From assembly GCF_014050225.1 (NCBI RefSeq), contig NZ_JACFXV010000067.1, forward strand, positions 69,328 to 133,327: DNA of 64,000 bases, given 5' to 3'. The DNA comes from Stappia albiluteola. GTDB taxonomy: Bacteria > Pseudomonadota > Alphaproteobacteria > Rhizobiales > Stappiaceae. Positions 1 through 64,000 of the stretch are shown here, piece by piece. The notes under the pieces are model-generated. The model had not been told where the DNA came from, did no database searches, and was given only the letters and a program-made list of their open reading frames with translations. The position numbers and the translations under genes are program-made. Each line of letters begins with the position of its first letter. The stretch's first letter is position 1.

Positions 1-236
1 ACTCAATTCGCAAGAGCGGCAAAGCCGCGCCTTGCCGCTTCCCAGGCCAAACCGCCGGCGCACACGAGCGCGCGGCGATGTTCCTGCTGGCCCCGTGCGC
101 AACTCCGCTCCTTTCGTCCTGCACGCCTTCATCCGAGCGGCCGGGTGAATGCCGGCAATAGAGGACTTCGGCATTGCCGGCTCCTTCGTCCGGCCTTATT
201 GCTAGGTTTCGTCCAGATTTCAGGCCGCTCACACAT
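1..236. other. Left edge, no gene recognised
   Basis: I see no convincing coding region here. Short open frames run off the left edge on both strands, but none shows a recognisable domain or a ribosome binding site. The stretch leads directly into a RIME-like repeat and then the MFS gene, so it may hold the promoter of that gene or the end of a gene outside the window. Confidence 0.4.
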
Positions 237-356
237 TGGGGCGTATCCCGCCAAATCTGAATTGGATTTGGCGACAAGGATATGCTCAAGATATTGATCC
301 TGGAGCGATTTCTCATCACGAAAGCGGCCCCGCTTTCGTGGAAAGCGCTCTGGCTG
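237..356 (+). repeat. RIME-like intergenic repeat, copy A
   Basis: A ~120 bp element that matches a second copy on the opposite strand at 8121-8240 with about 10 mismatches by eye. It contains two palindromes: CCAAATC/GATTTGG at about 250-271, and a 10-bp stem CACGAAAGCG/CGCTTTCGTG at about 317-340. Size, intergenic position and two-palindrome layout fit the Rhizobium-specific intergenic mosaic elements (RIME). The family name is from memory and was not checked by alignment. Confidence 0.75.
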
Positions 357-377
357 CGCGTGCTCCGCGAGGCTTCC

Positions 378-1604
378 ATGCCCTTCTTTCGTTTCGTGGT
401 CGAAAACTTCCGCTGGCTTGCGGCCGGTCTGCTGCTGACCTTCTTCTCGAGCTTCGGCCAGACCTTCTTCATCTCGCTCTTCGCCGGTGAGATCCGCGCC
501 GAGTTCTCGCTGTCGCACGGCGATTTCGGCGGCATCTACATGGCCGCGACGCTGTTTTCGGCCGGCACGCTGACGGTGATCGGCAAGGTGGTGGACGACC
601 ATACGATCGCCGCCGTGGCCGTCGGCGTGATCCTGGGGCTCACCGCCTTCTGCATCGCCATGGCGAACGTCGCCAATGTGTGGATGCTGTTTGCCGTCAT
701 CTACGGCTTGCGGCTGTTCGGCCAGGGCATGATGACCCATACCGCCTTCACTGCGATGGGCCGCTGGTATTCCGCCCAGCGCGGGCGTGCCGTCTCGGTC
801 GCGACGCTCGGTCATCAGGTGGGGGAGGCGCTGCTGCCGATCCTCTTCGTCGCGCTGATCGGTCTCGTCGGCTGGCGGGCGGGCTGGTGGATCGCCGCTT
901 CTGCCCTGTTCCTCGGTGCGCTGCCGGCAATCCTGTGGCTGCTGCAGGTCGAGCGCACGCCACGGGCGCGCAAGGTGACGGGCGCGCCGGAAACCGGCCG
1001 GCAGTGGACGCGGGGCGAGGTGTTGCGCGATCCGGCCTTCTGGATCATCTCCTGCGGCACGCTGGCGCCGCCCTTCATCGGCACGACGATCTTCTTCCAT
1101 CAGGTCTATCTGGTGGAACTCAGGGGCTGGACGCGCGAGCTGTTCGCCGCCGCCTTCATCGCCATGTCGAGCATGACGGTGGTCTTCGCGCTGGCAACCG
1201 GATTGGCGATCGACCGCTATTCGGCGCTGAAGATGCTGCCGTTCTTCCTGCTGCCCCTGTCGCTCGCCTGCCTGGTGCTGGCCGGCGTGACGCATCCGGC
1301 CGCGGCTTTTATCTTCATGATGCTGCTGGGGGCGAGCTACGGCATTTCATCGACGCTGTTCGGTGCCCTGTGGCCGGAGGTCTACGGCACCAGGCATCTG
1401 GGTGCGATTCGATCGGTCGTCGTCGCGCTGATGGTGCTGTCCTCGGCACTGGGGCCGGGCGTGACCGGCTGGCTGATCGATCTCGGCGTCGCATACGAGT
1501 ATCAGATGGTGGCGATGGCCGGCTATTGCATGGTGATGATCGCGCTGATGACGGTCGTCTCCGGTTCCGTCTCGCGGCGGCTTGCCGGTGCGGCCGGGTT
1601 CTAG
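378..1604 (+). CDS. MFS transporter
   Basis: A 408-residue polytopic inner-membrane protein with about 12 hydrophobic helices, typical of the major facilitator superfamily. The frame stays open upstream to 282, but that part lies in the intergenic repeat. The start at 378 (MPFFRFVV), followed directly by the first membrane helix, is therefore preferred. The substrate cannot be read from sequence. The general shape (12 helices, a central loop rich in Arg around residues 195-215) resembles the monocarboxylate or oxalate/formate-antiporter-like MFS branch, which is only a guess. The gene ends 13 bp before gltX and could be cotranscribed with it. Confidence 0.85.
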
Positions 1605-1617
1605 TAGGGACTCGCCC

Positions 1618-2979
1618 ATGACCGTTACCGTTCGCTTCGCTCCTTCGCCGACTGGCTATCTCCATATCGGCAATGCCCGTCCGGCGCTGATGAACTGGCT
1701 GTTTGCCCTGAAGAACAGCGGCCAGTTCATCCTGCGCTACGACGATACCGACATCGAGCGCTCCAGGGCGGAATATGCCGCCGCGATCGCCGAGGATCTC
1801 GCCTGGCTCGGCATCAAGCCGCACCGGGTGGAGCGGCAATCGGACCGCGTGGCGCGCTACGAAGCGGCGGCGGAAGGGCTGCGCGAGCAAGGCCTGCTCT
1901 ACGCCTGCTACGAGACGCCGGACGAGCTGGAGCGCCGCCGCAACCGGGCGCGCGCACTCGGAAGACCGCCGGTCTACGACCGTGCCGCGCTGAAGCTCTC
2001 GGCCGAGGAAAAGGCGGCCTTCGAAGCGCAGGGACGCAAGCCGCACTGGCGCTTCCTGCTCCCCAATTTCGACGGCGATCCCTTCGCCACGAGACGCACG
2101 GAAGTGCAGTGGGACGACTTGTGCCGGGGGCCGGAAACGGTCGATCTCGCCTCGCTTTCCGATCCGGTGCTGGTGCGCGAGGACGGCAGCTTCCTCTATA
2201 CGCTTTGTTCGATCCTCGACGACATCGAGATGGGCGTCAGCCATATCATTCGCGGGGAAGACCACATCGCCAATACCGGCGTGCAGATCGCGATTTTCCG
2301 CGCGCTTGGCGCCGAGCCGCCCGTCTTCGGCCATTTGAACCTGCTGACGACGATCCACGGCGAAGGCCTTTCCAAGCGCACCGGTGCGCTGTCGCTGCGC
2401 TCGCTGCGCGAAGCGGGCCTGGAACCGATGGCGGTCGCTTCGCTCGCCGTGCTGACGGGCACCAGTCATGCGATCGAGCCGGCGGCATCGCTGGAAGCGC
2501 TGGCTGACATGGTGGATCTTGCTTCGGTTTCCAAGTCGGCAGCGAAATTCGATCCGGCCGACCTGAAGCCTCTGAACGCCAGGCTCGTCCATGCCATGCC
2601 CTTCGAAGCGGTGCGGGAGCGGCTTGCGGCACAGGGCATCAGTGGCGACGAGGCCTTCTGGCTGGCGATCCGCGAGAATTGCGGGACGGTAAGCGATGCC
2701 GCCGACTGGTGGCATGTGGTGCAGGGCCCGATCTCGGCGGCAATCGACGCGCAAGACCGGGAGTATATCGCCGAAGCACGCGCCCTGCTGCCGGATGAGC
2801 CCTGGAGCGAGGCGACGTGGGGGGACTGGGCATCCGCGTTGAAGGAAAAGACCGGGCGCAAGGGCAAGAACCTGTTCCTGCCGCTGCGCCGGGCTCTGAC
2901 CGGGCTCGATCACGGACCGGACATGAAAGTCCTGCTTCCGGTCATTGGGCGACGTAATACCTTGGCCCGACTATCCTGA
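1618..2979 (+). CDS. gltX: Glutamate--tRNA ligase
   Basis: Class I aminoacyl-tRNA synthetase that charges tRNA with glutamate, 453 residues. The N-terminus [16 protein letters not shown] carries the HIGH-type signature (HIGN at about residue 16), and the KMSKS-type loop is GLSKRTG at about residues 248-254. The central region, including the FAPSPTG start and the [10 protein letters not shown] block, is diagnostic for GluRS. Many alphaproteobacteria have two GluRS copies, one of which may also load tRNA-Gln. This shorter protein could be either, so the numbering (gltX1/gltX2) is left open. The start at 1618 is preferred over an in-frame codon at 1582 because the conserved N-terminus begins here. 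Its last 38 bp overlap the convergent gene at 2942. Confidence 0.95.
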
Positions 2980-4174
2980 CTGCCCGTTTTTCGGCGGGAA
3001 TCTGCGGCTCGGCCGCCGGCTGGGCCTCGTTCTTGCGGTCTTCGCCGCCGATGACGCCGAGCGTGGCGATGGACGGCGAGCCGCGCTGCGGCGCGTAGCC
3101 GAGCGTGAGGTTCAGTTCCGTGTCCGGGTCCGAGCCATCGGGAACCTCGATTGCGGGAGGGTCTATCGTGTCGCGCAGGCTCGTCGACAGGATGTTCGGT
3201 TCCAGCGTATCGGAGCGCAGGTAGCTGCCGGCCTCAGCCTCGCCGCTGCGGATGAGGCTGGTGATCGTCTGCCGCGCGCCCGGATCGCCCTGGCAGGTGC
3301 AGTTTTCGACGAACTGGGTGCGGAAGAGATTGGCGTTCGGCATTTCGCCATAGGGCTCGCCCCCGAGCGAGACGAGGGCATCGATCGTCTCTCCGGGATT
3401 GCGATGCACATAGAGCTGGGTCTCCGCCGCCGGGCACATGGAGCGGCAGACCGCCTCGTCACGGCCGAAACCGTATTTGGTCGTCGAGAAACTGACCGGG
3501 AAATAGAAGCCGTCGCAGGTGCGCACGCACAGCGTACGGTACTGGCCGGGGCCGAAGCGGGCCGAAACGAGCCCGTCGTCGGCATCCGGATCGCCGTATT
3601 GCACCCGCTGCACATATTGGACGCGCGACCGGCTGCCGTTGTCGTCGCCGTGGCGGGAGGATGCGGTGATGGGTGCGGATTGCGGCTGTGCTTGCGCCTG
3701 CCGCTCGCGCCCGAAGCCTAGGAAGGAGAGAAGGCCGCCACCTGAGGGGCGCACGCTTTCCCGCACCGCCGCGTGGGCTTCGCCGCCGCAGTTCTTGGCG
3801 CGCATTTCGGCGCGAATCTGTAGGGCACGGCCCGACTTGCCGAGCCGGTCGCGCTTCGCCTCGATCTTGGCGAGATTGGCGCGCATGCGCTTGATCTTGT
3901 CCGGAAGGCCGGCGCAGGAAGCCGAAGCCGGGGAACCGCCGCAACCAAGCAGCGAGGCGTCGCGCTCCGCGGCTTTCAATGCACCTGCCTGGCGTCTGGC
4001 GGCGTCATCCCACTTGCGGTATTCGGAATTGCCGGAGGCAAGCGAAGCAAGTTCCGCGCGGAGATCGCCGCAAGTTGCCGCAAGCGCTCCGGAAGGCAAT
4101 GCGAACGCAATGCCCGCCAGAAGCGCGGCGGCGGCAGCTTTCCCTGCGGGCGTCCTGCGGTCCATGCCTGTCAT
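2942..4174 (-). CDS. DUF2865-type cysteine-rich exported protein
   Basis: A protein of about 410 residues with an N-terminal signal peptide (hydrophobic run ending ALAATCGDL). An alpha-helical Lys/Arg-rich region follows (about residues 70-130), then a cysteine-rich C-terminal domain with the pattern [14 protein letters not shown] ... [14 protein letters not shown] ... ENCTCQGD. These features match the DUF2865 family that is common in Rhizobiales and has no assigned function. The even number of closely spaced cysteines suggests disulfide bonding in the periplasm. Two starts 9 bp apart are possible (4174 MTGMDRR or 4165 MDRR). The gene is convergent with and overlaps gltX. Confidence 0.8.
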
Positions 4175-4385
4175 CCGGCTTTGTTGCCGGCCCTGTCGCC
4201 AGCGGGTTATTCTGCGTCCCGCATCTTCTCGACGGGCGTGTGATGTTCGACGGAGGGTCGAGTATCGAAGTATTTGAATTATTTCAGTTGGGCCTGCCGA
4301 TCTCAAGCAAGAGTGGTGGAGGTGGTAAACCGAACGACAATCAAAGATCGCCTTAACACTTTGGAAAGATGCGAAGATTCCTGAA

Positions 4386-4874
4386 TTAATCAGATTTTAT
4401 GAAATTTTCCGCAAGGGCAATCGAGCGGTCCGTCAAGCGTGTCAGGATGATTTCGAGTGCCGCCTTTTCGTCCGCATCCAGCGCATCGAGCAGCGCGTCG
4501 GAAAAGGCGAGGGCATCCGGCGCAAGAGCCTTGTAGACGTCCTCGCCGCGCGGGGTGAGCTGCAGGAACGCCTCGCGCATGTCTTCGTCATTCGGCGTAC
4601 GGGCAAGCAGGCCCTTGGCCTCCAGCGCGGCAACGGCGCGGCTTACCTTTGTCTTGTGCATGTGGCTGTGGGCGCCAATTTCCTTGGCGGTCATGCGCCG
4701 ATACTGGCCGAGCGTCGCCACGATCCGCCATTCGGGAATTGCGATGCCGAAGCGGCTTTCGTACAAGCGCGACAAGGACTGGCTGACGACTTCCGCCAGC
4801 ACGTTGAGTCGATAGGGCAGGAATTTCTCAAGCTCCAGCCGTTCGCTCGCGCTGCTGCCTGTGGTCTTCGCCAT
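4386..4874 (-). CDS. MarR-family transcriptional regulator
   Basis: A 162-residue winged-helix DNA-binding protein. The central part (about residues 45-115) shows the MarR fold: IPEWRIVATLGQ, then the recognition-helix segment HMHKTKVSRAVAALEAKGLL and the wing RTPNDEDMREAFLQLTPRG. MarR proteins usually repress a neighbouring gene and respond to small aromatic ligands or redox signals. Here the divergent neighbour is a small membrane protein at 4973, which is the obvious candidate target. The ligand is unknown. Confidence 0.88.
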   Translation of the reverse strand: MAKTTGSSASERLELEKFLPYRLNVLAEVVSQSLSRLYESRFGIAIPEWRIVATLGQYRRMTAKEIGAHSHMHKTKVSRAVAALEAKGLLARTPNDEDMREAFLQLTPRGEDVYKALAPDALAFSDALLDALDADEKAALEIILTRLTDRSIALAENFIKSD

Positions 4875-4972
4875 CCGGTATTCCTCGTCGCCGGCCGGCT
4901 GTTCATCCGGCCCGTTTCGAAGGTAGCAAGTCCGGCATTACGGGTGAAGTTGGCTGTAGGTGAAATCAGTCG

Positions 4973-5365
4973 ATGCGTGACAGAATAAACAGGAAAGTCG
5001 GGTCTTCGAACGATCGTCGGACGGCTGCGAAAAATACCCCTGTCAGTCCGATTTTCTTCTGGTTGGTACTTGCTCAAATATTCATTCTACCCCTTTCAGG
5101 CTTCCTGATACCTGTGATTTTTACGAAAGTCTTTGCAATTTCAGCAGAATTGCAGAAGATAACTATTTATGCCGTTACGTTAGGTTTAGCCAGCCTATCA
5201 ATTGCCTTGCATGCCTGGCTTTGGCGGATGGCACGGGCAGGGGGGCATACGGCTCTTCAGGCAGTGGTCCTGGGTCTTGGAGCGGCGAGCCTTGTCTGTC
5301 TCGCGCTTTTCGGCCGGGTGGCACCGCTTGGCGTTGCAGCGGGTCTGCTGGCGCGTCTCATCTGA
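4973..5365 (+). CDS. Small membrane protein, unknown function
   Basis: A predicted protein of 130 residues with about four hydrophobic segments (beginning FFWLVLAQIFILPLSGFLIP) and a basic N-terminus. I do not recognise the family. The first two thirds (about 4980-5200) are clearly more AT-rich than the surrounding genes, while the last third returns to high GC, so the segment may be acquired or poorly adapted. It diverges from the MarR gene and ends 42 bp before the MBL-fold gene. No strong ribosome binding site precedes the ATG, so the start is uncertain. Confidence 0.5.
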   Translation: MRDRINRKVGSSNDRRTAAKNTPVSPIFFWLVLAQIFILPLSGFLIPVIFTKVFAISAELQKITIYAVTLGLASLSIALHAWLWRMARAGGHTALQAVVLGLGAASLVCLALFGRVAPLGVAAGLLARLI

Positions 5366-5407
5366 GCGCCCGCCGCCGGATACCCGCCGCATGACGGAGG
5401 GTAGGTA

Positions 5408-6508
5408 ATGGGCGAGAGTTTCGCATCCGTCGGGGATACCGAAGAAAGAAGTACGAACTTCCGGGAAGTCGGCAGGGATTGCTACGCCTATACGGCGGTC
5501 GGCGATCCCAGCAGCGGCGTCGTGGTCGGCGAAAAGGAGGTTGTCGTCATCGACACCCAGCCGACGCCGGCCCGCGCAGAGATATTGCTGGCGCGTATTC
5601 GTGAGATCGCGGATGTGCCGGTCCGGCGAGTGGTTCTGACCCATTTCCATGCGACGCGTACGCTTGGCGCGACTGTCTTCGGTGCTTCGGAAATCCTGTG
5701 TTCCGACCTGACAAGGCATTTGATCAGCGAGCGCGGCAAGCAGGATCTTGAAAGCGAGGCGGGCCGGTTTCCCCGCCTCTTTCGTGATGCGAAGACGATA
5801 CCCGGCCTGACCTGGCCGACGACGACATTCTCCTCCTCGCTGACAATGTGGCTCGGCAACCGGGAAGTGCGCCTGATGAATCTCGGGCGCGGGCATACGA
5901 TGGGCGATATCGTCTGCTTCGTGCCGGATGCCGGCGTGCTCTATGCCGGAGATCTCGTCGAGAACGCTTCGGCGCCCTATTGCGGCGATGGGCATATCGC
6001 CGACTGGCTGCGAACGCTTGAGCGGCTGAGGGCGTTCAAGGCGGAGGCGCTGGTGCCGGGAAGGGGAGAGCCGATCCGCGGAACGGAGGCGGTCCACGAG
6101 GCGATCGACCTCACGCGCGACTATCTTGAAACGCTGCAGGAGACGGTGAAGGGCGCTGTCGAGCGCAAGTTTTCGCTGGAAGATACCTATCGCGCCGCTG
6201 AGCAGGTGATGGGACCGGACTTTTCGGGATTGGCACTTTTCGGCCATCGGTTGCCCTTCAATGTTGCGCGGGCCTATGACGAGGCGAAGAAGATAGGGCA
6301 CCCGAGAATCTGGACCGCAGAGCGCGATCGCGAGATCTGGCACCTCTTCCAGACGGTAGCGGCGATGGACGATGTCGTCCCGGAAGAGGACTACGAAGTG
6401 ACAGGCGAGGAAGCGGGAAATACGCAGGGTCGAGACGACAAGAGCGAGAAAGCCCTGAAGGCGCTTGAGGAGGAATTCGAGGAGGACGCCCGCGAAGCGG
6501 TCGATTGA
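5408..6508 (+). CDS. MBL-fold metallohydrolase-like protein
   Basis: A 366-residue protein with the metallo-beta-lactamase fold. Visible are the N-terminal strands ending VVVIDTQPTP, the metal-motif region LTHFHATRTLGA, a later histidine motif GRGHTMGDIV, and the aspartate strand LYAGDLVEN. The first motif is degenerate: the canonical HxHxDH reads HFHATR, so the aspartate and third histidine are missing. This suggests altered metal content or loss of hydrolase activity. The last ~60 residues are acidic and low in complexity (EEDYEVTGEEAGN and on). The ribosome binding site GGAGGGTAGGT sits just before the ATG. Confidence 0.8.
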   Translation: MGESFASVGDTEERSTNFREVGRDCYAYTAVGDPSSGVVVGEKEVVVIDTQPTPARAEILLARIREIADVPVRRVVLTHFHATRTLGATVFGASEILCSDLTRHLISERGKQDLESEAGRFPRLFRDAKTIPGLTWPTTTFSSSLTMWLGNREVRLMNLGRGHTMGDIVCFVPDAGVLYAGDLVENASAPYCGDGHIADWLRTLERLRAFKAEALVPGRGEPIRGTEAVHEAIDLTRDYLETLQETVKGAVERKFSLEDTYRAAEQVMGPDFSGLALFGHRLPFNVARAYDEAKKIGHPRIWTAERDREIWHLFQTVAAMDDVVPEEDYEVTGEEAGNTQGRDDKSEKALKALEEEFEEDAREAVD

Positions 6509-6602
6509 GGCGCCGCATGCAGATACGGGGTCGCATAGCAGAGACAGGTTTCCTATATCGCGATTGAACGCCATTCATGCCCAGTCCTCGCGGGAGATCT
6601 CC

Positions 6603-7121
6603 ATGCGCCTTCGACATTGCCTTCTGCCGGCCCTTGTCTTGGCGGCTGCCTTTGTTGCAGCGCCAGTCCTGGCGGCGGATGAGCCGGACCTGATCTTCAA
6701 GAAGTCGACCGTGTGGAAATTCCTCACCCCCGACCACAAGCTGGCGACCTATGCGGTGGACGATCCGCTGGTGGAGGGCGTTGCCTGCCATTTCACGGTG
6801 CCGGAAAAAGGCGGCATCAGCGGCTGGGTCGGCGTGGCGGAGGAAGTCTCCGACATATCGCTGGCCTGCCGGCAGGTTGGCCCCGTGGTCTTCAAGGAAA
6901 AATTCGAGCAGGGGGACGAGATGTTCCGCCAGCGCCGCTCTTTCCTGTTCAAGAAGATGCGGATCGTGCGCGGCTGCGACATCAAGCGCAACGTGCTGGT
7001 CTATCTGGTCTATTCCGACAAGATCATCGAGGGCAGCCCCAAGAACTCCACCTCCACAGTGCCGATCATGCCTTGGGGCACATCAGAGGCACCGCGCTGC
7101 GCGGACTGGCTGGACGAGTGA
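6603..7121 (+). CDS. creA: CreA family protein
   Basis: A 172-residue exported protein with a signal peptide (cleavage likely after PVLAADEP). The mature part shows the conserved CreA pattern: FLTPDHKL, DDPLVEGVACHFT, GGISGWVGVAEE, CRQVGPV, FRQRRSFLFKKM, KRNVLVYLVYSDKIIEGSPKNS. CreA is a widespread periplasmic protein whose biochemical role is unknown despite its name. The start at 6603 is chosen because it gives a standard signal peptide after GGAGATCTCC; the frame is open further upstream without support. The stop lies 4 bp from the stop of the convergent ArsR gene. Confidence 0.9.
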   Translation: MRLRHCLLPALVLAAAFVAAPVLAADEPDLIFKKSTVWKFLTPDHKLATYAVDDPLVEGVACHFTVPEKGGISGWVGVAEEVSDISLACRQVGPVVFKEKFEQGDEMFRQRRSFLFKKMRIVRGCDIKRNVLVYLVYSDKIIEGSPKNSTSTVPIMPWGTSEAPRCADWLDE

Positions 7122-7125
7122 AGCG

Positions 7126-7482
7126 TCAGTCGGCCGCCATCGACGCGGCGGCCGGCGCCTTGAGCAGTTCCGGCGGGCAGAAATGCCGCTGCAGGAGCTG
7201 CAGAACCTCGCGCGCAACCTCGCTGGCCAGGCGATAATAGATCGTCGTCCCGTCGCGCCTTGTGGCCACAAGGCCCTGGGCACGCAGAAGCGCGAGTTGC
7301 TGGGATACAGTGGGCATGCGCATGCCGGTCAGCTGGGCAAGTTCGCTCACGCTGATTTCCTGGTCGGTCATATGGCAGATCAGCATCAGCCGCGGCCCGG
7401 AGGCCAGCATCTTGAGGAATGCCGCGGCTTCTTCCGCATTCTGCTCAAGCGTATTCACTGCCAGTTCTCCTATCCGTCCCAT
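7126..7482 (-). CDS. ArsR-family regulator, SqrR/BigR-like
   Basis: A 118-residue winged-helix repressor of the ArsR/SmtB fold, with helix-turn-helix around residues 45-72 (ISVSELAQLTG...PTVSQQLALL). It has two cysteines, C36 (LICHM) and C102 (HFCPPE), 66 residues apart. That is the spacing of the dithiol pair in the persulfide sensors SqrR (C41/C107) and BigR (C42/C108). By analogy it could sense reactive sulfur or oxidants and repress sulfide-oxidising genes. None of those genes lies nearby, so its targets are probably elsewhere. It is convergent with creA. Confidence 0.85.
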   Translation of the reverse strand: MGRIGELAVNTLEQNAEEAAAFLKMLASGPRLMLICHMTDQEISVSELAQLTGMRMPTVSQQLALLRAQGLVATRRDGTTIYYRLASEVAREVLQLLQRHFCPPELLKAPAAASMAAD

Positions 7483-7645
7483 AGGATGCGTCCTTGGCGC
7501 TTGCAGAGCTCGGCTGATTTCCGGCGGCCGCCCATCCTCTAGTCAGGCCGAATCCGAAAAACTACGCATTTCCAGCAATAGCCCTTCGGACTTGATAGGA
7601 AAAGCTTGTTTTAGCCGCGACGTCAGCTGAGGCGAGAAAGGTACC

Positions 7646-7840
7646 TCAATTCACGCGCCACGCAAAGGAAGGGCCTGTCATGGAGGCCGCGCAAGTCGTA
7701 CCGGCGCAGGCGAGGCTGGCGCTCGTATCGCCTCTGGCCTGCGCGGAAAGGAGCACCGTGACGCCCGCGAGCAGGAAGGGGCCGAGCAGGATGGCAAGCA
7801 CCAGAAGGCGGCAGGCGAAGCGGAGGCAGAAGGGGCGCAT
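7646..7840 (-). CDS. Small exported or membrane peptide, hypothetical
   Basis: A possible 64-residue protein. It has a basic N-terminus, one long hydrophobic segment (LLVLAILLGPFLLAGVTVLL) and a short tail with two cysteines. The sequence GAGGAAG precedes the ATG at a usable distance, which is the main support. It resembles the small membrane peptides often left unannotated in rhizobial genomes. No domain is recognised and it may not be translated. Confidence 0.4.
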   Translation of the reverse strand: MRPFCLRFACRLLVLAILLGPFLLAGVTVLLSAQARGDTSASLACAGTTCAASMTGPSFAWRVN

Positions 7841-7938
7841 GGGACTTCCTCGAAACGCGCGATACTCAGGATGGAAGCACTTTGCATCCTGCGCCTTGAA
7901 TGCGGCCTGAGGCCCGGGTTCAGCCTGCGTTCAGGAAG

Positions 7939-7953
7939 GTAAACGCCGTTTAC
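7939..7953. promoter_or_regulatory. Perfect 15-bp palindrome, possible operator
   Basis: GTAAACG-C-CGTTTAC is a perfect inverted repeat of 7-bp arms around one base. It lies about 100 bp upstream of the small minus-strand peptide gene and about 300 bp upstream of cysS. The binding protein is unknown. Confidence 0.35.
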
Positions 7954-8120
7954 GGCTTGACCGGAAAGCCCAATCGCGTCAGAAGCTATGTCCCATGACA
8001 ACGGCGACGCGGAAAATCATTCCGGTTCAGATTATTTGCAGCTAGCGACACCGCTGGCTGTGGCCGTTCCCCTCATGCGCAAGCACCCCCAAGGGATCTG
8101 AGACGAACGCCCCGGCCAAG

Positions 8121-8240
8121 CGGCCAGAGCGCTTTCCACGAAAGCGGAATCGCTTTCGTGGTTAGAAATCGCTCCAGGATCAATATCTTGAGCATATCCT
8201 TGTCGCCAAATCCGATTCAGATTTGGCGGGGTATGCTCCA
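8121..8240 (-). repeat. RIME-like intergenic repeat, copy B
   Basis: The inverted partner of the element at 237-356, about 92% identical by eye. It keeps both palindromes: the long CACGAAAGCG/CGCTTTCGTG stem at about 8137-8160 and the CCAAATC/GATTTGG stem at about 8205-8227. It ends just before the ribosome binding site of cysS and therefore probably lies in the cysS leader or promoter. Confidence 0.75.
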
Positions 8241-8256
8241 GGAGAGGCATAGGCGC

Positions 8257-9708
8257 ATGGACAGGTTCCCGGCGGACAAACCGACGCTGCGGCTGACGAA
8301 CACGCTCAGCAGGCAGAAAGAAGACTTCGTGCCCGAAGATCCGGCCAACGTGCGCATGTATGTCTGCGGTCCGACCGTCTACGACTATGCCCATATCGGC
8401 AATGCGCGGCCCGTCGTCGTTTTCGACGTGCTCTATCGGCTGCTGCGGCACCTCTATGGTGCCGAACACGTCAAATACGTTCGCAACATCACCGACGTGG
8501 ACGACAAGATCAACGCGCGGGCCGCAGCCGAAGGCATCTCCATCCGCGAGCTGACGGAAAAGACGGCGGCGCAGTTCCACGCCGACATGCGCGCGCTGGG
8601 CGCGCTCGATCCGGATATCGAGCCGCGCGCCACCGAGCATATCGGCGAGATGAAGGAATTGATCGAGACGCTGGTGGAAAAGGGCCACGCTTATGTGGCC
8701 GAGGACCACGTGCTCTTCGATGTCGGTTCGATGGAGGATTACGGCAAGCTCTCCGGCCGGTCGCTGGAGGACATGCAGGCCGGTGCTCGCGTCGAGGTGG
8801 CTCCCTACAAGAAGGGGCCGATGGATTTCGTGCTCTGGAAGCCTTCGGCCGGAAACGAGCCGGGCTGGCCGAGTCCCTGCAGCATCGAAAGGTCAGGACG
8901 CCCCGGCTGGCATATCGAATGCTCGGCGATGGCCGGCAAGCATCTGGGCAAGACCTTCGACATCCATGGCGGTGGCGTCGACCTCGTTTTCCCGCACCAT
9001 GAGAACGAAGTAGCGCAATCGCGTTGCAGCCACGATGCGCCCTTAATGGCACATTACTGGCTGCATAACGGTTTCCTGCAGGTCGAAGGTGAGAAGATGT
9101 CGAAGTCGCTCGGCAACTTCGTCACCGTGCACGAATTGCTGGAGACGCAGAAGATCGGAGGACGAGCCTGGGACGGACGGACGATCCGTCTTGTGCTGCT
9201 GATGACCCAGTATCGGCAACCGCTCGATTTCACCGAGAAATCGCTTCAGGAAGCCGACCGGCTGCTCGACCGCTGGGCGGAACTGATTGCGGCGAACGAA
9301 TCCGAATGCGGTCCGGCGAACGATCTGCCGGTCGAGGTGGTGGAAGCGCTGTGCGACGATCTCAATACGCCGCGCGCGATCGCCGCATTGCACGGCTTTG
9401 CCCGCGAAGGTCGACAAGGAGACGCGCTCGCCGTTCGCAGGCTTGCGGCGAGCCTTGCCTTCCTTGGCTTCGAGACTGAAGCGATGCTGACCCGTGCCGC
9501 GAAGGGCGAAGAAGCAAAGCAGGCAGACCCGGAACTTGCTATCCGGGTCGAGGGCAGGATCGCCGACCGCCTCGCCGCGCGCGCGGCCAGGAACTGGGCG
9601 GAAGCCGATCGCATTCGTGATGAGCTTGCAGGCGAAGGAATTGTCCTAAAGGATTACAAGGACGGAGATACCGGTGAGATCCGGACGTCCTGGGAGGTCA
9701 AGCGGTGA
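8257..9708 (+). CDS. cysS: Cysteine--tRNA ligase
   Basis: Class I synthetase that charges tRNA-Cys, 483 residues from the chosen start. Diagnostic motifs: zinc-site cysteine in [16 protein letters not shown] (Cys37, HIGH motif at about residue 46), [25 protein letters not shown], and the KMSKS loop EKMSKSLGN at about residue 280. The frame is open back to 8158, but that part is intergenic repeat. The start at 8257 has GGAGAG 10 bp upstream. It is the first gene of a tight unit with the GFA-domain gene and cimA, each joined by a 4-bp overlap. Confidence 0.96.
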
Positions 9709-10199
9709 GCGAGAGCGACGACATCCATACCGGCGGCTGCCAGTGCGGCGCGATCCGGTTTCGCGTCGAAGGACAACTCGGCACGGCTTCCATCTGCCAT
9801 TGCCGCATGTGCCAGAAGGCGTTCGGCAACTACTTCGCTCCGCTCGTCTCCGTGCCCGCTGGCGGCTTCACCTGGACGCGGGGCATGCCGCGCCGCTTCC
9901 AGAGTTCCAATCACGTCGCGCGGGGCTTCTGCGCCGATTGCGGCACGCCACTGACCTACGAGGCGCCGAACGACGACGTGGCGATCGCGATCGGGGCCTT
10001 CGATCATCCGGAGGAGATCGCACCGGTGATCCAGTTCGGCACCGAAGGGCGGATGCCGTACTTCCAGGCACTTGCCGCCCTGCCTGAGCGACGCACCGAG
10101 GAGGACGTGGCGAGCGCGGAATTCCTGCTGTCGATCCGCTCCTATCAGCATCCCGACCACGATACGCCGGCCTGGCCCGCCAAGGACTCCGCGAAATGA
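9705..10199 (+). CDS. GFA-domain protein (glutathione-dependent formaldehyde-activating-like)
   Basis: A 164-residue protein of the Gfa/CENP-V fold with three zinc-binding cysteine groups: [10 protein letters not shown] near the N-terminus, CHCRMCQ at about residues 32-37 and CADCGTPL at about residues 76-83. Members of the family bind glutathione or zinc, but most, including this one, have no demonstrated reaction. The start is a GTG that overlaps the cysS stop (GTGA), and the stop overlaps the cimA start (ATGA). Translation is therefore probably coupled in the order cysS-GFA-cimA. Confidence 0.88.
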
Positions 10200-11788
10200 C
10201 CCGTGAACGCCTCTATCTCTTCGACACCACCCTGCGCGATGGGCAGCAGACGAACGGTATCGACTTCTCGGTGGACGAGAAGATCGCCATCGTGGAACTG
10301 CTGGAACGGCTGGGTGTCGACTATGTCGAGGGCGGCTATCCGGGCGCCAATCCCACCGACACGGCCTTTTTCTCCGAAAAGCGCACGAAGAGCGCCGTCT
10401 TCACCGCGTTCGGCATGACCAAGCGTGCGGGGCGCTCGGTCTCCAACGATCCGGGTGTGCAGGCGCTGCTCGACGCGCGTTCCGATGCGATCTGCTTCGT
10501 CGCCAAGGCCTGGGACTATCACGTCCGCGTGGCGCTGGAGACGACGAACGAGGAAAACCTCGTCTCGATCAGCGAAAGCGTCGAGGCGGCAACCGCGGCC
10601 GGGCGCGAGGCGCTCGTCGATTGCGAGCACTTCTTCGACGGCTACAAGGCCAACCGGGACTATGCGCTGGCCTGCGCCAAGGCCGCCTACGACGCCGGCG
10701 CGCGCTGGGTGGTGTTGTGCGACACCAATGGCGGCACGCTGCCGAACGAGGTGCGCGAGATCGTCGCCGACGTGGCGCGCGTGGTGCCGGGCGACCATCT
10801 CGGCATCCATGCCCATGACGACACGGGGCAGGCGGTGGCCAATTCGCTGGCGGCGGTGGAGGCGGGCTGCCGCCACATCCAGGGCACGCTGAACGGCATC
10901 GGCGAGCGCTGCGGCAACGCCAACCTGACGACGCTGATCCCCACGCTGCTGCTGAAGCCAGCCTATGCGGAACGCTTCGAGACCGGCGTCGGCGAGGCCG
11001 CGCTCAAGGACGTCACCGCGATCTCCCGCGCCTTCGACGAGATCGTCAACCGGACGCCGGATATTCACGCGCCTTACGTCGGTGCGAGCGCCTTCGCCAC
11101 CAAGGCCGGAATCCATGCCTCGGCGCTGCTGAAGGATCCGCAGACCTATGAACACGTTGCGCCGGAAACGGTGGGCAACCGCCGCCGGGTGCTGGTATCC
11201 GACCAGGCAGGAAAGTCGAACCTGATCGGCGAGCTGAAGCGGCTCGGCATCGAGGTCGACCGCAAGGATCCGCGGCTCGATACCCTGCTTGCCGATGTCA
11301 AGGAGCGCGAGGCGCTGGGGTACGCCTATGAGGCGGCCGATGCTTCGTTCGAACTGCTCGCGCGGCGCCGGCTTGGCGAGGTCGCCGGCTATTTCGACGT
11401 GAAATCCTTCCGCGTCATGGTGGAGCGGCGCTTCAACGCCATCGGCGAACTCGTGACGGTTTCCGAAGCGGTGGTGAAGGTCGATATCGACGGCGAGACG
11501 CGCATGTCGGTCGCCGAGGGCAACGGCCCGGTCAACGCCCTCGACATCGCCCTGCGCAAGGACCTTGGCAAGTATCAGTCCATCATCGACGAGATGGAGT
11601 TGATCGACTATAAGGTGCGCATCCTGAACGGAGGCACCGATGCGGTGACGCGGGTTCTGATCGAAAGCCAGAACAAGCGCACGCACAAGCGCTGGTTCAC
11701 GATCGGCGTGTCGGGAAACATCGTCGATGCCTCATTCCAGGCGCTGATCGATTCCGTTACCTATACCCTGCTGAAAGCCGGCATCTGA
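10196..11788 (+). CDS. cimA: Citramalate synthase
   Basis: A 530-residue member of the isopropylmalate synthase family, predicted to condense acetyl-CoA and pyruvate to (R)-citramalate, a threonine-independent route to 2-oxobutyrate and isoleucine. The N-terminal TIM barrel starts YLFDTTLRDGQQTNGIDF and contains the metal-binding HAHDDTG at about residues 204-210 and GTLNGIGERCGNAN. The C-terminal ~150 residues (from about 380) form the LeuA-type regulatory domain. The length and the DTTLRDGQQ variant fit the long CimA family (TIGR00977) better than LeuA. It is translationally coupled to the preceding GFA gene. Confidence 0.9.
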   Translation: MTRERLYLFDTTLRDGQQTNGIDFSVDEKIAIVELLERLGVDYVEGGYPGANPTDTAFFSEKRTKSAVFTAFGMTKRAGRSVSNDPGVQALLDARSDAICFVAKAWDYHVRVALETTNEENLVSISESVEAATAAGREALVDCEHFFDGYKANRDYALACAKAAYDAGARWVVLCDTNGGTLPNEVREIVADVARVVPGDHLGIHAHDDTGQAVANSLAAVEAGCRHIQGTLNGIGERCGNANLTTLIPTLLLKPAYAERFETGVGEAALKDVTAISRAFDEIVNRTPDIHAPYVGASAFATKAGIHASALLKDPQTYEHVAPETVGNRRRVLVSDQAGKSNLIGELKRLGIEVDRKDPRLDTLLADVKEREALGYAYEAADASFELLARRRLGEVAGYFDVKSFRVMVERRFNAIGELVTVSEAVVKVDIDGETRMSVAEGNGPVNALDIALRKDLGKYQSIIDEMELIDYKVRILNGGTDAVTRVLIESQNKRTHKRWFTIGVSGNIVDASFQALIDSVTYTLLKAGI

Positions 11789-11845
11789 CAGGACGCCCGC
11801 ACGGCTTGTTGATCGCGGCGCATTTTGCCGCGCGAAGGAGTTCGC

Positions 11846-12787
11846 ATGGCAGATAGTGCCGCGCCAGATGCCGCCCCTGATGTCGCATCGACCGCGCAGG
11901 CGGAATTCCGCCTTGGGCTGACGGCGGGGATTTCAGCCTATCTGCTGTGGGGTTTTCTGCCGCTCTACTACACGCTGACCGATGGCGTGCCGGCCTACAT
12001 GGTCGTCGCGCACCGCATCATCTGGTCGGTGCTGTCGGTCGGCTTGTTCCTGGTGATCGTGCGTCGCATGGGCGAGGTCAAGGCGATTCTGAAAAGCCGC
12101 AAGCCCTTGACGCTGCTTTTTCTTTCGGCGGCGTTGATCTCGGTGAACTGGCTCGTCTTCATCTGGGCGATCGAGGTCGGACGGGTGCTGGAGGTCAGCT
12201 TTGGCTATTTCATCAACCCGCTGGTGAACATCGTCATCGGCCTCGTGCTTCTCGGCGAAAAGCTGACCAGGGCACAGACCATTGCGGCCGGGTTGACGGT
12301 CGTCGCCATTGCCTCGCAGGGGATATTGCTCGGCAGCCTGCCCTGGGTGTCGCTGGTGCTGGCCTTTTCCTTCGCAGCCTATGGCTATGTCCGCAAGATG
12401 ACGCCGGTGGGCGCGACGCCCGGCCTGTTCATCGAAACCTTGCTGATGACGCCGTTTTCGCTTGGCTTCATGATCTGGCTTGCTTCCCATGGCGGGACGG
12501 TGCTGCCGACCGGAGATCCGGGCCTGCTTGTCGCGCTTCTGGGCACAGGCATCGTGACGGCGCTGCCGCTGATCCTGTTTGCCACCAGTGCCAGGCGTCT
12601 GCCGCTGAGCCTCGTCGGCTTCCTGCAGTATATCGCACCGTCGATCCAGTTCCTGCTGGCGATCAGCTACTGGGGCGAACCGCTGTCGACGGTGAAACTC
12701 GCCAGCTTCGTGCTGATCTGGATCTCGCTGGCGATCGTGTCCGTCGATGCCATCCGCAGGCGGGAGCGGCGACCGGCCCGGGCCTGA
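11846..12787 (+). CDS. rarD: RarD/EamA-family permease
   Basis: A 313-residue inner-membrane protein with ten predicted helices in two EamA halves. Diagnostic of RarD are GISAYLLWGFLPLYYTL, VVAHRIIWS, LISVNWLVFIWAI, YFINPLVNI and the C-terminal QYIAPSIQFLLAI. RarD proteins are associated with chloramphenicol sensitivity or generic metabolite export; the physiological substrate is unknown. The ATG at 11846 follows GAAGGAG and is preferred to an in-frame TTG at 11825. It follows cimA by about 57 bp and is convergent with the LOG gene. Confidence 0.9.
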   Translation: MADSAAPDAAPDVASTAQAEFRLGLTAGISAYLLWGFLPLYYTLTDGVPAYMVVAHRIIWSVLSVGLFLVIVRRMGEVKAILKSRKPLTLLFLSAALISVNWLVFIWAIEVGRVLEVSFGYFINPLVNIVIGLVLLGEKLTRAQTIAAGLTVVAIASQGILLGSLPWVSLVLAFSFAAYGYVRKMTPVGATPGLFIETLLMTPFSLGFMIWLASHGGTVLPTGDPGLLVALLGTGIVTALPLILFATSARRLPLSLVGFLQYIAPSIQFLLAISYWGEPLSTVKLASFVLIWISLAIVSVDAIRRRERRPARA

Positions 12788-12799
12788 TACCCAAAATGC

Positions 12800-13411
12800 C
12801 TAAAGCTTCTCGACGTCGGTGACGCCGGCGCCCTCGTCGCGACCGGCCAGGGCGGCCTCGCGGCAGGCGCGCTGCAGTGCGGGCACGACTTCCGCGATCC
12901 GATCGCACATGTGATAGTCGACCTCGAAACCCGGACGGATGAACGCCTCGTCCTGCATATGCTGCAGGAGGCGCTCCAGCGGGTTCCAGAAATCGCCGAT
13001 ATTGGCGAGAATCACCGGGCGTCGGTGGCGGCCGAGTTGGCCCCAGGTCATCATCTCGACGACCTCCTCCAGCGTGCCGATGCCGCCGGGCAATGCCACG
13101 AAGGCGTCAGCCCGCTCGAACATGATCCGCTTGCGCTCGTGCATGTCTTCCGTGACGACCAGCTCGGTTACTCGTTCCATCATCACCTCGCGCTCCTTCA
13201 GGAAACGCGGGATGACACCGGTGACATGGCCGCCACTCTGAAGCGCGGCGCCAGCGACCGCACCCATCAGCCCGATGGAGCCGCCGCCATAGACGAGCTT
13301 GAGCCCGGCACGGGCTATTTCCCGGCCAAGTTCGACGGCGGCCGTTTCATAGGCCGGGTTCTTGCCCGTGCCGGAGCCGCAATAAACGCAGACTGTCTTC
13401 AGATCGGTCAT
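12800..13411 (-). CDS. LOG family protein (nucleoside 5'-monophosphate phosphoribohydrolase)
   Basis: A 203-residue Rossmann-fold protein of the LOG (LONELY GUY) family. It begins VCVYCGSGTGKNP and has the glycine-rich block YGGGSIGLMGAVA, the catalytic MHERKRIMFERADAFVALPGG region and the PGGIGTLEE motif. Family members cleave the N-glycosidic bond of AMP or cytokinin monophosphates. In plant-associated bacteria this can release free cytokinin, but many bacterial copies are simply AMP-processing enzymes. The conserved N-terminus fixes the start at 13411 rather than at upstream in-frame codons. Confidence 0.9.
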   Translation of the reverse strand: MTDLKTVCVYCGSGTGKNPAYETAAVELGREIARAGLKLVYGGGSIGLMGAVAGAALQSGGHVTGVIPRFLKEREVMMERVTELVVTEDMHERKRIMFERADAFVALPGGIGTLEEVVEMMTWGQLGRHRRPVILANIGDFWNPLERLLQHMQDEAFIRPGFEVDYHMCDRIAEVVPALQRACREAALAGRDEGAGVTDVEKL

Positions 13412-13645
13412 GGCAAAGATGTGGCATTGTGGCTTGCGCCCGGTCAAGCATCGATGCGCCTTATCCATGATTACGGGTTTGCTTGCCGCAATGCGCATTC
13501 CGGTATAACCATGCGCGGACAAAACAAGACCGCCGCCTGAGGGATTCCGTGATATTCACGGGCGGACGGTCGGGGCAGGCGGGTGGTCCGGCAACAGGCT
13601 TTGAGCGCAACGCCGCGAAGCGCCGGACGAAGGAGTTGGGCTGGA

Positions 13646-15076
13646 ATGACGAAGAAGGGTTTGGGAAGGCTGGTCGGCGCCGCTGCGGTGGTTGGTCTGA
13701 TCGTGCTGGCGTTAGCCTTCTACGAGCGCTCGCAAGAAGCGAAAGCGCCAGGTGATGCCGCTCCGTCGACAGCGCAGGTCGAACCGAAGTCCGGGCCTGA
13801 TCAACAGCCTGCGCCCGAGGTGAACCAGCCGGAGCAGTCCGCCCCTTCCCAGACGACCGTGGCGGAGAAGTCCACGGATACGAACACGGCTGCTGACCGC
13901 ATCCAGCCAACCTTCGATATCTTCCGCGTGGAGCCGACGGGCGACGCCGTCGTTGCCGGTCGCTCGGAAGCCGGCGCAATCATCGCTCTGCTTGCCAATG
14001 GCGAAGTGGTCGGAAAGGGCATCGCGAACGAATCGGGCGAATTCGCCATCGTGCTGGAAAAGCCGCTGGCGCCCGGTACCCACGACGTGACGATCGAAGC
14101 CAAGGTCGGTGACGCCGAACCCGTCATCTCCAATGAAAGCATAGCGGTTTCGGTGCCGGAAAGCGGGCAGGGCGAGGTTCTCGTCGTGCTGAACAAGCCG
14201 GGCGAGGCGACTGAAGTGCTGCAGAAGCCGGAGGAAGTCGCCACCGCGGCGCCTGCCGAGCCGAAGCCCGAGGAAACCGTGGTTGCCGCGGCGGAGCCGC
14301 AGAGGCCGTCCGAACCTGAAGCCCCGACCCCGGCGCCGGCGACCTCGCAACCCGCTCCTCAGCCGGTCGCGGAAACCCCCGCCGCCGATCCATCCGCGCC
14401 GGTGGCGGCAGAGCCGGTTGAACCCGTGAAGACGGAAGAGCAGAAGGTTGCCTCGGCTCCAGCCACGGCAGAACCCGCTCCTGCTCAAGCGCCGGAGACG
14501 ACGGCGACTGACACCACACCTGCCGGGGAGGCGGCCGATGCGGCCTCCATCACGGTGGATGCGGTGGAGACGGAAAAGGACAAGGTCTTCGTTGCCGGTG
14601 CAAGCGAAGCCAACAAGGAAGTGCGCGTCTATGTCGACAACGAACTGATCGGCAAGACGAAGAGCGACGACAAGGGGCGCTGGCTGCTGGAAACGAACAA
14701 GGCCATCGAGCCGGGCAGCGTGAATGTGCGCGCCGACCAGGTCGAGGGTGAAGAAGGCAAGGTAGCCGGCCGGGCCGAAGTGACCTTCGAGAAGGTGGCG
14801 GAAGCCGTTCAGCTTCGCCCCGTTTCGGTGACGGCCACCGGCTCCGGCACGCAGGGTGCGACTGCGGAAGCCGAGGACGCAGCCATTCCGAACGTCATCA
14901 TCCGCCGCGGCGACAATCTGTGGACGATTTCCCGCCGTCTCTACGGTCACGGCATCCGCTATACGACGATCTACCAGGCGAACCAGGGCCAGATCCGCAA
15001 TCCCGACCTGATCTATCCGGGCCAGGTCTTCGTGCTGCCGATCCGCGACGAGAACTGGGAGAAAACCGCCAACTAG
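13646..15076 (+). CDS. LysM-domain membrane-anchored protein with low-complexity linker
   Basis: A 476-residue envelope protein. One N-terminal membrane helix (VGAAAVVGLIVLALAF) anchors it in the inner membrane. Two Ig-like or carboxypeptidase-regulatory-like repeats follow (about residues 85-185 and 305-385, both with a VVAG/VFVAG...NGE/DNE-type core), separated by a ~110-residue Pro/Ala/Glu-rich linker. It ends with one LysM domain (about residues 415-465: IIRRGDNLWTISRRLYG...NPDLIYPGQVF) that should bind peptidoglycan. The layout suggests a spacer from membrane to cell wall. The family is common in Rhizobiales without assigned function. AAGGAG precedes the ATG. Confidence 0.85.
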   Translation: MTKKGLGRLVGAAAVVGLIVLALAFYERSQEAKAPGDAAPSTAQVEPKSGPDQQPAPEVNQPEQSAPSQTTVAEKSTDTNTAADRIQPTFDIFRVEPTGDAVVAGRSEAGAIIALLANGEVVGKGIANESGEFAIVLEKPLAPGTHDVTIEAKVGDAEPVISNESIAVSVPESGQGEVLVVLNKPGEATEVLQKPEEVATAAPAEPKPEETVVAAAEPQRPSEPEAPTPAPATSQPAPQPVAETPAADPSAPVAAEPVEPVKTEEQKVASAPATAEPAPAQAPETTATDTTPAGEAADAASITVDAVETEKDKVFVAGASEANKEVRVYVDNELIGKTKSDDKGRWLLETNKAIEPGSVNVRADQVEGEEGKVAGRAEVTFEKVAEAVQLRPVSVTATGSGTQGATAEAEDAAIPNVIIRRGDNLWTISRRLYGHGIRYTTIYQANQGQIRNPDLIYPGQVFVLPIRDENWEKTAN

Positions 15077-15178
15077 AACGGCTTCTGGAGCGGCGCAGTT
15101 TCAAAAGCGAAGAATCTTACGCTGCGAAAATTCCAGGCCGGCCTTGCGGTGCGGAAATCCATCGGTTAATTACGATGA

Positions 15179-15568
15179 ATGCCCCGACAAACTCCGCCAG
15201 GCGTCGACGACGCAGCTTGCGAGCATCATTGCGACCTGGCCTCCCTGTTCAAGGCGCTCGGCCATCCGGTACGTCTGGAAATCCTGCGCGCGCTCGCTGC
15301 CGGGGACGACGCTTGCTGCGGCAAGATCGTCAATTCGCTCCCGCTGGCCCAATCGACGGTTTCGCAGCACCTGGCGGTACTGAAATCCGCCGGTCTCGTC
15401 CGCTGTGAAGTGGTGGGCCGCTGCTGCCACTACTCGATCGACCGAAAGGCGATTGCGGCATTCGGGGCAAGCGTCGCCGGTTTCCTGGATAAGCTTCGGC
15501 CCTCCCCAACCAGCGTGTCGGAACTCCTGCCGGTCCACGATAACAGCATTCTCAAGGACGTTTCATGA
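15179..15568 (+). CDS. ArsR-family regulator, cysteine-rich
   Basis: A 129-residue ArsR/SmtB winged-helix repressor: LFKALGHPVRLEILRAL, then the recognition region LPLAQSTVSQHLAVLKSAGLV. Cysteines lie at the N-terminus (ACEHHCDL), in the helix before the recognition helix (DDACCGKIV, where metal-sensing ArsR proteins place ligands) and in the wing (VRCEVVGRCCHYS). A thiol- or metal-responsive function is therefore likely. Its stop overlaps the start of the Atm1-type exporter by ATGA, so it probably controls its own operon. Confidence 0.88.
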   Translation: MPRQTPPGVDDAACEHHCDLASLFKALGHPVRLEILRALAAGDDACCGKIVNSLPLAQSTVSQHLAVLKSAGLVRCEVVGRCCHYSIDRKAIAAFGASVAGFLDKLRPSPTSVSELLPVHDNSILKDVS

Positions 15569-17484
15569 CCAGCCGCCGCTCGGGCATCCCGGCTCCGCTT
15601 TCGCCGACGGTATCGGCGGAAGAGGGCGACACGCTGAGGACGCTGCAAAATCTCTGGCCCTATATCTGGCCGTCCGACCGCCCCGACCTGAAGGGCAGGG
15701 TGCTGCTTGCAATCGCCGCCCTGGTCGTCGCCAAGGTCGTCACGGTCTTCTCGCCCTATTTCTTCAAGTGGGCGACCGACGCGCTGAGCGGCGGGCCGGA
15801 CGCGATCGTCCCGGCATTTCTGGCCGCACCCGTCATGCTGGTCGTCGCCTATAATGCCGCGCGGGTGACATTCGTCGGCCTGAACCAGCTCCGTGACGCG
15901 CTGTTTGCGCGCGTCGGCCAGCATGCGGTGCGCCAGCTCGCATTGATCACGTTCCAGCATCTGCATGCATTGTCGTTGCGCTTTCACCTGATGCGGCGCA
16001 CGGGCGGTCTTTCGCGGGTGATCGAGCGCGGCGTGAAGGGTATTGAGAATATCGTCCGCTTCACGATCCTCAACGGCGTCCCGACGATCTTTGAGTTCGC
16101 CATCATGGCGGGCGTGATCTGGTATCAGTTCGGATTCGGCTACGTCGTCGTCGTGGCCGTGATGATCGTCGCCTATGTCTGGTTCACGGTGAAGACGTCG
16201 AACTGGCGCATCGGCATCCGCCGCGAGATGAACGAAAGCGACACGGAAGCCAATTCCAAGGCGGTGGACAGCCTGCTCAATTTCGAGACGGTCAAGTATT
16301 TCGGCAACGAGCGCTTGGAAGTAAGCAGGTTCGACAAGTCGATGGCCGGTTACGAGCGGGCGGCGACGAAGACCTGGACCTCGCTGGCCTGGCTGAATTT
16401 CGGCCAGTCCTTCATCCTCGGCATCGGCACCGCCATCTGCATGATCCTTTCGGCCCGCGCGGTGATCGCCGGCACGCAGACCATCGGCGATTTCGTGATG
16501 ATCAATGCGCTGCTGATCCAGCTCGCGATCCCGCTGAATTTCATCGGTTTCCTGTATCGCGAGATTCGCCAGGGCCTCGCCGACATCGAGGCGATGTTCA
16601 CGCTTCTTGCCGTGCCGGCCGAAATTACCGACAAGCCCGGCGCGCCGGATCTGGCTGTGAAGACGGGCGTCATCCGTTTCGAGGACGTTGCCTTCCACTA
16701 CGACCATGATCGACCGATCCTGCGGGGCATCAGCTTCGAGGTGCCGGCGGGCGCGACGGTTGCCATCGTCGGCCCGTCCGGGGCGGGCAAGTCCACCATC
16801 TCGCGCCTGCTTTTCCGCTTCTACGATGCGACCAGCGGCCGGGTGACGATCGACGGACAGGATCTGCGCGATGTCACGCAGGCAAGCGTGCGCGCGGCGA
16901 TCGGCATGGTGCCGCAGGACACGGTGCTGTTCAACGAGACGATCGCCTACAACATCCGTTACGGCCGCCCTGACGCGAGTGACGAGGAAGTGCGGGAAGC
17001 AGCCCGCATGGCTCAGATCGGCGATTTCATCGCGTCATTGCCGAAGGGCTTCGACACCGAAGTCGGCGAGCGGGGCCTGAAGCTCTCCGGCGGTGAAAAG
17101 CAGCGTGTCGCCATCGCGCGTACTATTTTGAAGGCGCCGCCGATCCTCATCCTCGACGAGGCGACGTCGGCGCTCGACACCCATACCGAGCGCGAGATCC
17201 AGTCGGCGCTCGATCAGGTGTCGCGGAACCGCACGACGCTGGTGATCGCGCACCGACTTTCCACGGTGGTCAATGCGCGCATCATCCTGGTGCTGGAAAA
17301 GGGCCGCATCGTCGAGCGCGGCACCCATGCCGAACTGCTGGCGATGGACGGCCTCTACGCCTCGATGTGGGCCCGTCAGCAGGAGGCGAGCGAGGCCGAA
17401 GAGAGGCTGCGCGCCGCGACCGCCGACGAGGAGGGCTATGTGATGCGTGGCCCGCGCGCCGGGGAGGTGGAGCCGGCACAGTAG
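15565..17484 (+). CDS. Atm1/HMT1-type ABC exporter
   Basis: A 639-residue half-transporter with a six-helix membrane domain followed by an ATPase. Walker A is GPSGAGKST at about residue 403, the signature LSGGEKQR at about 507 and Walker [13 protein letters not shown] at about 527. The block [13 protein letters not shown] is typical of the ABCB7/Atm1 family, which exports glutathione conjugates such as persulfides or metal-glutathione species across the inner membrane. Bacterial members have been linked to heavy-metal detoxification. Coupling to a cysteine-rich ArsR regulator supports a metal- or thiol-stress role. The C-terminal ~40 residues are acidic and variable. Confidence 0.9.
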
Positions 17485-17599
17485 GACGCATCCGCGCAAT
17501 TTAGCCGAAAGGATTGATTTTGCGCGTGGCTCTGGTGCAAATGGGGCGCCTGCCGGACCATCAGGCAGGCCCTGTTGCACGAATGACCGAAAGGCTCCC

Positions 17600-18301
17600 A
17601 TGTCGCTTGCCGATACGATCTCGAAGACCCTCGTCCCGATCCATCGCGAGGGGTGGCCGTTCATCGCCATCGCCGGCGCGGCGACGCTCATCCTTGGCTG
17701 GTTCTTCGATCCGCTGTTCTGGATAGGCCTCTTCCTGACCGGTTGGGTCTGCTACTTCTTCCGCGATCCGGCGCGCGTGACGCCCGTGGTCGAGGGGCTC
17801 GTGATTTCGCCGGCCGACGGGACGGTTTCCCAGGTCGGCATGGCGCGCCCGCCCGTCGAGCTTGCCCTTGGCGACGAGCCGATGATGCGTGTCTGCGTCT
17901 TCATGAACGTGTTCAATTGCCATGTGAACCGTGCGCCGATCGGCGGCCGCGTGGTCCGCGTCGCCTACAAGGCCGGCAAGTTCCTCAATGCCGATCTCGA
18001 CAAGGCGAGCGAGGACAACGAACGCAACGGTCTTGTCATCGAAAACGGCGACGTGAAGATCGGCGTGGTGCAGATTGCCGGCCTCGTGGCGCGGCGTATC
18101 GTCTGTTTCGTGCGCGAGGGCGAGAATGTCGGCATGGGCGAGCGGTTCGGCCTGATCCGCTTCGGTTCGCGCCTCGACGTCTACCTGCCGGAAGGCATCG
18201 TGCCGCGAGTGGCCGTGGGCCAGACGATGATCGCCGGCGAAAGCATCATCGCCGATCTCAGGGGTGACCAGACGGCGGCGCCCGTGACCCGGGTCGGCTG
18301 A
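17600..18301 (+). CDS. psd: Phosphatidylserine decarboxylase, short form
   Basis: A 233-residue proenzyme that decarboxylates phosphatidylserine to phosphatidylethanolamine. It has an N-terminal membrane segment (about residues 20-55), then [22 protein letters not shown] and the C-terminal self-cleavage site RFGSR. Ser190 is expected to become the pyruvoyl group after cleavage at Gly189-Ser190. This is the short class of Psd found in rhizobia and other bacteria, rather than the ~300-residue enterobacterial type. pssA follows after 21 bp, so synthesis and decarboxylation of phosphatidylserine are encoded together. The start at 17600 is fixed by [14 protein letters not shown]. Confidence 0.94.
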
Positions 18302-18322
18302 AGAACCGAAAGGTAGAAGACC

Positions 18323-19153
18323 TTGTCCGCTCCCTTTGCGCCTTACGATCCCGGCCCGACGACACGGCGTAAGGGAAGAGCACCGCGCTTTCGCCGGGTG
18401 CCTTTGCGGCTCGTACTGCCGAATCTCGTCACACTGCTGGCACTGTGCGCCGGCCTGACCGCAATCCGCATGGCGCTGGAAGCACGCTGGGAAATGGCGA
18501 TCGGCGCCATCGTGCTCGCCGCTTTCCTGGATGCAATGGACGGGCGTCTTGCGCGGCTCCTGAAGGGGACGTCGAAATTCGGCGCGGAACTGGATTCGCT
18601 CGCCGACTTCGTCAATTTCGGCGTGGCGCCGGCGCTGATTCTCTATTCCTGGCTGCTGCACGAGGTGCGCTCGCTGGGCTGGATCGCCGCGCTGGTCTTC
18701 TCGATCTCGGCGGCCCTCCGGCTGGCCCGCTTCAACGTATCGATCGACGATCCGGACAAGCCCGCCTGGTCGGTGAACTTCTTCACCGGGGTGCCGGCGC
18801 CCGCGGGGGCGCTGACCGCTCTGTTGCCGGTCTACATGGAGTTCGTCGGGGTCCTGCCGCATTGGGAAGAATTCGCGCCGGTGGTCGCGGTATACGTCGT
18901 GGTGGTCGGCCTGCTGATGGTCAGCCGGCTGCCGACCTTTTCCGGCAAGAAGCTCGGCACCCGCATTCGCCGCGATCTCGTGCTGCCGCTCTTCGTGCTG
19001 GCGGTGCTCTTCGTGGCCCTGCTCGTCAGCTATCCGTTCGAGGTGCTGATGGTGGGCAGCATCGCCTATCTCGTCTCGATCATTTTCGCCTGGAGAAGCT
19101 ATCAGCGCTATCTGAAAGGCGATGCGGCAGGCGCGCAGGCGGGCGAGAGTTAG
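18323..19153 (+). CDS. pssA: CDP-diacylglycerol--serine O-phosphatidyltransferase
   Basis: A 276-residue membrane enzyme that makes phosphatidylserine from CDP-diacylglycerol and serine. The CDP-alcohol phosphatidyltransferase motif DG-x2-AR-x8-G-x3-D-x3-D is complete at about residues 74-97 (MDGRLAR ... FGAELDSLAD). About seven or eight hydrophobic segments follow. The start appears to be a TTG with AAAGG upstream, since no ATG is well placed. It forms an operon with psd. Confidence 0.93.
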   Translation: MSAPFAPYDPGPTTRRKGRAPRFRRVPLRLVLPNLVTLLALCAGLTAIRMALEARWEMAIGAIVLAAFLDAMDGRLARLLKGTSKFGAELDSLADFVNFGVAPALILYSWLLHEVRSLGWIAALVFSISAALRLARFNVSIDDPDKPAWSVNFFTGVPAPAGALTALLPVYMEFVGVLPHWEEFAPVVAVYVVVVGLLMVSRLPTFSGKKLGTRIRRDLVLPLFVLAVLFVALLVSYPFEVLMVGSIAYLVSIIFAWRSYQRYLKGDAAGAQAGES

Positions 19154-19211
19154 TACACCTACCCTGCGGATTGCCGCGATCCATGCTGCGCTGACGGGTG
19201 CGTGAGCCTGA

Positions 19212-19240
19212 ACGGCGGGGTCGCTAACAGGCCCCGCCGT
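19212..19240. terminator. GC-rich hairpin between pssA and RND gene
   Basis: A 9-bp perfect stem ACGGCGGGG/CCCCGCCGT with an 11-base loop lies between two convergent genes. The T-run after it is weak on both strands, so it may be a bidirectional or Rho-assisted terminator. Confidence 0.55.
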
Positions 19241-19248
19241 GCTTTCGT

Positions 19249-22200
19249 CTACTCCGCCGCCTCGGGCAGCGGGCGTTTGTCGCCGTCGACCTTAACGGCA
19301 GACTTCTTTGGCAGGGCAACCACCTCTCCGGACGCAGGGGCTTCCGCAGCCGATGCGGCAGGTTCGGCAATCGCTTCCCCGGACTTCGAGAACCTCGCCA
19401 CGAACGGCCGTGCCAGACGCGATGCCGTCGACGACCACACGCTGGGAAGCGCAAGCATCGTCGGGATGACGACGAGTGTCAGCAGCGTCGAGAAGGCGAG
19501 GCCTGCAATGACGGCCGTGGAGAGCTGGATCCACCAGATGGCCGTGATCGAGCCGACCGAGATGACGCGGCCGAAGAAGTCGAAATTGACCTGCGTCGCC
19601 ATCGGGATGAGGCCGGCAATCGTGGTGACCGTCGTCAGCATGATCGGACGGATGCGCTGCGCCGATGTCTTCAGCGCTGCATCGAGCGGCTCGATGCCGT
19701 CCTCGCGGAAGCGATTGTAGGTGTCGATCAGCACGATCGAGTTGTTCACCACGATGCCCGCGAGCGCGACGATGCCGGTACCCGTCATGATGATGGAGAA
19801 TTTCTGGCCCGTGATCATCATGCCGAGCAGCACGCCCATGACCGACATCACCACCGTCGAGAGCGTCAGGAAGGTCTGGTAGAACGAGTTGAACTGCGTC
19901 AGCAGAATGATGAACATCAGGAAGAGCGATGCGATCATCGCCTTCATCAGGAACTCGCCCGACTCCTTCTGATCCTCGTCGGCGCCGCGGAACTTGAAGA
20001 GGATGTTGGAAGGCCAACTGCGCTCCTTCAGCCAGACGTCCAGTTCCGTCACCTTGTCGTCGGCCAGCAATCCGCTGTCCGGCTTTACATTGGCCTTCAG
20101 CATCATGGAATAGAGGCCGTCGCGTCGGGTGATGGAAGAGACCTTGGGTTGCGGCGTGCGCTCGACGAAATTGGCGAGCGGCACCAGTCCGAGCGGCGTC
20201 TGCAGGCGCAACTGGTCGAAGCGGTCGAGCGTGCGCTCGCCTTCCGGCAGTCGGACACGGATGTCCACCTCGTCGTCGGAATCCGTCGGCCGGTATTTGC
20301 CGATCAGCACGCCGTTGGTGACGAGCTGCACCATGGAGCCGACCGAGGCGATGCCTGCCTGGTAGCGCCCGGCCTGCTCGCGGTCGATGCCGATCTGCCA
20401 TTCGATGCCGGGCAGGGGACGGTCGTCCTCCACGTCGATCAGCGTATCGTCGCCATTGAGATGGGCGCGGATATCGGCAACCGTCGCGACCAGCGTGCCG
20501 TAGTCGGTAGACTTGACCTCAAGCTGCAGGTCCTTGCCCGAAGGCGGGCCGCCCTCGATCTTGCGAACCTCCACCTTGATGCCGGCAAGGTTGGCCGTGC
20601 GGTCGCGGATCTCCTGGAAAATCGCGGTCGCCTTGCGCCGGCAGCAATAGTCGGCAAGCTCGATCTGCAACTCGCCGATCACGTCGGCAGGCTTGTCCTG
20701 GACGCCGCCGATGAAGTCGGGACCGCCGCCGCCACCCGGCGAAAAGGCGGCGGTGACGACATTCTCAACGCCCTTGACGCGCAGCACCTCGTGCTCGACT
20801 TCGCCGACAAGCGCCAATGCCTCCCGCGAGGAAAGATTGCCGCGGCCGGAGACGAGCACCACCGCCTGGTCCGGTTCCTCGTCGACGAAGAACTCGACGC
20901 CGGCATTGTTGGAGCCATAGGCAATGAAAATCGTGCCGCAAATAGCGATCACACCGACGATGACGACGAGGTTGCCAACCACGTTGCCGGCGAGAAGCTT
21001 GAGCAACCGCACGTAGAGGCCGGTGGCGCCCCTGATCTTGCGGGCGTCGAAGGCTTCAGCGCCAGAAAGCAGGCGCGCCTGGGCCTGATCCTCTTCCGCG
21101 CGCCTTGCCGCCGCCTGCCTGGAGCGGCGGACGATCGGCCTGAGCGCAAGGAAGGAGAGAATGGCGGTTGCGGCAAATGCAAACGCGGCAAGGGCCGAGA
21201 GCGCGCCAGCCAGGTTGTCGGCGCCAATGAGCGGGGTGAGGGCGGCCGCAAGCGGCGGCGCCTTCATGACGATCGTGGCCGCAAGCGTTGCGAAGAGCAG
21301 CGCCAGGAGGCCGGCCGCGTGGCGGCCGGTCCAGGACGAGATGGAGGCGAAAATGGCACCGGTAACCGGCAGGAACACCATCGCGGTGACCAGAGAGGCC
21401 GACAGCACGATGATGACCATGATCGGCAGGTAGCTCATGAACTCGCCCGCCACGCCCGGCCACAGGAGCATGGGCAGGAAGGCGGCGAGCGTCGTCGCCG
21501 TGGAGGAGACGATCGGCCAGAACATCAGCTTGGCGGCGCGGATATAGGCCTCGCGCTGTTCCATGCCTTCATGGATCTTGCGGTCGGCATATTCCACGAC
21601 GACGATAGCGCCGTCGACCAGCATGCCGACGGTGAGCACCAGGCCGAACATCACCATGATGTTGACCGTCATGCCGAGCCCGCCGAGCAGCAGGAAGCCG
21701 ATCATGAAGGAGGTCGGGATCGCAAGTCCGACCAGCAAGGCGGATTTCAGGCCGAGGGCGGCGATCACCAGCACCATGACAAGGAAGATCGCCGACAGGA
21801 TCGACGATTGCAGCGAGCCGAGCGTCTCGTTGATGTTGCTCGACATGTCGATCATGAAGTCGACCTTGATCGTCTCCGGCCAGTCCTTCGTGGCATCGGC
21901 GACGACGGCGCGCACGGCCTCGTTGTTCTCGATGATGTTGGTGCCGATGCGCTTGGTCACCTTGAGCGCGATCGCCGGCTTGCCGTTGACGCGGGTGAAG
22001 CCGGTCGGATCCTTGAAGGTGCGGCGGATTTCCGCGACATCGGTGAGCGTGACGACGCCCTCGCCGCTTTGCTTGATCGGCAGCGAATAGACGTCCTCGG
22101 CATTTTCGACGAGGCCCGGCACCTTGACGTTGAAACGTCCGTGGCCGCCGTCGATGAAACCGGCGGGCACAAGCTGGTTATTGCGTGTCAGGGAATCGAG

Positions 22201-22806
22201 CAGTTCCTGCTGGGTGATTGCGTAGGATTCGAGCTTCAGCGTGTCGATGAGGACTTCCAGCAGCTCTTCCCGGTGGCCGGACAGATCGGCGGAGCGCACG
22301 GTGTCGATCGACTCGATTGAATCCTTCAGCCGCCGGGCATGACGGTAGAGCGTGCGTTCGGGAACGTCGCCGGACAGGGCTACCGTGATCGTCGGCAGCA
22401 GGGCGAAGTTGGTCTCCTGGATGACCGGTTCCTCGGCCTCCTCGGGCAACTCGCTCTTCGCCTGGTCGACCTTGTCGCGCACGTCGGCAAGGGCTTCGTC
22501 CTTGTCGAAGGAGATGTCGAATTCCAGAATGATGCCGGCATGGCCTTCCGAGGCGATCGCCGTGATCTCCTTCAGCCCGTCCAGACCGCGCAGGGTGGTC
22601 TCCATCGGCCGTACGAGCAGGCGCTCGGCATCTTCCGGCGACACACCCTGCTGGGCGATCGATACGTAGAAAACCGGCACGTCGATATCGGGGCTGTCTT
22701 CCTTCGGGATCGCGATGTAGGTGGCGACGCCGGCGACGACGAGCGCCACCATCAACACGAAGACCGTTTTCGGCCGTCGAAGGATGCCTTCGAGCATGGC
22801 TATCAT
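19249..22806 (-). CDS. RND-family efflux permease
   Basis: A 1185-residue inner-membrane proton-driven pump of the AcrB-like HAE1 group. The usual 12-helix, two-porter-domain order is visible, starting PKEDSPDIDVPVFYVS. Two points are unusual. The TM4 proton-relay motif reads LVDGAIVVVE, so Asp398 is present but the second aspartate of AcrB (VDDAIVVVE) is Gly399. Between TM6 and TM7 there is about 100 extra residues (about 495-600) with two hydrophobic runs and a charged tail, making the protein longer than the typical ~1040. The substrate is unknown. The start overlaps the stop of the adaptor gene (ATGA), giving the operon padR-adaptor-pump. Confidence 0.93.
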   Translation of the reverse strand: MIAMLEGILRRPKTVFVLMVALVVAGVATYIAIPKEDSPDIDVPVFYVSIAQQGVSPEDAERLLVRPMETTLRGLDGLKEITAIASEGHAGIILEFDISFDKDEALADVRDKVDQAKSELPEEAEEPVIQETNFALLPTITVALSGDVPERTLYRHARRLKDSIESIDTVRSADLSGHREELLEVLIDTLKLESYAITQQELLDSLTRNNQLVPAGFIDGGHGRFNVKVPGLVENAEDVYSLPIKQSGEGVVTLTDVAEIRRTFKDPTGFTRVNGKPAIALKVTKRIGTNIIENNEAVRAVVADATKDWPETIKVDFMIDMSSNINETLGSLQSSILSAIFLVMVLVIAALGLKSALLVGLAIPTSFMIGFLLLGGLGMTVNIMVMFGLVLTVGMLVDGAIVVVEYADRKIHEGMEQREAYIRAAKLMFWPIVSSTATTLAAFLPMLLWPGVAGEFMSYLPIMVIIVLSASLVTAMVFLPVTGAIFASISSWTGRHAAGLLALLFATLAATIVMKAPPLAAALTPLIGADNLAGALSALAAFAFAATAILSFLALRPIVRRSRQAAARRAEEDQAQARLLSGAEAFDARKIRGATGLYVRLLKLLAGNVVGNLVVIVGVIAICGTIFIAYGSNNAGVEFFVDEEPDQAVVLVSGRGNLSSREALALVGEVEHEVLRVKGVENVVTAAFSPGGGGGPDFIGGVQDKPADVIGELQIELADYCCRRKATAIFQEIRDRTANLAGIKVEVRKIEGGPPSGKDLQLEVKSTDYGTLVATVADIRAHLNGDDTLIDVEDDRPLPGIEWQIGIDREQAGRYQAGIASVGSMVQLVTNGVLIGKYRPTDSDDEVDIRVRLPEGERTLDRFDQLRLQTPLGLVPLANFVERTPQPKVSSITRRDGLYSMMLKANVKPDSGLLADDKVTELDVWLKERSWPSNILFKFRGADEDQKESGEFLMKAMIASLFLMFIILLTQFNSFYQTFLTLSTVVMSVMGVLLGMMITGQKFSIIMTGTGIVALAGIVVNNSIVLIDTYNRFREDGIEPLDAALKTSAQRIRPIMLTTVTTIAGLIPMATQVNFDFFGRVISVGSITAIWWIQLSTAVIAGLAFSTLLTLVVIPTMLALPSVWSSTASRLARPFVARFSKSGEAIAEPAASAAEAPASGEVVALPKKSAVKVDGDKRPLPEAAE

Positions 22807-23906
22807 TGGGCGACCTCAGCGGTATCGAGCACAGGTTCGACGGTTTCGCCTTCACTGACGTAGTCCTGGCCGACGACAATGACGCGGGCCTTGTCCGGCA
22901 GGCCGTCCACCCACACGCCGTCGGTCTCGCCGCCAAGCACGGTGACGGGTGCGAAAGCGACGCGGTTCTCGTCGTCGACGAGCCGCAGGCCGACGCGGCC
23001 TTCGTCGTTGAGCGTCAGCGCTGCCGGGCTGATCTTGTGCGCATGGCCTTCGTTCAGCGGCAGCCGGGTGAGGGCGGTGGTGCCGTCCAGCAGCTTGCCG
23101 TCGGCATTGGGCAGTTCGACTTCGATGCGGAAGGTGCGGGTGTCGGCGTCGGCGGAAGGGGCGATGTAGCGCACCTTGCCTTCGGCGGTCGTACCGGTCA
23201 CCAGTTCCACCCTGGCCGGCTGCCCGAGCGAGGTCTTGGCGATGTCGCGCTCCGATACCTGGCCGATCGCCAGCATCGGGTTGGTGTCGACGATGGTGGC
23301 GCAGGCGTCGCCCTTGTCGAGCGTGGTGCCGACCTCCGCCATCGGGCTTTCGACGCGGCCGGCGACGGGCGCCTTGATGACCGTGCGCTCAAGCTCCAGC
23401 TCCGCCTCGCTGAGGCGCGCCTTGGCGGCATCGCGCTGCGCCTTCAGCGCGGCGACGCGGGTCTCGGCGGCGAAGCCCTTGGTGTTGAGGCTCGAGGACG
23501 CCTGGAAATCCAGTTCCGCCTGCGCGAGAAGTGCCTTCGCCTCCAGAACCTGGGCCTCGCGCACGCCCCGGTCGAGGACGCAAAGCACGGCGCCGGGTTC
23601 GACAAGCGCGCCTTCGGTCACGGGGCGCTCGACGATCCGCGCGTCCGTTTCCGCGCGCACCACGACCCTGGCTTCGGCTTCGGTCCGGCCGCGGATCTCC
23701 AGGACGGCGCGGCGTGTCTGCGCCTCGACAAGCTTCACCCTGACGGCGAAGGGCTTCTGCGCCGCTTCGGGCGCGCGCTCGGCCGGGGGCGGCGTTGCGC
23801 CCTCCGCATCGGCGCGGCCGGCTACGATCACCTTGCCTTCGGCCATCCACAGCGCGACGGCAGCCGTCAGGCCGATGGCAAGGACGTAAGAAAACTTGAT
23901 ACGCAT
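22803..23906 (-). CDS. RND efflux periplasmic adaptor subunit
   Basis: A 367-residue membrane-fusion protein of the HlyD/AcrA type. It has an N-terminal membrane anchor (FSYVLAIGLTAAVALWMAEG), a first lipoyl half (RGRTEAEARVVVRAETDARI), an alpha-helical hairpin (about residues 135-185), a second lipoyl half (TVIKAPVAGRVESPMAEVGTT) and a beta-barrel with a C-terminal membrane-proximal domain. It should link the pump to an outer-membrane channel. No TolC-like gene is in this operon, so the channel must be encoded elsewhere. Confidence 0.92.
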   Translation of the reverse strand: MRIKFSYVLAIGLTAAVALWMAEGKVIVAGRADAEGATPPPAERAPEAAQKPFAVRVKLVEAQTRRAVLEIRGRTEAEARVVVRAETDARIVERPVTEGALVEPGAVLCVLDRGVREAQVLEAKALLAQAELDFQASSSLNTKGFAAETRVAALKAQRDAAKARLSEAELELERTVIKAPVAGRVESPMAEVGTTLDKGDACATIVDTNPMLAIGQVSERDIAKTSLGQPARVELVTGTTAEGKVRYIAPSADADTRTFRIEVELPNADGKLLDGTTALTRLPLNEGHAHKISPAALTLNDEGRVGLRLVDDENRVAFAPVTVLGGETDGVWVDGLPDKARVIVVGQDYVSEGETVEPVLDTAEVAQ

Positions 23907-23935
23907 TCAAATTGCTCCGCTGAATTATTGGGCCG

Positions 23936-24487
23936 TCACTCGGCGGCCTGCGGCAGCCCGGCATCCGCGCCGGAAGCGATCCGGATAAGCCGCTCGCCCT
24001 CCCGCTCCAGGAAGGCGAGGTCGTTGGTCATGCAGTTCAACCCGTATTCCACGATGAAGCCGGTGCCGGGATGGCTGGTGGCGTCGCGGATCGCGGTGAG
24101 CTTGGCGATTTCGGCCTTCAGGTTGCAGATACGCTCATCGAGCGCCTGGCGGATGACATCCGGGCCGGCAAGTTCGGCCCACATGGCAACCAGCAGGAAA
24201 GGCGAGCGGAACGTATCGGGTCCCGGCGGTTCGGCAAGCGCCTCGCGAAAGGCGGCGCGGCCGGCGTCGGTGATGGAATAAACCTTGCGGGCAGGCTTGC
24301 CCGGCTGCGGCTCTTCGCGCACCGTGACGAGGCCTTCGGTCTCCAGGCGTGCGAGCGTGGGGTATATCGAGCCGTAGCTCGCATCCTCGAAATAGCAGAA
24401 GTCCCCCTCCGTCAGATGCTTGCGGATCTCGTAGCCGGTGGTGTCACCGCAATTCAGGATCGCCAGGCAAAGGGTCTTGACGCTCAT
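23936..24487 (-). CDS. PadR-family transcriptional regulator
   Basis: A 183-residue PadR repressor: N-terminal winged helix (TTGYEIRKHL, SYGSIYPTLARLETEGLVTVREE) and a C-terminal helical Vir-like dimerisation domain. The start at 24487 follows GGAG and gives the standard MSVKTLCLAIL opening. PadR proteins often repress adjacent efflux operons and are released by the pump substrate. Here the gene is first in the efflux operon, with a palindromic AT-rich operator immediately upstream, so autoregulation is likely. Confidence 0.9.
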   Translation of the reverse strand: MSVKTLCLAILNCGDTTGYEIRKHLTEGDFCYFEDASYGSIYPTLARLETEGLVTVREEPQPGKPARKVYSITDAGRAAFREALAEPPGPDTFRSPFLLVAMWAELAGPDVIRQALDERICNLKAEIAKLTAIRDATSHPGTGFIVEYGLNCMTNDLAFLEREGERLIRIASGADAGLPQAAE

Positions 24488-24552
24488 GGCCGCTCCGCAA
24501 ACCTCGTGGCTAGCTCGAAAGATCAAGAAGTTTCAGGCTTTCGAAACCTGCA

Positions 24553-24604
24553 ATATATCGAACCGATATATGACGCATCTATATATCGAGCGACGGCTTG
24601 TCAA
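24553..24604 (-). promoter_or_regulatory. Promoter and PadR operator of the efflux operon
   Basis: ATATATCG-AAC-CGATATAT (24553-24571) is a perfect 8+3+8 palindrome, followed by a third ATATATCG half-site at 24581-24588. On the minus strand a consensus -35 box TTGACA lies at 24599-24604, and the half-sites occupy the expected -10 and start region. This is the expected geometry for a repressor site controlling padR-adaptor-pump. Assignment to PadR is by position. Confidence 0.65.
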
Positions 24605-24743
24605 GAATTCTCACGTAACGGAATTTTTTCATGCGGCTGCGCCATCGCGCCGCGTCGACCTTGACCCGGGCATTTGCGAGATTAGTTTCGGTAAGGGGAA
24701 TGTTGCATTGCATGCGCATCCCGCAAGCGGGCAGGAGGTTTGA

Positions 24744-25148
24744 ATGGCCGCTCCAGACAAGGCTAGCGCATCCATCTCGAACAAGACCGAAGCCGGCGTC
24801 CCGGCGGCGATCCGGCATCTCGCCCGCGAGCCGCTCTTTCGCCTGCTGGCCATCAACTGGCTGATCGGAGCCTTCGCGGCGTTGATCGTCACCGTGGGAC
24901 TGCTCGCCCTCGACACGGCGGGCCTGCGGACGCTGATGGCGCATACGGAACATCCCGTGCTGCCGGCCGTCGTGCTGTTCTGCGGTCTTCTGATTACCTT
25001 CTGTTCGGCTGCTATGGGAGCGGCGATCATGGCGATGCCGAAGGGCGAGGACCAAGACAGGGGCAGGGGATCTCGCCTGCCGGCAGTGCCGCAGATGCTC
25101 GAATTGCAGCCGGCGCTTGCGCCTGCGAGGGCCCGCCCGCGCCGCTGA
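24744..25148 (+). CDS. Two-helix membrane protein, unknown function
   Basis: A 134-residue protein with two clear membrane helices (about residues 38-60 and 72-96) and a basic, Pro/Ala-rich C-terminal tail. GCAGGAGG precedes the ATG, which supports translation. I recognise no domain. It diverges from the padR efflux operon across the PadR operator, so it could share that control, or it may have an independent promoter. Confidence 0.65.
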   Translation: MAAPDKASASISNKTEAGVPAAIRHLAREPLFRLLAINWLIGAFAALIVTVGLLALDTAGLRTLMAHTEHPVLPAVVLFCGLLITFCSAAMGAAIMAMPKGEDQDRGRGSRLPAVPQMLELQPALAPARARPRR

Positions 25149-25258
25149 TATCCTTTGCTACACTCTATCTTGCGTGCAATTCGGCAGGACGGCGTTGCAA
25201 CAGGCCGTCCGCTGGGGTTCCATGATGGAAACTCATTGCTTCCAGCAGGATTCGCAGC

Positions 25259-26167
25259 ATGACAGAGACCTATCCCCGTGACCTGATCGGCTACGGACGC
25301 GATATTCCCGATCCGAAATGGCCGGGCGGGGCCAATGTCGCCGTGCAGTTCGTCGTGAATTACGAAGAGGGCGGCGAAAACAACATCCTCCATGGCGACA
25401 GCCATTCGGAGGCCTTCCTTTCGGAAATCGTCGGCGCGCAGCCCTGGCATCGCCAGCGTCACATGAACATGGAGTCGATCTACGAATACGGCTCGCGTGC
25501 CGGTTTCTGGCGGTTGTGGCGTACCTTCACCGGCCGGTCGATCCCGGTCACGGTTTATGGCGTGGCGACGGCCCTTGCCCGCAATCCCGAAGCGGTCGCG
25601 GCGATGAAGGAAGCGGACTGGGAGATCGCCTCGCACGGGCTGAAGTGGATCGAGTACAAGGATTTCCCGAAGGAGGAGGAACGCCGCCACATGCAGGAGG
25701 CGATCCGCATCCACGAGGAGGTGACGGGCTCCCGTCCGCTCGGCTGGTATACGGGCCGGTCGTCGGAGTTCACCCGGTCGCTTGTGATGGAGGAGGGGGG
25801 CTTCCTCTACGATTCCGACAGCTATGCCGACGATCTGCCCTACTGGGTCGACGGCCCGAGCGGGCCGCATCTCGTCATTCCCTATACGCTCGACGCCAAC
25901 GACATGCGCTTCGCGACGCCGCAGGGCTTCAATTCCGGCGATCAGTTCTTCGCCTACCTGAAGGACAGTTTCGACACGCTCTATGCGGAGGGCGAGGCCG
26001 GGAGCCCGAAGATGATGTCGGTGGGCCTGCATTGCCGCCTCGCGGGACGGCCTGGACGGGCCGCGGCCCTGGCGCGCTTTCTCGATTACGTCACCTCGCA
26101 CGAAAAGGTATGGCTGCCCAGGCGCATCGATATCGCCTGGCACTGGCACGCCCACCACGCGCGCTGA
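25259..26167 (+). CDS. puuE: Polysaccharide-deacetylase-fold hydrolase, PuuE allantoinase-like
   Basis: A 302-residue protein of the NodB-homology fold in the PuuE group: it starts YPRDLIGYGRDIPDPKWPGGANVAVQFVVNYEEGGE, with SIYEYGSRAGFWRLWR, SHGLKWIEY, GWYTGRSSEFTRSLV and the C-terminal RRIDIAWHW. PuuE proteins hydrolyse allantoin to allantoate without a metal. No other ureide gene is nearby; instead paaX follows after 29 bp. The deacetylase-like fold is sure, the substrate less so. Confidence 0.82.
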   Translation: MTETYPRDLIGYGRDIPDPKWPGGANVAVQFVVNYEEGGENNILHGDSHSEAFLSEIVGAQPWHRQRHMNMESIYEYGSRAGFWRLWRTFTGRSIPVTVYGVATALARNPEAVAAMKEADWEIASHGLKWIEYKDFPKEEERRHMQEAIRIHEEVTGSRPLGWYTGRSSEFTRSLVMEEGGFLYDSDSYADDLPYWVDGPSGPHLVIPYTLDANDMRFATPQGFNSGDQFFAYLKDSFDTLYAEGEAGSPKMMSVGLHCRLAGRPGRAAALARFLDYVTSHEKVWLPRRIDIAWHWHAHHAR

Positions 26168-26196
26168 CAAAGGGATTCTGAAAGGGTTTTGGGGGC

Positions 26197-27081
26197 ATGG
26201 GGGACTGCGTTCGCGCGATCGACAGGCTGGTGGACAGCCTCCATGCCAAGCCGCCCGTCCGGGCCTGGTCGCTGATTGCGACATTCTATGGCGACGCCAT
26301 CGCGCCGCGTGGCGGGGAAGTCTGGCTGGGCACCATCACCGAACTGATGGCGGCCTTGCGTGTCGACGAGCGCGCCGTGCGGGCTGCGATGTCCCGGCTT
26401 GCCCGCGACGGCTGGCTGGAGCGCGCCAAGATCGGCCGCTTGAGCTATTACGGCCTGTCGGAAACCGGCCACGCAACCTTCGCCGAAGCCACGGAACGGA
26501 TCTACAAGAGCGGACGAAAGACGGACGCGGAGGGCTGGCGGCTCGTACTGCTCGTCGATGGCGACGTGCGTGCCGGACAAAAGGAGCGGCTCGCCCGATC
26601 CGGTTTCGGTCAGTTCGCCCCGAATGTGATGATCGGCGCCGCTTCCACGCCGCTTCCTTCCGGCTTCGAAGGGCAGGGAGCGGCCGTACTGCTCGGCAAG
26701 CTGGAACTCGGCGACGAAGGCGATCTCGTCGGTCGGGCTTTCGACCTGATCCCGCTTTCGGTGCGCTATCAGGCCTTCCTGGACCGCTACCGGCCGCTGG
26801 TGAAGGCTCTGGAGCGTTCGGACCCGCCGGAAGGGCTTGAAGCGATGGTGGCCCGAACCCTGCTCATTCACGACTATCGCCGCATCGTGCTGCGCGATCC
26901 GCGCCTGCCGGCCCGGCTCCTCCCGGCGGACTGGCGCGGACACGAGGCGGAAGCGCTTTGCGCCGCGCTTTACAAGCGGTTGCTTGCGCCGTCCGATGCC
27001 TGGCTGAAATCGGCGGCTTCCAGCCGGAAAGGGCGCTTGCCCGCTCCCAATCGTGACTACGACAAGCGCTTTTCCTCCTGA
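26197..27081 (+). CDS. paaX: Phenylacetate catabolism repressor PaaX
   Basis: A 294-residue regulator with the PaaX layout: N-terminal winged helix (about residues 15-95, with LRVDERAVRAAMSRLARDGWLE and LSYYGLSETG), a central PaaX domain and a C-terminal PaaX-C domain around ARTLLIHDYRRIVLRDPRLP. PaaX represses paa operons and is released by phenylacetyl-CoA. It stands immediately upstream of paaA in the same direction, with a strong candidate operator in the gap. Confidence 0.92.
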   Translation: MGDCVRAIDRLVDSLHAKPPVRAWSLIATFYGDAIAPRGGEVWLGTITELMAALRVDERAVRAAMSRLARDGWLERAKIGRLSYYGLSETGHATFAEATERIYKSGRKTDAEGWRLVLLVDGDVRAGQKERLARSGFGQFAPNVMIGAASTPLPSGFEGQGAAVLLGKLELGDEGDLVGRAFDLIPLSVRYQAFLDRYRPLVKALERSDPPEGLEAMVARTLLIHDYRRIVLRDPRLPARLLPADWRGHEAEALCAALYKRLLAPSDAWLKSAASSRKGRLPAPNRDYDKRFSS

Positions 27082-27133
27082 AAAATCTATCCTTTTCGAC
27101 AAGGCGAAACCGGTGCGGCGAGGCTGCGTTCTA

Positions 27134-27181
27134 ATATGTGACGGAAAATCATTGCATATTATAAATACTGTCACTTATAAT
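27134..27181 (+). promoter_or_regulatory. paaA promoter with long-spaced inverted repeat, candidate PaaX operator
   Basis: A sigma-70-like promoter TTGCAT (27152-27157), 18-bp spacer, TATAAT (27176-27181) lies in an AT-rich gap. An imperfect inverted repeat ATATGTGAC (27134-27142) and GTCACTTAT (27170-27178) flanks it with 27 bases between the arms and one mismatch, the right arm covering the -10 box. PaaX of E. coli is known to use widely spaced inverted arms of this kind, so a PaaX site is likely here. Confidence 0.65.
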
Positions 27182-27300
27182 TATTCCAGGCTGGCAGGCG
27201 GTGGACGGCCGTTTGCGGCCAATCAATGCTCCGCGTCGTTCGTTGTGGCAGATGAGGAGCACGCCATCATTCAGGGGCGGCGCGAAGGAGGGAGGCGCGG

Positions 27301-28296
27301 ATGTACACTCAGGCGCTCAACACGGTCGATACGGCGTCGACGGTCGAGGATGCCGAGCGGGAGGCGGCCTTTCAGGGACGCATCGACGCGGAAGAAAAGA
27401 TCGAGCCCAACGACTGGATGCCTGAGGCCTACCGCAAGACGCTGGTCCGCCAGATTTCCCAGCACGCCCATTCCGAGATCGTCGGCATGCTGCCGGAAGG
27501 CAACTGGATCACGCGCGCGCCGACGCTGAAGCGCAAGGCGGCCCTTCTTGCCAAGGTGCAGGACGAAGGGGGCCATGGCCTCTATCTTTATTCCGCCGCA
27601 GAAACGCTCGGCGTATCGCGCGAGGAACTGACCGAGCAGCTTCTGTCGGGCAAGGCCAAATACTCGTCGATCTTCAACTATCCGACGCTGACCTGGGCGG
27701 ATATCGGCGCGATCGGCTGGCTCGTCGACGGGGCAGCGATCATGAACCAGATCCCGCTCTGCCGCTGCTCCTTCGGCCCCTATTCGCGCGCGATGATCCG
27801 CATCTGCAAGGAAGAGAGCTTCCACCAGCGCCAGGGCTACGAACTGCTGCTGACCATGTGCCGCTCCTCCGAGGAACAGAAGGCGATGGTGCAGGACGCG
27901 CTGAACCGCTGGTGGTGGCCGTCGCTGATGATGTTCGGCCCGTCCGACAAGGACTCGCTGCATTCGGCCCAGTCAATGGCATGGAAGATCAAGCGCTTCA
28001 CCAATGACGAGCTCAGGCAGAAATTCGTGGATGCGACGGTGCCCCAGGCGCACTTTCTTGGCCTGACGATCCCGGACGAGGATCTGAAGCTCAACGAGGA
28101 AACCGGCCATTGGGAGTATGGCGAGATCGACTGGTCGGAATTCGCCCGCGTACTCAAGGGTGATGGCCCCTGCAACAGGCAGCGCATGAAGGCGCGGCGC
28201 AAGGCGCATGCGGAAGGCGGATGGGTGCGCGAAGCCGCACTTGCCTATGCCGAGAAACGCGCGGCGCGTCGTGCGGCGAAATCGGCCGCGGCCTGA
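27301..28296 (+). CDS. paaA: 1,2-phenylacetyl-CoA epoxidase subunit A
   Basis: The 331-residue catalytic subunit of the diiron monooxygenase that epoxidises phenylacetyl-CoA. Typical PaaA stretches are [42 protein letters not shown], and [12 protein letters not shown], with the carboxylate and histidine ligands for the diiron centre in the ferritin-like core. GAAGGAGGGAGGC lies before the ATG. It is the first of five colinear paa genes. Confidence 0.96.
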
Positions 28297-28359
28297 GCGA
28301 ACCAGAGTCAAATCAAGGCGCTGCAACAAGGCGCTGAACCGAATTTCGAGGAACGTCCA

Positions 28360-28647
28360 ATGAGCGAGAAAGCAACGCCGCTTTGGGAAGTCTTCATCCG
28401 CTCGCGCACCGGCATGGCGCATCGCCATGTCGGCTCCGTCCATGCGGCGGACCCGGAAATGGCGCTTCAGGCGGCGCGCGACGTCTATACGCGGCGCGGC
28501 GAGGGGCTATCCGTCTGGGTCGTGCCCTCCAGTGCCATCGTGGCTTCCGATCCGGACGAGAAGGGCATGATGTTCGAGCCCACGGGCACGAAGATCTACC
28601 GCCATCCGACCTTCTACGAGATCCCGGACGAAGTCGGCAACATGTGA
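28360..28647 (+). CDS. paaB: 1,2-phenylacetyl-CoA epoxidase subunit B
   Basis: A 95-residue small subunit that bridges PaaA-PaaC heterodimers in the epoxidase complex. It opens LWEVFIRSRTGMAHRHVGSVHA and contains ALQAARDVYTRRGEG and SVWVVPSSAI, all typical of PaaB. It lies 63 bp after paaA. Confidence 0.96.
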   Translation: MSEKATPLWEVFIRSRTGMAHRHVGSVHAADPEMALQAARDVYTRRGEGLSVWVVPSSAIVASDPDEKGMMFEPTGTKIYRHPTFYEIPDEVGNM

Positions 28648-28692
28648 ACCTGCGGGTTGCTTCCGACAATTCCGAAGGACAGGAAACGACCG

Positions 28693-29445
28693 ATGAAGGA
28701 TCAGCTCTTCGCTTATGTCTTGCGCCTTGCCGACGACGCGGCGATCCTCGGACAGCGCCTTGGCGAGTGGTGCGGCCACGCGCCGACGCTTGAGGAGGAT
28801 ATCGGTCTGGCCAATATCGGCCTCGACTATATCGGGCAGGCGCGCGCGCTTTACACCTATGCAGGCGAGATCGAGGGCAAGGGCCGCGACGAGGACCAGC
28901 TTTGCTTTCTCAGGCATGAGCGGGAGTTTTCCAACTGCCTGCTGGTCGAGCAGCCGAACGGCGATTTCGCCGAGACGATTGCCCGGGAGTTCTTCTTTGC
29001 CGCCTTCATGCTGCCTTTCTGGACGCGGCTGAAGGCGTCGCGCGACGAGACGCTGGCGGCGATTGCCGCGAAGGCGGAGAAGGAAGCCGCCTATCACCTG
29101 CGCCACTCCGCCGAATGGGTGATCCGCCTTGGCGACGGCACCGGGGAAAGCCACGAGCGCATGCAGGACGCCGTCGAGGCGCTGTGGATCTATACGGGCG
29201 AGCTTTTCGAGGTCGACGATACGCTCGCCACACTGATCGCGGACGGTATTGCCGTCGATCCGGAGCCGATCCGCACGGAATGGCGCGAAACCGTTGCCAG
29301 AGTATTGAGCGAGGCGACGCTTGCCATACCGGAAGAAGGCTACGCGCAGACCGGCGGGCGTTCCGGCATCCATACCGAGCATTTCGGCCATCTGCTGTCA
29401 GAGATGCAGTACATGCAGCGGGCCTATCCTGGCCTGAAGTGGTGA
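28693..29445 (+). CDS. paaC: 1,2-phenylacetyl-CoA epoxidase subunit C
   Basis: A 250-residue structural subunit with a ferritin-like fold related to PaaA but without its full set of metal ligands. Conserved blocks: LRLADDAAILGQRLGEWCGHAPTLEED, ANIGLDYIGQARALY, AYHLRHSAEWVIRLGDGT and HTEHFGHLLSEMQ. The start at 28693 follows AAGGACAGGAAA. Its stop adjoins paaD, which may begin at an overlapping GTG. Confidence 0.96.
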   Translation: MKDQLFAYVLRLADDAAILGQRLGEWCGHAPTLEEDIGLANIGLDYIGQARALYTYAGEIEGKGRDEDQLCFLRHEREFSNCLLVEQPNGDFAETIAREFFFAAFMLPFWTRLKASRDETLAAIAAKAEKEAAYHLRHSAEWVIRLGDGTGESHERMQDAVEALWIYTGELFEVDDTLATLIADGIAVDPEPIRTEWRETVARVLSEATLAIPEEGYAQTGGRSGIHTEHFGHLLSEMQYMQRAYPGLKW

Positions 29446-29450
29446 GCGCC

Positions 29451-29966
29451 ATGTCCGCAACGGCCAAGTTTCGCGAGAATGTCGAGGGTCTGCGCCGCAT
29501 CGCCTGGGATGTCGCGGCAAAGGTGGTCGATCCGGAAGTGCCGGTGCTGACCATCGAGGATCTTGGCGTGTTGCGCGACGTGCGTATCGCGGATGACGGT
29601 GTGGTCGAGGTCGACATCACGCCGACCTATACCGGCTGCCCGGCGATGGGCGTGTTCACCATGGATATCGAGACGGAACTTGCCAAGGCGGGCTTCGGAG
29701 AGGTGCGCATCAACACGGTGCTTTCGCCGGCCTGGACGACGGACTGGCTCTCCGAGGAAGCGCGCGAAAAGCTGCGCGACTACGGCATCGCTCCGCCGGC
29801 CGGCAAGGCTTCGCGCCGCGCGCTGTTCGGCGACGACGAGGTGACCTGCCCCCGTTGCGGCTCGAAGAACACCGAAAAGGTCTCCGAGTTCGGCTCCACC
29901 GCCTGCAAGGCGCTCTGGCGCTGCTGCGACTGCGCGGAGCCTTTCGACTATTTCAAATGCATCTAG
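29451..29966 (+). CDS. paaD: 1,2-phenylacetyl-CoA epoxidase subunit D
   Basis: A 171-residue protein of the MIP18/SufT-like family thought to help mature the epoxidase iron or Fe-S centres. It has VVDPEVPVLTIEDLGVLRDV, TYTGCPAM, SPAWTTDW and the C-terminal zinc-ribbon-like CPRCGSKNTEKVSEFGSTAC ... CCDCAEPFDYFKC. An in-frame GTG at 29442 overlapping the paaC stop (GTGA) is an alternative start that would add three residues. Confidence 0.94.
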   Translation: MSATAKFRENVEGLRRIAWDVAAKVVDPEVPVLTIEDLGVLRDVRIADDGVVEVDITPTYTGCPAMGVFTMDIETELAKAGFGEVRINTVLSPAWTTDWLSEEAREKLRDYGIAPPAGKASRRALFGDDEVTCPRCGSKNTEKVSEFGSTACKALWRCCDCAEPFDYFKCI

Positions 29967-29988
29967 GGTCTGTTGGGGATCGAACCGA

Positions 29989-31068
29989 ATGTCGCCTCGC
30001 TTTCACACGCTGAAGATCAAGGATGTCCGCCGCGAGACGCAGGATGCCGTGACGGTCTCCTTCGATGTGCCTGAAGGATTGAGGGAAGACTACCGGTTTT
30101 CCGCCGGTCAGTACCTGACGTTGAAGACCCTGATCCAAGGCAGCGAAGTGCGGCGCTCCTATTCGATCTGCGCGGGAGAAGGCGACGGCGAACTGCGCGT
30201 TGCGATCAAGAAGATCGACGGCGGACTGTTCTCGAATTTCGCCAACGAGAACCTGGCGCCCGGCGCGGAGATCGAGGTGATGAGCCCGTCCGGCCGCTTC
30301 GCCGTTCCGGCAGGCGAGGGCGGACCGCGCACGCTGGTGGCGATTGCCGCCGGATCCGGTATCACGCCGATCCTTGCAATGATCCGCACCGTGATGGCGC
30401 GCGAGCCGGAGACGCAATTCTTCCTCTTCTACGGCAACCGCACCTCGCAATCGATCATCTTCAAGGGAGAGCTCGAGGATCTGAAGGACCGCTACCCGAC
30501 GAGGCTTGCCGTCTATCACGTGCTGTCGCGCGAGGCGCAGGACGTGTCGCTGCTCTCGGGCCGGCTCGACGCGGAGAAGCTGCGGACGCTGTTGACCAGC
30601 ATCGTGCCGGCTGCCGACGTCGATCACTTCTTTCTTTGCGGACCGGGCGAGTTGATCGAGATGGCAAGGACGAGCCTTTCTACGCTCGGCGTTCCGGTTG
30701 AGAAGGTCCACCAGGAATTCTTCACCCCGGCCGACGGCACCGCGCCGCATGCGCCGAAGCCGGCTCACAAGGGCGCCCATGTCGATCACGCGGCGCTGGC
30801 CGAACTCGTCATCGATGGCGCGCGCTATTCCGTTCCGGTCGCGGCGGGCGAGACGATCATCGACGCGGCGGCGCGTGCGGGCGTCGAGGCGCCGTTCTCC
30901 TGCAAGGGCGGCATGTGCTGCACCTGCCGGGCAAAGGTGGTCGAGGGCGAGGTGGATATGGCCGTGAATTACTCGCTCGAACCTTGGGAACTGGAAGCCG
31001 GCTTCGTGCTTTCCTGCCAGTCGCGGCCCGTCAGCGAACGGGTGGTGCTGGATTACGACGAGATTTGA
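29989..31068 (+). CDS. paaE: 1,2-phenylacetyl-CoA epoxidase reductase subunit E
   Basis: A 359-residue electron-transfer subunit passing electrons from NADPH to PaaA. The N-terminal FAD domain has RRSYSICAG, the nucleotide domain has GSGITPILAMI, and the C-terminal plant-type ferredoxin domain has the 2Fe-2S cysteines CKGGMCCTCRAKV followed by a distant CQSRPV. It closes the paaABCDE operon and is convergent with paaR. Confidence 0.96.
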   Translation: MSPRFHTLKIKDVRRETQDAVTVSFDVPEGLREDYRFSAGQYLTLKTLIQGSEVRRSYSICAGEGDGELRVAIKKIDGGLFSNFANENLAPGAEIEVMSPSGRFAVPAGEGGPRTLVAIAAGSGITPILAMIRTVMAREPETQFFLFYGNRTSQSIIFKGELEDLKDRYPTRLAVYHVLSREAQDVSLLSGRLDAEKLRTLLTSIVPAADVDHFFLCGPGELIEMARTSLSTLGVPVEKVHQEFFTPADGTAPHAPKPAHKGAHVDHAALAELVIDGARYSVPVAAGETIIDAAARAGVEAPFSCKGGMCCTCRAKVVEGEVDMAVNYSLEPWELEAGFVLSCQSRPVSERVVLDYDEI

Positions 31069-31080
31069 GCGAGTCCGCAA

Positions 31081-31680
31081 TCACCCTGCCAAACTTCTTG
31101 CCCCGTTGAGCAGGATCGTCGTTGCGATGTCGGCATAGTCGTCGCGGCTGACAGGGCCACCTTCGCGAAACCAGAGGTAATGCCAGTTGACCATGCCAAA
31201 GAGGCTCATGGTCACCGGCTTCAGGAGCAGCGAGCCGGAGCCGAGTTCCGGCACCGCTTTTGCGATCGCATCGGCGAAGAGGCGCACGAGGTGGCGTTCG
31301 CGCGCCTTCAGCTCTTCCTGCTGGTCGGGGGGCAGGCGCTTCATCTCGTTGATCTGGATCTTGTGCTCCGCATTGGCGTCGCGATAGGCCTCCAGCAGGG
31401 CGGCCACATAATCGCGCAGTAGCGCTTCGGCCGGCTTTGAAGTGTCGACTGCCAGCTCCACGCCCTGGATCAGTTCGTCTAGGTGGTCACGGATGATGTC
31501 GAAGAGAAGCTGATCCTTGTTGGTATAGTAGTGGTAGAGCAGCGCCTTGGAGACGCCGCAGCCCTGCGCGATCTGGCTCATCGAGGCACGGTCGAAGCCA
31601 TGTTCGGCGAAGAGCTCCGCCGACGTCTTCAGAATGGCCTTGCGTTTCTCGTCGTAATCTTCCGCGCGCGGCCGCGCCAT
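31081..31680 (-). CDS. paaR: TetR-family regulator of the paa genes
   Basis: A 199-residue TetR protein with N-terminal helix-turn-helix (AILKTSAELFAEHGFDRASMSQIAQGCGVSKALLYHYY, about residues 15-53) and a C-terminal ligand domain. Its place at the end of the paaG-paaI-paaK unit suggests PaaR, the phenylacetyl-CoA-responsive repressor seen in bacteria outside the enterics. Having both PaaX and PaaR means two repressors may read the same signal. The best candidate operator is at 34435-34446. Confidence 0.85.
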   Translation of the reverse strand: MARPRAEDYDEKRKAILKTSAELFAEHGFDRASMSQIAQGCGVSKALLYHYYTNKDQLLFDIIRDHLDELIQGVELAVDTSKPAEALLRDYVAALLEAYRDANAEHKIQINEMKRLPPDQQEELKARERHLVRLFADAIAKAVPELGSGSLLLKPVTMSLFGMVNWHYLWFREGGPVSRDDYADIATTILLNGARSLAG

Positions 31681-31743
31681 CGTGCTCTCCTGTCGTCCGC
31701 TGCTTCCATTCGATCCTGAATCAGCCGAAGCGCCGCCCGGATA

Positions 31744-33054
31744 TCAGTCTTTCGGCCGCCGGTCGACCACGCGCTTCGCCTTGCCCATCGACCGCTCGAT
31801 GGATTGCGGGGCGGCCACGACGACCTTCACCGAAATGCCGATAGTGTCCTTGATGTGCTTCCTGAGTTCTGCCGCGCTCGCCTCGCGGCCGGCCGCATCC
31901 GCCGAGGAGGGCGCCGCTTCCACATGCACGGCCATGTCGTCCATGCGGCCCTCGCGGGTGAGCTCCACGTAGTAATGCGGCGACAGGCCCGGCGAGCGCA
32001 GGATCTGCTCCTCGATCTGGGTCGGGAAGACGTTCACGCCGCGCACGATCATCATGTCGTCGGAGCGGCCGGTCACCTTTTCCATCCGCCGCATGGAGCG
32101 GGCGGTGCCCGGCAACAGCCGCGTCAGGTCGCGCGTGCGATAGCGGATGACGGGCATCGCTTCCTTGCTCAGCGAGGTGAAGACCAGTTCGCCCTTCTCG
32201 CCGTCCGGCAGCACGTCGCCGGTCACCGGGTCGATCACCTCCGGATAGAAATGATCTTCCCAGATGTGCAGGCCGTCCTTGGTCTCCACGCATTCGTTGG
32301 CGACGCCCGGGCCGATCACTTCCGACAGGCCGTAGATGTCGACCGCGTGCATGTCGAAATCCTGCTCGATCTCTTCGCGCATGGCGTTGGTCCACGGCTC
32401 GGCACCGAAAATGCCGACCTTCAGCGAGGTCGTGCGCGGATCGATGCCGCGATGGCGGAATTCGTCGAGGATCGCCAGCATATAGGAAGGCGTCACCATG
32501 ATGATGTCGGGCTGGAAGTCCTGGATCAGCGACACCTGGCGCTCCGTCATGCCGCCGGACATCGGGATGACCGTGCAGCCGAGTTCCTCCGCGCCGTAAT
32601 GGGCGCCGAGGCCGCCGGTGAAGAGGCCGTAGCCATAGGCCACGTGCACCTTCATGCCGGGCCGGCCGCCGGAGGCGCGAATGGAGCGGGCGACGACCTC
32701 GGCCCAGACCTGGATGTCCTTCTTGGTATAGCCGACCACGGTGGGCTTGCCGGTGGTGCCGGAAGACGCATGGACGCGGGCGATCCTGTCGTGCGGCACG
32801 GCGAACATGCCGAAGGGATAGTTTTCGCGCAGGGTCTGCTTTGACGTGAAGGGGAAGTGGCGCAGGTCCGCCAGTCCCTTCAGGTCGCCCGGGTGCACGC
32901 CCTTCTCGTCGAAGGCCTTGCGGTAGTGCGGCACGTTTTCATAGGCGTGCGAGAGCGTCCATTTCAGCCGCTGCAGCTGTAGGGCCGCTATTTCATCGCG
33001 CGATGCGGTTTCGATCGCCGACAGGTCTCCGGGGCGGGGAGAAAGGTCGAGCAT
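31744..33054 (-). CDS. paaK: Phenylacetate--CoA ligase
   Basis: The 436-residue adenylate-forming enzyme that makes phenylacetyl-CoA from phenylacetate, CoA and ATP, the first step of the pathway. It has the AMP-binding signature HASSGTTGKPTVVGYT at about residues 94-110, YGYGLFTGGLGAHYGAE, the IYGLSEVIGPGVA block and RTRDLTRLLPG, all diagnostic of PaaK. It lies 49 bp after paaI. Confidence 0.96.
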   Translation of the reverse strand: MLDLSPRPGDLSAIETASRDEIAALQLQRLKWTLSHAYENVPHYRKAFDEKGVHPGDLKGLADLRHFPFTSKQTLRENYPFGMFAVPHDRIARVHASSGTTGKPTVVGYTKKDIQVWAEVVARSIRASGGRPGMKVHVAYGYGLFTGGLGAHYGAEELGCTVIPMSGGMTERQVSLIQDFQPDIIMVTPSYMLAILDEFRHRGIDPRTTSLKVGIFGAEPWTNAMREEIEQDFDMHAVDIYGLSEVIGPGVANECVETKDGLHIWEDHFYPEVIDPVTGDVLPDGEKGELVFTSLSKEAMPVIRYRTRDLTRLLPGTARSMRRMEKVTGRSDDMMIVRGVNVFPTQIEEQILRSPGLSPHYYVELTREGRMDDMAVHVEAAPSSADAAGREASAAELRKHIKDTIGISVKVVVAAPQSIERSMGKAKRVVDRRPKD

Positions 33055-33103
33055 CTGGGCATTCCTCCGCGTTTTTCCGATCCGGCCTTATGCGGCCGAT
33101 TTG

Positions 33104-33535
33104 TCATTCCGGCACTTCGACGAGCGTTCCGCCGATCGTCCGCGAATTGCCGCGGAACTCCGCGACAATCTCGCCCGCCTCTGTGGCGACGGTCACGTCC
33201 GTAATACCCGAGCGGCCCTTGCGGAAGCGCTCCACAGCTTTGGCGATCAGGCGTTCGCCAAGCCGGGCGGGGCGCAGGAACGAGACAGCGCAATGACTTG
33301 CAACCGTATTTTCATTGCCGCCGTTGCAGGCGAAGGCGAAGGCGCTGTCCGCCAGCGTGAAGATCAACCCGCCATGGCAGATGTCATGACCGTTGACCAT
33401 GCTCTCGCGGACGGTCATCGCCAGCGTCGCGCGGCCCGGCCCGACCTCGACGATTTCCATGCCGAGCGCCTGGCTCGCCCGGTCGTTCTTCCACATGGCC
33501 TCGGCGCAGGCCCTTGCGAGATCGTCAGGCGTCAT
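33104..33535 (-). CDS. paaI: Hydroxyphenylacetyl-CoA thioesterase PaaI
   Basis: A 143-residue hot-dog-fold thioesterase. The active-site region NGHDICHGGLIFTLADSAF and the opening WKNDRASQALGMEI are typical of PaaI. It hydrolyses ring-hydroxylated or stalled CoA esters and so frees CoA when the ring-opening steps lag. Its start overlaps the stop of paaG (ATGA). Confidence 0.93.
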   Translation of the reverse strand: MTPDDLARACAEAMWKNDRASQALGMEIVEVGPGRATLAMTVRESMVNGHDICHGGLIFTLADSAFAFACNGGNENTVASHCAVSFLRPARLGERLIAKAVERFRKGRSGITDVTVATEAGEIVAEFRGNSRTIGGTLVEVPE

Positions 33536-34344
33536 CCGGTCTTCTCCGTTGGCTCCTTGCCGGTAAAGGCGGGTGTGCGCTTTTCCATGAAGGCGCGCAC
33601 GCCCTCGGCATAGTCGGGCGAAAAGCCGGCTTTCTGCTGCAGGTCGCGCTCGAGATCGAGCTGGGTGTCGAGATCGGCGGTCGCGGATGCCTCCAGCGCC
33701 TGCTTGATGAGGCCGAGACCATAGGTCGGCGCCCTGGCGAGAGCGGCAGCGAGTTTCCGCGCCGTCGGCATCAGATCGGCATCGGGCAGAGCTTGCCAGA
33801 TCATACCCCAGTCTGCGGCCTGCCGGGCCGAAACGGGTTCGGCGAGCATTGCAAGCGCCTTGGCCCGCGCCATGCCGACGAGGCGGGGCAGGGCCCAGGT
33901 GCCGCCTGAATCCGGCAGGAGGCCGATCCTGGCGAAGGCCTGGATGAATTTCGCGCTTTCCGCAGCAAGCACGATATCGCAGGCAAGCGCGATATTTGCG
34001 CCGGCGCCGGCCGCAACGCCGTTCACCGCCGCGACGACGGGCTTGGGCAGCGCCTTGATGCGGCGTATGAGCGGATTGTAGTAACTCTCTATGGTAACGG
34101 CGAGATCGGGTGGGGTGCCATCCTTCGGCGTAACGCGATCCGACAAGTCCTGGCCGGCGGAAAATGCACGTCCGGCTCCCGTAATCAGCACAGCCCTGAT
34201 ACCATCGTCCCGTTCGGCCCGTTCAAAGGCGTCGGCGAGGCGTTCATGCATGGCAACGGTGAAGGAATTCAGCTTGTCGGGCCGGTTCAGCGTTATCGTC
34301 AACACGCCGTCCGCAACCTGGGAAAGCACGACTTCGCTCTCCAT
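33532..34344 (-). CDS. paaG: Enoyl-CoA isomerase/hydratase PaaG
   Basis: A 270-residue crotonase-family protein. It contains NRPDKLNSFT, GAGRAFSAGQDL and GVAAGAGANIALACDIVLAAE for the oxyanion hole, plus the PaaG-like LPDSGGTWALPRLVG. PaaG isomerises ring-1,2-epoxyphenylacetyl-CoA to the oxepin and later shifts a double bond. The start at 34344 is set by GGGAGGAG; upstream in-frame codons run into the promoter. It is first in paaG-paaI-paaK-paaR. Confidence 0.92.
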   Translation of the reverse strand: MESEVVLSQVADGVLTITLNRPDKLNSFTVAMHERLADAFERAERDDGIRAVLITGAGRAFSAGQDLSDRVTPKDGTPPDLAVTIESYYNPLIRRIKALPKPVVAAVNGVAAGAGANIALACDIVLAAESAKFIQAFARIGLLPDSGGTWALPRLVGMARAKALAMLAEPVSARQAADWGMIWQALPDADLMPTARKLAAALARAPTYGLGLIKQALEASATADLDTQLDLERDLQQKAGFSPDYAEGVRAFMEKRTPAFTGKEPTEKTG

Positions 34345-34428
34345 CGTCCAGATCTCCTCCCTTTCGACCGCTGGCGATCCGCGTTGAGCGTTCGTTACGT
34401 CAATTTGACCGGCCATGTGTTTTTTCTC

Positions 34429-34459
34429 TTGACTGACCGTCCGGTCGGTTAATTATTAT
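34429..34459 (+). promoter_or_regulatory. Divergent paaG/paaN regulatory region with TetR-type palindrome
   Basis: GACCG-TC-CGGTC (34435-34446) is a perfect 5+2+5 palindrome, flanked by further symmetric bases. On the plus strand it sits directly after a -35-like TTGACT (34429-34434) and before an AT-rich -10 region (TATTAT at 34454-34459). The length and symmetry fit a TetR operator, and PaaR encoded at the end of the divergent operon is the natural ligand. Confidence 0.6.
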
Positions 34460-34588
34460 GACCTGACAAATGGCGCTGTCAATCGCGCCGATAAACGGAA
34501 AACGAAGAGGCGCGAAGACGCCCGTCGGCAGGGATGCCGGCCTTTGCAGGCCAACGGCTGTCTGCTGGCAAATGGGAGGAGAATTTCC

Positions 34589-36247
34589 ATGGCCGATTTC
34601 TTCCCGGCGCATAAGGCGACGCTCGAAAAGGCGCTGGAGACGATCCGCAGTCGCGAATACTGGTCGGCCTATCCGGAGATGCCGTCCGGCAAGATCTATG
34701 GCGAGACGGCGAAGGATGATCAGCAGGCGGCCTTTGACGGGCTGCTCGGCAAGCCCTTCGATCTGGATCAGCCTTCGGACGCCGGCAGGATTGGCGGCGA
34801 AAGGAGCCCGTTCGGGCCTGTGCTGGGCGTGACCTATCCGGCGGCAAAGCCGGCGACGCTCGTCGCCACAGCGAAGGCGGCGATGAAGAGCTGGGCGAAG
34901 GCGAGCCCCGAGGCGCGAGCGGGCGTCTGCCTCGAAATCCTGTCGCGGCTGAACAGGCAGAGTTTCCTGATCGCCAATGCGGTGATGCACACGTCCGGTC
35001 AGGCCTTCATGATGGCCTTCCAGGCGGGCGGGCCGCATGCCCAGGATCGCGGCCTCGAGGCGGTTGCCTATGCCTATGACGAGATGAGCCGGGTGCCATC
35101 GCATGTGCGCTGGCAAAAGCCGCAGGGTCCCAAGGATCCGCTTGTCCTGGACAAGACCTTCCGCATTGTGCCGCGCGGAGTGGCGCTGGTGATCGGTTGC
35201 GCGACCTTCCCGACCTGGAATTCCTATCCGGGCTTCTTCGCCAGCCTTGCGACCGGCAACGCGGTGATCGCCAAGCCGCATCCGGGTGCGATCCTGCCGC
35301 TCGCGATTACCGTCAAGATCGCCCGCGAGGTGCTGAAGGAAGCCGGTTTCGATCCGAATACCGTGTTGCTGGCTCCTGACAGCGCCGAGAACCCGATCAC
35401 CAAGGACCTCGTTACCCATCCGGACGTGGCGATCATCGATTTCACCGGATCGCCTGCCTTCGGCGGCTGGGTGCGTGCGCATGGCGCCGGCAAGCTGGTC
35501 TATACGGAGGAGGCCGGGGTCAATTCGATCGTCGTCCATTCGACCGATGACCTGCGCGGCATGACCGGCAACATCGCCTTCTCGCTGTCGCTCTACACCG
35601 GCCAGATGTGCACCGCGCCGCAGAACATCTTCGTTCCGCGCTCAGGCATCGAGACCGACCAGGGGCACAAGTCCTTCGACGAGGTGGCCGACGCGATCCG
35701 CGTGGCGATCGACAAGCTGCTCGGCGATCCGCAGCGCGCAGCCGCGATCCTGGGGGCCGTGCAGAACGACGCCACGATCAAGCGCATCGATGCGGCGCGC
35801 AAGCTCGGTAAGGTCGTCCGCGACAGCGGTCCGGTGGAGGGCATGGAAGGCGCGCGCAGCGCAACGCCGCTTGTCGTGGCCGTCGACGGCAAGGACGAAA
35901 GCGCCTATCTGGAAGAACGCTTCGGCCCGGTCAGCTTCATCATCGCCACGGACGGCATAGAGGACGCGATCGCGCGCGCCTCGCGTTCCGCAAGGGAGAA
36001 GGGTGCGATCACCGCGTCGCTGTATGCGACCGACGAGGCCGTCATCGAGGCGGCGGCTGATGCCTTTGCCGAGGCCGGCGTCTCGCTCTCGGTCAATCTG
36101 ACCGGCGGCATCTTCGTCAATCAGAGCGCCGCCTTTTCCGACTATCACGTCAGCGGCGCCAATCCGTCCGGCAATGCGAGCCTTTGCGACAGCGCCTTCG
36201 TGGCGAACCGCTTCCGCGTGGCCGGCATGCGCCGCACCGCGGCCTGA
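34589..36247 (+). CDS. paaN: Phenylacetic acid degradation protein PaaN
   Basis: A 552-residue aldehyde-dehydrogenase-fold protein of the PaaN group. It opens FFPAHKATLEKALETIRSREYW and has the probable catalytic Cys341 in TGQMCTAPQN. It is thought to oxidise the semialdehyde made when the oxepin ring is opened. Unlike E. coli PaaZ it has no fused hydratase domain, so ring hydrolysis must come from another enzyme. GGAGGAG sets the start at 34589. It diverges from paaG. Confidence 0.9.
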   Translation: MADFFPAHKATLEKALETIRSREYWSAYPEMPSGKIYGETAKDDQQAAFDGLLGKPFDLDQPSDAGRIGGERSPFGPVLGVTYPAAKPATLVATAKAAMKSWAKASPEARAGVCLEILSRLNRQSFLIANAVMHTSGQAFMMAFQAGGPHAQDRGLEAVAYAYDEMSRVPSHVRWQKPQGPKDPLVLDKTFRIVPRGVALVIGCATFPTWNSYPGFFASLATGNAVIAKPHPGAILPLAITVKIAREVLKEAGFDPNTVLLAPDSAENPITKDLVTHPDVAIIDFTGSPAFGGWVRAHGAGKLVYTEEAGVNSIVVHSTDDLRGMTGNIAFSLSLYTGQMCTAPQNIFVPRSGIETDQGHKSFDEVADAIRVAIDKLLGDPQRAAAILGAVQNDATIKRIDAARKLGKVVRDSGPVEGMEGARSATPLVVAVDGKDESAYLEERFGPVSFIIATDGIEDAIARASRSAREKGAITASLYATDEAVIEAAADAFAEAGVSLSVNLTGGIFVNQSAAFSDYHVSGANPSGNASLCDSAFVANRFRVAGMRRTAA

Positions 36248-36360
36248 GGGGGAACGGGCAGGGGGACAGAACTTCGCTTTGAGAGGAAGCAGCCGGAGCA
36301 AGGGAAGAGGTGATCCGGCCGCGCTGCATCGTCCGAAAAGGACGTTTCTGGGAGGAAGCC

Positions 36361-37518
36361 ATGCAGAAAAGCAGGAAGTGGATTGGCGGCGTAGCCGCGG
36401 CAACCCTGGCGCTCGGCGCCTTCGCCGGCGGCGCCGGCGCGGCCGACACGATCAAGATCGGCGCATCGCTGTCGGTGACCGGCCCCGCCGCCTTTCTCGG
36501 CGATCCGGAAGCCAGGACGCTCAAGATGTATGTCGACGACATCAATGCCGCCGGCGGTGTGAACGGCAAGCAGCTTGAGCTGGTGGTCTATGACGATGCG
36601 GGCGACGCCAACAATGCGCGCACCTTCGCGACCCGCCTCGTGGAAGACGACGGCGTCATCGCGGTCGTCGGCGGCTCCACCACCGGCACGACCATGGCGA
36701 TGGTGCCAGTCTACGAGGAAGCCGGGATACCCTTCATCTCGCTCGCCGGCGCGGTGGTGATCATCGACCCGGTGAAGGAGTTCGTCTTCAAGACGCCGCA
36801 TACCGACAAGATGGCCTGCGAGAAGATCTTCGAGGATATGAAAGGCCGCGGCATTTCGAAGATCGGCATGATCTCGGGCTCCGGCGGCTTCGACAAGTCG
36901 ATGCGCGAACAGTGCCTCGGCGTCGCCGGCAATTACGGCATCGAGGTCGTGGCCGACGAGACTTACGGTCCGAAGGACGCCGACATGACGCCCCAGCTCA
37001 CCAAGATCAAGGGCACGGACGGCGTCCAAGCCGTGGTCAATCCGGGCTTCGGCCAGGGGCCGGCGATCGTTACCCGCAACTATCGCCAGCTCGGCATCGA
37101 CGTGCCGCTCTACCAGAGCCACGGCGTTGCCTCGAAGTCGTTCATCGATCTTGCCGGCGAGGCCGCCGAAGGCGTGCGTCTGCCGGCAGCCGCGCTACTG
37201 GTCGGCGACAAGCTCCCCAACAGCGATCCGCAGAAGGCGGTCGTGACCGGCTACAAGTCGAAATACGAGGAGACCACCGGCCAGCCCGTCTCCACCTTCG
37301 GCGGTCACGCCTATGACGGCCTGATGATCCTGGTCGAGGCGATGAAGCGGGCGGGCTCGGAAGATCCGGCGGCTATCCGCGACGAGATCGAGAAGACCAC
37401 GGGCTTCATCGGCACCGGCGGCGAGGTCAACATGTCGGCGACCGACCATCTCGGCCTCGATCTTTCCGCCTTCAAGATGCTGGAAATCAAGGACGGCGAC
37501 TGGACGATCGTCCAGTAG
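36361..37518 (+). CDS. Branched-chain amino acid-type ABC transporter binding protein
   Basis: A 385-residue periplasmic binding protein of the LivJ/Peripla_BP_6 fold. The signal peptide ends GGAGAADTIKIGASLSVTGP, then ARTLKMYVDDINAAGGVNGK and VGGSTTGTTMAMVP follow. Together with livHMGF downstream it should form an importer. In paa islands of related bacteria such systems are suspected to import phenylacetate or related aromatic acids, but the ligand here is not known. GGGAGGAAG precedes the ATG. Confidence 0.9.
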   Translation: MQKSRKWIGGVAAATLALGAFAGGAGAADTIKIGASLSVTGPAAFLGDPEARTLKMYVDDINAAGGVNGKQLELVVYDDAGDANNARTFATRLVEDDGVIAVVGGSTTGTTMAMVPVYEEAGIPFISLAGAVVIIDPVKEFVFKTPHTDKMACEKIFEDMKGRGISKIGMISGSGGFDKSMREQCLGVAGNYGIEVVADETYGPKDADMTPQLTKIKGTDGVQAVVNPGFGQGPAIVTRNYRQLGIDVPLYQSHGVASKSFIDLAGEAAEGVRLPAAALLVGDKLPNSDPQKAVVTGYKSKYEETTGQPVSTFGGHAYDGLMILVEAMKRAGSEDPAAIRDEIEKTTGFIGTGGEVNMSATDHLGLDLSAFKMLEIKDGDWTIVQ

Positions 37519-37530
37519 TCGGAATGCGCG

Positions 37531-37803
37531 GGGTGAGGGGATGGAAGAGCGCTTCTAATTCCCGGCTGTTCCCCTCACCCTAACCCTCTCCCTGCGGGGA
37601 GAGGGAATTATGCCGTGCCATTGGCCAGCCTGTTCGGCGCCCGATTGCGCGTGCAGGCGGTTTGGACCAGGACGGCGGCATGCTCCACCTCTCCCTGAGG
37701 GAGAGGTCGGCGCGGAACGCGCCGGGTGAGGGGATGAAGAAGCATTTCGAAGTTCTTCGGCTGTTCCACTCATTCTGGCCCTTTCCCTCAAGGGAGAGGG
37801 AAC
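37531..37803. repeat. Block of hairpin repeats inside the liv transporter locus
   Basis: Three short hairpins occur in a 400-bp gap: CCCTCTCCC/GGGAGAGGG-type at 37584-37605, ACCTCTCCC/GGGAGAGGT at 37687-37707 and CCCTTTCCCT/AGGGAGAGGG at 37779-37800. The first and third are embedded in longer similar units (about 37531-37605 and 37728-37803) sharing GGATG.AGAGC..TTC, CGGCTGTTCC.CTCA and the hairpin. This type of CCCTCACCCTAACCCTC repeat is widespread in proteobacterial intergenic DNA. No gene is seen in the gap. Confidence 0.8.
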
Positions 37804-37925
37804 ATTGCGGTGCGAATGTCTTATGCGGATGCATCTAAGCCGAATTTCGCAATGGCAACCGAAAAACTCATGCAGGGCACCGGAGCAATTGATTCGGCGA
37901 ACGACGGAAAAGACCAAGGATTGAC

Positions 37926-38798
37926 ATGGCCGAATTCCTGCAATTCTGCGCATCGGGACTGACGGTGGGTGCCGTCTACGCGCTGGTCGCGCTTGGCTTC
38001 ACGATCATCTACAACGCGTCGGATGTGGTGAACTTCGCGCAGGGCGAGTTCGTCATGATCGGCGGCATGACGACCGTCTTCGCCACCGCCGCCGGCGTGC
38101 CGATGCCGCTTGCGATCCTCATCGCCATCGCCGCCGCGATGATCATCGGCCTGCTGCTGCATCGCCTGGCAATCGAGCCGGCGCGCGGCGCATCGCCCGT
38201 GACGCTGATCATCATCACAATCGGCGCGTCGATCTTCCTTCGCGGACTGGCGGCGATCGTCTTCGACAAGCAGTTCCATTCGCTGCCGGCCTTTTCCGGC
38301 GACACCCCGGTGCTGTTCGGCGGTGCGGCGATCCTGCCGCAAAGCTTCTGGGTGATCGGCGGCGCGCTGGTCATCGTCGTGCTGCTGTGGACGTTCTTCA
38401 ACCGTACGCTCACCGGCAAGGCAATCCTGGCGACGGCGGCCAATCGGCTCGCAGCGCGGCTTGTCGGCGTCAACACCTCCTTCGTGATCGGCTTGTCCTT
38501 CGTCCTCTCGGCCGCCATCGGCGCGATTGCCGGAATTCTGGTCACGCCGATCACGCTGACGAGTTACGACGTCGGCACGCTACTGGCGCTGAAGGGTTTC
38601 GCAGCAGCGATGCTGGGCGGCATGGGTAACCCGATCGGTGCAATCCTCGGCGGCCTGCTCGTCGGGTTGCTGGAGGCATTTGGCGCCGGATACCTGTCAT
38701 CCACCTACAAGGATGCAGTTGCCTTCATCGTCATTCTGGCCGTTCTCTTCGTGATGCCGGGCGGCCTGCTCGGGCGCGCCAGCGTGGAGCGGGTGTGA
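37926..38798 (+). CDS. livH: Branched-chain amino acid-type ABC permease LivH
   Basis: A 290-residue inner-membrane permease with about eight helices. Conserved LivH features are GLTVGAVYALVALGFTIIYNASDVVNFAQGEF near the N-terminus and KGFAAAMLGGMGNPIGAILGGLLVGLLEAF near the C-terminus. Its stop overlaps the livM start (TGATG). Confidence 0.93.
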   Translation: MAEFLQFCASGLTVGAVYALVALGFTIIYNASDVVNFAQGEFVMIGGMTTVFATAAGVPMPLAILIAIAAAMIIGLLLHRLAIEPARGASPVTLIIITIGASIFLRGLAAIVFDKQFHSLPAFSGDTPVLFGGAAILPQSFWVIGGALVIVVLLWTFFNRTLTGKAILATAANRLAARLVGVNTSFVIGLSFVLSAAIGAIAGILVTPITLTSYDVGTLLALKGFAAAMLGGMGNPIGAILGGLLVGLLEAFGAGYLSSTYKDAVAFIVILAVLFVMPGGLLGRASVERV

Positions 38799-39745
38799 TG
38801 ATGCGGCGCCTGATGTCCAATCGCCTGGCGGTTCCGGCAATCCTGTCGCTCCTCGTCGTCGGGCTGTTCTTCGTCATGCCGTCGAGTTTCTATCTCAGGG
38901 TCGCGGCTCTGGTGTGGATCTCCGCGCTGGCGGTCATCGGGCTGAACCTGCTGATGGGCTATGCCGGACAGGTCAGCCTCGGCCATGCCGGGTTCTTCGG
39001 CGTTGGCGCCTATTCCGTTGCGATCCTGCCGGCGCAGTTCGGCCTGCATCCGCTCGTCTCGCTGATAGTCGGAGCGCTGGCGGCGGCGCTGCTGGCCTTT
39101 CTCGTCGGGCGGCCGATCCTCAAGCTCAAGGGCCACTACCTGGCCGTGGCGACGCTCGGCTTCGGCATCCTCGTGTTCATGGTGATCGGCAACGAGGCCT
39201 GGTTGACCGGAGGGCCGGACGGCATGCCGGTGCCGCGGCTGGTGCTCGGCGACTGGCGGGTGAGGGGCGGGGAAGCGTGGTACTGGATAACCGGCGCCCT
39301 GATGGTTGTCGGCAGCTGGATTGCCGTCAATCTGGTCGCGAGCCCGACCGGACGGGCACTGAGGGCCCTGCACGATTCCGAGGTGGCCGCGCGCGTCGTC
39401 GGTGTCGACGTCGCCCGCTACAAGCTGATCGTCTTCGTCATTTCCGCCGTCTATGCCTCGGTGGCCGGTTCGACACTGGCGTTGGTCAACGGCTTCATCA
39501 CCCCGGATGCGGCCGGCTTCCTGCATTCCATCCAGCTCGTCACCATGGTGGTGCTTGGGGGGATGGGGTCGGTTCTCGGCTCGGTGGTGGGGGCTGCCGT
39601 GCTCATCGTCCTGCCGCAGGTGCTCACCGCTTTCCACGACTACGAACACCTGCTGCTCGGCTTCCTGATGATGGCCTTCATGATCCTCCTGCGCGCCGGC
39701 ATCGTGCCGAGCCTTTCAGCGGCATTCGCGGGGAGGCGGGCATGA
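38798..39745 (+). CDS. livM: Branched-chain amino acid-type ABC permease LivM
   Basis: A 315-residue inner-membrane permease. It has the LivM signature GLNLLMGYAGQVSLGHAGFFGVGAY, KLKGHYLAVATLGFG and VLGGMGSVLGSVVGAAVLIVLPQ. The start is ATG at 38798 or the GTG three bases before it. It overlaps both neighbours by a few bases, so HMGF is one translational unit. Confidence 0.93.
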   Translation: MMRRLMSNRLAVPAILSLLVVGLFFVMPSSFYLRVAALVWISALAVIGLNLLMGYAGQVSLGHAGFFGVGAYSVAILPAQFGLHPLVSLIVGALAAALLAFLVGRPILKLKGHYLAVATLGFGILVFMVIGNEAWLTGGPDGMPVPRLVLGDWRVRGGEAWYWITGALMVVGSWIAVNLVASPTGRALRALHDSEVAARVVGVDVARYKLIVFVISAVYASVAGSTLALVNGFITPDAAGFLHSIQLVTMVVLGGMGSVLGSVVGAAVLIVLPQVLTAFHDYEHLLLGFLMMAFMILLRAGIVPSLSAAFAGRRA

Positions 39746-40530
39746 GCATCCTGCATGTGGAGGATATCGGCATCGCCTTCGGCGGCGTGAAGGCCGTCGA
39801 TCACGTCACCTTCCATGTCGAAAAGGGCGAGGTCTTCTCGATCATCGGGCCGAACGGCGCGGGAAAGACCACGCTGTTCAACCTGATGTCCGGCGTCTAC
39901 CGCCCGAAATTCGGCAAGGTGCTGCTTTCGGGCGAGGACGTGACGGGGCGTGAACCGCAGGAACTGGCGCGGCGCGGCATGTCACGCACCTTCCAGAACC
40001 TGCAGGTCTTCTTCCGGATGACGGCGCGCGAAAACGTCATGGTCGGCAGACACCTCCTGGAAAAGCGCGGCCTTTTCGCCCATCTTTTCGCCCTGCCGGC
40101 GACCGCCCGCCAGAACAGGGAGAGCGCGGAAGCGGCCGACCGGTTCCTCGATCGCGTCGGCTTGGCTGCCTATGCGGACATGCCGGCCTCCGCCATGCCT
40201 TATGGCGCGTTGAAGCGGCTGGAGATTGCCCGTGCGCTCGCCGCTCAGCCTTCGGTGCTGCTGCTCGACGAACCGGCGGCCGGCTGCAATCCGGTGGAGA
40301 CGGAAGAAATCGAACGGCTCGTTCGCAGCATTGCCGACGAAGGCGTCACCGTCGTGCTCGTCGAACACGATATGAAGATGGTCATGCGGATCTCGAACCG
40401 CATTCATGTGCTGGAGTTCGGCCGTACCCTCGCTCAGGGAACTTCGGCGGAAATCCGTGCCAATCCGAAGGTCATCGAGGCCTATCTCGGCACTCACGGC
40501 TCGAAGGAGGCTTCCGTTGCGTGTCGATGA
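39742..40530 (+). CDS. livG: ABC transporter ATPase LivG
   Basis: A 262-residue ATPase with Walker A GPNGAGKTT at about residue 37 and Walker B VLLLDEPAAG. The expected LSGG-type signature is replaced by MPYGALKRLEIARALA, a variant common in LivG. The start ATG overlaps the livM stop (ATGA). The preceding in-frame open stretch belongs to livM read in another frame. Confidence 0.92.
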   Translation: MSILHVEDIGIAFGGVKAVDHVTFHVEKGEVFSIIGPNGAGKTTLFNLMSGVYRPKFGKVLLSGEDVTGREPQELARRGMSRTFQNLQVFFRMTARENVMVGRHLLEKRGLFAHLFALPATARQNRESAEAADRFLDRVGLAAYADMPASAMPYGALKRLEIARALAAQPSVLLLDEPAAGCNPVETEEIERLVRSIADEGVTVVLVEHDMKMVMRISNRIHVLEFGRTLAQGTSAEIRANPKVIEAYLGTHGSKEASVACR

Positions 40531-41239
40531 CGCCCTGCTTCAGGTCGATGGCCTCCATTCGTCCTATGGTCGCATCGAGGCGCTGCACGGCGTGTCGCTT
40601 GCGGTCAATCGCGGCGAGATCGTCGCACTCGTCGGCGGCAACGGTGCCGGCAAGACGACGCTGCTGCGCTCCATCTCCGGTGTGCAGCCGGTCAATGGCG
40701 GCAAGGTGTCGCTGAAAGGCGAGGATATCACCCGTTCCTCGCCGCACGAGCGAGTGAGGCGCGGCATCGCCCAGGTGCCCGAGGGACGGCAGATCTTCGC
40801 GCCGCTGTCGATCGAGGACAATCTCCGCCTCGGCGCCTACCTGCGCAAGGACCGCAAGGTCGGGGAAGACCTCGAGCAGGTCTATGGTCTGTTTCCGGTA
40901 CTGAAGGAGCGCCGTTTCAATCCGGCCGGCGGACTTTCGGGCGGACAGCAGCAGATGCTGGCGATCGGCCGCGCATTGATGAGCCGCCCAAGCCTGCTTC
41001 TTCTCGACGAGCCGTCGATGGGCCTGGCACCTATCCTCGTCGATCAGGTGTTCGAGATCATCGTCAGGCTGCGCGAGGAAAGCGGCGTCACAGTCTTCCT
41101 CGTCGAGCAGAACGCCTTCGCGGCGCTGTCGATCGCAGATCGTGGCTATGTAATCGAGACCGGTGACATTGCCCTTTCGGGTACCGGCAAGGCGCTGCTC
41201 GAAGACCCGAGAGTGAGGGAAGCCTATCTCGGCGTCTGA
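40517..41239 (+). CDS. livF: ABC transporter ATPase LivF
   Basis: A 240-residue ATPase with Walker A GGNGAGKTTL, signature LSGGQQQMLAIGRAL and Walker B LLLLDEPSMGL, plus the LivF-typical QVPEGRQIFAPLSIEDNL. The start is read as TTG at 40517 because AAGGAGG sits 7 bp upstream inside the end of livG and no ATG is suitable. It overlaps livG by 14 bp. Confidence 0.92.
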   Translation: MRVDDALLQVDGLHSSYGRIEALHGVSLAVNRGEIVALVGGNGAGKTTLLRSISGVQPVNGGKVSLKGEDITRSSPHERVRRGIAQVPEGRQIFAPLSIEDNLRLGAYLRKDRKVGEDLEQVYGLFPVLKERRFNPAGGLSGGQQQMLAIGRALMSRPSLLLLDEPSMGLAPILVDQVFEIIVRLREESGVTVFLVEQNAFAALSIADRGYVIETGDIALSGTGKALLEDPRVREAYLGV

Positions 41240-41328
41240 GGCTTGCCGGGCCCCTTCCCAGATCGGCTAGACTGCCGGCAACGGCGACGAGTCGCGGGTC
41301 ATGACCGCGCAACCGACAGGGCAAGACG

Positions 41329-42291
41329 ATGCTGCAACTGGATCAGGCGACGACGCGGGCGATGCTGGAGTGGCGGCCGCTCATCGAAGCGCTGCGTGCG
41401 ATGTTCGACGACGGTTGCGAGATGCCGGTTCGCCATCATCACGATGTCGCCGTGCCGGGCGAGGCGGACGCGACCTTGCTGCTGATGCCGGCCTGGGTGC
41501 CAGGCCGCTATATCGGCGTGAAACTGGCCACGGTCGTGCCGGGCAACGGTGCGCGGGGCCTGCCCGCCGTGATGGCGACTTATTGCCTTTCCAGCGGCAG
41601 GACAGGCGAGATGCTGGCGCTGATCGATGGCGGCGAGCTCACGGCAAGACGGACAGCCGCCGCCTCGGCCCTTGCAGCCGACTACCTGGCCCGCAAGGAC
41701 GCGTCCGACCTGCTGCTGATCGGTACGGGCCGGGTGGTCGAAAACCTGATCGGCGCCCACTGCGCCGTCCGCCCGATCCGGAAGGTGTCGGTGTGGGGAC
41801 GGGACATGGCGAAGGCGGAGGCGCTGGCGGAAGCCGCGGCCCGTGAACATGGCGTCGAGGCGGAGGCCGCCGGCGACCTGGGCAAGGCGCTGGAGACGGC
41901 CGATATCGTCAGCGCGGCTACCCTGTCCGAAATACCGCTGATCGAGGGGGTACGGCTTTCGCCCGGCTGCCATGTCGATCTGGTCGGTGCCTTCAAGCCC
42001 TCCATGCGGGAGAGCGACGACGAGGCGATCCGCCGGGCGTCCGTCTTCGTCGACACACTGGCCGGCGCAACCAGGGAAGGCGGCGACATCGTCCAGCCGC
42101 TCCAGTCCGGCGTGCTCAAGATGGAGGACATTCGGGGCGATCTCTTTTCCCTCGCCACCGGAACCGTGCCCGGCAGGGTATCGGAGGACGAGATCACTCT
42201 CTTCAAGTCGGTCGGCGCAGCGCTTGAGGATCTCGCCGGCGCCATCCTCGCCTACGAAACGGCGATGGCCCGGCCACAGGGCGCCGGCTGA
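41329..42291 (+). CDS. Ornithine cyclodeaminase/mu-crystallin family protein
   Basis: A 320-residue NAD(P)-binding protein of the OCD/mu-crystallin family. It has VKLATVVPGNGARGLPAVMATY, LLIGTGRVVENLI in the Rossmann domain and HVDLVGAFKPSMRESDDE. Members act as ornithine cyclodeaminase, as reductases of cyclic imino acids such as 1-pyrroline-2-carboxylate, or as alanine/ectoine-related enzymes, and sequence alone does not decide which. It stands alone between livF and the convergent uxuB, 2 bp from the uxuB stop. Confidence 0.85.
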   Translation: MLQLDQATTRAMLEWRPLIEALRAMFDDGCEMPVRHHHDVAVPGEADATLLLMPAWVPGRYIGVKLATVVPGNGARGLPAVMATYCLSSGRTGEMLALIDGGELTARRTAAASALAADYLARKDASDLLLIGTGRVVENLIGAHCAVRPIRKVSVWGRDMAKAEALAEAAAREHGVEAEAAGDLGKALETADIVSAATLSEIPLIEGVRLSPGCHVDLVGAFKPSMRESDDEAIRRASVFVDTLAGATREGGDIVQPLQSGVLKMEDIRGDLFSLATGTVPGRVSEDEITLFKSVGAALEDLAGAILAYETAMARPQGAG

Positions 42292-42293
42292 AT

Positions 42294-43778
42294 TCAGTTC
42301 AGGCTCGCCGCTTCGTCTTCGATTGTCTTGAGCATTCCAAATCTCAGCATGCGCTCAAGCCGCATCTCGACAGCCCTCCTCCAGTCGGTGGAGGCCATGA
42401 GCTCATCCGGAAACAGGTTATCCAGCCCATGCAGCGCCCGCGAGATTGCTGTTGCGTCATCGCTTGCAGCGCTCAAGGCAGTTCGGATGTCCTCCTCGCG
42501 CGGGTCCCGCAGGGCATAGGATTCGCCTTGGTCGTCGCGGCCGAGGCAATAGCGCATCCAGCTTGCGGCGGCGAAGGCGAAAGAGGCGATGTTCTGCCCG
42601 TCGAGCAAGGCGGAAACGGCGGGAACGAGCAGTCGCTGCGGCAGCTTTTCCGTGCCGTCCATGGCGATCTGGTAGGTTTCGTGGGCGATTGCCGGGTTCT
42701 CGAAACGGCGGCCGAGATCTTCTGCATAGGATCTGAGATTGATGCCTTCAAGCGGCTGCAATGTCGCCGCCGCGGCATCGAAATGCCGCCGGACGAGGCG
42801 GGTAAGCCCCGGCGATGCCATCGCGTCTCGGACATAGCGGTAGCCTGAGAGAAAGCCGGCATAGGCGATCAGCGAATGCGTGCCGTTCAGCATCCGGAGT
42901 TTCATGTTCTCGTAGGGGGCAACGTCCTTGACCAGAAGGGCGCCGCCGATTTCCCACGTGGGACGTCCGGCGACGAAGTCGTCCTCGATCACCCATTGCG
43001 AAAAGGGTTCGGTCTCGATCGCGGCATGATCGCTGAAGCCGGTCAGGGCTTCGGCATCCACTAAGGTGCGCTCACTCGCCGCCGGGGTAATACGGTCGAC
43101 CATGGTGGAGGGAAAGGACGCGTTCGCCTCGATCCACCGAGCGAGATCGGGGTCGATGCGCCTCGCATAGTCGAGCGTGCCGGAACGGATGAGTTTACCG
43201 TTTTCCGGCAGGTTGTCGCAGCAAAGCACGGTGAAGGCGGGAAGCCCTGCCTCGCGCCTCAGGCGCAGCGCCTCGACGATGTAGCCGAGCGCACCTTCGG
43301 GAGAACGTGGGTTCGCGAGATCATGGGCGATTGCCGGATGCGACGGCATGACGGCGCCGCTTGACCGGTCTATGCCATAGGCCTTTTCGGTGACGGTCAG
43401 GCTGACGATCCTGATTGCCGGAGCGGCGAGGGCAGCCAGCGCGGCTTCCCTGCCGCGGGCCGCTGCAATGACGCCCGCGATACTGCCGATTATACGGGCC
43501 TTGGTTCCTTCGCCGTCGCGTTCCAGCAGGGTGTAGAGCCCGTGTTGCGGGTTGAGGGCGTCGGCAACGTCCAAGCCGCGCAGGCTGATGCCGCGGATGC
43601 GCCAATCGCCGCCGTGCTGCGCAAGAGCGTCGTCGGTATAGACGGCCTGATGCGCACGGTGGAAAGCGCCGCAGCCGATATGGACGATGCCGACGCCATG
43701 ATCCGACGGCCTATAGGCGGGCAGGCGAACCGGCGCGCGAATCCCGTCCAGCGACGACAGTCTTTCTCTTCCGCTCAT
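42294..43778 (-). CDS. uxuB: Fructuronate reductase / mannitol dehydrogenase family protein
   Basis: A 494-residue member of the long-chain mannitol dehydrogenase family. It shows VHIGCGAFHRAHQAVY at the N-terminal Rossmann fold, VLCCDNLPENGKL, FPSTMVDRITP and the catalytic helix KLRMLNGTHSLIAYAG. The position directly after uxuA, with an ATGA overlap, points to D-fructuronate reductase making D-mannonate, but mannitol or arabinitol dehydrogenase paralogues look alike. Confidence 0.87.
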   Translation of the reverse strand: MSGRERLSSLDGIRAPVRLPAYRPSDHGVGIVHIGCGAFHRAHQAVYTDDALAQHGGDWRIRGISLRGLDVADALNPQHGLYTLLERDGEGTKARIIGSIAGVIAAARGREAALAALAAPAIRIVSLTVTEKAYGIDRSSGAVMPSHPAIAHDLANPRSPEGALGYIVEALRLRREAGLPAFTVLCCDNLPENGKLIRSGTLDYARRIDPDLARWIEANASFPSTMVDRITPAASERTLVDAEALTGFSDHAAIETEPFSQWVIEDDFVAGRPTWEIGGALLVKDVAPYENMKLRMLNGTHSLIAYAGFLSGYRYVRDAMASPGLTRLVRRHFDAAAATLQPLEGINLRSYAEDLGRRFENPAIAHETYQIAMDGTEKLPQRLLVPAVSALLDGQNIASFAFAAASWMRYCLGRDDQGESYALRDPREEDIRTALSAASDDATAISRALHGLDNLFPDELMASTDWRRAVEMRLERMLRFGMLKTIEDEAASLN

Positions 43779-44992
43779 GCCGGCAACCCGTGCCTTTCGT
43801 GCGAAAGGGCGGTCATGATGCCCCTCAGTTCGGCGAGCCCCTTCAGCCGGCCGATCGACGGGTAGCCCGGCTGCGCCCGGCGGGTCAGGTCGTCGAGGAT
43901 GTCCTGACCGTGGTCGGGCCGCATGGGGATCTGGTGATCCTTGCGACCTGCTTTCCTGCGCCGTGCCTCTTCCTTCAGTGCCGCCGCGACAAGAGCGACC
44001 ATGTCGGTGTCGCCGCCAAGATGCTCCGCCTCGTGGAAGGAGCCGAACAGGCCGTTGCTTTCGCGCTTGACGTTGCGCAGGTGCAGGAAATGAATGCGGT
44101 CGCCGAAGCGCTCCATTATGCCAGGCAGGTCGTTGTCGGCGCGAGCGCCGAGCGATCCCGAACAAAGCGTCATGCCGTTGGCGGGCAGATCGACCGCATC
44201 CAGGGTCGCCTTGTAGTCGGCTTCCGTCGACATGATGCGCGGCAGGCCGAGGAGCGGGACGGGAGGGTCGTCCGGGTGGCAGCACATGCGGATGCCCACC
44301 TCCTCGGCAACCGGCACGACTTCCTCAAGGAAATCGATGAAGTGTCGCCGCAGCCGACCGGCGTCGATAGCGCCGTATTCGGCAAGGTGAGCACGTACGT
44401 CGTCCAGCGTCAGGTGTTCGGCGGCGCCCGGCAGGCCGAAGGCGACATTGCCGGCGAGCGCGGTTTTCGCTTCGTCGCTCATGGCGCGGAAGCGGTCGCC
44501 GGCAGCCTCCGCCACATCGGCCGCAAAATCGGCCGCGGCGCCGGGGCGCTTGAGGATATGAATGTCGAATGCGGCGAAATCGACGAGGTCGAAACGCATG
44601 CAGGTGCCGCCATGCGAAACCCGGTAGGCGAGGTCCGTCCGCGTCCAGTCGAGGACCGGCATGAAGTTGTAGCAAAGGACCTCGATGCCGCAGGCGGCGA
44701 TGTTGCGCAGGCTTGCCTTGTAGGCCTCGATGTGGGCGCGCCAGTCGCCCTTCTGTTTCTTGATGTCCTCGGATACCGGGAGACTTTCGACAACTTCCCA
44801 GGCGAGGCCGGATGGCGAGCCGTCACGGCGGCGGGCGATCTCGGCCTTGCGTTTCTCGATCTCGGCGACGCTCCACACCTCGCCGCTCGGGACATGATGA
44901 AGGGCGGAAACGACGCCCTCGACGCCTGCCTGGAGCATATCGTCGACAGAGACAAGGTCCTTCGGGCCGAACCAGCGCCACGTCTGTCTCAT
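43775..44992 (-). CDS. uxuA: Mannonate dehydratase
   Basis: A 405-residue TIM-barrel enzyme that dehydrates D-mannonate to 2-keto-3-deoxygluconate. It opens MRQTWRWFGPKDLVSVDDMLQAGVEGVVSALHH. It also contains CYNFMPVLDWTRTDL, RMCCHPDDPP and LCSGSLGARADNDL with metal-binding Cys/His residues, and ends with the RPDHGQDILDD block, all typical of UxuA. It is first in a minus-strand uxuA-uxuB operon that diverges from a GntR regulator. Confidence 0.95.
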   Translation of the reverse strand: MRQTWRWFGPKDLVSVDDMLQAGVEGVVSALHHVPSGEVWSVAEIEKRKAEIARRRDGSPSGLAWEVVESLPVSEDIKKQKGDWRAHIEAYKASLRNIAACGIEVLCYNFMPVLDWTRTDLAYRVSHGGTCMRFDLVDFAAFDIHILKRPGAAADFAADVAEAAGDRFRAMSDEAKTALAGNVAFGLPGAAEHLTLDDVRAHLAEYGAIDAGRLRRHFIDFLEEVVPVAEEVGIRMCCHPDDPPVPLLGLPRIMSTEADYKATLDAVDLPANGMTLCSGSLGARADNDLPGIMERFGDRIHFLHLRNVKRESNGLFGSFHEAEHLGGDTDMVALVAAALKEEARRRKAGRKDHQIPMRPDHGQDILDDLTRRAQPGYPSIGRLKGLAELRGIMTALSHERHGLPA

Positions 44993-45124
44993 TTCGTCCT
45001 CTTGTGCGCCAAACGCGATTTTCTTTCGATTTTCGAAGTTATGGCTCGCGCCGTACGGGCTGGATATAGGGCGTCCGCCTCGGGCTGCCCGGGATCAGGC
45101 CTGTCTTATCACCGCCTGCGTAAG

Positions 45125-45170
45125 TTGACTAGTATGGAAGTATGGTGATATGCATGCCGCAAAGGGAGGA
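45125..45170 (+). promoter_or_regulatory. Probable promoter of the GntR-TRAP operon
   Basis: TTGACT (45125-45130) is followed after 16 bp by a weak GATATG -10 box. The directly repeated AGTATGG (45131-45137 and 45139-45145) sits between them and is a possible regulator site. A strong ribosome binding site AAAGGGAGGA follows at 45161-45170. The 190-bp gap also serves the divergent uxuA. Confidence 0.4.
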
Positions 45171-45179
45171 ACACATCCG

Positions 45180-45890
45180 GTGAACAATCAGGACCGTGCC
45201 GAATTGATCATCGCGCAAGGGGCGCCGGTCGGGCCGCAGGTCTACCGGATCCTCCGGGCGAAGATCATTCGCGGCGACCTGGCGCCCGGCGCCCGGATTT
45301 CGGAGTCCGAGATCGCCCGCACCTTCGCCCTGAGCCGCCAGCCCGTGAGGGAGGCTTTCATCAAGCTCAGCGAGGAAGGGCTGGTTGAGGTGCGGCCGCA
45401 GCGTGGTACGCTGGTGACCAAGATCTCGACTGCAGCAGTGCTCGATGCCCGCTTCGTGCGCGAGGCGATCGAGGCGGATGTGGTTCGCCTCGTGGCCCGG
45501 TCCGTCGACCCGGCGGTGCTTGCCGACCTGCGGGGGCAGATCGAGCTGCAGAAGGCGATCGCCGGCGGCGACCCGGATCAGTTCATGCGCCTCGACGAGC
45601 GCTTCCATCGCACGCTCTCGGAGGCCGCCGGCAAGCCCTATGCCTGGAAGGTGATCGAGGACGTCAAGGCGCAGATGGACCGGGTGCGGTTCCTGAGCTT
45701 CATCCAGTTTCCGGTTCCGACGCTGATCAAGCAGCACGAGGCGGTGGTCGATGCCATCGCGGCCGAAGCACCCGATGCCGCTGAAGCGGCGATGCGGCGG
45801 CACCTTCGGGAAATCATCACGGCCCTTCCGGCGATTGCCGAAGCGCGTCCGGCCTTCTTCGCCGACGCGGATGCAAACAGCGAAAGCTGA
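45180..45890 (+). CDS. GntR/FCD-family regulator of hexuronate genes
   Basis: A 236-residue regulator with N-terminal winged helix (about residues 20-85: VYRILRAKIIRGDLAPG, SRQPVREAFIKLSEEGLVEV) and a C-terminal FCD ligand domain (ARFVREAIEADVVRLVA ... HRTLSEAAGK ... HEAVVDAI with metal-coordinating His). The start is taken as GTG 45180, 9 bp after GGGAGGA; an ATG at 45150 lies before that site. It diverges from uxuA and precedes the TRAP genes, so it probably controls both. Confidence 0.88.
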   Translation: MNNQDRAELIIAQGAPVGPQVYRILRAKIIRGDLAPGARISESEIARTFALSRQPVREAFIKLSEEGLVEVRPQRGTLVTKISTAAVLDARFVREAIEADVVRLVARSVDPAVLADLRGQIELQKAIAGGDPDQFMRLDERFHRTLSEAAGKPYAWKVIEDVKAQMDRVRFLSFIQFPVPTLIKQHEAVVDAIAAEAPDAAEAAMRRHLREIITALPAIAEARPAFFADADANSES

Positions 45891-45915
45891 TGAAACCCAC
45901 GACAGGGAGGAAAGA

Positions 45916-46893
45916 ATGACTGCACTACGCGTGTTCGGGAAAACGCTGGCGGCCGGCCTCGCCGGCATGCTTCTGGCAGGATCGGCGCTTGCCGCCGACG
46001 TGACGCTGAAGCTCGGCCACCTCGCCAATGAGGACAATATCTGGCACAAGGCGGCGATGAAGTTCGGCGAGGAAGTGACGACGCTGAGCGACGGCCGCAT
46101 CGAGGTCGAAATCTATCCTAACGAATCGCTGGGCAAGGAAATCGACCTGATCAACGGCATGCAGCTTGGCACCGCTGACATGACGATTTCCGGCGAAAGC
46201 CTGCAGAACTGGGCGCCGAAAGCCGCTCTCCTGGCGGTTCCCTACGCCTACAAGTCGCTGGAGCACATGGACTCCGTCGCCAGCGGCGATATCGGCCAGG
46301 AAATCGAGGCGCAGATCGTCGAGAAGGCGCAGGTGCGCCCGATCGCCTATTTCGCCCGGGGTCCGCGCAATCTCACCTCCAACCGGCCGATCGAGTCGCC
46401 CGATGCCCTCGACGGGCTGAAGCTGCGCGTGCCGAACGTTCCGCTGTTCGTCGGCGTGTGGAAGGCGCTCGGTGCCCAGCCGACCCCGATGGCCTTCTCC
46501 GAAGTCTTCACCTCGCTGCAGAACGGCACGATCGATGCCCAGGAAAATCCGCTGGCGCTGATCAAGTCGGCGAATTTCAACGAGGTGCAGAAATACGTCA
46601 ACAAGACCGAGCACGTTCGTTCGTGGATTTACCTGGTGATCTCCGAGCTGACCTGGTCGAAGCTCTCCGACGCCGACAAGGCCGCTGTTCTGGAGGCTGC
46701 CAAGCGGGCGCAGGCCTATGAGCGCGAGCTCTTCCTGGAAGACGAGGGCAAGCTGGTCCAGGAACTGAAGGACAAGGGCATGACCTTCGTCGACGTCGAC
46801 AATGTCGCCTTCGCCGCCAAGGCCAAGGACGCGGTGCTTGCCAATGTCAGCGAGGAGATCCGCCCGACCGTCGAGCAGCTCTTCAATCAGTAA
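45916..46893 (+). CDS. dctP: TRAP transporter solute-binding protein (hexuronate type)
   Basis: A 325-residue periplasmic DctP-family protein. The signal peptide ends SALAADVTLKLGHLANE, and the ligand-binding core includes DGLKLRVPNVPLF, with the conserved arginine that binds a substrate carboxylate, and QPTPMAFSEVFTSLQNGTIDAQENP. Its place next to uxuAB suggests glucuronate, galacturonate or a related sugar acid as substrate. GGGAGGAAAGA precedes the ATG. Confidence 0.9.
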   Translation: MTALRVFGKTLAAGLAGMLLAGSALAADVTLKLGHLANEDNIWHKAAMKFGEEVTTLSDGRIEVEIYPNESLGKEIDLINGMQLGTADMTISGESLQNWAPKAALLAVPYAYKSLEHMDSVASGDIGQEIEAQIVEKAQVRPIAYFARGPRNLTSNRPIESPDALDGLKLRVPNVPLFVGVWKALGAQPTPMAFSEVFTSLQNGTIDAQENPLALIKSANFNEVQKYVNKTEHVRSWIYLVISELTWSKLSDADKAAVLEAAKRAQAYERELFLEDEGKLVQELKDKGMTFVDVDNVAFAAKAKDAVLANVSEEIRPTVEQLFNQ

Positions 46894-46904
46894 CGGGCAA
46901 TCGG

Positions 46905-46934
46905 GCAGGGCGCGGACAGGCTTCGCGCCCCTGC
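46905..46934 (+). terminator. Intra-operon hairpin between dctP and dctQ
   Basis: GCAGGGCGCG (46905-46914) pairs with CGCGCCCCTGC (46924-46934) with one bulge. There is no T-run. Such a hairpin after a binding-protein gene often stabilises or attenuates the transcript so that the binding protein exceeds the permeases. Confidence 0.5.
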
Positions 46935-46962
46935 CTCGCATTGCGGGAAGCAGGGTTTGCGG

Positions 46963-47472
46963 ATGGACTGGCAGAAGACGATCGGCAGGCTGGAGCGCGT
47001 GGCGCGGGTCGCGACCGGCATCGCCTTCATGGTGATGATCGGGGCGGTGCTGGTGCAGGTGCTCGGCCGCTCGGTGGTGGGCAATTCTCCGGTTTGGACC
47101 GAGGAACTGACCCGCTTCGCGCTGCTCTATCTGGCCGCGTTCGGAGCGGGCCTTTCGTTCCGCAGCGGCGATCTCGTCAATGTGGACCTCGTTTGCGAGG
47201 CGCTGCCCGGCCGCTGGCCGAAGGTCCTGCGCTTCGTCTCGGCACTTCTGACGTCGCTGCTTTGCCTGATGCTGCTGCTGCCCGCGTGGACCTATACCTC
47301 GATCGGCCGGCTGCAGACCTCGCCGGCGCTTGCCTGGCGGATGGATTTCATCCACGCGAGCATCTTCGTCTGCATACTTTCGCTGTTCGTTTTCTCCCTG
47401 GCGCGCGTGCTCGCCGTGCTTGCCGGCCGCTCCGACGGTCTTCCCGCCAATTCGCAGAACCAAGCATCATGA
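46963..47472 (+). CDS. dctQ: TRAP transporter small permease subunit DctQ
   Basis: A 169-residue protein with four membrane helices. It contains the DctQ-typical VLGRSVVGNSPVWTEELTRFALLYLAAFGAG and FRSGDLVNVDLV. The ATG at 46963 is used; a TTG two codons upstream is an alternative. Its stop overlaps the dctM start (ATGA). Confidence 0.9.
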   Translation: MDWQKTIGRLERVARVATGIAFMVMIGAVLVQVLGRSVVGNSPVWTEELTRFALLYLAAFGAGLSFRSGDLVNVDLVCEALPGRWPKVLRFVSALLTSLLCLMLLLPAWTYTSIGRLQTSPALAWRMDFIHASIFVCILSLFVFSLARVLAVLAGRSDGLPANSQNQAS

Positions 47473-48746
47473 GCCTTGCAATCCTGATCGGGGTTTTCAT
47501 CCTCGGCCTCGTCATCGGTGTTCCCGTCGCCGTAACGCTGGGCCTGTCCTCGCTCTGCTACCTCCTGTTCAAGGGCATTCCGCTCGTGGTGATGCCGCAG
47601 AAGATGTATGCGGGCATCGACGTCTTCGTGCTGCTGTGCATTCCGGGCTTCATCCTCGCCGGCAACCTGATGAACAGCGGCGGCATCACCGAGCGCATCA
47701 TCCGCTTCGCCAATGCGATGGTGGGCTGGATGCGCGGTGGCCTCGGCCTTACCAATATCGCCGGCTCCATGCTGTTCGGCGGCATTTCCGGAACGGCGGT
47801 AGCGGATGCAGCCTCCATCGGCGGCGTGATGATCCCCGGCATGAAGAAGGCCGGTTATCCCGGCGATTTCTCGGCAGCCGTCACGGCGGCCTCCTCGACA
47901 GTCGGGCCGATCATCCCGCCGAGCGTGCCGATGATCATCGTCGGAGCGCTGTCGGGCATTTCCGTGGGCAAGATGTTTCTGGCCGGCGCGGTGCCGGGCG
48001 TGCTGATGGGCGTGGCGATGATGGTGACCTGCTACATCATCTCGACGAAGCGCGACTATCCGCGCCAGGCCTGGCAGGGCTTCCGCGAGCTGGCTGGCTC
48101 CTTCTTCGGCGCCTTCTGGGCGATCGCCATGACGGCGCTGATCATCGGCGGGCTGCTGAGCGGCCTGGCGACGCCGACCGAAACGGCGATCGTGGCGAGC
48201 GTCTACGCCTTCGTCGTCGGCTGTTTCATCTACCGCGAACTGCCGCTGAGGCAGGTGCCGCGTATCCTGATCGACAGCGCCGTATCTTCGGCCGCGATCC
48301 TTGCGCTGGTGGGTTTTGCCAATGTCTTCGGCTGGATCCTCGTTTCCGAGCGCATTCCGCAGACGATCGCCAATGCCGTATTATCGATCACGGAAAACAA
48401 GATCCTGGTGATCCTGCTCATCAACCTGCTGCTGCTCTTCGTCGGCATGTTCATGGAGACGATCGCCGCGCTGATCATCCTGTTCGTGCCGCTGCTGACG
48501 CTGGCGCAGAGCGTCGGCATCGAGCCGCTGCATTTCGCCACTTTTGCGGTGCTCAACCTGATGATCGGGCTCACCACGCCGCCGGTCGGCGTCTGCCTCT
48601 TCATCTGCGCCAATATCGCCAAGCTGCCGCTGTCGCCGGTGGTGCGGGCCATCGCCCCCTTCCTGCTGACGAACATCATCGTCCTGTTTCTGGTATCCTA
48701 TATCCCGGTGCTGGCAACGGGGCTCCCTTCGCTTCTGCTCGATTAG
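47469..48746 (+). CDS. dctM: TRAP transporter large permease subunit DctM
   Basis: A 425-residue polytopic permease. Diagnostic blocks are IPGFILAGNLMNSGGITERII, GGISGTAVADAASIGGVMIPGM, PPSVPMIIVGALSGISVGKMF and TTPPVGVCLFI. It forms the ion-coupled channel of the uronate-type TRAP system with the preceding two proteins. The start overlaps the dctQ stop. Confidence 0.94.
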   Translation: MSLAILIGVFILGLVIGVPVAVTLGLSSLCYLLFKGIPLVVMPQKMYAGIDVFVLLCIPGFILAGNLMNSGGITERIIRFANAMVGWMRGGLGLTNIAGSMLFGGISGTAVADAASIGGVMIPGMKKAGYPGDFSAAVTAASSTVGPIIPPSVPMIIVGALSGISVGKMFLAGAVPGVLMGVAMMVTCYIISTKRDYPRQAWQGFRELAGSFFGAFWAIAMTALIIGGLLSGLATPTETAIVASVYAFVVGCFIYRELPLRQVPRILIDSAVSSAAILALVGFANVFGWILVSERIPQTIANAVLSITENKILVILLINLLLLFVGMFMETIAALIILFVPLLTLAQSVGIEPLHFATFAVLNLMIGLTTPPVGVCLFICANIAKLPLSPVVRAIAPFLLTNIIVLFLVSYIPVLATGLPSLLLD

Positions 48747-48755
48747 GCATTTGCC

Positions 48756-49802
48756 ATGAAGACACGCGTCTGCCGCCTCTATGGCCAAAACGACATCCGC
48801 ATCGAAACCGACACGGTGGCCGAGCCCGGCAAGGGCCAGGTGCTGGTCCGCGTCGGTGCGGGCGGGATCTGCGGATCGGACCTGCATTATTTCCACGATG
48901 GCGGCTTCGGCCCGATCCGGGTGCGTGAACCGATCATCCTGGGCCACGAGGTGGCCGGCACGATCGAGGTGCTCGGCGAAGGCGTGTCGGATCTCGCCGT
49001 CGGCGACCGGGTGGCGCTGAACCCCAGCCGCCCCTGCGGGCAATGCGCCTACTGCCGGGAGGGGTTGTTCAATCACTGCCTGTCGATGCGCTTCTACGGT
49101 TCGGCCATGCGCTTTCCCCACGAACAGGGAGGCTTCCGCGACCTGATCGTCGCCGACGCCTTTCAGTGCGAGAAGGTGGGACCGGGCACCAGTATCGCCG
49201 AGGCCGCCTGCGCCGAACCGCTGGCCGTCTGCCTGCACGCCGCCAATCAGGCAGGAGAGCTTGCGGGCAAGCGCGTGCTGGTCACCGGCGCCGGCCCGAT
49301 TGGTTCCCTTTGCGTCGCCGTCGCCCGGCATCGCGGGGCGGAGCAGGTCGTCGTCACCGACCTGCACGACGCGACGCTGGATGTCGCCTGGGCGATGGGT
49401 GCAACCGAGACAGTCAATGTCATGATGCATGCCGAAAAGCTGGAGCCCTATGCCGCCGACAAAGGCAAATTCGACGTGACTTTCGAGTGTTCGGCTGCCG
49501 CACCGGCCATGCGCACCGCTCTGGCGACGACGCGGCCTCGCGGCACGATCGTGCAGGTTGGCGTAACCGGTGACATGGCAATCCCGCTCAACATGCTGGT
49601 GGGCAAGGAACTGGTGCTGCGCGGCACCCACCGCTTCCACGAGGAATACGCCGAAGCCGTCCGCCTGATCGACAGCGGGGCCATCGACGTGAAGCCGATC
49701 ATCACCGGCACCTATCCGCTTGAACGGGCTCTCGACGCCTTCCGCAAGGCTGGCGACCGCACGCAGGCGGTCAAGGTGCAGATTTCCTTTGCGGAAGAGT
49801 GA
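48756..49802 (+). CDS. idnD: L-idonate 5-dehydrogenase-like zinc alcohol dehydrogenase
   Basis: A 348-residue medium-chain dehydrogenase. Catalytic zinc region GICGSDLHYFHDGG and LGHEVAGTIE, structural zinc cysteines CGQCAYCREGLFNHC (about residues 93-107), and NAD-binding GAGPIGS. The FYGSAMRFPHEQGGFRD block is typical of IdnD, which oxidises L-idonate to 5-ketogluconate. It follows dctM by 9 bp and so belongs to the TRAP/uxu locus, implying that the locus also handles an aldonate such as idonate or gulonate. Confidence 0.85.
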   Translation: MKTRVCRLYGQNDIRIETDTVAEPGKGQVLVRVGAGGICGSDLHYFHDGGFGPIRVREPIILGHEVAGTIEVLGEGVSDLAVGDRVALNPSRPCGQCAYCREGLFNHCLSMRFYGSAMRFPHEQGGFRDLIVADAFQCEKVGPGTSIAEAACAEPLAVCLHAANQAGELAGKRVLVTGAGPIGSLCVAVARHRGAEQVVVTDLHDATLDVAWAMGATETVNVMMHAEKLEPYAADKGKFDVTFECSAAAPAMRTALATTRPRGTIVQVGVTGDMAIPLNMLVGKELVLRGTHRFHEEYAEAVRLIDSGAIDVKPIITGTYPLERALDAFRKAGDRTQAVKVQISFAEE

Positions 49803-49954
49803 GGTGCGGCAGTTCGTGCTGACGAATGGGCGGTCAGGCCTGTCCCGTCCACTACACGGACCGCGCCCCTCGCGGCCGAGGTTCCGATCTCGGTTCGGCC
49901 TTCGGCGCGGCGCTGACCTTGCGAGTGGGTGGTGGGGCCGGAATAAACCGCATT

Positions 49955-49972
49955 CCATGACCCAGATCATGG
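49955..49972. promoter_or_regulatory. FNR/FixK-like palindrome upstream of the CBS gene
   Basis: CCATGA-CCCAGA-TCATGG is a perfect 6+6+6 inverted repeat centred about 73 bp before the CBS-protein start. Its core ATGA-N6-TCAT differs by one base per arm from the FNR/FixK consensus TTGA-N6-TCAA. The rest of the 49803-50036 gap shows no gene. Confidence 0.45.
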
Positions 49973-50036
49973 CGCGGCGGAGCGGAGTGCACGAAGGTTC
50001 GTTCGCGCATGGGGGGCTTCTTACGGGAGGCCGCAC

Positions 50037-50456
50037 ATGAAAATCTCTGAAGTCATGCACCGGGGCGCTTCCAGCGTCGGCCCGGACGCCGCGATCACGA
50101 AGATCGCCAAGATAATGTCCGACATGGATGTCGGTTCAATTCCCGTGGCGGAAAACGGCCGGGTCATCGGCATCGTGACCGACCGCGACATCGCGCTTCG
50201 CGCGGTGGCCAATGGCAAGGATGTTTCCCGGCTGACGGCGCGAGATATCATGAGCAGCAAGGTGAACTGCTGCCGCGAGCTGGAAGATCTGGACACGGCG
50301 GCACGGATGATGGAACGCAATCACATCCGCCGCCTGCCGGTCCTGGATGACAATGACAGGCTCGTCGGCATGGTGAGCCTGGGCGACGTCTGCCACGCGG
50401 CCTCGCAACGCCTGACGGCCGACGTGGTGAAGGCGGTGTCCGCCCATCACGCCTGA
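50037..50456 (+). CDS. Two-CBS-domain protein
   Basis: A 139-residue protein made almost wholly of two CBS domains (about residues 1-60 and 66-130): MKISEVMHRGASSVGPDAAI ... VIGIVTDRDIALRAV and RDIMSSKVNCC ... RRLPVLDDNDRLVGMVSLGDV. CBS pairs bind adenosyl ligands (AMP, ATP, SAM) and act as energy sensors. Its length and architecture resemble hypoxic-response protein 1 of mycobacteria, but homology at that level is not shown. GGGAGG precedes the ATG, and a PHB-depolymerase-like gene follows after 77 bp. Confidence 0.9.
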   Translation: MKISEVMHRGASSVGPDAAITKIAKIMSDMDVGSIPVAENGRVIGIVTDRDIALRAVANGKDVSRLTARDIMSSKVNCCRELEDLDTAARMMERNHIRRLPVLDDNDRLVGMVSLGDVCHAASQRLTADVVKAVSAHHA

Positions 50457-50533
50457 CGGGAAATGACACAATGGGTCGGTCGCGGCATGGCGGTGCCATG
50501 TCGTGGCCGGGCACGCCTTCTTGGAGAGGGATA

Positions 50534-51628
50534 ATGGGTGCGCATTCGGCCGGTAACATGCCGGGAGCGGTGCCGGCCGCAGCGCGCCGATCCTTCGGCG
50601 TCGGCCAGGTCAATGTCCGGGGCGCGCCACATATCGTGTCGACGCATGAACTGGCCGAGTTTCCATTCGCTGTCCTCACGCAATTCAGAAGGCTGGAGCA
50701 CGAGGCGGACTGTCCCGGCGAGGCCCTGGTCGTGGTGCCGCTTGCCGGTGCCTTTCCCATGCTGATGCGCGACCTCGTCGTCGGGCTGCTTGGCCTGTTC
50801 CCGCGGGTGTCAATCACCGAATGGTTCGACGCCCGTCATGTGCCGCTGTCGCACGGGCGGTTCAGCCTGAGCGAGAATATCGCCCATACGGCGGACATGC
50901 TCGGCCTCCTCGGCAAGGGGGTGCATCTCTTCGGCGTCTGCCAGGGCGCGGTTGCGGCCCTCGGAGCGGCGGCGCTGCAAGGCATCCGTCACCGGCAGGA
51001 AGTCCCATCCTCCGTCATTCTGCTCGGCGGGCCGATCGCGCCGCTTGCCAATCCCACTCGGATCGTCCGTATCATGCGGGCAAAGCCGCTCGGCTGGTTC
51101 GCCGACAAGCTGGAGCGCGTGCCGGAAGGAAATGCCGGCGCCGGGCGGCTGGTCTATCCGGCTTCCAGCCAGCGGGTTCTGGCAACCGCCTACGCCTGGC
51201 GGCATGTGCTGAGCGGGGATGAGATTTTCCGCAAGTTCGTGCAGGATGACGGCGACGACCCGCTGCACTACTCCTTTGCGAAGCTGTTCTTCTCCCTGAT
51301 GGACCTGCCCGGGGAACTTTTCCTCGACACGGTCGCCCATGTCTATCAGGCAAGCGATGCGTTGAGCGGTGGCGTGAGCGTCGAGGGCCACCCGGTCGAT
51401 CCGGCGTGCATTGTGCAGGGCGGCCTGATGGTGGTGGAGGGGGCGGATGACGACATCGCCGCGCCGGGTCAGACGGCTGCAGCACTCCAACTCTGCCGCA
51501 ACCTGCCTGAAAACAGGAAGGCTTATCTGGCGTTAGATGGCTGCAGTCACTTCTCGCTGTTTCACGGGCAGACGATGCGGCACAAGGTCCTTCCCGAAGT
51601 CAGTCGCTTCGTCCAGGCAGTCTGTTGA
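50534..51628 (+). CDS. Intracellular PHB depolymerase-like alpha/beta hydrolase
   Basis: A 364-residue alpha/beta-hydrolase resembling intracellular poly(3-hydroxybutyrate) depolymerases. The nucleophile elbow is FGVCQGAVAALG with Cys136 instead of serine, as in PhaZ proteins of Ralstonia. The C-terminal GCSHFSLFHGQTMR matches the PhaZ histidine region, and WFDARHVPLSHGRFSLSENI resembles the family's second block. It is shorter than the ~410-residue PhaZ. The start at 50534 follows GGAGAGGG. Its last 29 bp overlap the convergent phosphoribosyltransferase gene. Confidence 0.8.
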   Translation: MGAHSAGNMPGAVPAAARRSFGVGQVNVRGAPHIVSTHELAEFPFAVLTQFRRLEHEADCPGEALVVVPLAGAFPMLMRDLVVGLLGLFPRVSITEWFDARHVPLSHGRFSLSENIAHTADMLGLLGKGVHLFGVCQGAVAALGAAALQGIRHRQEVPSSVILLGGPIAPLANPTRIVRIMRAKPLGWFADKLERVPEGNAGAGRLVYPASSQRVLATAYAWRHVLSGDEIFRKFVQDDGDDPLHYSFAKLFFSLMDLPGELFLDTVAHVYQASDALSGGVSVEGHPVDPACIVQGGLMVVEGADDDIAAPGQTAAALQLCRNLPENRKAYLALDGCSHFSLFHGQTMRHKVLPEVSRFVQAVC

Positions 51629-52259
51629 ACCGCGCAAGGATATCCGTCACCTCGACATCGGCCAGTTGCGGGAAATCCCGATAGGAACGGCTTATCGCCT
51701 CGAAGGCGGCCGGAGTTTCGAGACAGACGATCTCGTCAACCTCGCTTCGCAGATCCTCGATTGCTTCCATCGGCGCGACCGGCACGGCCAGGACAATCCT
51801 TTGAGGCTGCCGAAGCCGGAGACCGCGGATCGCCGCCTTGACGGTTGCGCCGGTCGCGATACCGTCATCGACGAGGATCGCCACGCGTCCCCGCACGGGA
51901 ACCGGGGGACGATCCCCGCAATAGGCCTGGCGCCGCCTGGCTATCTCGGCAAGCTCGCTCTTGCAGGTGGCGGCGAACTGCTCCTCACGGATGAATTCAT
52001 GGCGTAGGATGTCGTCATTGCGGACGACGATCGGTTCCTCGGCGTCGACGATCGCGCCCATGGCAAGCTCGGGTTGCCAGGGAACGCCGATCTTGCGCAC
52101 GATCAAAAGGTCCAGCCGCGCCTTGAGCTTCCTTGCGACTTCGGCCGCGACCGGCACGCCGCCGCGCGGCAACGCGAGCACGACCACGTCCTCGCGCGCG
52201 TATTCCTGCAGAGCCTGGCCCAGGCGACGGCCTGCCTCGGCGCGATCAAGAAAGGGCAT
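51600..52259 (-). CDS. Phosphoribosyltransferase-fold protein
   Basis: A 219-residue type I PRTase fold. The PRPP-binding loop is VAILVDDGIATGATVKAA, preceded by VVVLALPRGGVPVAAEVA and IVRKIGVPWQPELAMGAI. Proteins with this architecture occur as stand-alone stress proteins in many bacteria, and no base substrate is established. The start at 52259 (MPFLDRAEAG) is chosen; an upstream ATG exists. It diverges from the dodecin gene across an exact FNR/FixK-type site. Confidence 0.87.
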   Translation of the reverse strand: MPFLDRAEAGRRLGQALQEYAREDVVVLALPRGGVPVAAEVARKLKARLDLLIVRKIGVPWQPELAMGAIVDAEEPIVVRNDDILRHEFIREEQFAATCKSELAEIARRRQAYCGDRPPVPVRGRVAILVDDGIATGATVKAAIRGLRLRQPQRIVLAVPVAPMEAIEDLRSEVDEIVCLETPAAFEAISRSYRDFPQLADVEVTDILARFNRLPGRSD

Positions 52260-52321
52260 TGTGCCTGCCTCCCGTGTCGCTGTCGGCGCGAATGCCCTAA
52301 CCCGCATGGCACCGGTTGTCG

Positions 52322-52335
52322 TTGACGATGGTCAA
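52322..52335. promoter_or_regulatory. Exact TTGA-N6-TCAA site (FNR/FixK family) in divergent promoter
   Basis: TTGACGATGGTCAA matches the FNR/FixK consensus half-sites exactly and is symmetric over TTGAC/GTCAA. It lies 63 bp upstream of the phosphoribosyltransferase start and 57 bp upstream of the dodecin start, a distance suited to activation of either gene under low oxygen. Confidence 0.6.
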
Positions 52336-52391
52336 TGACCCGAAAGTCTTGCTGCGCGAGCCTTGGCGTCGGCTGGGGAAGGGAGGAAGCA

Positions 52392-52592
52392 ATGGCTATG
52401 TTGAAGGTGATCGAAGTCCTGGCCGAATCCGACGAGAGCTGGGAGCAGGCGGCAAGGCAGGCGGTTGCGGACGCCTCGCGCTCGGTGCGAAACGTCAAAT
52501 CGATTTACATCAAGAATTTCGAGGCGACGGTCGACCAGAACAAGATCCAGCGCTATCGCGTCAACGCCAAGATCTCGTTCGTTCTGGAGTAG
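52392..52592 (+). CDS. Dodecin (flavin-binding storage protein)
   Basis: A 66-residue protein with the dodecin pattern: LKVIEVLAESDESWEQAARQAVADASRSVRNVKSIYI and YRVNAKISFVLE. Dodecins form dodecamers that bind flavin dimers and buffer free flavin. GGGAGGAAGC precedes the ATG. It ends 5 bp from the stop of the convergent hibernation-factor gene. Confidence 0.9.
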   Translation: MAMLKVIEVLAESDESWEQAARQAVADASRSVRNVKSIYIKNFEATVDQNKIQRYRVNAKISFVLE

Positions 52593-52597
52593 AGCGT

Positions 52598-53149
52598 TCA
52601 GGCGGGTGCGACCGCCGAAGCATAGGGGCCTTTTTCTCCCGTATGCTCCGTGAAGCGCACCTGCGTTCCCACGCCGATACCCGACCAGAGGTCGTCGGAG
52701 ACGAGGCTCTCGCGGCGAAAGAAGAACTCGCGCCCGTCCGCGGCGCCGATGAAGCCGAAGCCCTCGTCGGCGACGAGGCGGACGACCTTGCCCTGCAGCT
52801 TGACCGGCACCGGCTTGACGAGGTGGCCGTTCTTCCTGCGCGACGTATCCTCAAGGCGCCGCTCGGCGGCGTTGAAGCTGTCGCGAATGGCGATCAGCAC
52901 GTCTTCGTGCGCGCGGTTTTCCTCCGGCTCGCGGCCGACGAAGATGTCGCCGCCCGGCACCTTGATGTCGATATGGACGTGGTAGATCTGCCCCTTGTGG
53001 CTGCGCTGATGCGGCGCCTCCACCACCACGTGGCAGGATGTGATGCGCCCGTGGAAACGCTCCAGCCTTTCCAGCCGCTTGCGCAGCGCCTCCTCGATCC
53101 TCGGGGTGGAGTCGAGACCGCGAAAGGTGATTTGCGGAGCGACCTGCAT
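52598..53149 (-). CDS. Hibernation-promoting-factor domain fused to a cold-shock domain
   Basis: A 183-residue two-domain protein. Residues ~1-105 match the HPF/RaiA/YfiA fold (ITFRGLDSTPRIEEALRKRLERLERFHGRI ... CHVVVEAPHQR ... YHVHIDIKVPGGDI ... AIRDSFNAAERRL), which binds ribosomes in stationary phase. Residues ~120-183 are a cold-shock domain (GKVVRLVADEGFGFIGAADGREFFFRRESL) with RNP1-like GFGFI and RNP2-like FFFRR. The fusion suggests binding both ribosome and RNA. The start at 53149 follows GGAGG. Confidence 0.85.
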   Translation of the reverse strand: MQVAPQITFRGLDSTPRIEEALRKRLERLERFHGRITSCHVVVEAPHQRSHKGQIYHVHIDIKVPGGDIFVGREPEENRAHEDVLIAIRDSFNAAERRLEDTSRRKNGHLVKPVPVKLQGKVVRLVADEGFGFIGAADGREFFFRRESLVSDDLWSGIGVGTQVRFTEHTGEKGPYASAVAPA

Positions 53150-53237
53150 GGCGACCTCCAGATCCGTTGGCGGGAACATGCCAATTGTAACCTATGGCAG
53201 CCTTCAATGCAGTCCAGAACGTCGCCGGAGGGGCGGT

Positions 53238-53657
53238 TCAGGCCGCAAAGATCGCCTTGTCGTCGGCGAAGGCCTTGAATTCCAGCGCATTGCCCGACGG
53301 GTCGAAGACGAAAAGCGTCTGCTGCTCGCCGGGCCCGCCGGCAAAGCGGGTCTGCGGTCGGATATGCCAGCGGGTATCGGGTGCCTGTTCCAGCCGGTCG
53401 ACAAGCTCGGCGAATTCGTCGGGCGCGAGGATGACGCCGAAATGCGGGATCGGCACCGGGACGCCGTCGACGGTACCGGTGGCGCCGCCCTCGGTGGCGG
53501 GCTTGCCCAGATGGGCGGACAACTGGTTGCCGAAGAGATCAAAATCGATCCACTTTCCGGCCAGTTCGCGACCGATGCGGCAGCCGAGCACGGTACCGTA
53601 GAAATGGCGCGTCGCCTCGAGATCGGTCACGGGGAAGGCGAAATGGAAGGGGCGCAT
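53238..53657 (-). CDS. VOC/glyoxalase-superfamily protein
   Basis: A 139-residue VOC-fold protein: it opens PFHFAFPVTDLEATRHFYGTVLGCRIG and ends VFDPSGNALEFKAF with a likely metal glutamate. IPHFGVILAPDEFAELVDRL gives another metal-site His. The family includes glyoxalases, dioxygenases and fosfomycin-resistance-like enzymes, and the substrate is unknown. The start at 53657 follows CAGGAGAG. It diverges from the BNR-repeat gene. Confidence 0.83.
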   Translation of the reverse strand: MRPFHFAFPVTDLEATRHFYGTVLGCRIGRELAGKWIDFDLFGNQLSAHLGKPATEGGATGTVDGVPVPIPHFGVILAPDEFAELVDRLEQAPDTRWHIRPQTRFAGGPGEQQTLFVFDPSGNALEFKAFADDKAIFAA

Positions 53658-53813
53658 CGGGGCTCTCCTGAAGCAGGATTTCGGTTGCCCCTGTTTAAGC
53701 GATTGCCAAGGGGAGAGAAACAGGGAAGGGCGCGGCCTGTCGCAAAGATGTTGGTGCAAGGCCCGCGCTGAAGTGGCAGAGTTCGCAGCGTCATCCTTAA
53801 ATGGAGAGGCGCC

Positions 53814-54896
53814 ATGACTGAAAGGGTTCTCGTTCTCATCGGCACCAACAAGGGCGCGTTCGTGCTGGAAAGCGACAGGAACCGCGCCGACTGGAAATTG
53901 CGCGGCCCCTATTGCGACCACTGGGTGATCCATCATGTGATCGCGGACCCCGCGAGCGGCACGCTCTATGCCGGCGGTGGCAACGGCTGGACCGGAGCCG
54001 GGGTGTGGCGCTCCGACGATCTCGGCCACAACTGGCGGCTCTCCGGCGAGGGGCTTGCCTATGACGAGGACGAGCCGAAGCTCACGTCCGTATGGAGCCT
54101 GGCGAAATCGAACGGCCAGCTGCTTGCGGGCGTCGAACCGGCGGGCCTGTTCGAAAGCCGCGACGGCGGAGAGAGCTTCACCCATGTCGAGGGCCTGCGG
54201 GCACACCCCTCGCGGCCTGAATGGCAAAGCGGCGGCGGCGGTATGATCCTGCATTCGCTGGTCGCCGATCCGCGAGACGGCGACGAGATCTGGGTGGGCA
54301 TTTCGGTTGCCGGCGTGTTCCACTCCGCAGACGGCGGCGGGACATGGGCTCCGCGCAATCGCGGCACGCGGGCCGACTACAACCCGGAAGACCAGCGCTA
54401 TCCCGAATACGGACAGTGTGTACATTCGCTGGTGCGGGCTGCGGGCGACAAGGTCCGCCTCTATCAGCAGAACCATTGCGGCATGTACCGCAGCGATGAC
54501 GGCGGCATCGAGTGGCAGAGCATCGAGGACGGATTGCCGTCGAGCTTCGGATTTCCGGCCGCCGCCCACCCGCGTGATCCCGATACCCTTTATCTGGTGC
54601 CGCTTAATGGCGACAGCGCCGGGCGCTATATGCCGGAGGGCCGGGCGGCGGTCTGGCGCAGCCGCGACGGCGGACGGAGCTGGGCCGATCTTCGCAACGG
54701 CCTGCCGCAGGAAAACGCCTTCCTCTGCATCCTGCGCCAGGCCTTGACGACGGATAGCCTGGATCCGGTCGGCGTCTATTTCGGCTCAAATTCGGGGAGC
54801 CTGTTCGCCAGTCGCGACGAAGGGGAGAACTGGACGATGATCGCCCAGCATCTGCCCATCATCTTTTCGCTGGAAACCGTGGTGCTGGACACGTGA
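53814..54896 (+). CDS. BNR/Asp-box beta-propeller protein
   Basis: A 360-residue soluble protein with about six Asp-box motifs spread through the chain (SDDLGHNW, SRDGGESF, SADGGGTW, SDDGGIEW, SRDGGRSW, SRDEGENW), indicating a sialidase-like or VPS10-like beta-propeller. No signal peptide is seen, so it is probably cytoplasmic. Typical annotations are exo-alpha-sialidase or glycosyl hydrolase, but catalytic sialidase residues are not evident. Function unknown. Confidence 0.8.
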   Translation: MTERVLVLIGTNKGAFVLESDRNRADWKLRGPYCDHWVIHHVIADPASGTLYAGGGNGWTGAGVWRSDDLGHNWRLSGEGLAYDEDEPKLTSVWSLAKSNGQLLAGVEPAGLFESRDGGESFTHVEGLRAHPSRPEWQSGGGGMILHSLVADPRDGDEIWVGISVAGVFHSADGGGTWAPRNRGTRADYNPEDQRYPEYGQCVHSLVRAAGDKVRLYQQNHCGMYRSDDGGIEWQSIEDGLPSSFGFPAAAHPRDPDTLYLVPLNGDSAGRYMPEGRAAVWRSRDGGRSWADLRNGLPQENAFLCILRQALTTDSLDPVGVYFGSNSGSLFASRDEGENWTMIAQHLPIIFSLETVVLDT

Positions 54897-54902
54897 TCGG
54901 CG

Positions 54903-55757
54903 TCAGTCGAAGTCGAAGAGGCGGGCTGGGCTGTCCACCAGAACGGACTGCAATGCGCTTTGCGGCGCCCACCCGAGCACCAGGTCGAGCAGTCCGGCGT
55001 CATCGGGGTAGTCCTCGGTACGCCTCACCTGGTTATGCGGCCAGTTGGTGCCCCAGATGATCCGTTCGGGTGCATAAGCCGCGATCTTGCGGGCCACCGC
55101 CGCGATGTCCGAATAATCCGGCCCGCCGGTGCGGGAGGACTCATAGCAGCCGGCGAATTTAAACCAGCAGTTGCCGCGGTCGATGAGGCGCTTCACCGCA
55201 TCGACCTCGGCGCTGTCCGGCGTCGTGCCGGAGAAGAACTTGCCATGGTGGTCGATGATGTAGCGGCTTTCTATCGCCTCGAGCTTCGGCATGTGTGCTA
55301 GGATACGGCTGCCATCGAACTGGACGGCGACCGTCCAGCCGAAGTCATGTGCGCGGGCGTCGACGCCGGCCAGACCGTCGAGACCGACGGCACCGCCGGC
55401 CAAGTCCATGATGCGGGCGCCGCGAATGCCGCCCTCGTGCAGGCGCTTCATCTCCGCATCGGGCGTGTCGCTGGTAATGACGGCCACGCCGCGCGCGACC
55501 GGCCCCATCGCCGCGACGCACGCAAGCAGACAGTCATTGTTGAACTGATGCGCGTTGCCCTGCGTGACCACGACGCGGTCGATGCCGAGCCATTCCATCA
55601 CCTGCCGGTAGTCGTCCGGACCCGGCGTGCCCTCGGGCACCGGTGGCCCGCCGGCTTCGGCCGGATAGTCCGGCAGGTAGAGGTGCATCTGGGTGTCGGT
55701 GGCACCCTTCGGCAGCACGGTCTTCGGCGTGTCGCCGGAAAGCTTACGGACCAGCAT
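54903..55757 (-). CDS. gli: D-galactarolactone isomerase-like amidohydrolase
   Basis: A 284-residue amidohydrolase-2 family TIM barrel. It has TDTQMHLYLPDYP near the N-terminus, YIIDHHGKFF, WFKFAGCYESSR and IIWGTNWPHNQ. These match the Agrobacterium galactarolactone isomerase, which interconverts aldaro-1,5 and 1,4 lactones made by uronate dehydrogenase. It lies 8 bp after gci, and the operon order kdgD-gci-gli supports the call. Confidence 0.87.
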   Translation of the reverse strand: MLVRKLSGDTPKTVLPKGATDTQMHLYLPDYPAEAGGPPVPEGTPGPDDYRQVMEWLGIDRVVVTQGNAHQFNNDCLLACVAAMGPVARGVAVITSDTPDAEMKRLHEGGIRGARIMDLAGGAVGLDGLAGVDARAHDFGWTVAVQFDGSRILAHMPKLEAIESRYIIDHHGKFFSGTTPDSAEVDAVKRLIDRGNCWFKFAGCYESSRTGGPDYSDIAAVARKIAAYAPERIIWGTNWPHNQVRRTEDYPDDAGLLDLVLGWAPQSALQSVLVDSPARLFDFD

Positions 55758-55765
55758 CGGCGTTC

Positions 55766-57981
<2,216 letters not shown>

Positions 57982-57993
57982 TAACTTTGAGGT

Positions 57994-58755
57994 CTAGCCG
58001 CGGCGCAGCATGGTGCGGTAGCGCTGTTGGCTGCCTTTCAGATGAATGCGCATGGCCTCCTGGGCCGCTGTCTCGTCCTGTGCCGAGATGGCGTCGGCGA
58101 TTCGCCGGTGCTCCGCCTGGATGCGGGCAAGATAGTCGCCGGGCGTGTGTTCCACGTCGCTGTCCTGCAGGGACGTGCGCGGAATAACGTTCCTGCCCAT
58201 CACTTCGAGGAATTCGCGAAAGCGCGGATTGTTGGTCGCGTCGGCGATTGCCAGGTGAAAGGCGAAGTCCGCCTCGATGGTCGGCTCGCCGCGGGCGATG
58301 TGCTGACCGATCTCCGACAGCCGCTCGTGGATCGCTTCGTCCTGTGCGGGAGAGCGGCGGGCGGCAGCAAGGGACGCGGCTTCCACCTCGACGGCGGTGC
58401 GCAGCTCAAGTACCTCAATAATTGAGGAAATTCGCGCTGGATCGAAAGAGCGGAACGGCTGGCTGGCCGATGGCTGGTTGGAAATGACGAAGACGCCCGC
58501 ACCCTGCCGGGCTTCGACGAGACCATCCGCGCGCAGCGACGCGATCGCCTCGCGAATGACCGTGCGGCTGACCTCGTATTGCCGCGTCAGGCCCGCCTCG
58601 CTGGGCAGTCTTTCGCCGGCCAGGATTTCTCCGGCCAGGATCGCGCGCCGCAACTCGCCGCTGACCTTGGCGACGAGATTCGTGCGCCCGCGCGTCTTAG
58701 CCTGCGCCGGCCTCTCGTCCTGTTTCGTCGCTGAATGTTCCAAGACCTGCTTCAC
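57994..58755 (-). CDS. FadR/GntR-family regulator of the uronate oxidation locus
   Basis: A regulator with N-terminal winged helix (LVAKVSGELRRAILAGEI, LTRQYEVSRTVIREAIASLRADGLVEARQGAGVFV) and C-terminal FCD domain (VLELRTAVEVEAASLAA ... DFAFHLAIADATNNP ... HRRIADAI). The start is uncertain: the frame is open to 58878, but its first codons overlap the operator-like region, so a GTG at 58755 (about 253 residues) is preferred here. It sits between kdgD and the divergent TRAP operon and probably represses both in the absence of a sugar-acid inducer. Confidence 0.86.
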   Translation of the reverse strand: MKQVLEHSATKQDERPAQAKTRGRTNLVAKVSGELRRAILAGEILAGERLPSEAGLTRQYEVSRTVIREAIASLRADGLVEARQGAGVFVISNQPSASQPFRSFDPARISSIIEVLELRTAVEVEAASLAAARRSPAQDEAIHERLSEIGQHIARGEPTIEADFAFHLAIADATNNPRFREFLEVMGRNVIPRTSLQDSDVEHTPGDYLARIQAEHRRIADAISAQDETAAQEAMRIHLKGSQQRYRTMLRRG

Positions 58756-58839
58756 CGCCTTGTTCTTGCTCGTTCCGCCAATGGTCCCGCGCCCCTGCCA
58801 ACTGTCAATACAAGTCACGCCAGGCAGCACGATCGTCTG

Positions 58840-58885
58840 TTGACGGGGTGTCGACAACATGTAATATGACATTCGCATTTACATA
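58840..58885 (+). promoter_or_regulatory. TRAP operon promoter and candidate FadR-type operator
   Basis: TTGACG (58840-58845), 16 bp, TAATAT (58862-58867) form a plus-strand promoter. The near-palindrome ATGTAATATGACAT (58859-58872, 12 of 14 symmetric) overlaps the -10 box, and a second element centred on CATATG with a repeated TATGACA follows. The half-sites resemble those upstream of kdgD. Confidence 0.55.
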
Positions 58886-58966
58886 TGACAAGATGATGCG
58901 GCGGCGCGGTCATGCTGCCGAACTTGTCGCGACAATCCGCGTTTTCGCATCTGGGAGGAGAGAGAA

Positions 58967-59953
58967 ATGCGACTAGAAAAGCTGCTGCGCGTAACTGCGC
59001 TCGCCGGGACCCTCGTGGCGCTCGCCGGCGCGTCGGCGATTGCCGCGGACTGGCGCGGCTGGAACATCCATCCGGAAGGCTATCCGAACACCGTCGCCCT
59101 CGAGCAGTTCGCCAAGGACGTGGCGGAGAAGACCGATGGCCGGGTAACCCCGACCGTCTATAACGGCGGCGTGCTCGGTTCGCAGCCGGACGCCATCGAG
59201 CAGACGCGCAACGGCGCGCTCGACTTTGCCAACTTCAACCTCGGACCCATGGGCCCCATCGTTCCGGCCACCAACGTCCTGTCGCTTCCCTTCCTCTTCA
59301 CCGGCGTCGACCAGATGCACAAGGTGATGGACGGCGAAATCGGCCAGCGCTTCTCCGATGCCATGGCAGAACAGGGACTGGTGGCGCTTGCCTGGTACGA
59401 TTCCGGCTCGCGCAGCTTCTACAACACCCGGCAGCCGATCCAGACCCCCGCCGATCTCGCCGGTATGAAGGTGCGGGTGATGAACAACGATCTCTACGTG
59501 CAGATGATCGACCAGCTTGGGGGGAACGCCACGCCGATGGCCTATGGCGAAGTCTATCAGTCGCTGAAGACCGGCGTGATCGACGGCGCGGAGAACAATT
59601 ACCCCTCGTTCGAATCGAGCAACCACTACGAGGTCGCCAAGTTCTATTCGATCACCGACCACCTGATCATTCCGGAATGCGTCTGCATCGCCAAGGCGAG
59701 TTGGGACAAGCTTTCTCCGGAAGACCAGGAGATCGTGCGCCAGGCCGCCATCGACTCCGCCACCCTTCAGCGCAAGCTTTGGGAGGAGCGTTCGGTCGCC
59801 AGCCGCCAGAAGGTCGAGGAATCCGGCGTCAAGGTGAACGAGGTGCAGGACAAGAAGGCCTTCCAGGAAAAAATGGCTCCGGTCTATGCCGCCTTCATCA
59901 AGGCCAATCCGGACCTCGAGGAGTGGATCACCGCGATCCAGTCCACCAATTAA
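58967..59953 (+). CDS. dctP: TRAP transporter solute-binding protein (uronate oxidation locus)
   Basis: A 328-residue DctP-family periplasmic protein. The signal peptide ends ASAIAADWRGWNIHPEG, and the core has LAGMKVRVMNNDLYVQM with the carboxylate-binding arginine and ATPMAYGEVYQSLKTGVIDGAENN. It is only distantly similar to the other DctP at 45916. Context with udh, gli, gci and kdgD suggests galacturonate or glucuronate as substrate. GGGAGGAGAG precedes the ATG. Confidence 0.92.
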   Translation: MRLEKLLRVTALAGTLVALAGASAIAADWRGWNIHPEGYPNTVALEQFAKDVAEKTDGRVTPTVYNGGVLGSQPDAIEQTRNGALDFANFNLGPMGPIVPATNVLSLPFLFTGVDQMHKVMDGEIGQRFSDAMAEQGLVALAWYDSGSRSFYNTRQPIQTPADLAGMKVRVMNNDLYVQMIDQLGGNATPMAYGEVYQSLKTGVIDGAENNYPSFESSNHYEVAKFYSITDHLIIPECVCIAKASWDKLSPEDQEIVRQAAIDSATLQRKLWEERSVASRQKVEESGVKVNEVQDKKAFQEKMAPVYAAFIKANPDLEEWITAIQSTN

Positions 59954-59971
59954 GCAGCCTTCCACTCAACT

Positions 59972-59996
59972 GGCCCGGGAGCGTCGCTTCCGGGCC
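59972..59996 (+). terminator. Hairpin between dctP and dctQ, attenuator-like
   Basis: GGCCCGGGAGCG pairs with CGCTTCCGGGCC across a single-base apex (one G-T pair), then TTTCTTTCC. It looks like an intrinsic terminator inside the operon, which would reduce permease expression relative to the binding protein. Confidence 0.7.
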
Positions 59997-60019
59997 TTTC
60001 TTTCCTGTCGGAGTTTGCC

Positions 60020-60556
60020 TTGAGCGTATCTCAGGAGGCCGGCGATGCCGGTCCGAAGATAGATGCCCGGCCGGCAGCCGAGAAAGTGCTCGACTGGCTT
60101 ACCTGGGCATGCATGGTCGTCGCCGGAACCTTGCTCGTAATTCTGGTTGCGATCTTCGGCTGGCTGGTCTTCGGCCGCTATGTGCTGAACAGCACGCCGA
60201 CATGGGTGGAACAATGGTCGCTGATCATCGTCGCCTATGTCACTTTCCTTGGGGCGGCCGTCGGTATTCGCAGAGGCACCCATCTCAGCATCGATTTCGT
60301 GCGTGAGGCGATGCCGGGTGCCGTTCGCATCCCGCTGCATCTCCTCAGCGATCTGATGATGATCGTCTTCGGCGCCTTCATGGGCTGGCAGGGCTGGCTG
60401 CTCGTCGCCACCAACGTCAACCGTATCGTGCCGCTGATCAACATCTCCGAAAGCTGGCGCGCCGCTCCGGTGATGGTCTGCGGCATCCTTATCGTCCTCT
60501 TTGCCTCATTCGACATGCTGGCGCGCATTCAGCGCGGCATCTCGCGCGGAGTTTGA
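60020..60556 (+). CDS. dctQ: TRAP transporter small permease subunit DctQ
   Basis: A 178-residue protein with four membrane helices and a ~20-residue polar N-terminus. It shows FGRYVLNSTPTWVEQWSLIIVAYVTFLGAAVG and RRGTHLSIDFV, typical of DctQ. The start is read as TTG 60020 with GGAG upstream. Confidence 0.88.
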   Translation: MSVSQEAGDAGPKIDARPAAEKVLDWLTWACMVVAGTLLVILVAIFGWLVFGRYVLNSTPTWVEQWSLIIVAYVTFLGAAVGIRRGTHLSIDFVREAMPGAVRIPLHLLSDLMMIVFGAFMGWQGWLLVATNVNRIVPLINISESWRAAPVMVCGILIVLFASFDMLARIQRGISRGV

Positions 60557-60561
60557 CTTAC

Positions 60562-61839
60562 ATGGGGCTTCTCATCCTGTTCGGCCTCTTCTTCGGCGCC
60601 ATGATCGCCGGCGTACCGGTCGCCTTCGCGCTCGGCATCGCGACGGTCGCGGGCTTCCTTTACGAAGGTCTGCCGCTCTTCGTCGCGTTCCAGCGCATCC
60701 TGTCCGGCATATCCGTCTTCTCGCTGCTGGCCATTCCCTTTTTCATCTTCGCCGGCGAACTGATGCTGCAGGGCGGCATCGCCAACCGGTTGGTGCGGTT
60801 GGCTGCCGCCGCCGTCGGCAGCCTGCGCGGCGGCCTCGGCATCGTAAACGTGGCCTCGTCGATGCTCTTCGGCGGCATCTCCGGTTCGGCGGTGGCGGAT
60901 ACGTCGGCGCTGGGTTCGATCCTGATGCCGGTGATGAAGGACAAGGGCTACGATGCCGACTATGCGGTCAACGTCACGGTGACGTCGTCAATCGCCGGCG
61001 TCGTCATCCCGCCGAGCCACAACATGATCCTGTTCGCGGTGGCCGCCGGCGGCGTGTCGGTTTCCAAGCTCTTCATCGCGGGCATCGTACCGGGCGTGCT
61101 GATGTGCCTGTGCCTCGGCGTCGCCGCCTATATCGTGGCCGTCAAGCGCGGCTACGGTTCAGAACCCTTCCCGGGCTTCACGGTGCTCGCCGGCAGCTTC
61201 ATCGTCGCGCTGCCGGGTCTCTTCACGGCGGTGATCATCGTTGGCGGCGTGTTGTCCGGTATCATGACGGTGACGGAATCGGGTGCCTTCGGCGCGATCT
61301 ATGCCCTGGCCGTGACCGCGCTCGTCTATCGCGAGCTGAGCTGGGAAGGCTTCAAGGCGGCGGTGGCCGGCGCCGTGCGCACCACGTCCCTGGTGATGAT
61401 CCTCGTCGGCTGCGCCTCTGCCTTCGCCTATCTGCTGGCGCTCTACAGGGTGCCGGAACTGCTGGCCAGTGCGCTCACTTTCGTCTCCAGCGAGCCCGTG
61501 GTCATCCTGCTGATGCTCAACCTGATCCTGCTGGCACTTGGCATGATCATGGACATGGCCGCGCTCATTCTGATCTGCACGCCGATCTTCCTGCCGGTGC
61601 TGCGCGATCTCGGCATGGACCCGGTGCAGTTCGGCATCATCATGATGATGAACCTCGGGCTTGGCCTGTGCACGCCGCCGGTCGGCGCCTGCCTTTTCGT
61701 CGGCTGCGTCATAGGCGGTGTGAAGATAGAGAACGCGGTCAAGACGATCTGGCCCTTCTATCTGGCGATTTTCGTGGCATTGATGTTGACCACCTACGTG
61801 CCGGCGATATCCCTGACGCTACCCGGACTGTTCGAATGA
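60562..61839 (+). CDS. dctM: TRAP transporter large permease subunit DctM
   Basis: A 425-residue polytopic permease with GGISGSAVADTSALGSILMPVM, PPSHNMILFAVAAGGVSVSKLF and CTPPVGACLFVG. The ATG at 60562 has GGAG 10 bp before; a TTG overlapping the dctQ stop at 60553 is the alternative. It completes the second TRAP system and is followed 9 bp later by udh. Confidence 0.93.
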   Translation: MGLLILFGLFFGAMIAGVPVAFALGIATVAGFLYEGLPLFVAFQRILSGISVFSLLAIPFFIFAGELMLQGGIANRLVRLAAAAVGSLRGGLGIVNVASSMLFGGISGSAVADTSALGSILMPVMKDKGYDADYAVNVTVTSSIAGVVIPPSHNMILFAVAAGGVSVSKLFIAGIVPGVLMCLCLGVAAYIVAVKRGYGSEPFPGFTVLAGSFIVALPGLFTAVIIVGGVLSGIMTVTESGAFGAIYALAVTALVYRELSWEGFKAAVAGAVRTTSLVMILVGCASAFAYLLALYRVPELLASALTFVSSEPVVILLMLNLILLALGMIMDMAALILICTPIFLPVLRDLGMDPVQFGIIMMMNLGLGLCTPPVGACLFVGCVIGGVKIENAVKTIWPFYLAIFVALMLTTYVPAISLTLPGLFE

Positions 61840-61848
61840 GGAATGACG

Positions 61849-62643
61849 ATGTTGAAACGACTGCTGATCACCGGCGCAAATGGCGGGCTGGGCAGGATGG
61901 CGCGTGAGCGCCTCGGCCATATCGCCGAGACGATCCGGCTGTCGGATATCGTGGCGCCCGCGCCGGCGGGTGAAAGGGAGGAGGTCGTCGTCTGCGATCT
62001 GGGAGACATGGATGCCGTGATGAGCCTGGTGGAGGGCTGCGACGGCATCCTGCATCTGGGCGGAATTTCGGTCGAGGACACGTTCGACAAGATCCTCAAT
62101 GCCAATATTGTCGGCGTGCACAACCTCTACGAGGCGGCCCGCAAGACCGGCAAGCCGCGTATCTTCTTCGCAAGCTCCAACCACGCCATCGGCTTCCATC
62201 GCCAGGACGAGTACCTGGACGCCTCCGCCAACCTGCAGCCCGACGGGCTCTACGGCGTTTCCAAATGCTACGGCGAGGCGATGGCCTCGCTCTACCACAA
62301 CAAGTTCGGCATCGAGACGGCGATCGTGCGCATCGGCTCCTGCTTCCCGGAGCCGGTCGACCACCGGATGCTGGCGACCTGGCTGTCGTTCGACGATTTC
62401 GTCTCGCTCGTTGAATGCATCTTCCGCGCGCCGCGTCTCGGCTGCCCGATCATCTACGGGGCGTCGGACAACGATCTATCCTGGTGGGACAACAAGGCGG
62501 CGCGCTATCTGGGCTGGCGGCCGAAGGACAATTCCTCCCGCTTCCGCGACAAGATCGAGAAGACGGTGGCAAAACCACCCGCCGATGCTGTGCAGTCGGT
62601 CTATCAGGGCGGCAAGTTCGTGGCCGATCCGATCTTCGAATGA
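61849..62643 (+). CDS. udh: Uronate dehydrogenase
   Basis: A 264-residue short-chain dehydrogenase that oxidises D-galacturonate or D-glucuronate to the aldarolactone with NAD. Rossmann motif TGANGGLGR at about residues 8-16, the HLGGISVEDTFDKILNANIVG stretch, SSNHAIGF and the catalytic pair Tyr135/Lys139 in LYGVSK. These match Agrobacterium Udh. Two ATGs are 6 bp apart; 61849 has GAGGA at the better spacing. It is the last gene of the TRAP operon. Confidence 0.95.
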   Translation: MLKRLLITGANGGLGRMARERLGHIAETIRLSDIVAPAPAGEREEVVVCDLGDMDAVMSLVEGCDGILHLGGISVEDTFDKILNANIVGVHNLYEAARKTGKPRIFFASSNHAIGFHRQDEYLDASANLQPDGLYGVSKCYGEAMASLYHNKFGIETAIVRIGSCFPEPVDHRMLATWLSFDDFVSLVECIFRAPRLGCPIIYGASDNDLSWWDNKAARYLGWRPKDNSSRFRDKIEKTVAKPPADAVQSVYQGGKFVADPIFE

Positions 62644-62699
62644 GGCGGATCGTCGAATAATCTGATATAAGGATGCCATCTTCGTTCGAGGAGATCGAA

Positions 62700-63596
62700 A
62701 TGGTATCCGATCCCGGCACGCCGACCCTGGATCAGCTCCAGGTCCTTCTGGCTGTCGTCGACGCGGGAAGTTTCGCAGGAGCGGCACGCAGCCTCAACCG
62801 CGCGACGTCGGTCATCAGCTATTCCATCGCCAATCTGGAAGCACAGCTCGGGCTGACGCTTTTCGACCGGGAGACGACGCGCAAGCCGCGGCTGACGGAC
62901 GCGGGGCGCATGATGGTGGCCGAGGCGCGGACCGTCGCCAACGGCGTCGACAATCTGCGGGCAAAAGCGAGGGGCATCCTGCAAGGGCTCGAAACCGAGT
63001 TGCACCTGGCGCTTGACGTGCTGATGCCGGAAGACAGGGTCGTGGATGCCCTGACCAATTTTCGCGAACAGTTCCCCACGGTGACGCTGCATCTGCATAC
63101 CGAGGCGCTGGGGGCGGTGACCAAGCTGGTTCTCGACGGCGTGGCGCGGCTTGGCGTCAGCGGACCTCTGGAAACGGTGGATCGGATCGAGAGGATCGGC
63201 ATCGGAGGCGTACGGTTGATCCCCGTTGCAGCGCCGCAACATCCCCTGGCACTGGCCGGCCGAAACCCGCCCGGTGCCGGGCGGGAGGAAGTCCAGCTTG
63301 TTCTGACCGACCGCTCGGATCTGACGGCGGGCCGGGATTTCGCGGTTTTCAGCACCCGAACCTGGCGACTCGCAGACCTCAGTTCCAAGCATATGCTGCT
63401 GAAAGCCGGCATCGGCTGGGGCTACATGCCGGAACCGATGGTGAGGGAAGACCTGAAGACGGGTCGGCTGGTCGCGCTCGACATGCCTGAGGGCAAGGGG
63501 CGGGACTATGTCTTCAACGCGATCTACCGGATGGATACCCCACCGGGGCCGGCGGGCTTGTGGCTCATCGAAAGGTTTCTCGGTCAGGAAGCGTGA
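62700..63596 (+). CDS. LysR-family transcriptional regulator
   Basis: A 298-residue LysR protein: N-terminal helix-turn-helix (LDQLQVLLAVVDAGSFAGAARSLNRATSVISYSIANLEAQLGLTLFDRE, residues ~10-58) and a C-terminal ligand domain. The start at 62700 has GAGGAG 6 bp upstream; an ATG at 62673 is less well placed. It follows udh in the same direction after 56 bp, but LysR proteins often act on distant or divergent genes, and its target is unknown. Confidence 0.9.
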   Translation: MVSDPGTPTLDQLQVLLAVVDAGSFAGAARSLNRATSVISYSIANLEAQLGLTLFDRETTRKPRLTDAGRMMVAEARTVANGVDNLRAKARGILQGLETELHLALDVLMPEDRVVDALTNFREQFPTVTLHLHTEALGAVTKLVLDGVARLGVSGPLETVDRIERIGIGGVRLIPVAAPQHPLALAGRNPPGAGREEVQLVLTDRSDLTAGRDFAVFSTRTWRLADLSSKHMLLKAGIGWGYMPEPMVREDLKTGRLVALDMPEGKGRDYVFNAIYRMDTPPGPAGLWLIERFLGQEA

Positions 63597-63609
63597 CCCG
63601 CCGAAAGCT

Positions 63610-63644
63610 CACAGGCTCCCGGGAAAATGCCCGGGGAGCCTGTG
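63610..63644. terminator. Strong hairpin between lysR and doxX
   Basis: CACAGGCTCCCGGG (63610-63623) pairs with CCCGGGGAGCCTGTG (63630-63644), a 14-bp stem with one bulged G and a 6-base loop. It lies between convergent genes and has no long T-run, so it is probably a bidirectional terminator. Confidence 0.7.
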
Positions 63645-63677
63645 GAGATGGCGAGGCAGGCGAGGGGCCGCCTTTCC

Positions 63678-63707
63678 GTCAGGTCAGGCGCCTGTCAGGT
63701 CAGGCGC
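63678..63707. repeat. Tandem 14-bp duplication at the 3' end of doxX
   Basis: GTCAGGTCAGGCGC occurs at 63678-63691 and again at 63694-63707 (16-bp period). The stop codon of the DoxX gene lies in the second copy, so the duplication may have arisen at the end of the gene. Confidence 0.7.
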
Positions 63708-64000
63708 GGCGGGCGTCGAGGCTCAGCCGTCCGGCGCCGAAGGCGACGATCTGCAACAGGCCGCCGGCGATCGAGATATTCTTGAAGAAGTGGATGAACT
63801 GGTTCTGGTCGCTAAGATCGAAGTGGAAGGCGAAGGCCGCTGCCAGGGTGAACAGCGCCATGATCGCCGCGACAGCGCGTGTCCGGTAACCGGCAATTAG
63901 CGCAAGGCTTCCGATGATCTCCACCGCCAGCGCTGCGATATAACCGAGCGTCGCAAAGGGCAGGCCGGCCGATTCAATATAGGCGATCGTTCCGGCGGGG
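63700..64000 (-). CDS. DoxX family membrane protein (partial, runs off window)
   Basis: The C-terminal ~100 residues of a DoxX-type integral membrane protein: GLPFATLGYIAALAVEIIGSLALIAGYRTR, then FHFDLSDQNQFIHFFKNISIAGGLLQIVAFG. The start lies beyond the right edge. DoxX proteins are small four-helix proteins of uncertain role, linked in some bacteria to thiosulfate-quinone metabolism or oxidative stress. Confidence 0.85.
   Translation of the reverse strand, partial: PAGTIAYIESAGLPFATLGYIAALAVEIIGSLALIAGYRTRAVAAIMALFTLAAAFAFHFDLSDQNQFIHFFKNISIAGGLLQIVAFGAGRLSLDARRA

Follow-up and report, generated by a model that had tools for sequence, protein, structure and literature searches.

Five adjacent genes in a 64-kb window of the Stappia albiluteola genome (the whole stretch of DNA that was analysed) are probably a local assembly from a widespread toolkit for low-oxygen dormancy run by FixK/FNR regulators. 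The initial annotation had read them as a hypoxia- and dormancy-like module; this reading is strengthened by an exact FixK/FNR box within the group, by a set of such boxes in the genome and by homologs that carry boxes above controls, and is weakened by the lack of a fixed module and of boxes at two of the genes, those for HPFcold and the PhaZ-like hydrolase.

All five genes named from the sequence were recovered as open reading frames with Pfam matches above the curated cut-offs, and the naming was right. On the forward strand, the gene for an HRP1-like protein with two CBS domains (139 aa, 50037–50456; PF00571, 4.5e-28) is followed by that for a PhaZ-type intracellular PHB depolymerase-like hydrolase (364 aa, 50534–51628; PF06850, 1.5e-40; earliest in-frame start at 50471). 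The CBS protein matched HRP1/Rv2626c at 3e-15, with 9z6r as its top PDB match (2e-24). Catalytic residues of intracellular PHB depolymerases (PhaZ) are Cys-Asp-His; the hydrolase has a PHB_depo_C domain, and its Cys136, Asp306/307 and His339 are kept in 32/32 homologs. Its TIGR01849 score of 257 bits is below the cut-off of 300.75, which makes it an outlying PhaZ member. The 3' end of this gene overlaps by 29 bp with a convergent, reverse-strand gene for a phosphoribosyltransferase of the TT1426 type (PRTase, 219 aa, 51600–52259; Pribosyltran domain; 1wd5, 1.1e-35). Dodecin (66 aa, 52392–52592, forward strand; PF07311, 7.8e-24) scored 42 bits with the NCBIfam dodecin model (cut-off 75) and is convergent with the gene for HPFcold (HPF-CSD, 183 aa, 52598–53149, reverse strand), a protein with a Ribosomal_S30AE domain and a C-terminal cold-shock domain (CSD). 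Residues 1–180 of the latter, near its full length, align to 9t0z_9 at 9.2e-37, with similarity over both domains; its start was placed from homologs, which begin near MQV. A gene for a VOC/glyoxalase-fold protein (53238–53657) immediately precedes HPFcold in the same orientation; it had no exact box in the scan of the 64-kb window, and its co-transcription with HPFcold is possible. The group is flanked on one side by an ORF with L-idonate 5-dehydrogenase as its top NCBIfam match, below the cut-off, and on the other by an Amidohydro_2 protein with enolase-like and DHDPS-like ORFs (the last two by eye). Scans of the window for Rfam families and tRNAs gave nothing, nor did a sigma-70 promoter scan near the gene group.

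Of the two promoters in which FNR/FixK-like sites had been proposed, that shared by PRTase and dodecin holds up fully. The site TTGACGATGGTCAA (TTGAC-GATG-GTCAA; 52322–52335), a candidate FixK/FNR anaerobox conforming to TTGA-N6-TCAA, lies between these divergent genes, its start 76 bp from the PRTase start codon and 70 bp from that of dodecin. Of the 72 sites listed in the window with up to two mismatches, no other matches TTGAYNNNNRTCAA exactly; shuffled sequence gave 42.6 such sites on average and 63 at most. The site upstream of the CBS gene, ATGACCCAGATCAT (49957–49970), is a degenerate CRP/FNR-type palindrome of doubtful function, two mismatches away from TTGAYNNNNRTCAA; since sites of this quality are common in the window, it means little by itself and was not accepted as a proven box. 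Modest support for it may be seen in the closest CBS homolog found (locus L171, 60% identity), where an exact TTGACCCAGATCAA is located 112 bp upstream. HPFcold and the PhaZ-like gene are without boxes of their own in the window, with three mismatches at best.

Genome-wide, 20 exact boxes were detected versus 2 for the reversed pattern. Besides the one in the window, such boxes precede ccoN-, ccoG- and narK-like genes (ccoG and narK by eye), phaC, genes for a CRP/FNR regulator and a universal stress protein (USP), and divergent fabI-like/DUF3141 genes, as placed by a simple gene caller that misplaces some genes. Some of the 20 boxes fall within coding regions. A candidate cognate regulator is encoded elsewhere in the genome: a FixK-like protein with the FNR-type helix TIETVSR (E-TVSR), lacking an N-terminal Cys cluster, whose gene adjoins hemN-like and FixJ-like ORFs (all by eye). 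The genome has 13 matches to PF13545; no clear FNR-type N-terminal C-x2-C cluster was seen in the seven of these proteins that were read, two of which have uncertain starts.

Across Rhizobiales, we counted the genes whose 300-bp upstream region contains an exact box, including those of S. albiluteola itself. HPFcold and CBS homologs carry the box above controls, and PRTase and dodecin do so more weakly: exact boxes precede 12/27 HPFcold-type and 7/23 CBS genes (those of the window not among them), 4/30 PRTase and 3/30 dodecin genes (those of the window included), versus 0/30 for housekeeping long HPF and 0/29 for PhaZ. HPFcold-type and long HPF genes, the former represented by 27 loci from a single order, differ with a Fisher p of 2.5e-5; control genes came partly from genomes other than those of the HPF matches, and more often from near relatives, and one set of control regions shares some contigs with HPF genes. 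Shuffled upstream regions gave a mean of at most 0.05 exact boxes per set, and an exact box occurred in approximately 0.0003 to 0.002 of them. Dropped from the count were L069, truncated at the beginning of its contig, and two loci with too little upstream sequence, L173 and L038. As 26/30 PRTase and 27/30 dodecin loci have no exact box, both families also serve elsewhere. PhaZ genes as box targets are unsupported, with 0/29 for ordinary PhaZ and 0/18 for a PhaZ-like set in which only four members, the window's own included, are at least 40% identical. HPFcold is likewise without its own box in one congener (G002) and on an S. fredii plasmid. A draw from the phylum added 12 further HPF loci, 11 of them outside the order, and an exact box was found in one; nine of the 12 match the S30AE half only and thus are a poor test of HPFcold. 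In Paracoccus denitrificans and Sphingobium, the regions surrounding PRTase or CBS homologs lack an exact box altogether, as does the region of the Azospirillum HPF.

Conservation of the five genes as a unit is not supported. At the thresholds used, none of the other genomes searched (297 per search, 199 in another search) contained all five, and the idea of a fixed module kept across relatives was therefore rejected. It is pairs that recur: HPFcold with CBS, HPFcold with PRTase and PRTase with CBS are neighbours in other taxonomic families, and HPF-type and PRTase matches share 11 genomes versus 4.3 expected. The congener G001 (loci L037, L073) has a row of hydrolase, PRTase and HPFcold behind an exact box. 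Among 145 proteins encoded next to HPFcold we found HSP20 (4), Pribosyltran (4, one of which, in L088, may by eye be a PRPP synthetase), PhaC_N (3), BON (3) and CBS (3) domains, all absent from the best 25 families listed for a control of 129 proteins. Box-bearing islands elsewhere hold genes for FNR-like, hemerythrin or Hsp20-like proteins.

The most serious alternative confines oxygen control to PRTase and dodecin, the other three genes being bystanders or followers of stationary-phase or carbon signals, brought together between the two sugar-acid loci by random movement of genes. It would account for the position of the sole exact box of the window, for the boxless HPFcold and PhaZ-like genes, for gene directions that divide the five into convergent pairs and for both congeners, in which CBS and PhaZ-like had no match at the thresholds used. 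We nevertheless regard it as rather unlikely, as it leaves aside the boxes of the CBS and HPFcold families elsewhere (7/23 and 12/27), the recurrence of the three neighbour pairs in other families and the excess of genomes shared by HPF-type and PRTase matches.

A different signal, denitrification rather than oxygen, would be implied if the box were read mainly by an NO- or nitrate-responsive regulator of the NnrR or NarR type. These regulators belong to the TTGA half-site class, and the genome encodes other CRP/FNR relatives, one adjoining a nirK-like ORF (by eye) and another the narK-like gene, which has two boxes. The ccoN- and ccoG-like genes in the box set are, however, usual FixK targets, and together with the FNR-like, hemerythrin and Hsp20-like content of islands elsewhere they render this explanation improbable. 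That unrelated housekeeping genes and a box should have met by coincidence would fit the occurrence of the five-gene group in this genome only; the rarity of exact boxes in shuffled upstream regions and the empty control sets already disfavour it, and we consider it the least credible of all.

If the genes belong to a low-oxygen dormancy toolkit, a fall in oxygen would act through a FixL-FixJ-FixK cascade to load FixK on the box at 52322–52335, activating the divergent PRTase and dodecin genes, and HPFcold and the CBS–PhaZ pair, the latter on one strand, may respond along with them. The S30AE domain of HPFcold would fill the mRNA/A-site channel and its cold-shock domain would shield the anti-Shine-Dalgarno end of 16S rRNA, so that idle 70S ribosomes survive. 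Dodecin could buffer flavins released by idle flavoenzymes, the CBS protein would read adenylates, the PhaZ-like hydrolase may free PHB carbon and the PRTase may salvage nucleobases. In S. albiluteola, FixK binding, the response to oxygen and the activities of the individual proteins are predictions.

Several of these components are familiar from other systems. Regulons of FnrN, FixK and Fnr in Alphaproteobacteria use the same kind of box, with phbC as a predicted target, a FnrN-dependent sHSP and USPs as targets of Fnr or FnrL/CrpK (PMC4999443, PMC7888657, PMC11784457, PMC7713065, PMC4263372). The terms CBS, dodecin and phosphoribosyl- are absent from the main texts of the regulon papers searched, one of which also has no mention of ribosom-; a CBS protein listed in one alphaproteobacterial regulon study is a target of MppG, another factor. 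Literature searches found no link of dodecin to FixK, no paper on ribosome hibernation under the combination of cold shock domain and S30AE, and mostly nothing on low oxygen or hibernation with PRTase, CBS, USP or FNR; in PMC3797731, the hibernation/FNR-type match was confined to a reference. The low-oxygen-induced lxa locus of Burkholderia cenocepacia combines stress and metabolism genes, among them those for alpha-crystallin, phosphofructokinase, USPs and a BON protein (PMC6127331, PMC9104464). Some relatives have members of such families next to HPFcold or PRTase; lxa comprises 50 genes with six USPs, whereas the five genes of the window include none.

HPFcold was named in 2026 for CBU_0020 of Coxiella burnetii (PDB 9T0Z), together with a ribosome structure, in a paper that also cites a pan-genome study of HPFs (PMC13392368). 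The protein encoded in the window has the same two-domain S30AE and cold-shock layout. The mode of ribosome silencing proposed above follows that paper and the match over nearly the full length, and binding to the 30S tRNA cleft and the anti-Shine-Dalgarno, as expected of an HPFcold, is predicted. The main text of that paper makes no mention of anaerob-, hypoxi-, FNR, promoter or regulon, and growth of the cells at 2.5% oxygen was a culture condition, not a test, whereas here the Rhizobiales HPFcold family is tied to FixK/FNR boxes.

The earlier comparison with the mycobacterial DosR regulon stands as an analogy, with RafH a member of that regulon and HRP1 related to the CBS protein (3e-15). 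The DosR regulator and its binding site are of another kind than FixK/FNR. RafH, a hibernation factor induced by hypoxia, holds 70S monosomes and contacts the anti-Shine-Dalgarno via regions disordered in earlier structures; it is described as a long HPF orthologue, unlike the cold-shock fusion found here (PMC10799931). We tentatively suggest, as one possible reading, that HPFcold of Rhizobiales is a second hibernation factor reserved for oxygen loss, its recurrent CBS neighbour acting as a separate adenylate gate. With HPFcold under FixK/FNR and the housekeeping long HPF not, it would be a proteobacterial counterpart of the DosR-controlled RafH, and both factors would protect the anti-Shine-Dalgarno of the 70S ribosome during hypoxia. 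The contrast between 12/27 and 0/30 boxed genes makes oxygen loss a candidate signal for HPFcold and makes it a case in which to ask directly whether bacteria assign different hibernation factors to different stresses; CBS, PRTase, Hsp20, PhaC and dodecin are candidate partners. The archaeal HibA likewise couples a hibernation (HPF/RaiA) domain to CBS domains, which bind AMP, ADP and ATP (PMC13324472); it is one fused polypeptide and has four CBS domains, whereas the bacterial genes are separate and the CBS protein has two, so that HPFcold and CBS would be two proteins doing what HibA may do in one.

The five genes proposed in the initial annotation, namely a two-CBS gene (+ strand), a PhaZ-like hydrolase (+), a phosphoribosyltransferase (PRTase, -), a dodecin (+) and an S30AE hibernation factor with a C-terminal cold-shock domain (HPF-CSD, -), are all present, and ORF calls and domain profiles agreed with the families named. 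Gene starts were reset using homologues and ribosome-binding sites, the latter by eye, to 50534 (PhaZ-like), 52259 (PRTase), 52392 (dodecin) and 53149 (HPF-CSD). The CBS and PhaZ-like genes are co-directional and converge with the PRTase gene, overlapping it by 29 bp; dodecin is convergent with HPF-CSD across a 5-bp gap. Conservation of the whole group, as expected of a module, was not borne out, the full set occurring in no other searched genome at the thresholds used. Matches were found in 27 (HPF, 1e-30), 50 (PRTase, 1e-25), 22 (CBS, 1e-28) and 18 (PhaZ-like, 1e-56) of 297 Rhizobiales genomes, and in 47 of 199 genomes for dodecin (1e-8). Genome G142 possesses four of the five families, mostly far apart, and no dodecin match. 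One congener (G001) has a row hydrolase-PRTase-HPFcold, with an exact FNR/FixK palindrome (hereafter exact box, 0 mismatches) about 60 bp upstream of the first gene.

Within the window, the sole exact match to TTGAYNNNNRTCAA is TTGACGATGGTCAA (52322-52335). FNR/FixK-like sites had been proposed in two promoters: the one between PRTase and dodecin is exact, and the one upstream of CBS proved weak. No exact box was found within 300 bp upstream of the HPFcold and PhaZ-like genes of the window. Across the order, with the window's own genes counted, an exact box lay within 300 bp of the start in 12/27 HPF matches (10/20 spanning the cold-shock domain, 2/7 with S30AE only), 7/23 CBS loci, 4/30 PRTase loci (best 30 of 52 matches), 3/30 dodecin loci (best 30 of 47) and 0/18 of the PhaZ-like set; the controls gave 0/30 for long, housekeeping HPF (best 30 of a longer list) and 0/29 for ordinary PhaZ, the three best-30 sets being weighted to nearer homologues. 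Allowing one mismatch gave 17/27 (HPF), 10/23 (CBS), 5/30 (PRTase, best 30 of 52) and 3/30 (dodecin, best 30 of 47), with 0/30 (long HPF, best 30 of a longer list) and 1/29 (PhaZ) in the controls. Fisher tests, which ignore shared descent, returned p = 2.5e-5 for HPF (12/27) against long HPF (0/30, best 30 of a longer list) and p = 0.0018 for CBS against ordinary PhaZ, yet the 12 positive HPF genomes span 11 families. Against pooled controls (0/59), p was 0.011 for PRTase and 0.036 for dodecin, both tests counting the window's single shared box. Shuffled upstream regions had a mean box count of at most 0.05 per set. Beyond the order set, an exact box was present in 1/12 phylum-draw loci and 1/5 usable loci from other sources, and the order-wide signal has no evident extension to the phylum. 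From these sequence comparisons, the group is probably a locally assembled piece of a FixK/FNR low-oxygen dormancy toolkit, a reading slightly weakened because control loci were unmatched genome by genome to test loci, and phylum and plasmid samples were mixed.

The surroundings of HPFcold genes contained 24 exact boxes in 306 kb, own promoters included, versus 5 in 168 kb of control. Among 145 neighbouring proteins (70 to 1199 residues; about 4.5 kb around 18 HPFcold genes) were HSP20 (4), Pribosyltran-domain (4), PhaC_N (3), BON (3) and CBS (3) proteins, none of which is among the top 25 of 211 families, those listed for 129 control proteins; ABC transporters were likewise commoner (8 vs 3). 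With the window genome set aside, matches to HPF and to PRTase occur together in 11 genomes against an expectation of 4.3 (p = 0.001), those to HPF and CBS in six (1.8 expected, p = 0.006), and those to PRTase and CBS in six (3.5 expected, p = 0.11). The paired genes lie within 10 kb of one another in 3/11 (G001, G107, G294), 2/6 (G061, G142) and 2/6 (G093, G189) of these genomes, respectively. Both G189 and Rhizobium sp. WYJ-E13 have divergent PRTase and CBS genes with two exact boxes between them. A stretch of G093 (L229, C1:2999000-3018900) contains six exact boxes, two PRTases, a CBS gene and, by eye, an Hsp20-like ORF and one with an FNR-like N-terminal cysteine cluster.

The window genome has 20 exact box places versus 2 for the reversed pattern. 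Exact boxes precede a COX1-family gene, presumably ccoN, by 121 bp and a ccoG-like gene by about 300 bp, and two separate a narK-like gene from that of a CRP/FNR regulator (ccoG and narK were recognised by eye); these are places expected for FixK/FNR boxes. Others are 99 bp upstream of a universal stress protein gene, 225 bp from an Hsp20 gene, between divergent enoyl-ACP-reductase-like and DUF3141 genes (L127, C49:42000-47000) and about 178 bp upstream of phaC (L133, C60:263680), the last in agreement with phbC as a predicted target in FixK/FnrN regulons. Others of the 20 are inside predicted coding sequences or lack an obvious neighbouring gene. A second DUF3141 gene is located at C56:4000-15000 (L129), and a second dormancy-like island (L130, C58:120000-131500) combines two exact boxes with genes for Hsp20, a thiamine-pyrophosphate enzyme, an ATP-grasp/CoA-ligase-GNAT protein and a universal stress protein. 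Among the 7 of 13 CRP/FNR regulator matches that were read, contig C63 encodes a FixK-like regulator without the N-terminal cysteine cluster, adjoining hemN-like and FixJ-like ORFs (by eye); input to the box would therefore likely come through FixL-FixJ-FixK in preference to an iron-sulphur FNR.

A second S30AE protein of this genome, on contig C39, may be read as a long HPF because of its extended C-terminal part and its neighbours, which we take by eye to be rpoN and ptsN. Residues 1-180 of the window's S30AE and cold-shock protein align to the Coxiella chain of PDB 9T0Z (9.2e-37), and the two-domain alignment spans 17 proteins of the order, this one included. The accessible part of the 9T0Z paper, the source of the name HPFcold, places the factor in the 30S tRNA cleft with its cold-shock domain on the anti-Shine-Dalgarno (PMC13392368). 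That HPFcold is, in Rhizobiales, a second hibernation factor for oxygen loss under FixK/FNR, its recurrent CBS neighbour serving as a separate adenylate gate, is a tentative and rather doubtful proposal; it is slightly weakened in that the HibA authors, in the part available, did not see a clear nucleotide effect (PMC13324472).

The mycobacterial DosR regulon includes HRP1 and PRTases. Low-oxygen dormancy sets are already known, as far as the accessible parts of the sources go, from the lxa locus (PMC6127331, PMC9104464) and DosR with RafH (PMC10799931), and FixK/FnrN and Fnr regulons include sHSP, phbC as a predicted target, and USPs (PMC4999443, PMC7888657, PMC11784457, PMC7713065, PMC4263372). 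No statement placing HPFcold or dodecin under FixK/FNR was found in the literature searched, which comprised main texts and few subscription papers.

Six plasmid stretches were chosen by eye, and five of them were scanned for boxes together with L070 and L072. Exact boxes were found in L312, L313, L314 and L070, and none in L309, L311 and L072. L070, from the predicted conjugative Sinorhizobium fredii plasmid pSF45436d, has 10 across the 20.5 kb that surround HPFcold, although the 300 bp nearest this gene contain none; it also encodes two CRP/FNR-type or cyclic-nucleotide-binding proteins, a hemerythrin, P-type ATPases, a site-2 protease and a BON protein. On Sphingobium pTomMM15a (L309), a row of CBS, esterase-like, hydrolase-like (both by eye) and PRTase genes, followed by phosphofructokinase, adjoins response-regulator ORFs and is perhaps the same toolkit under a different regulator. 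L072, from an Azospirillum brasilense plasmid, carries an HPF/RaiA family gene, then ppsA, oxidoreductase, PRTase, Hsp20, a BCAM0308-family protein, nicotinate PRTase and PRPP synthase; BCAM0308 falls within the lxa gene range in the accessible parts of PMC6127331 and PMC9104464.
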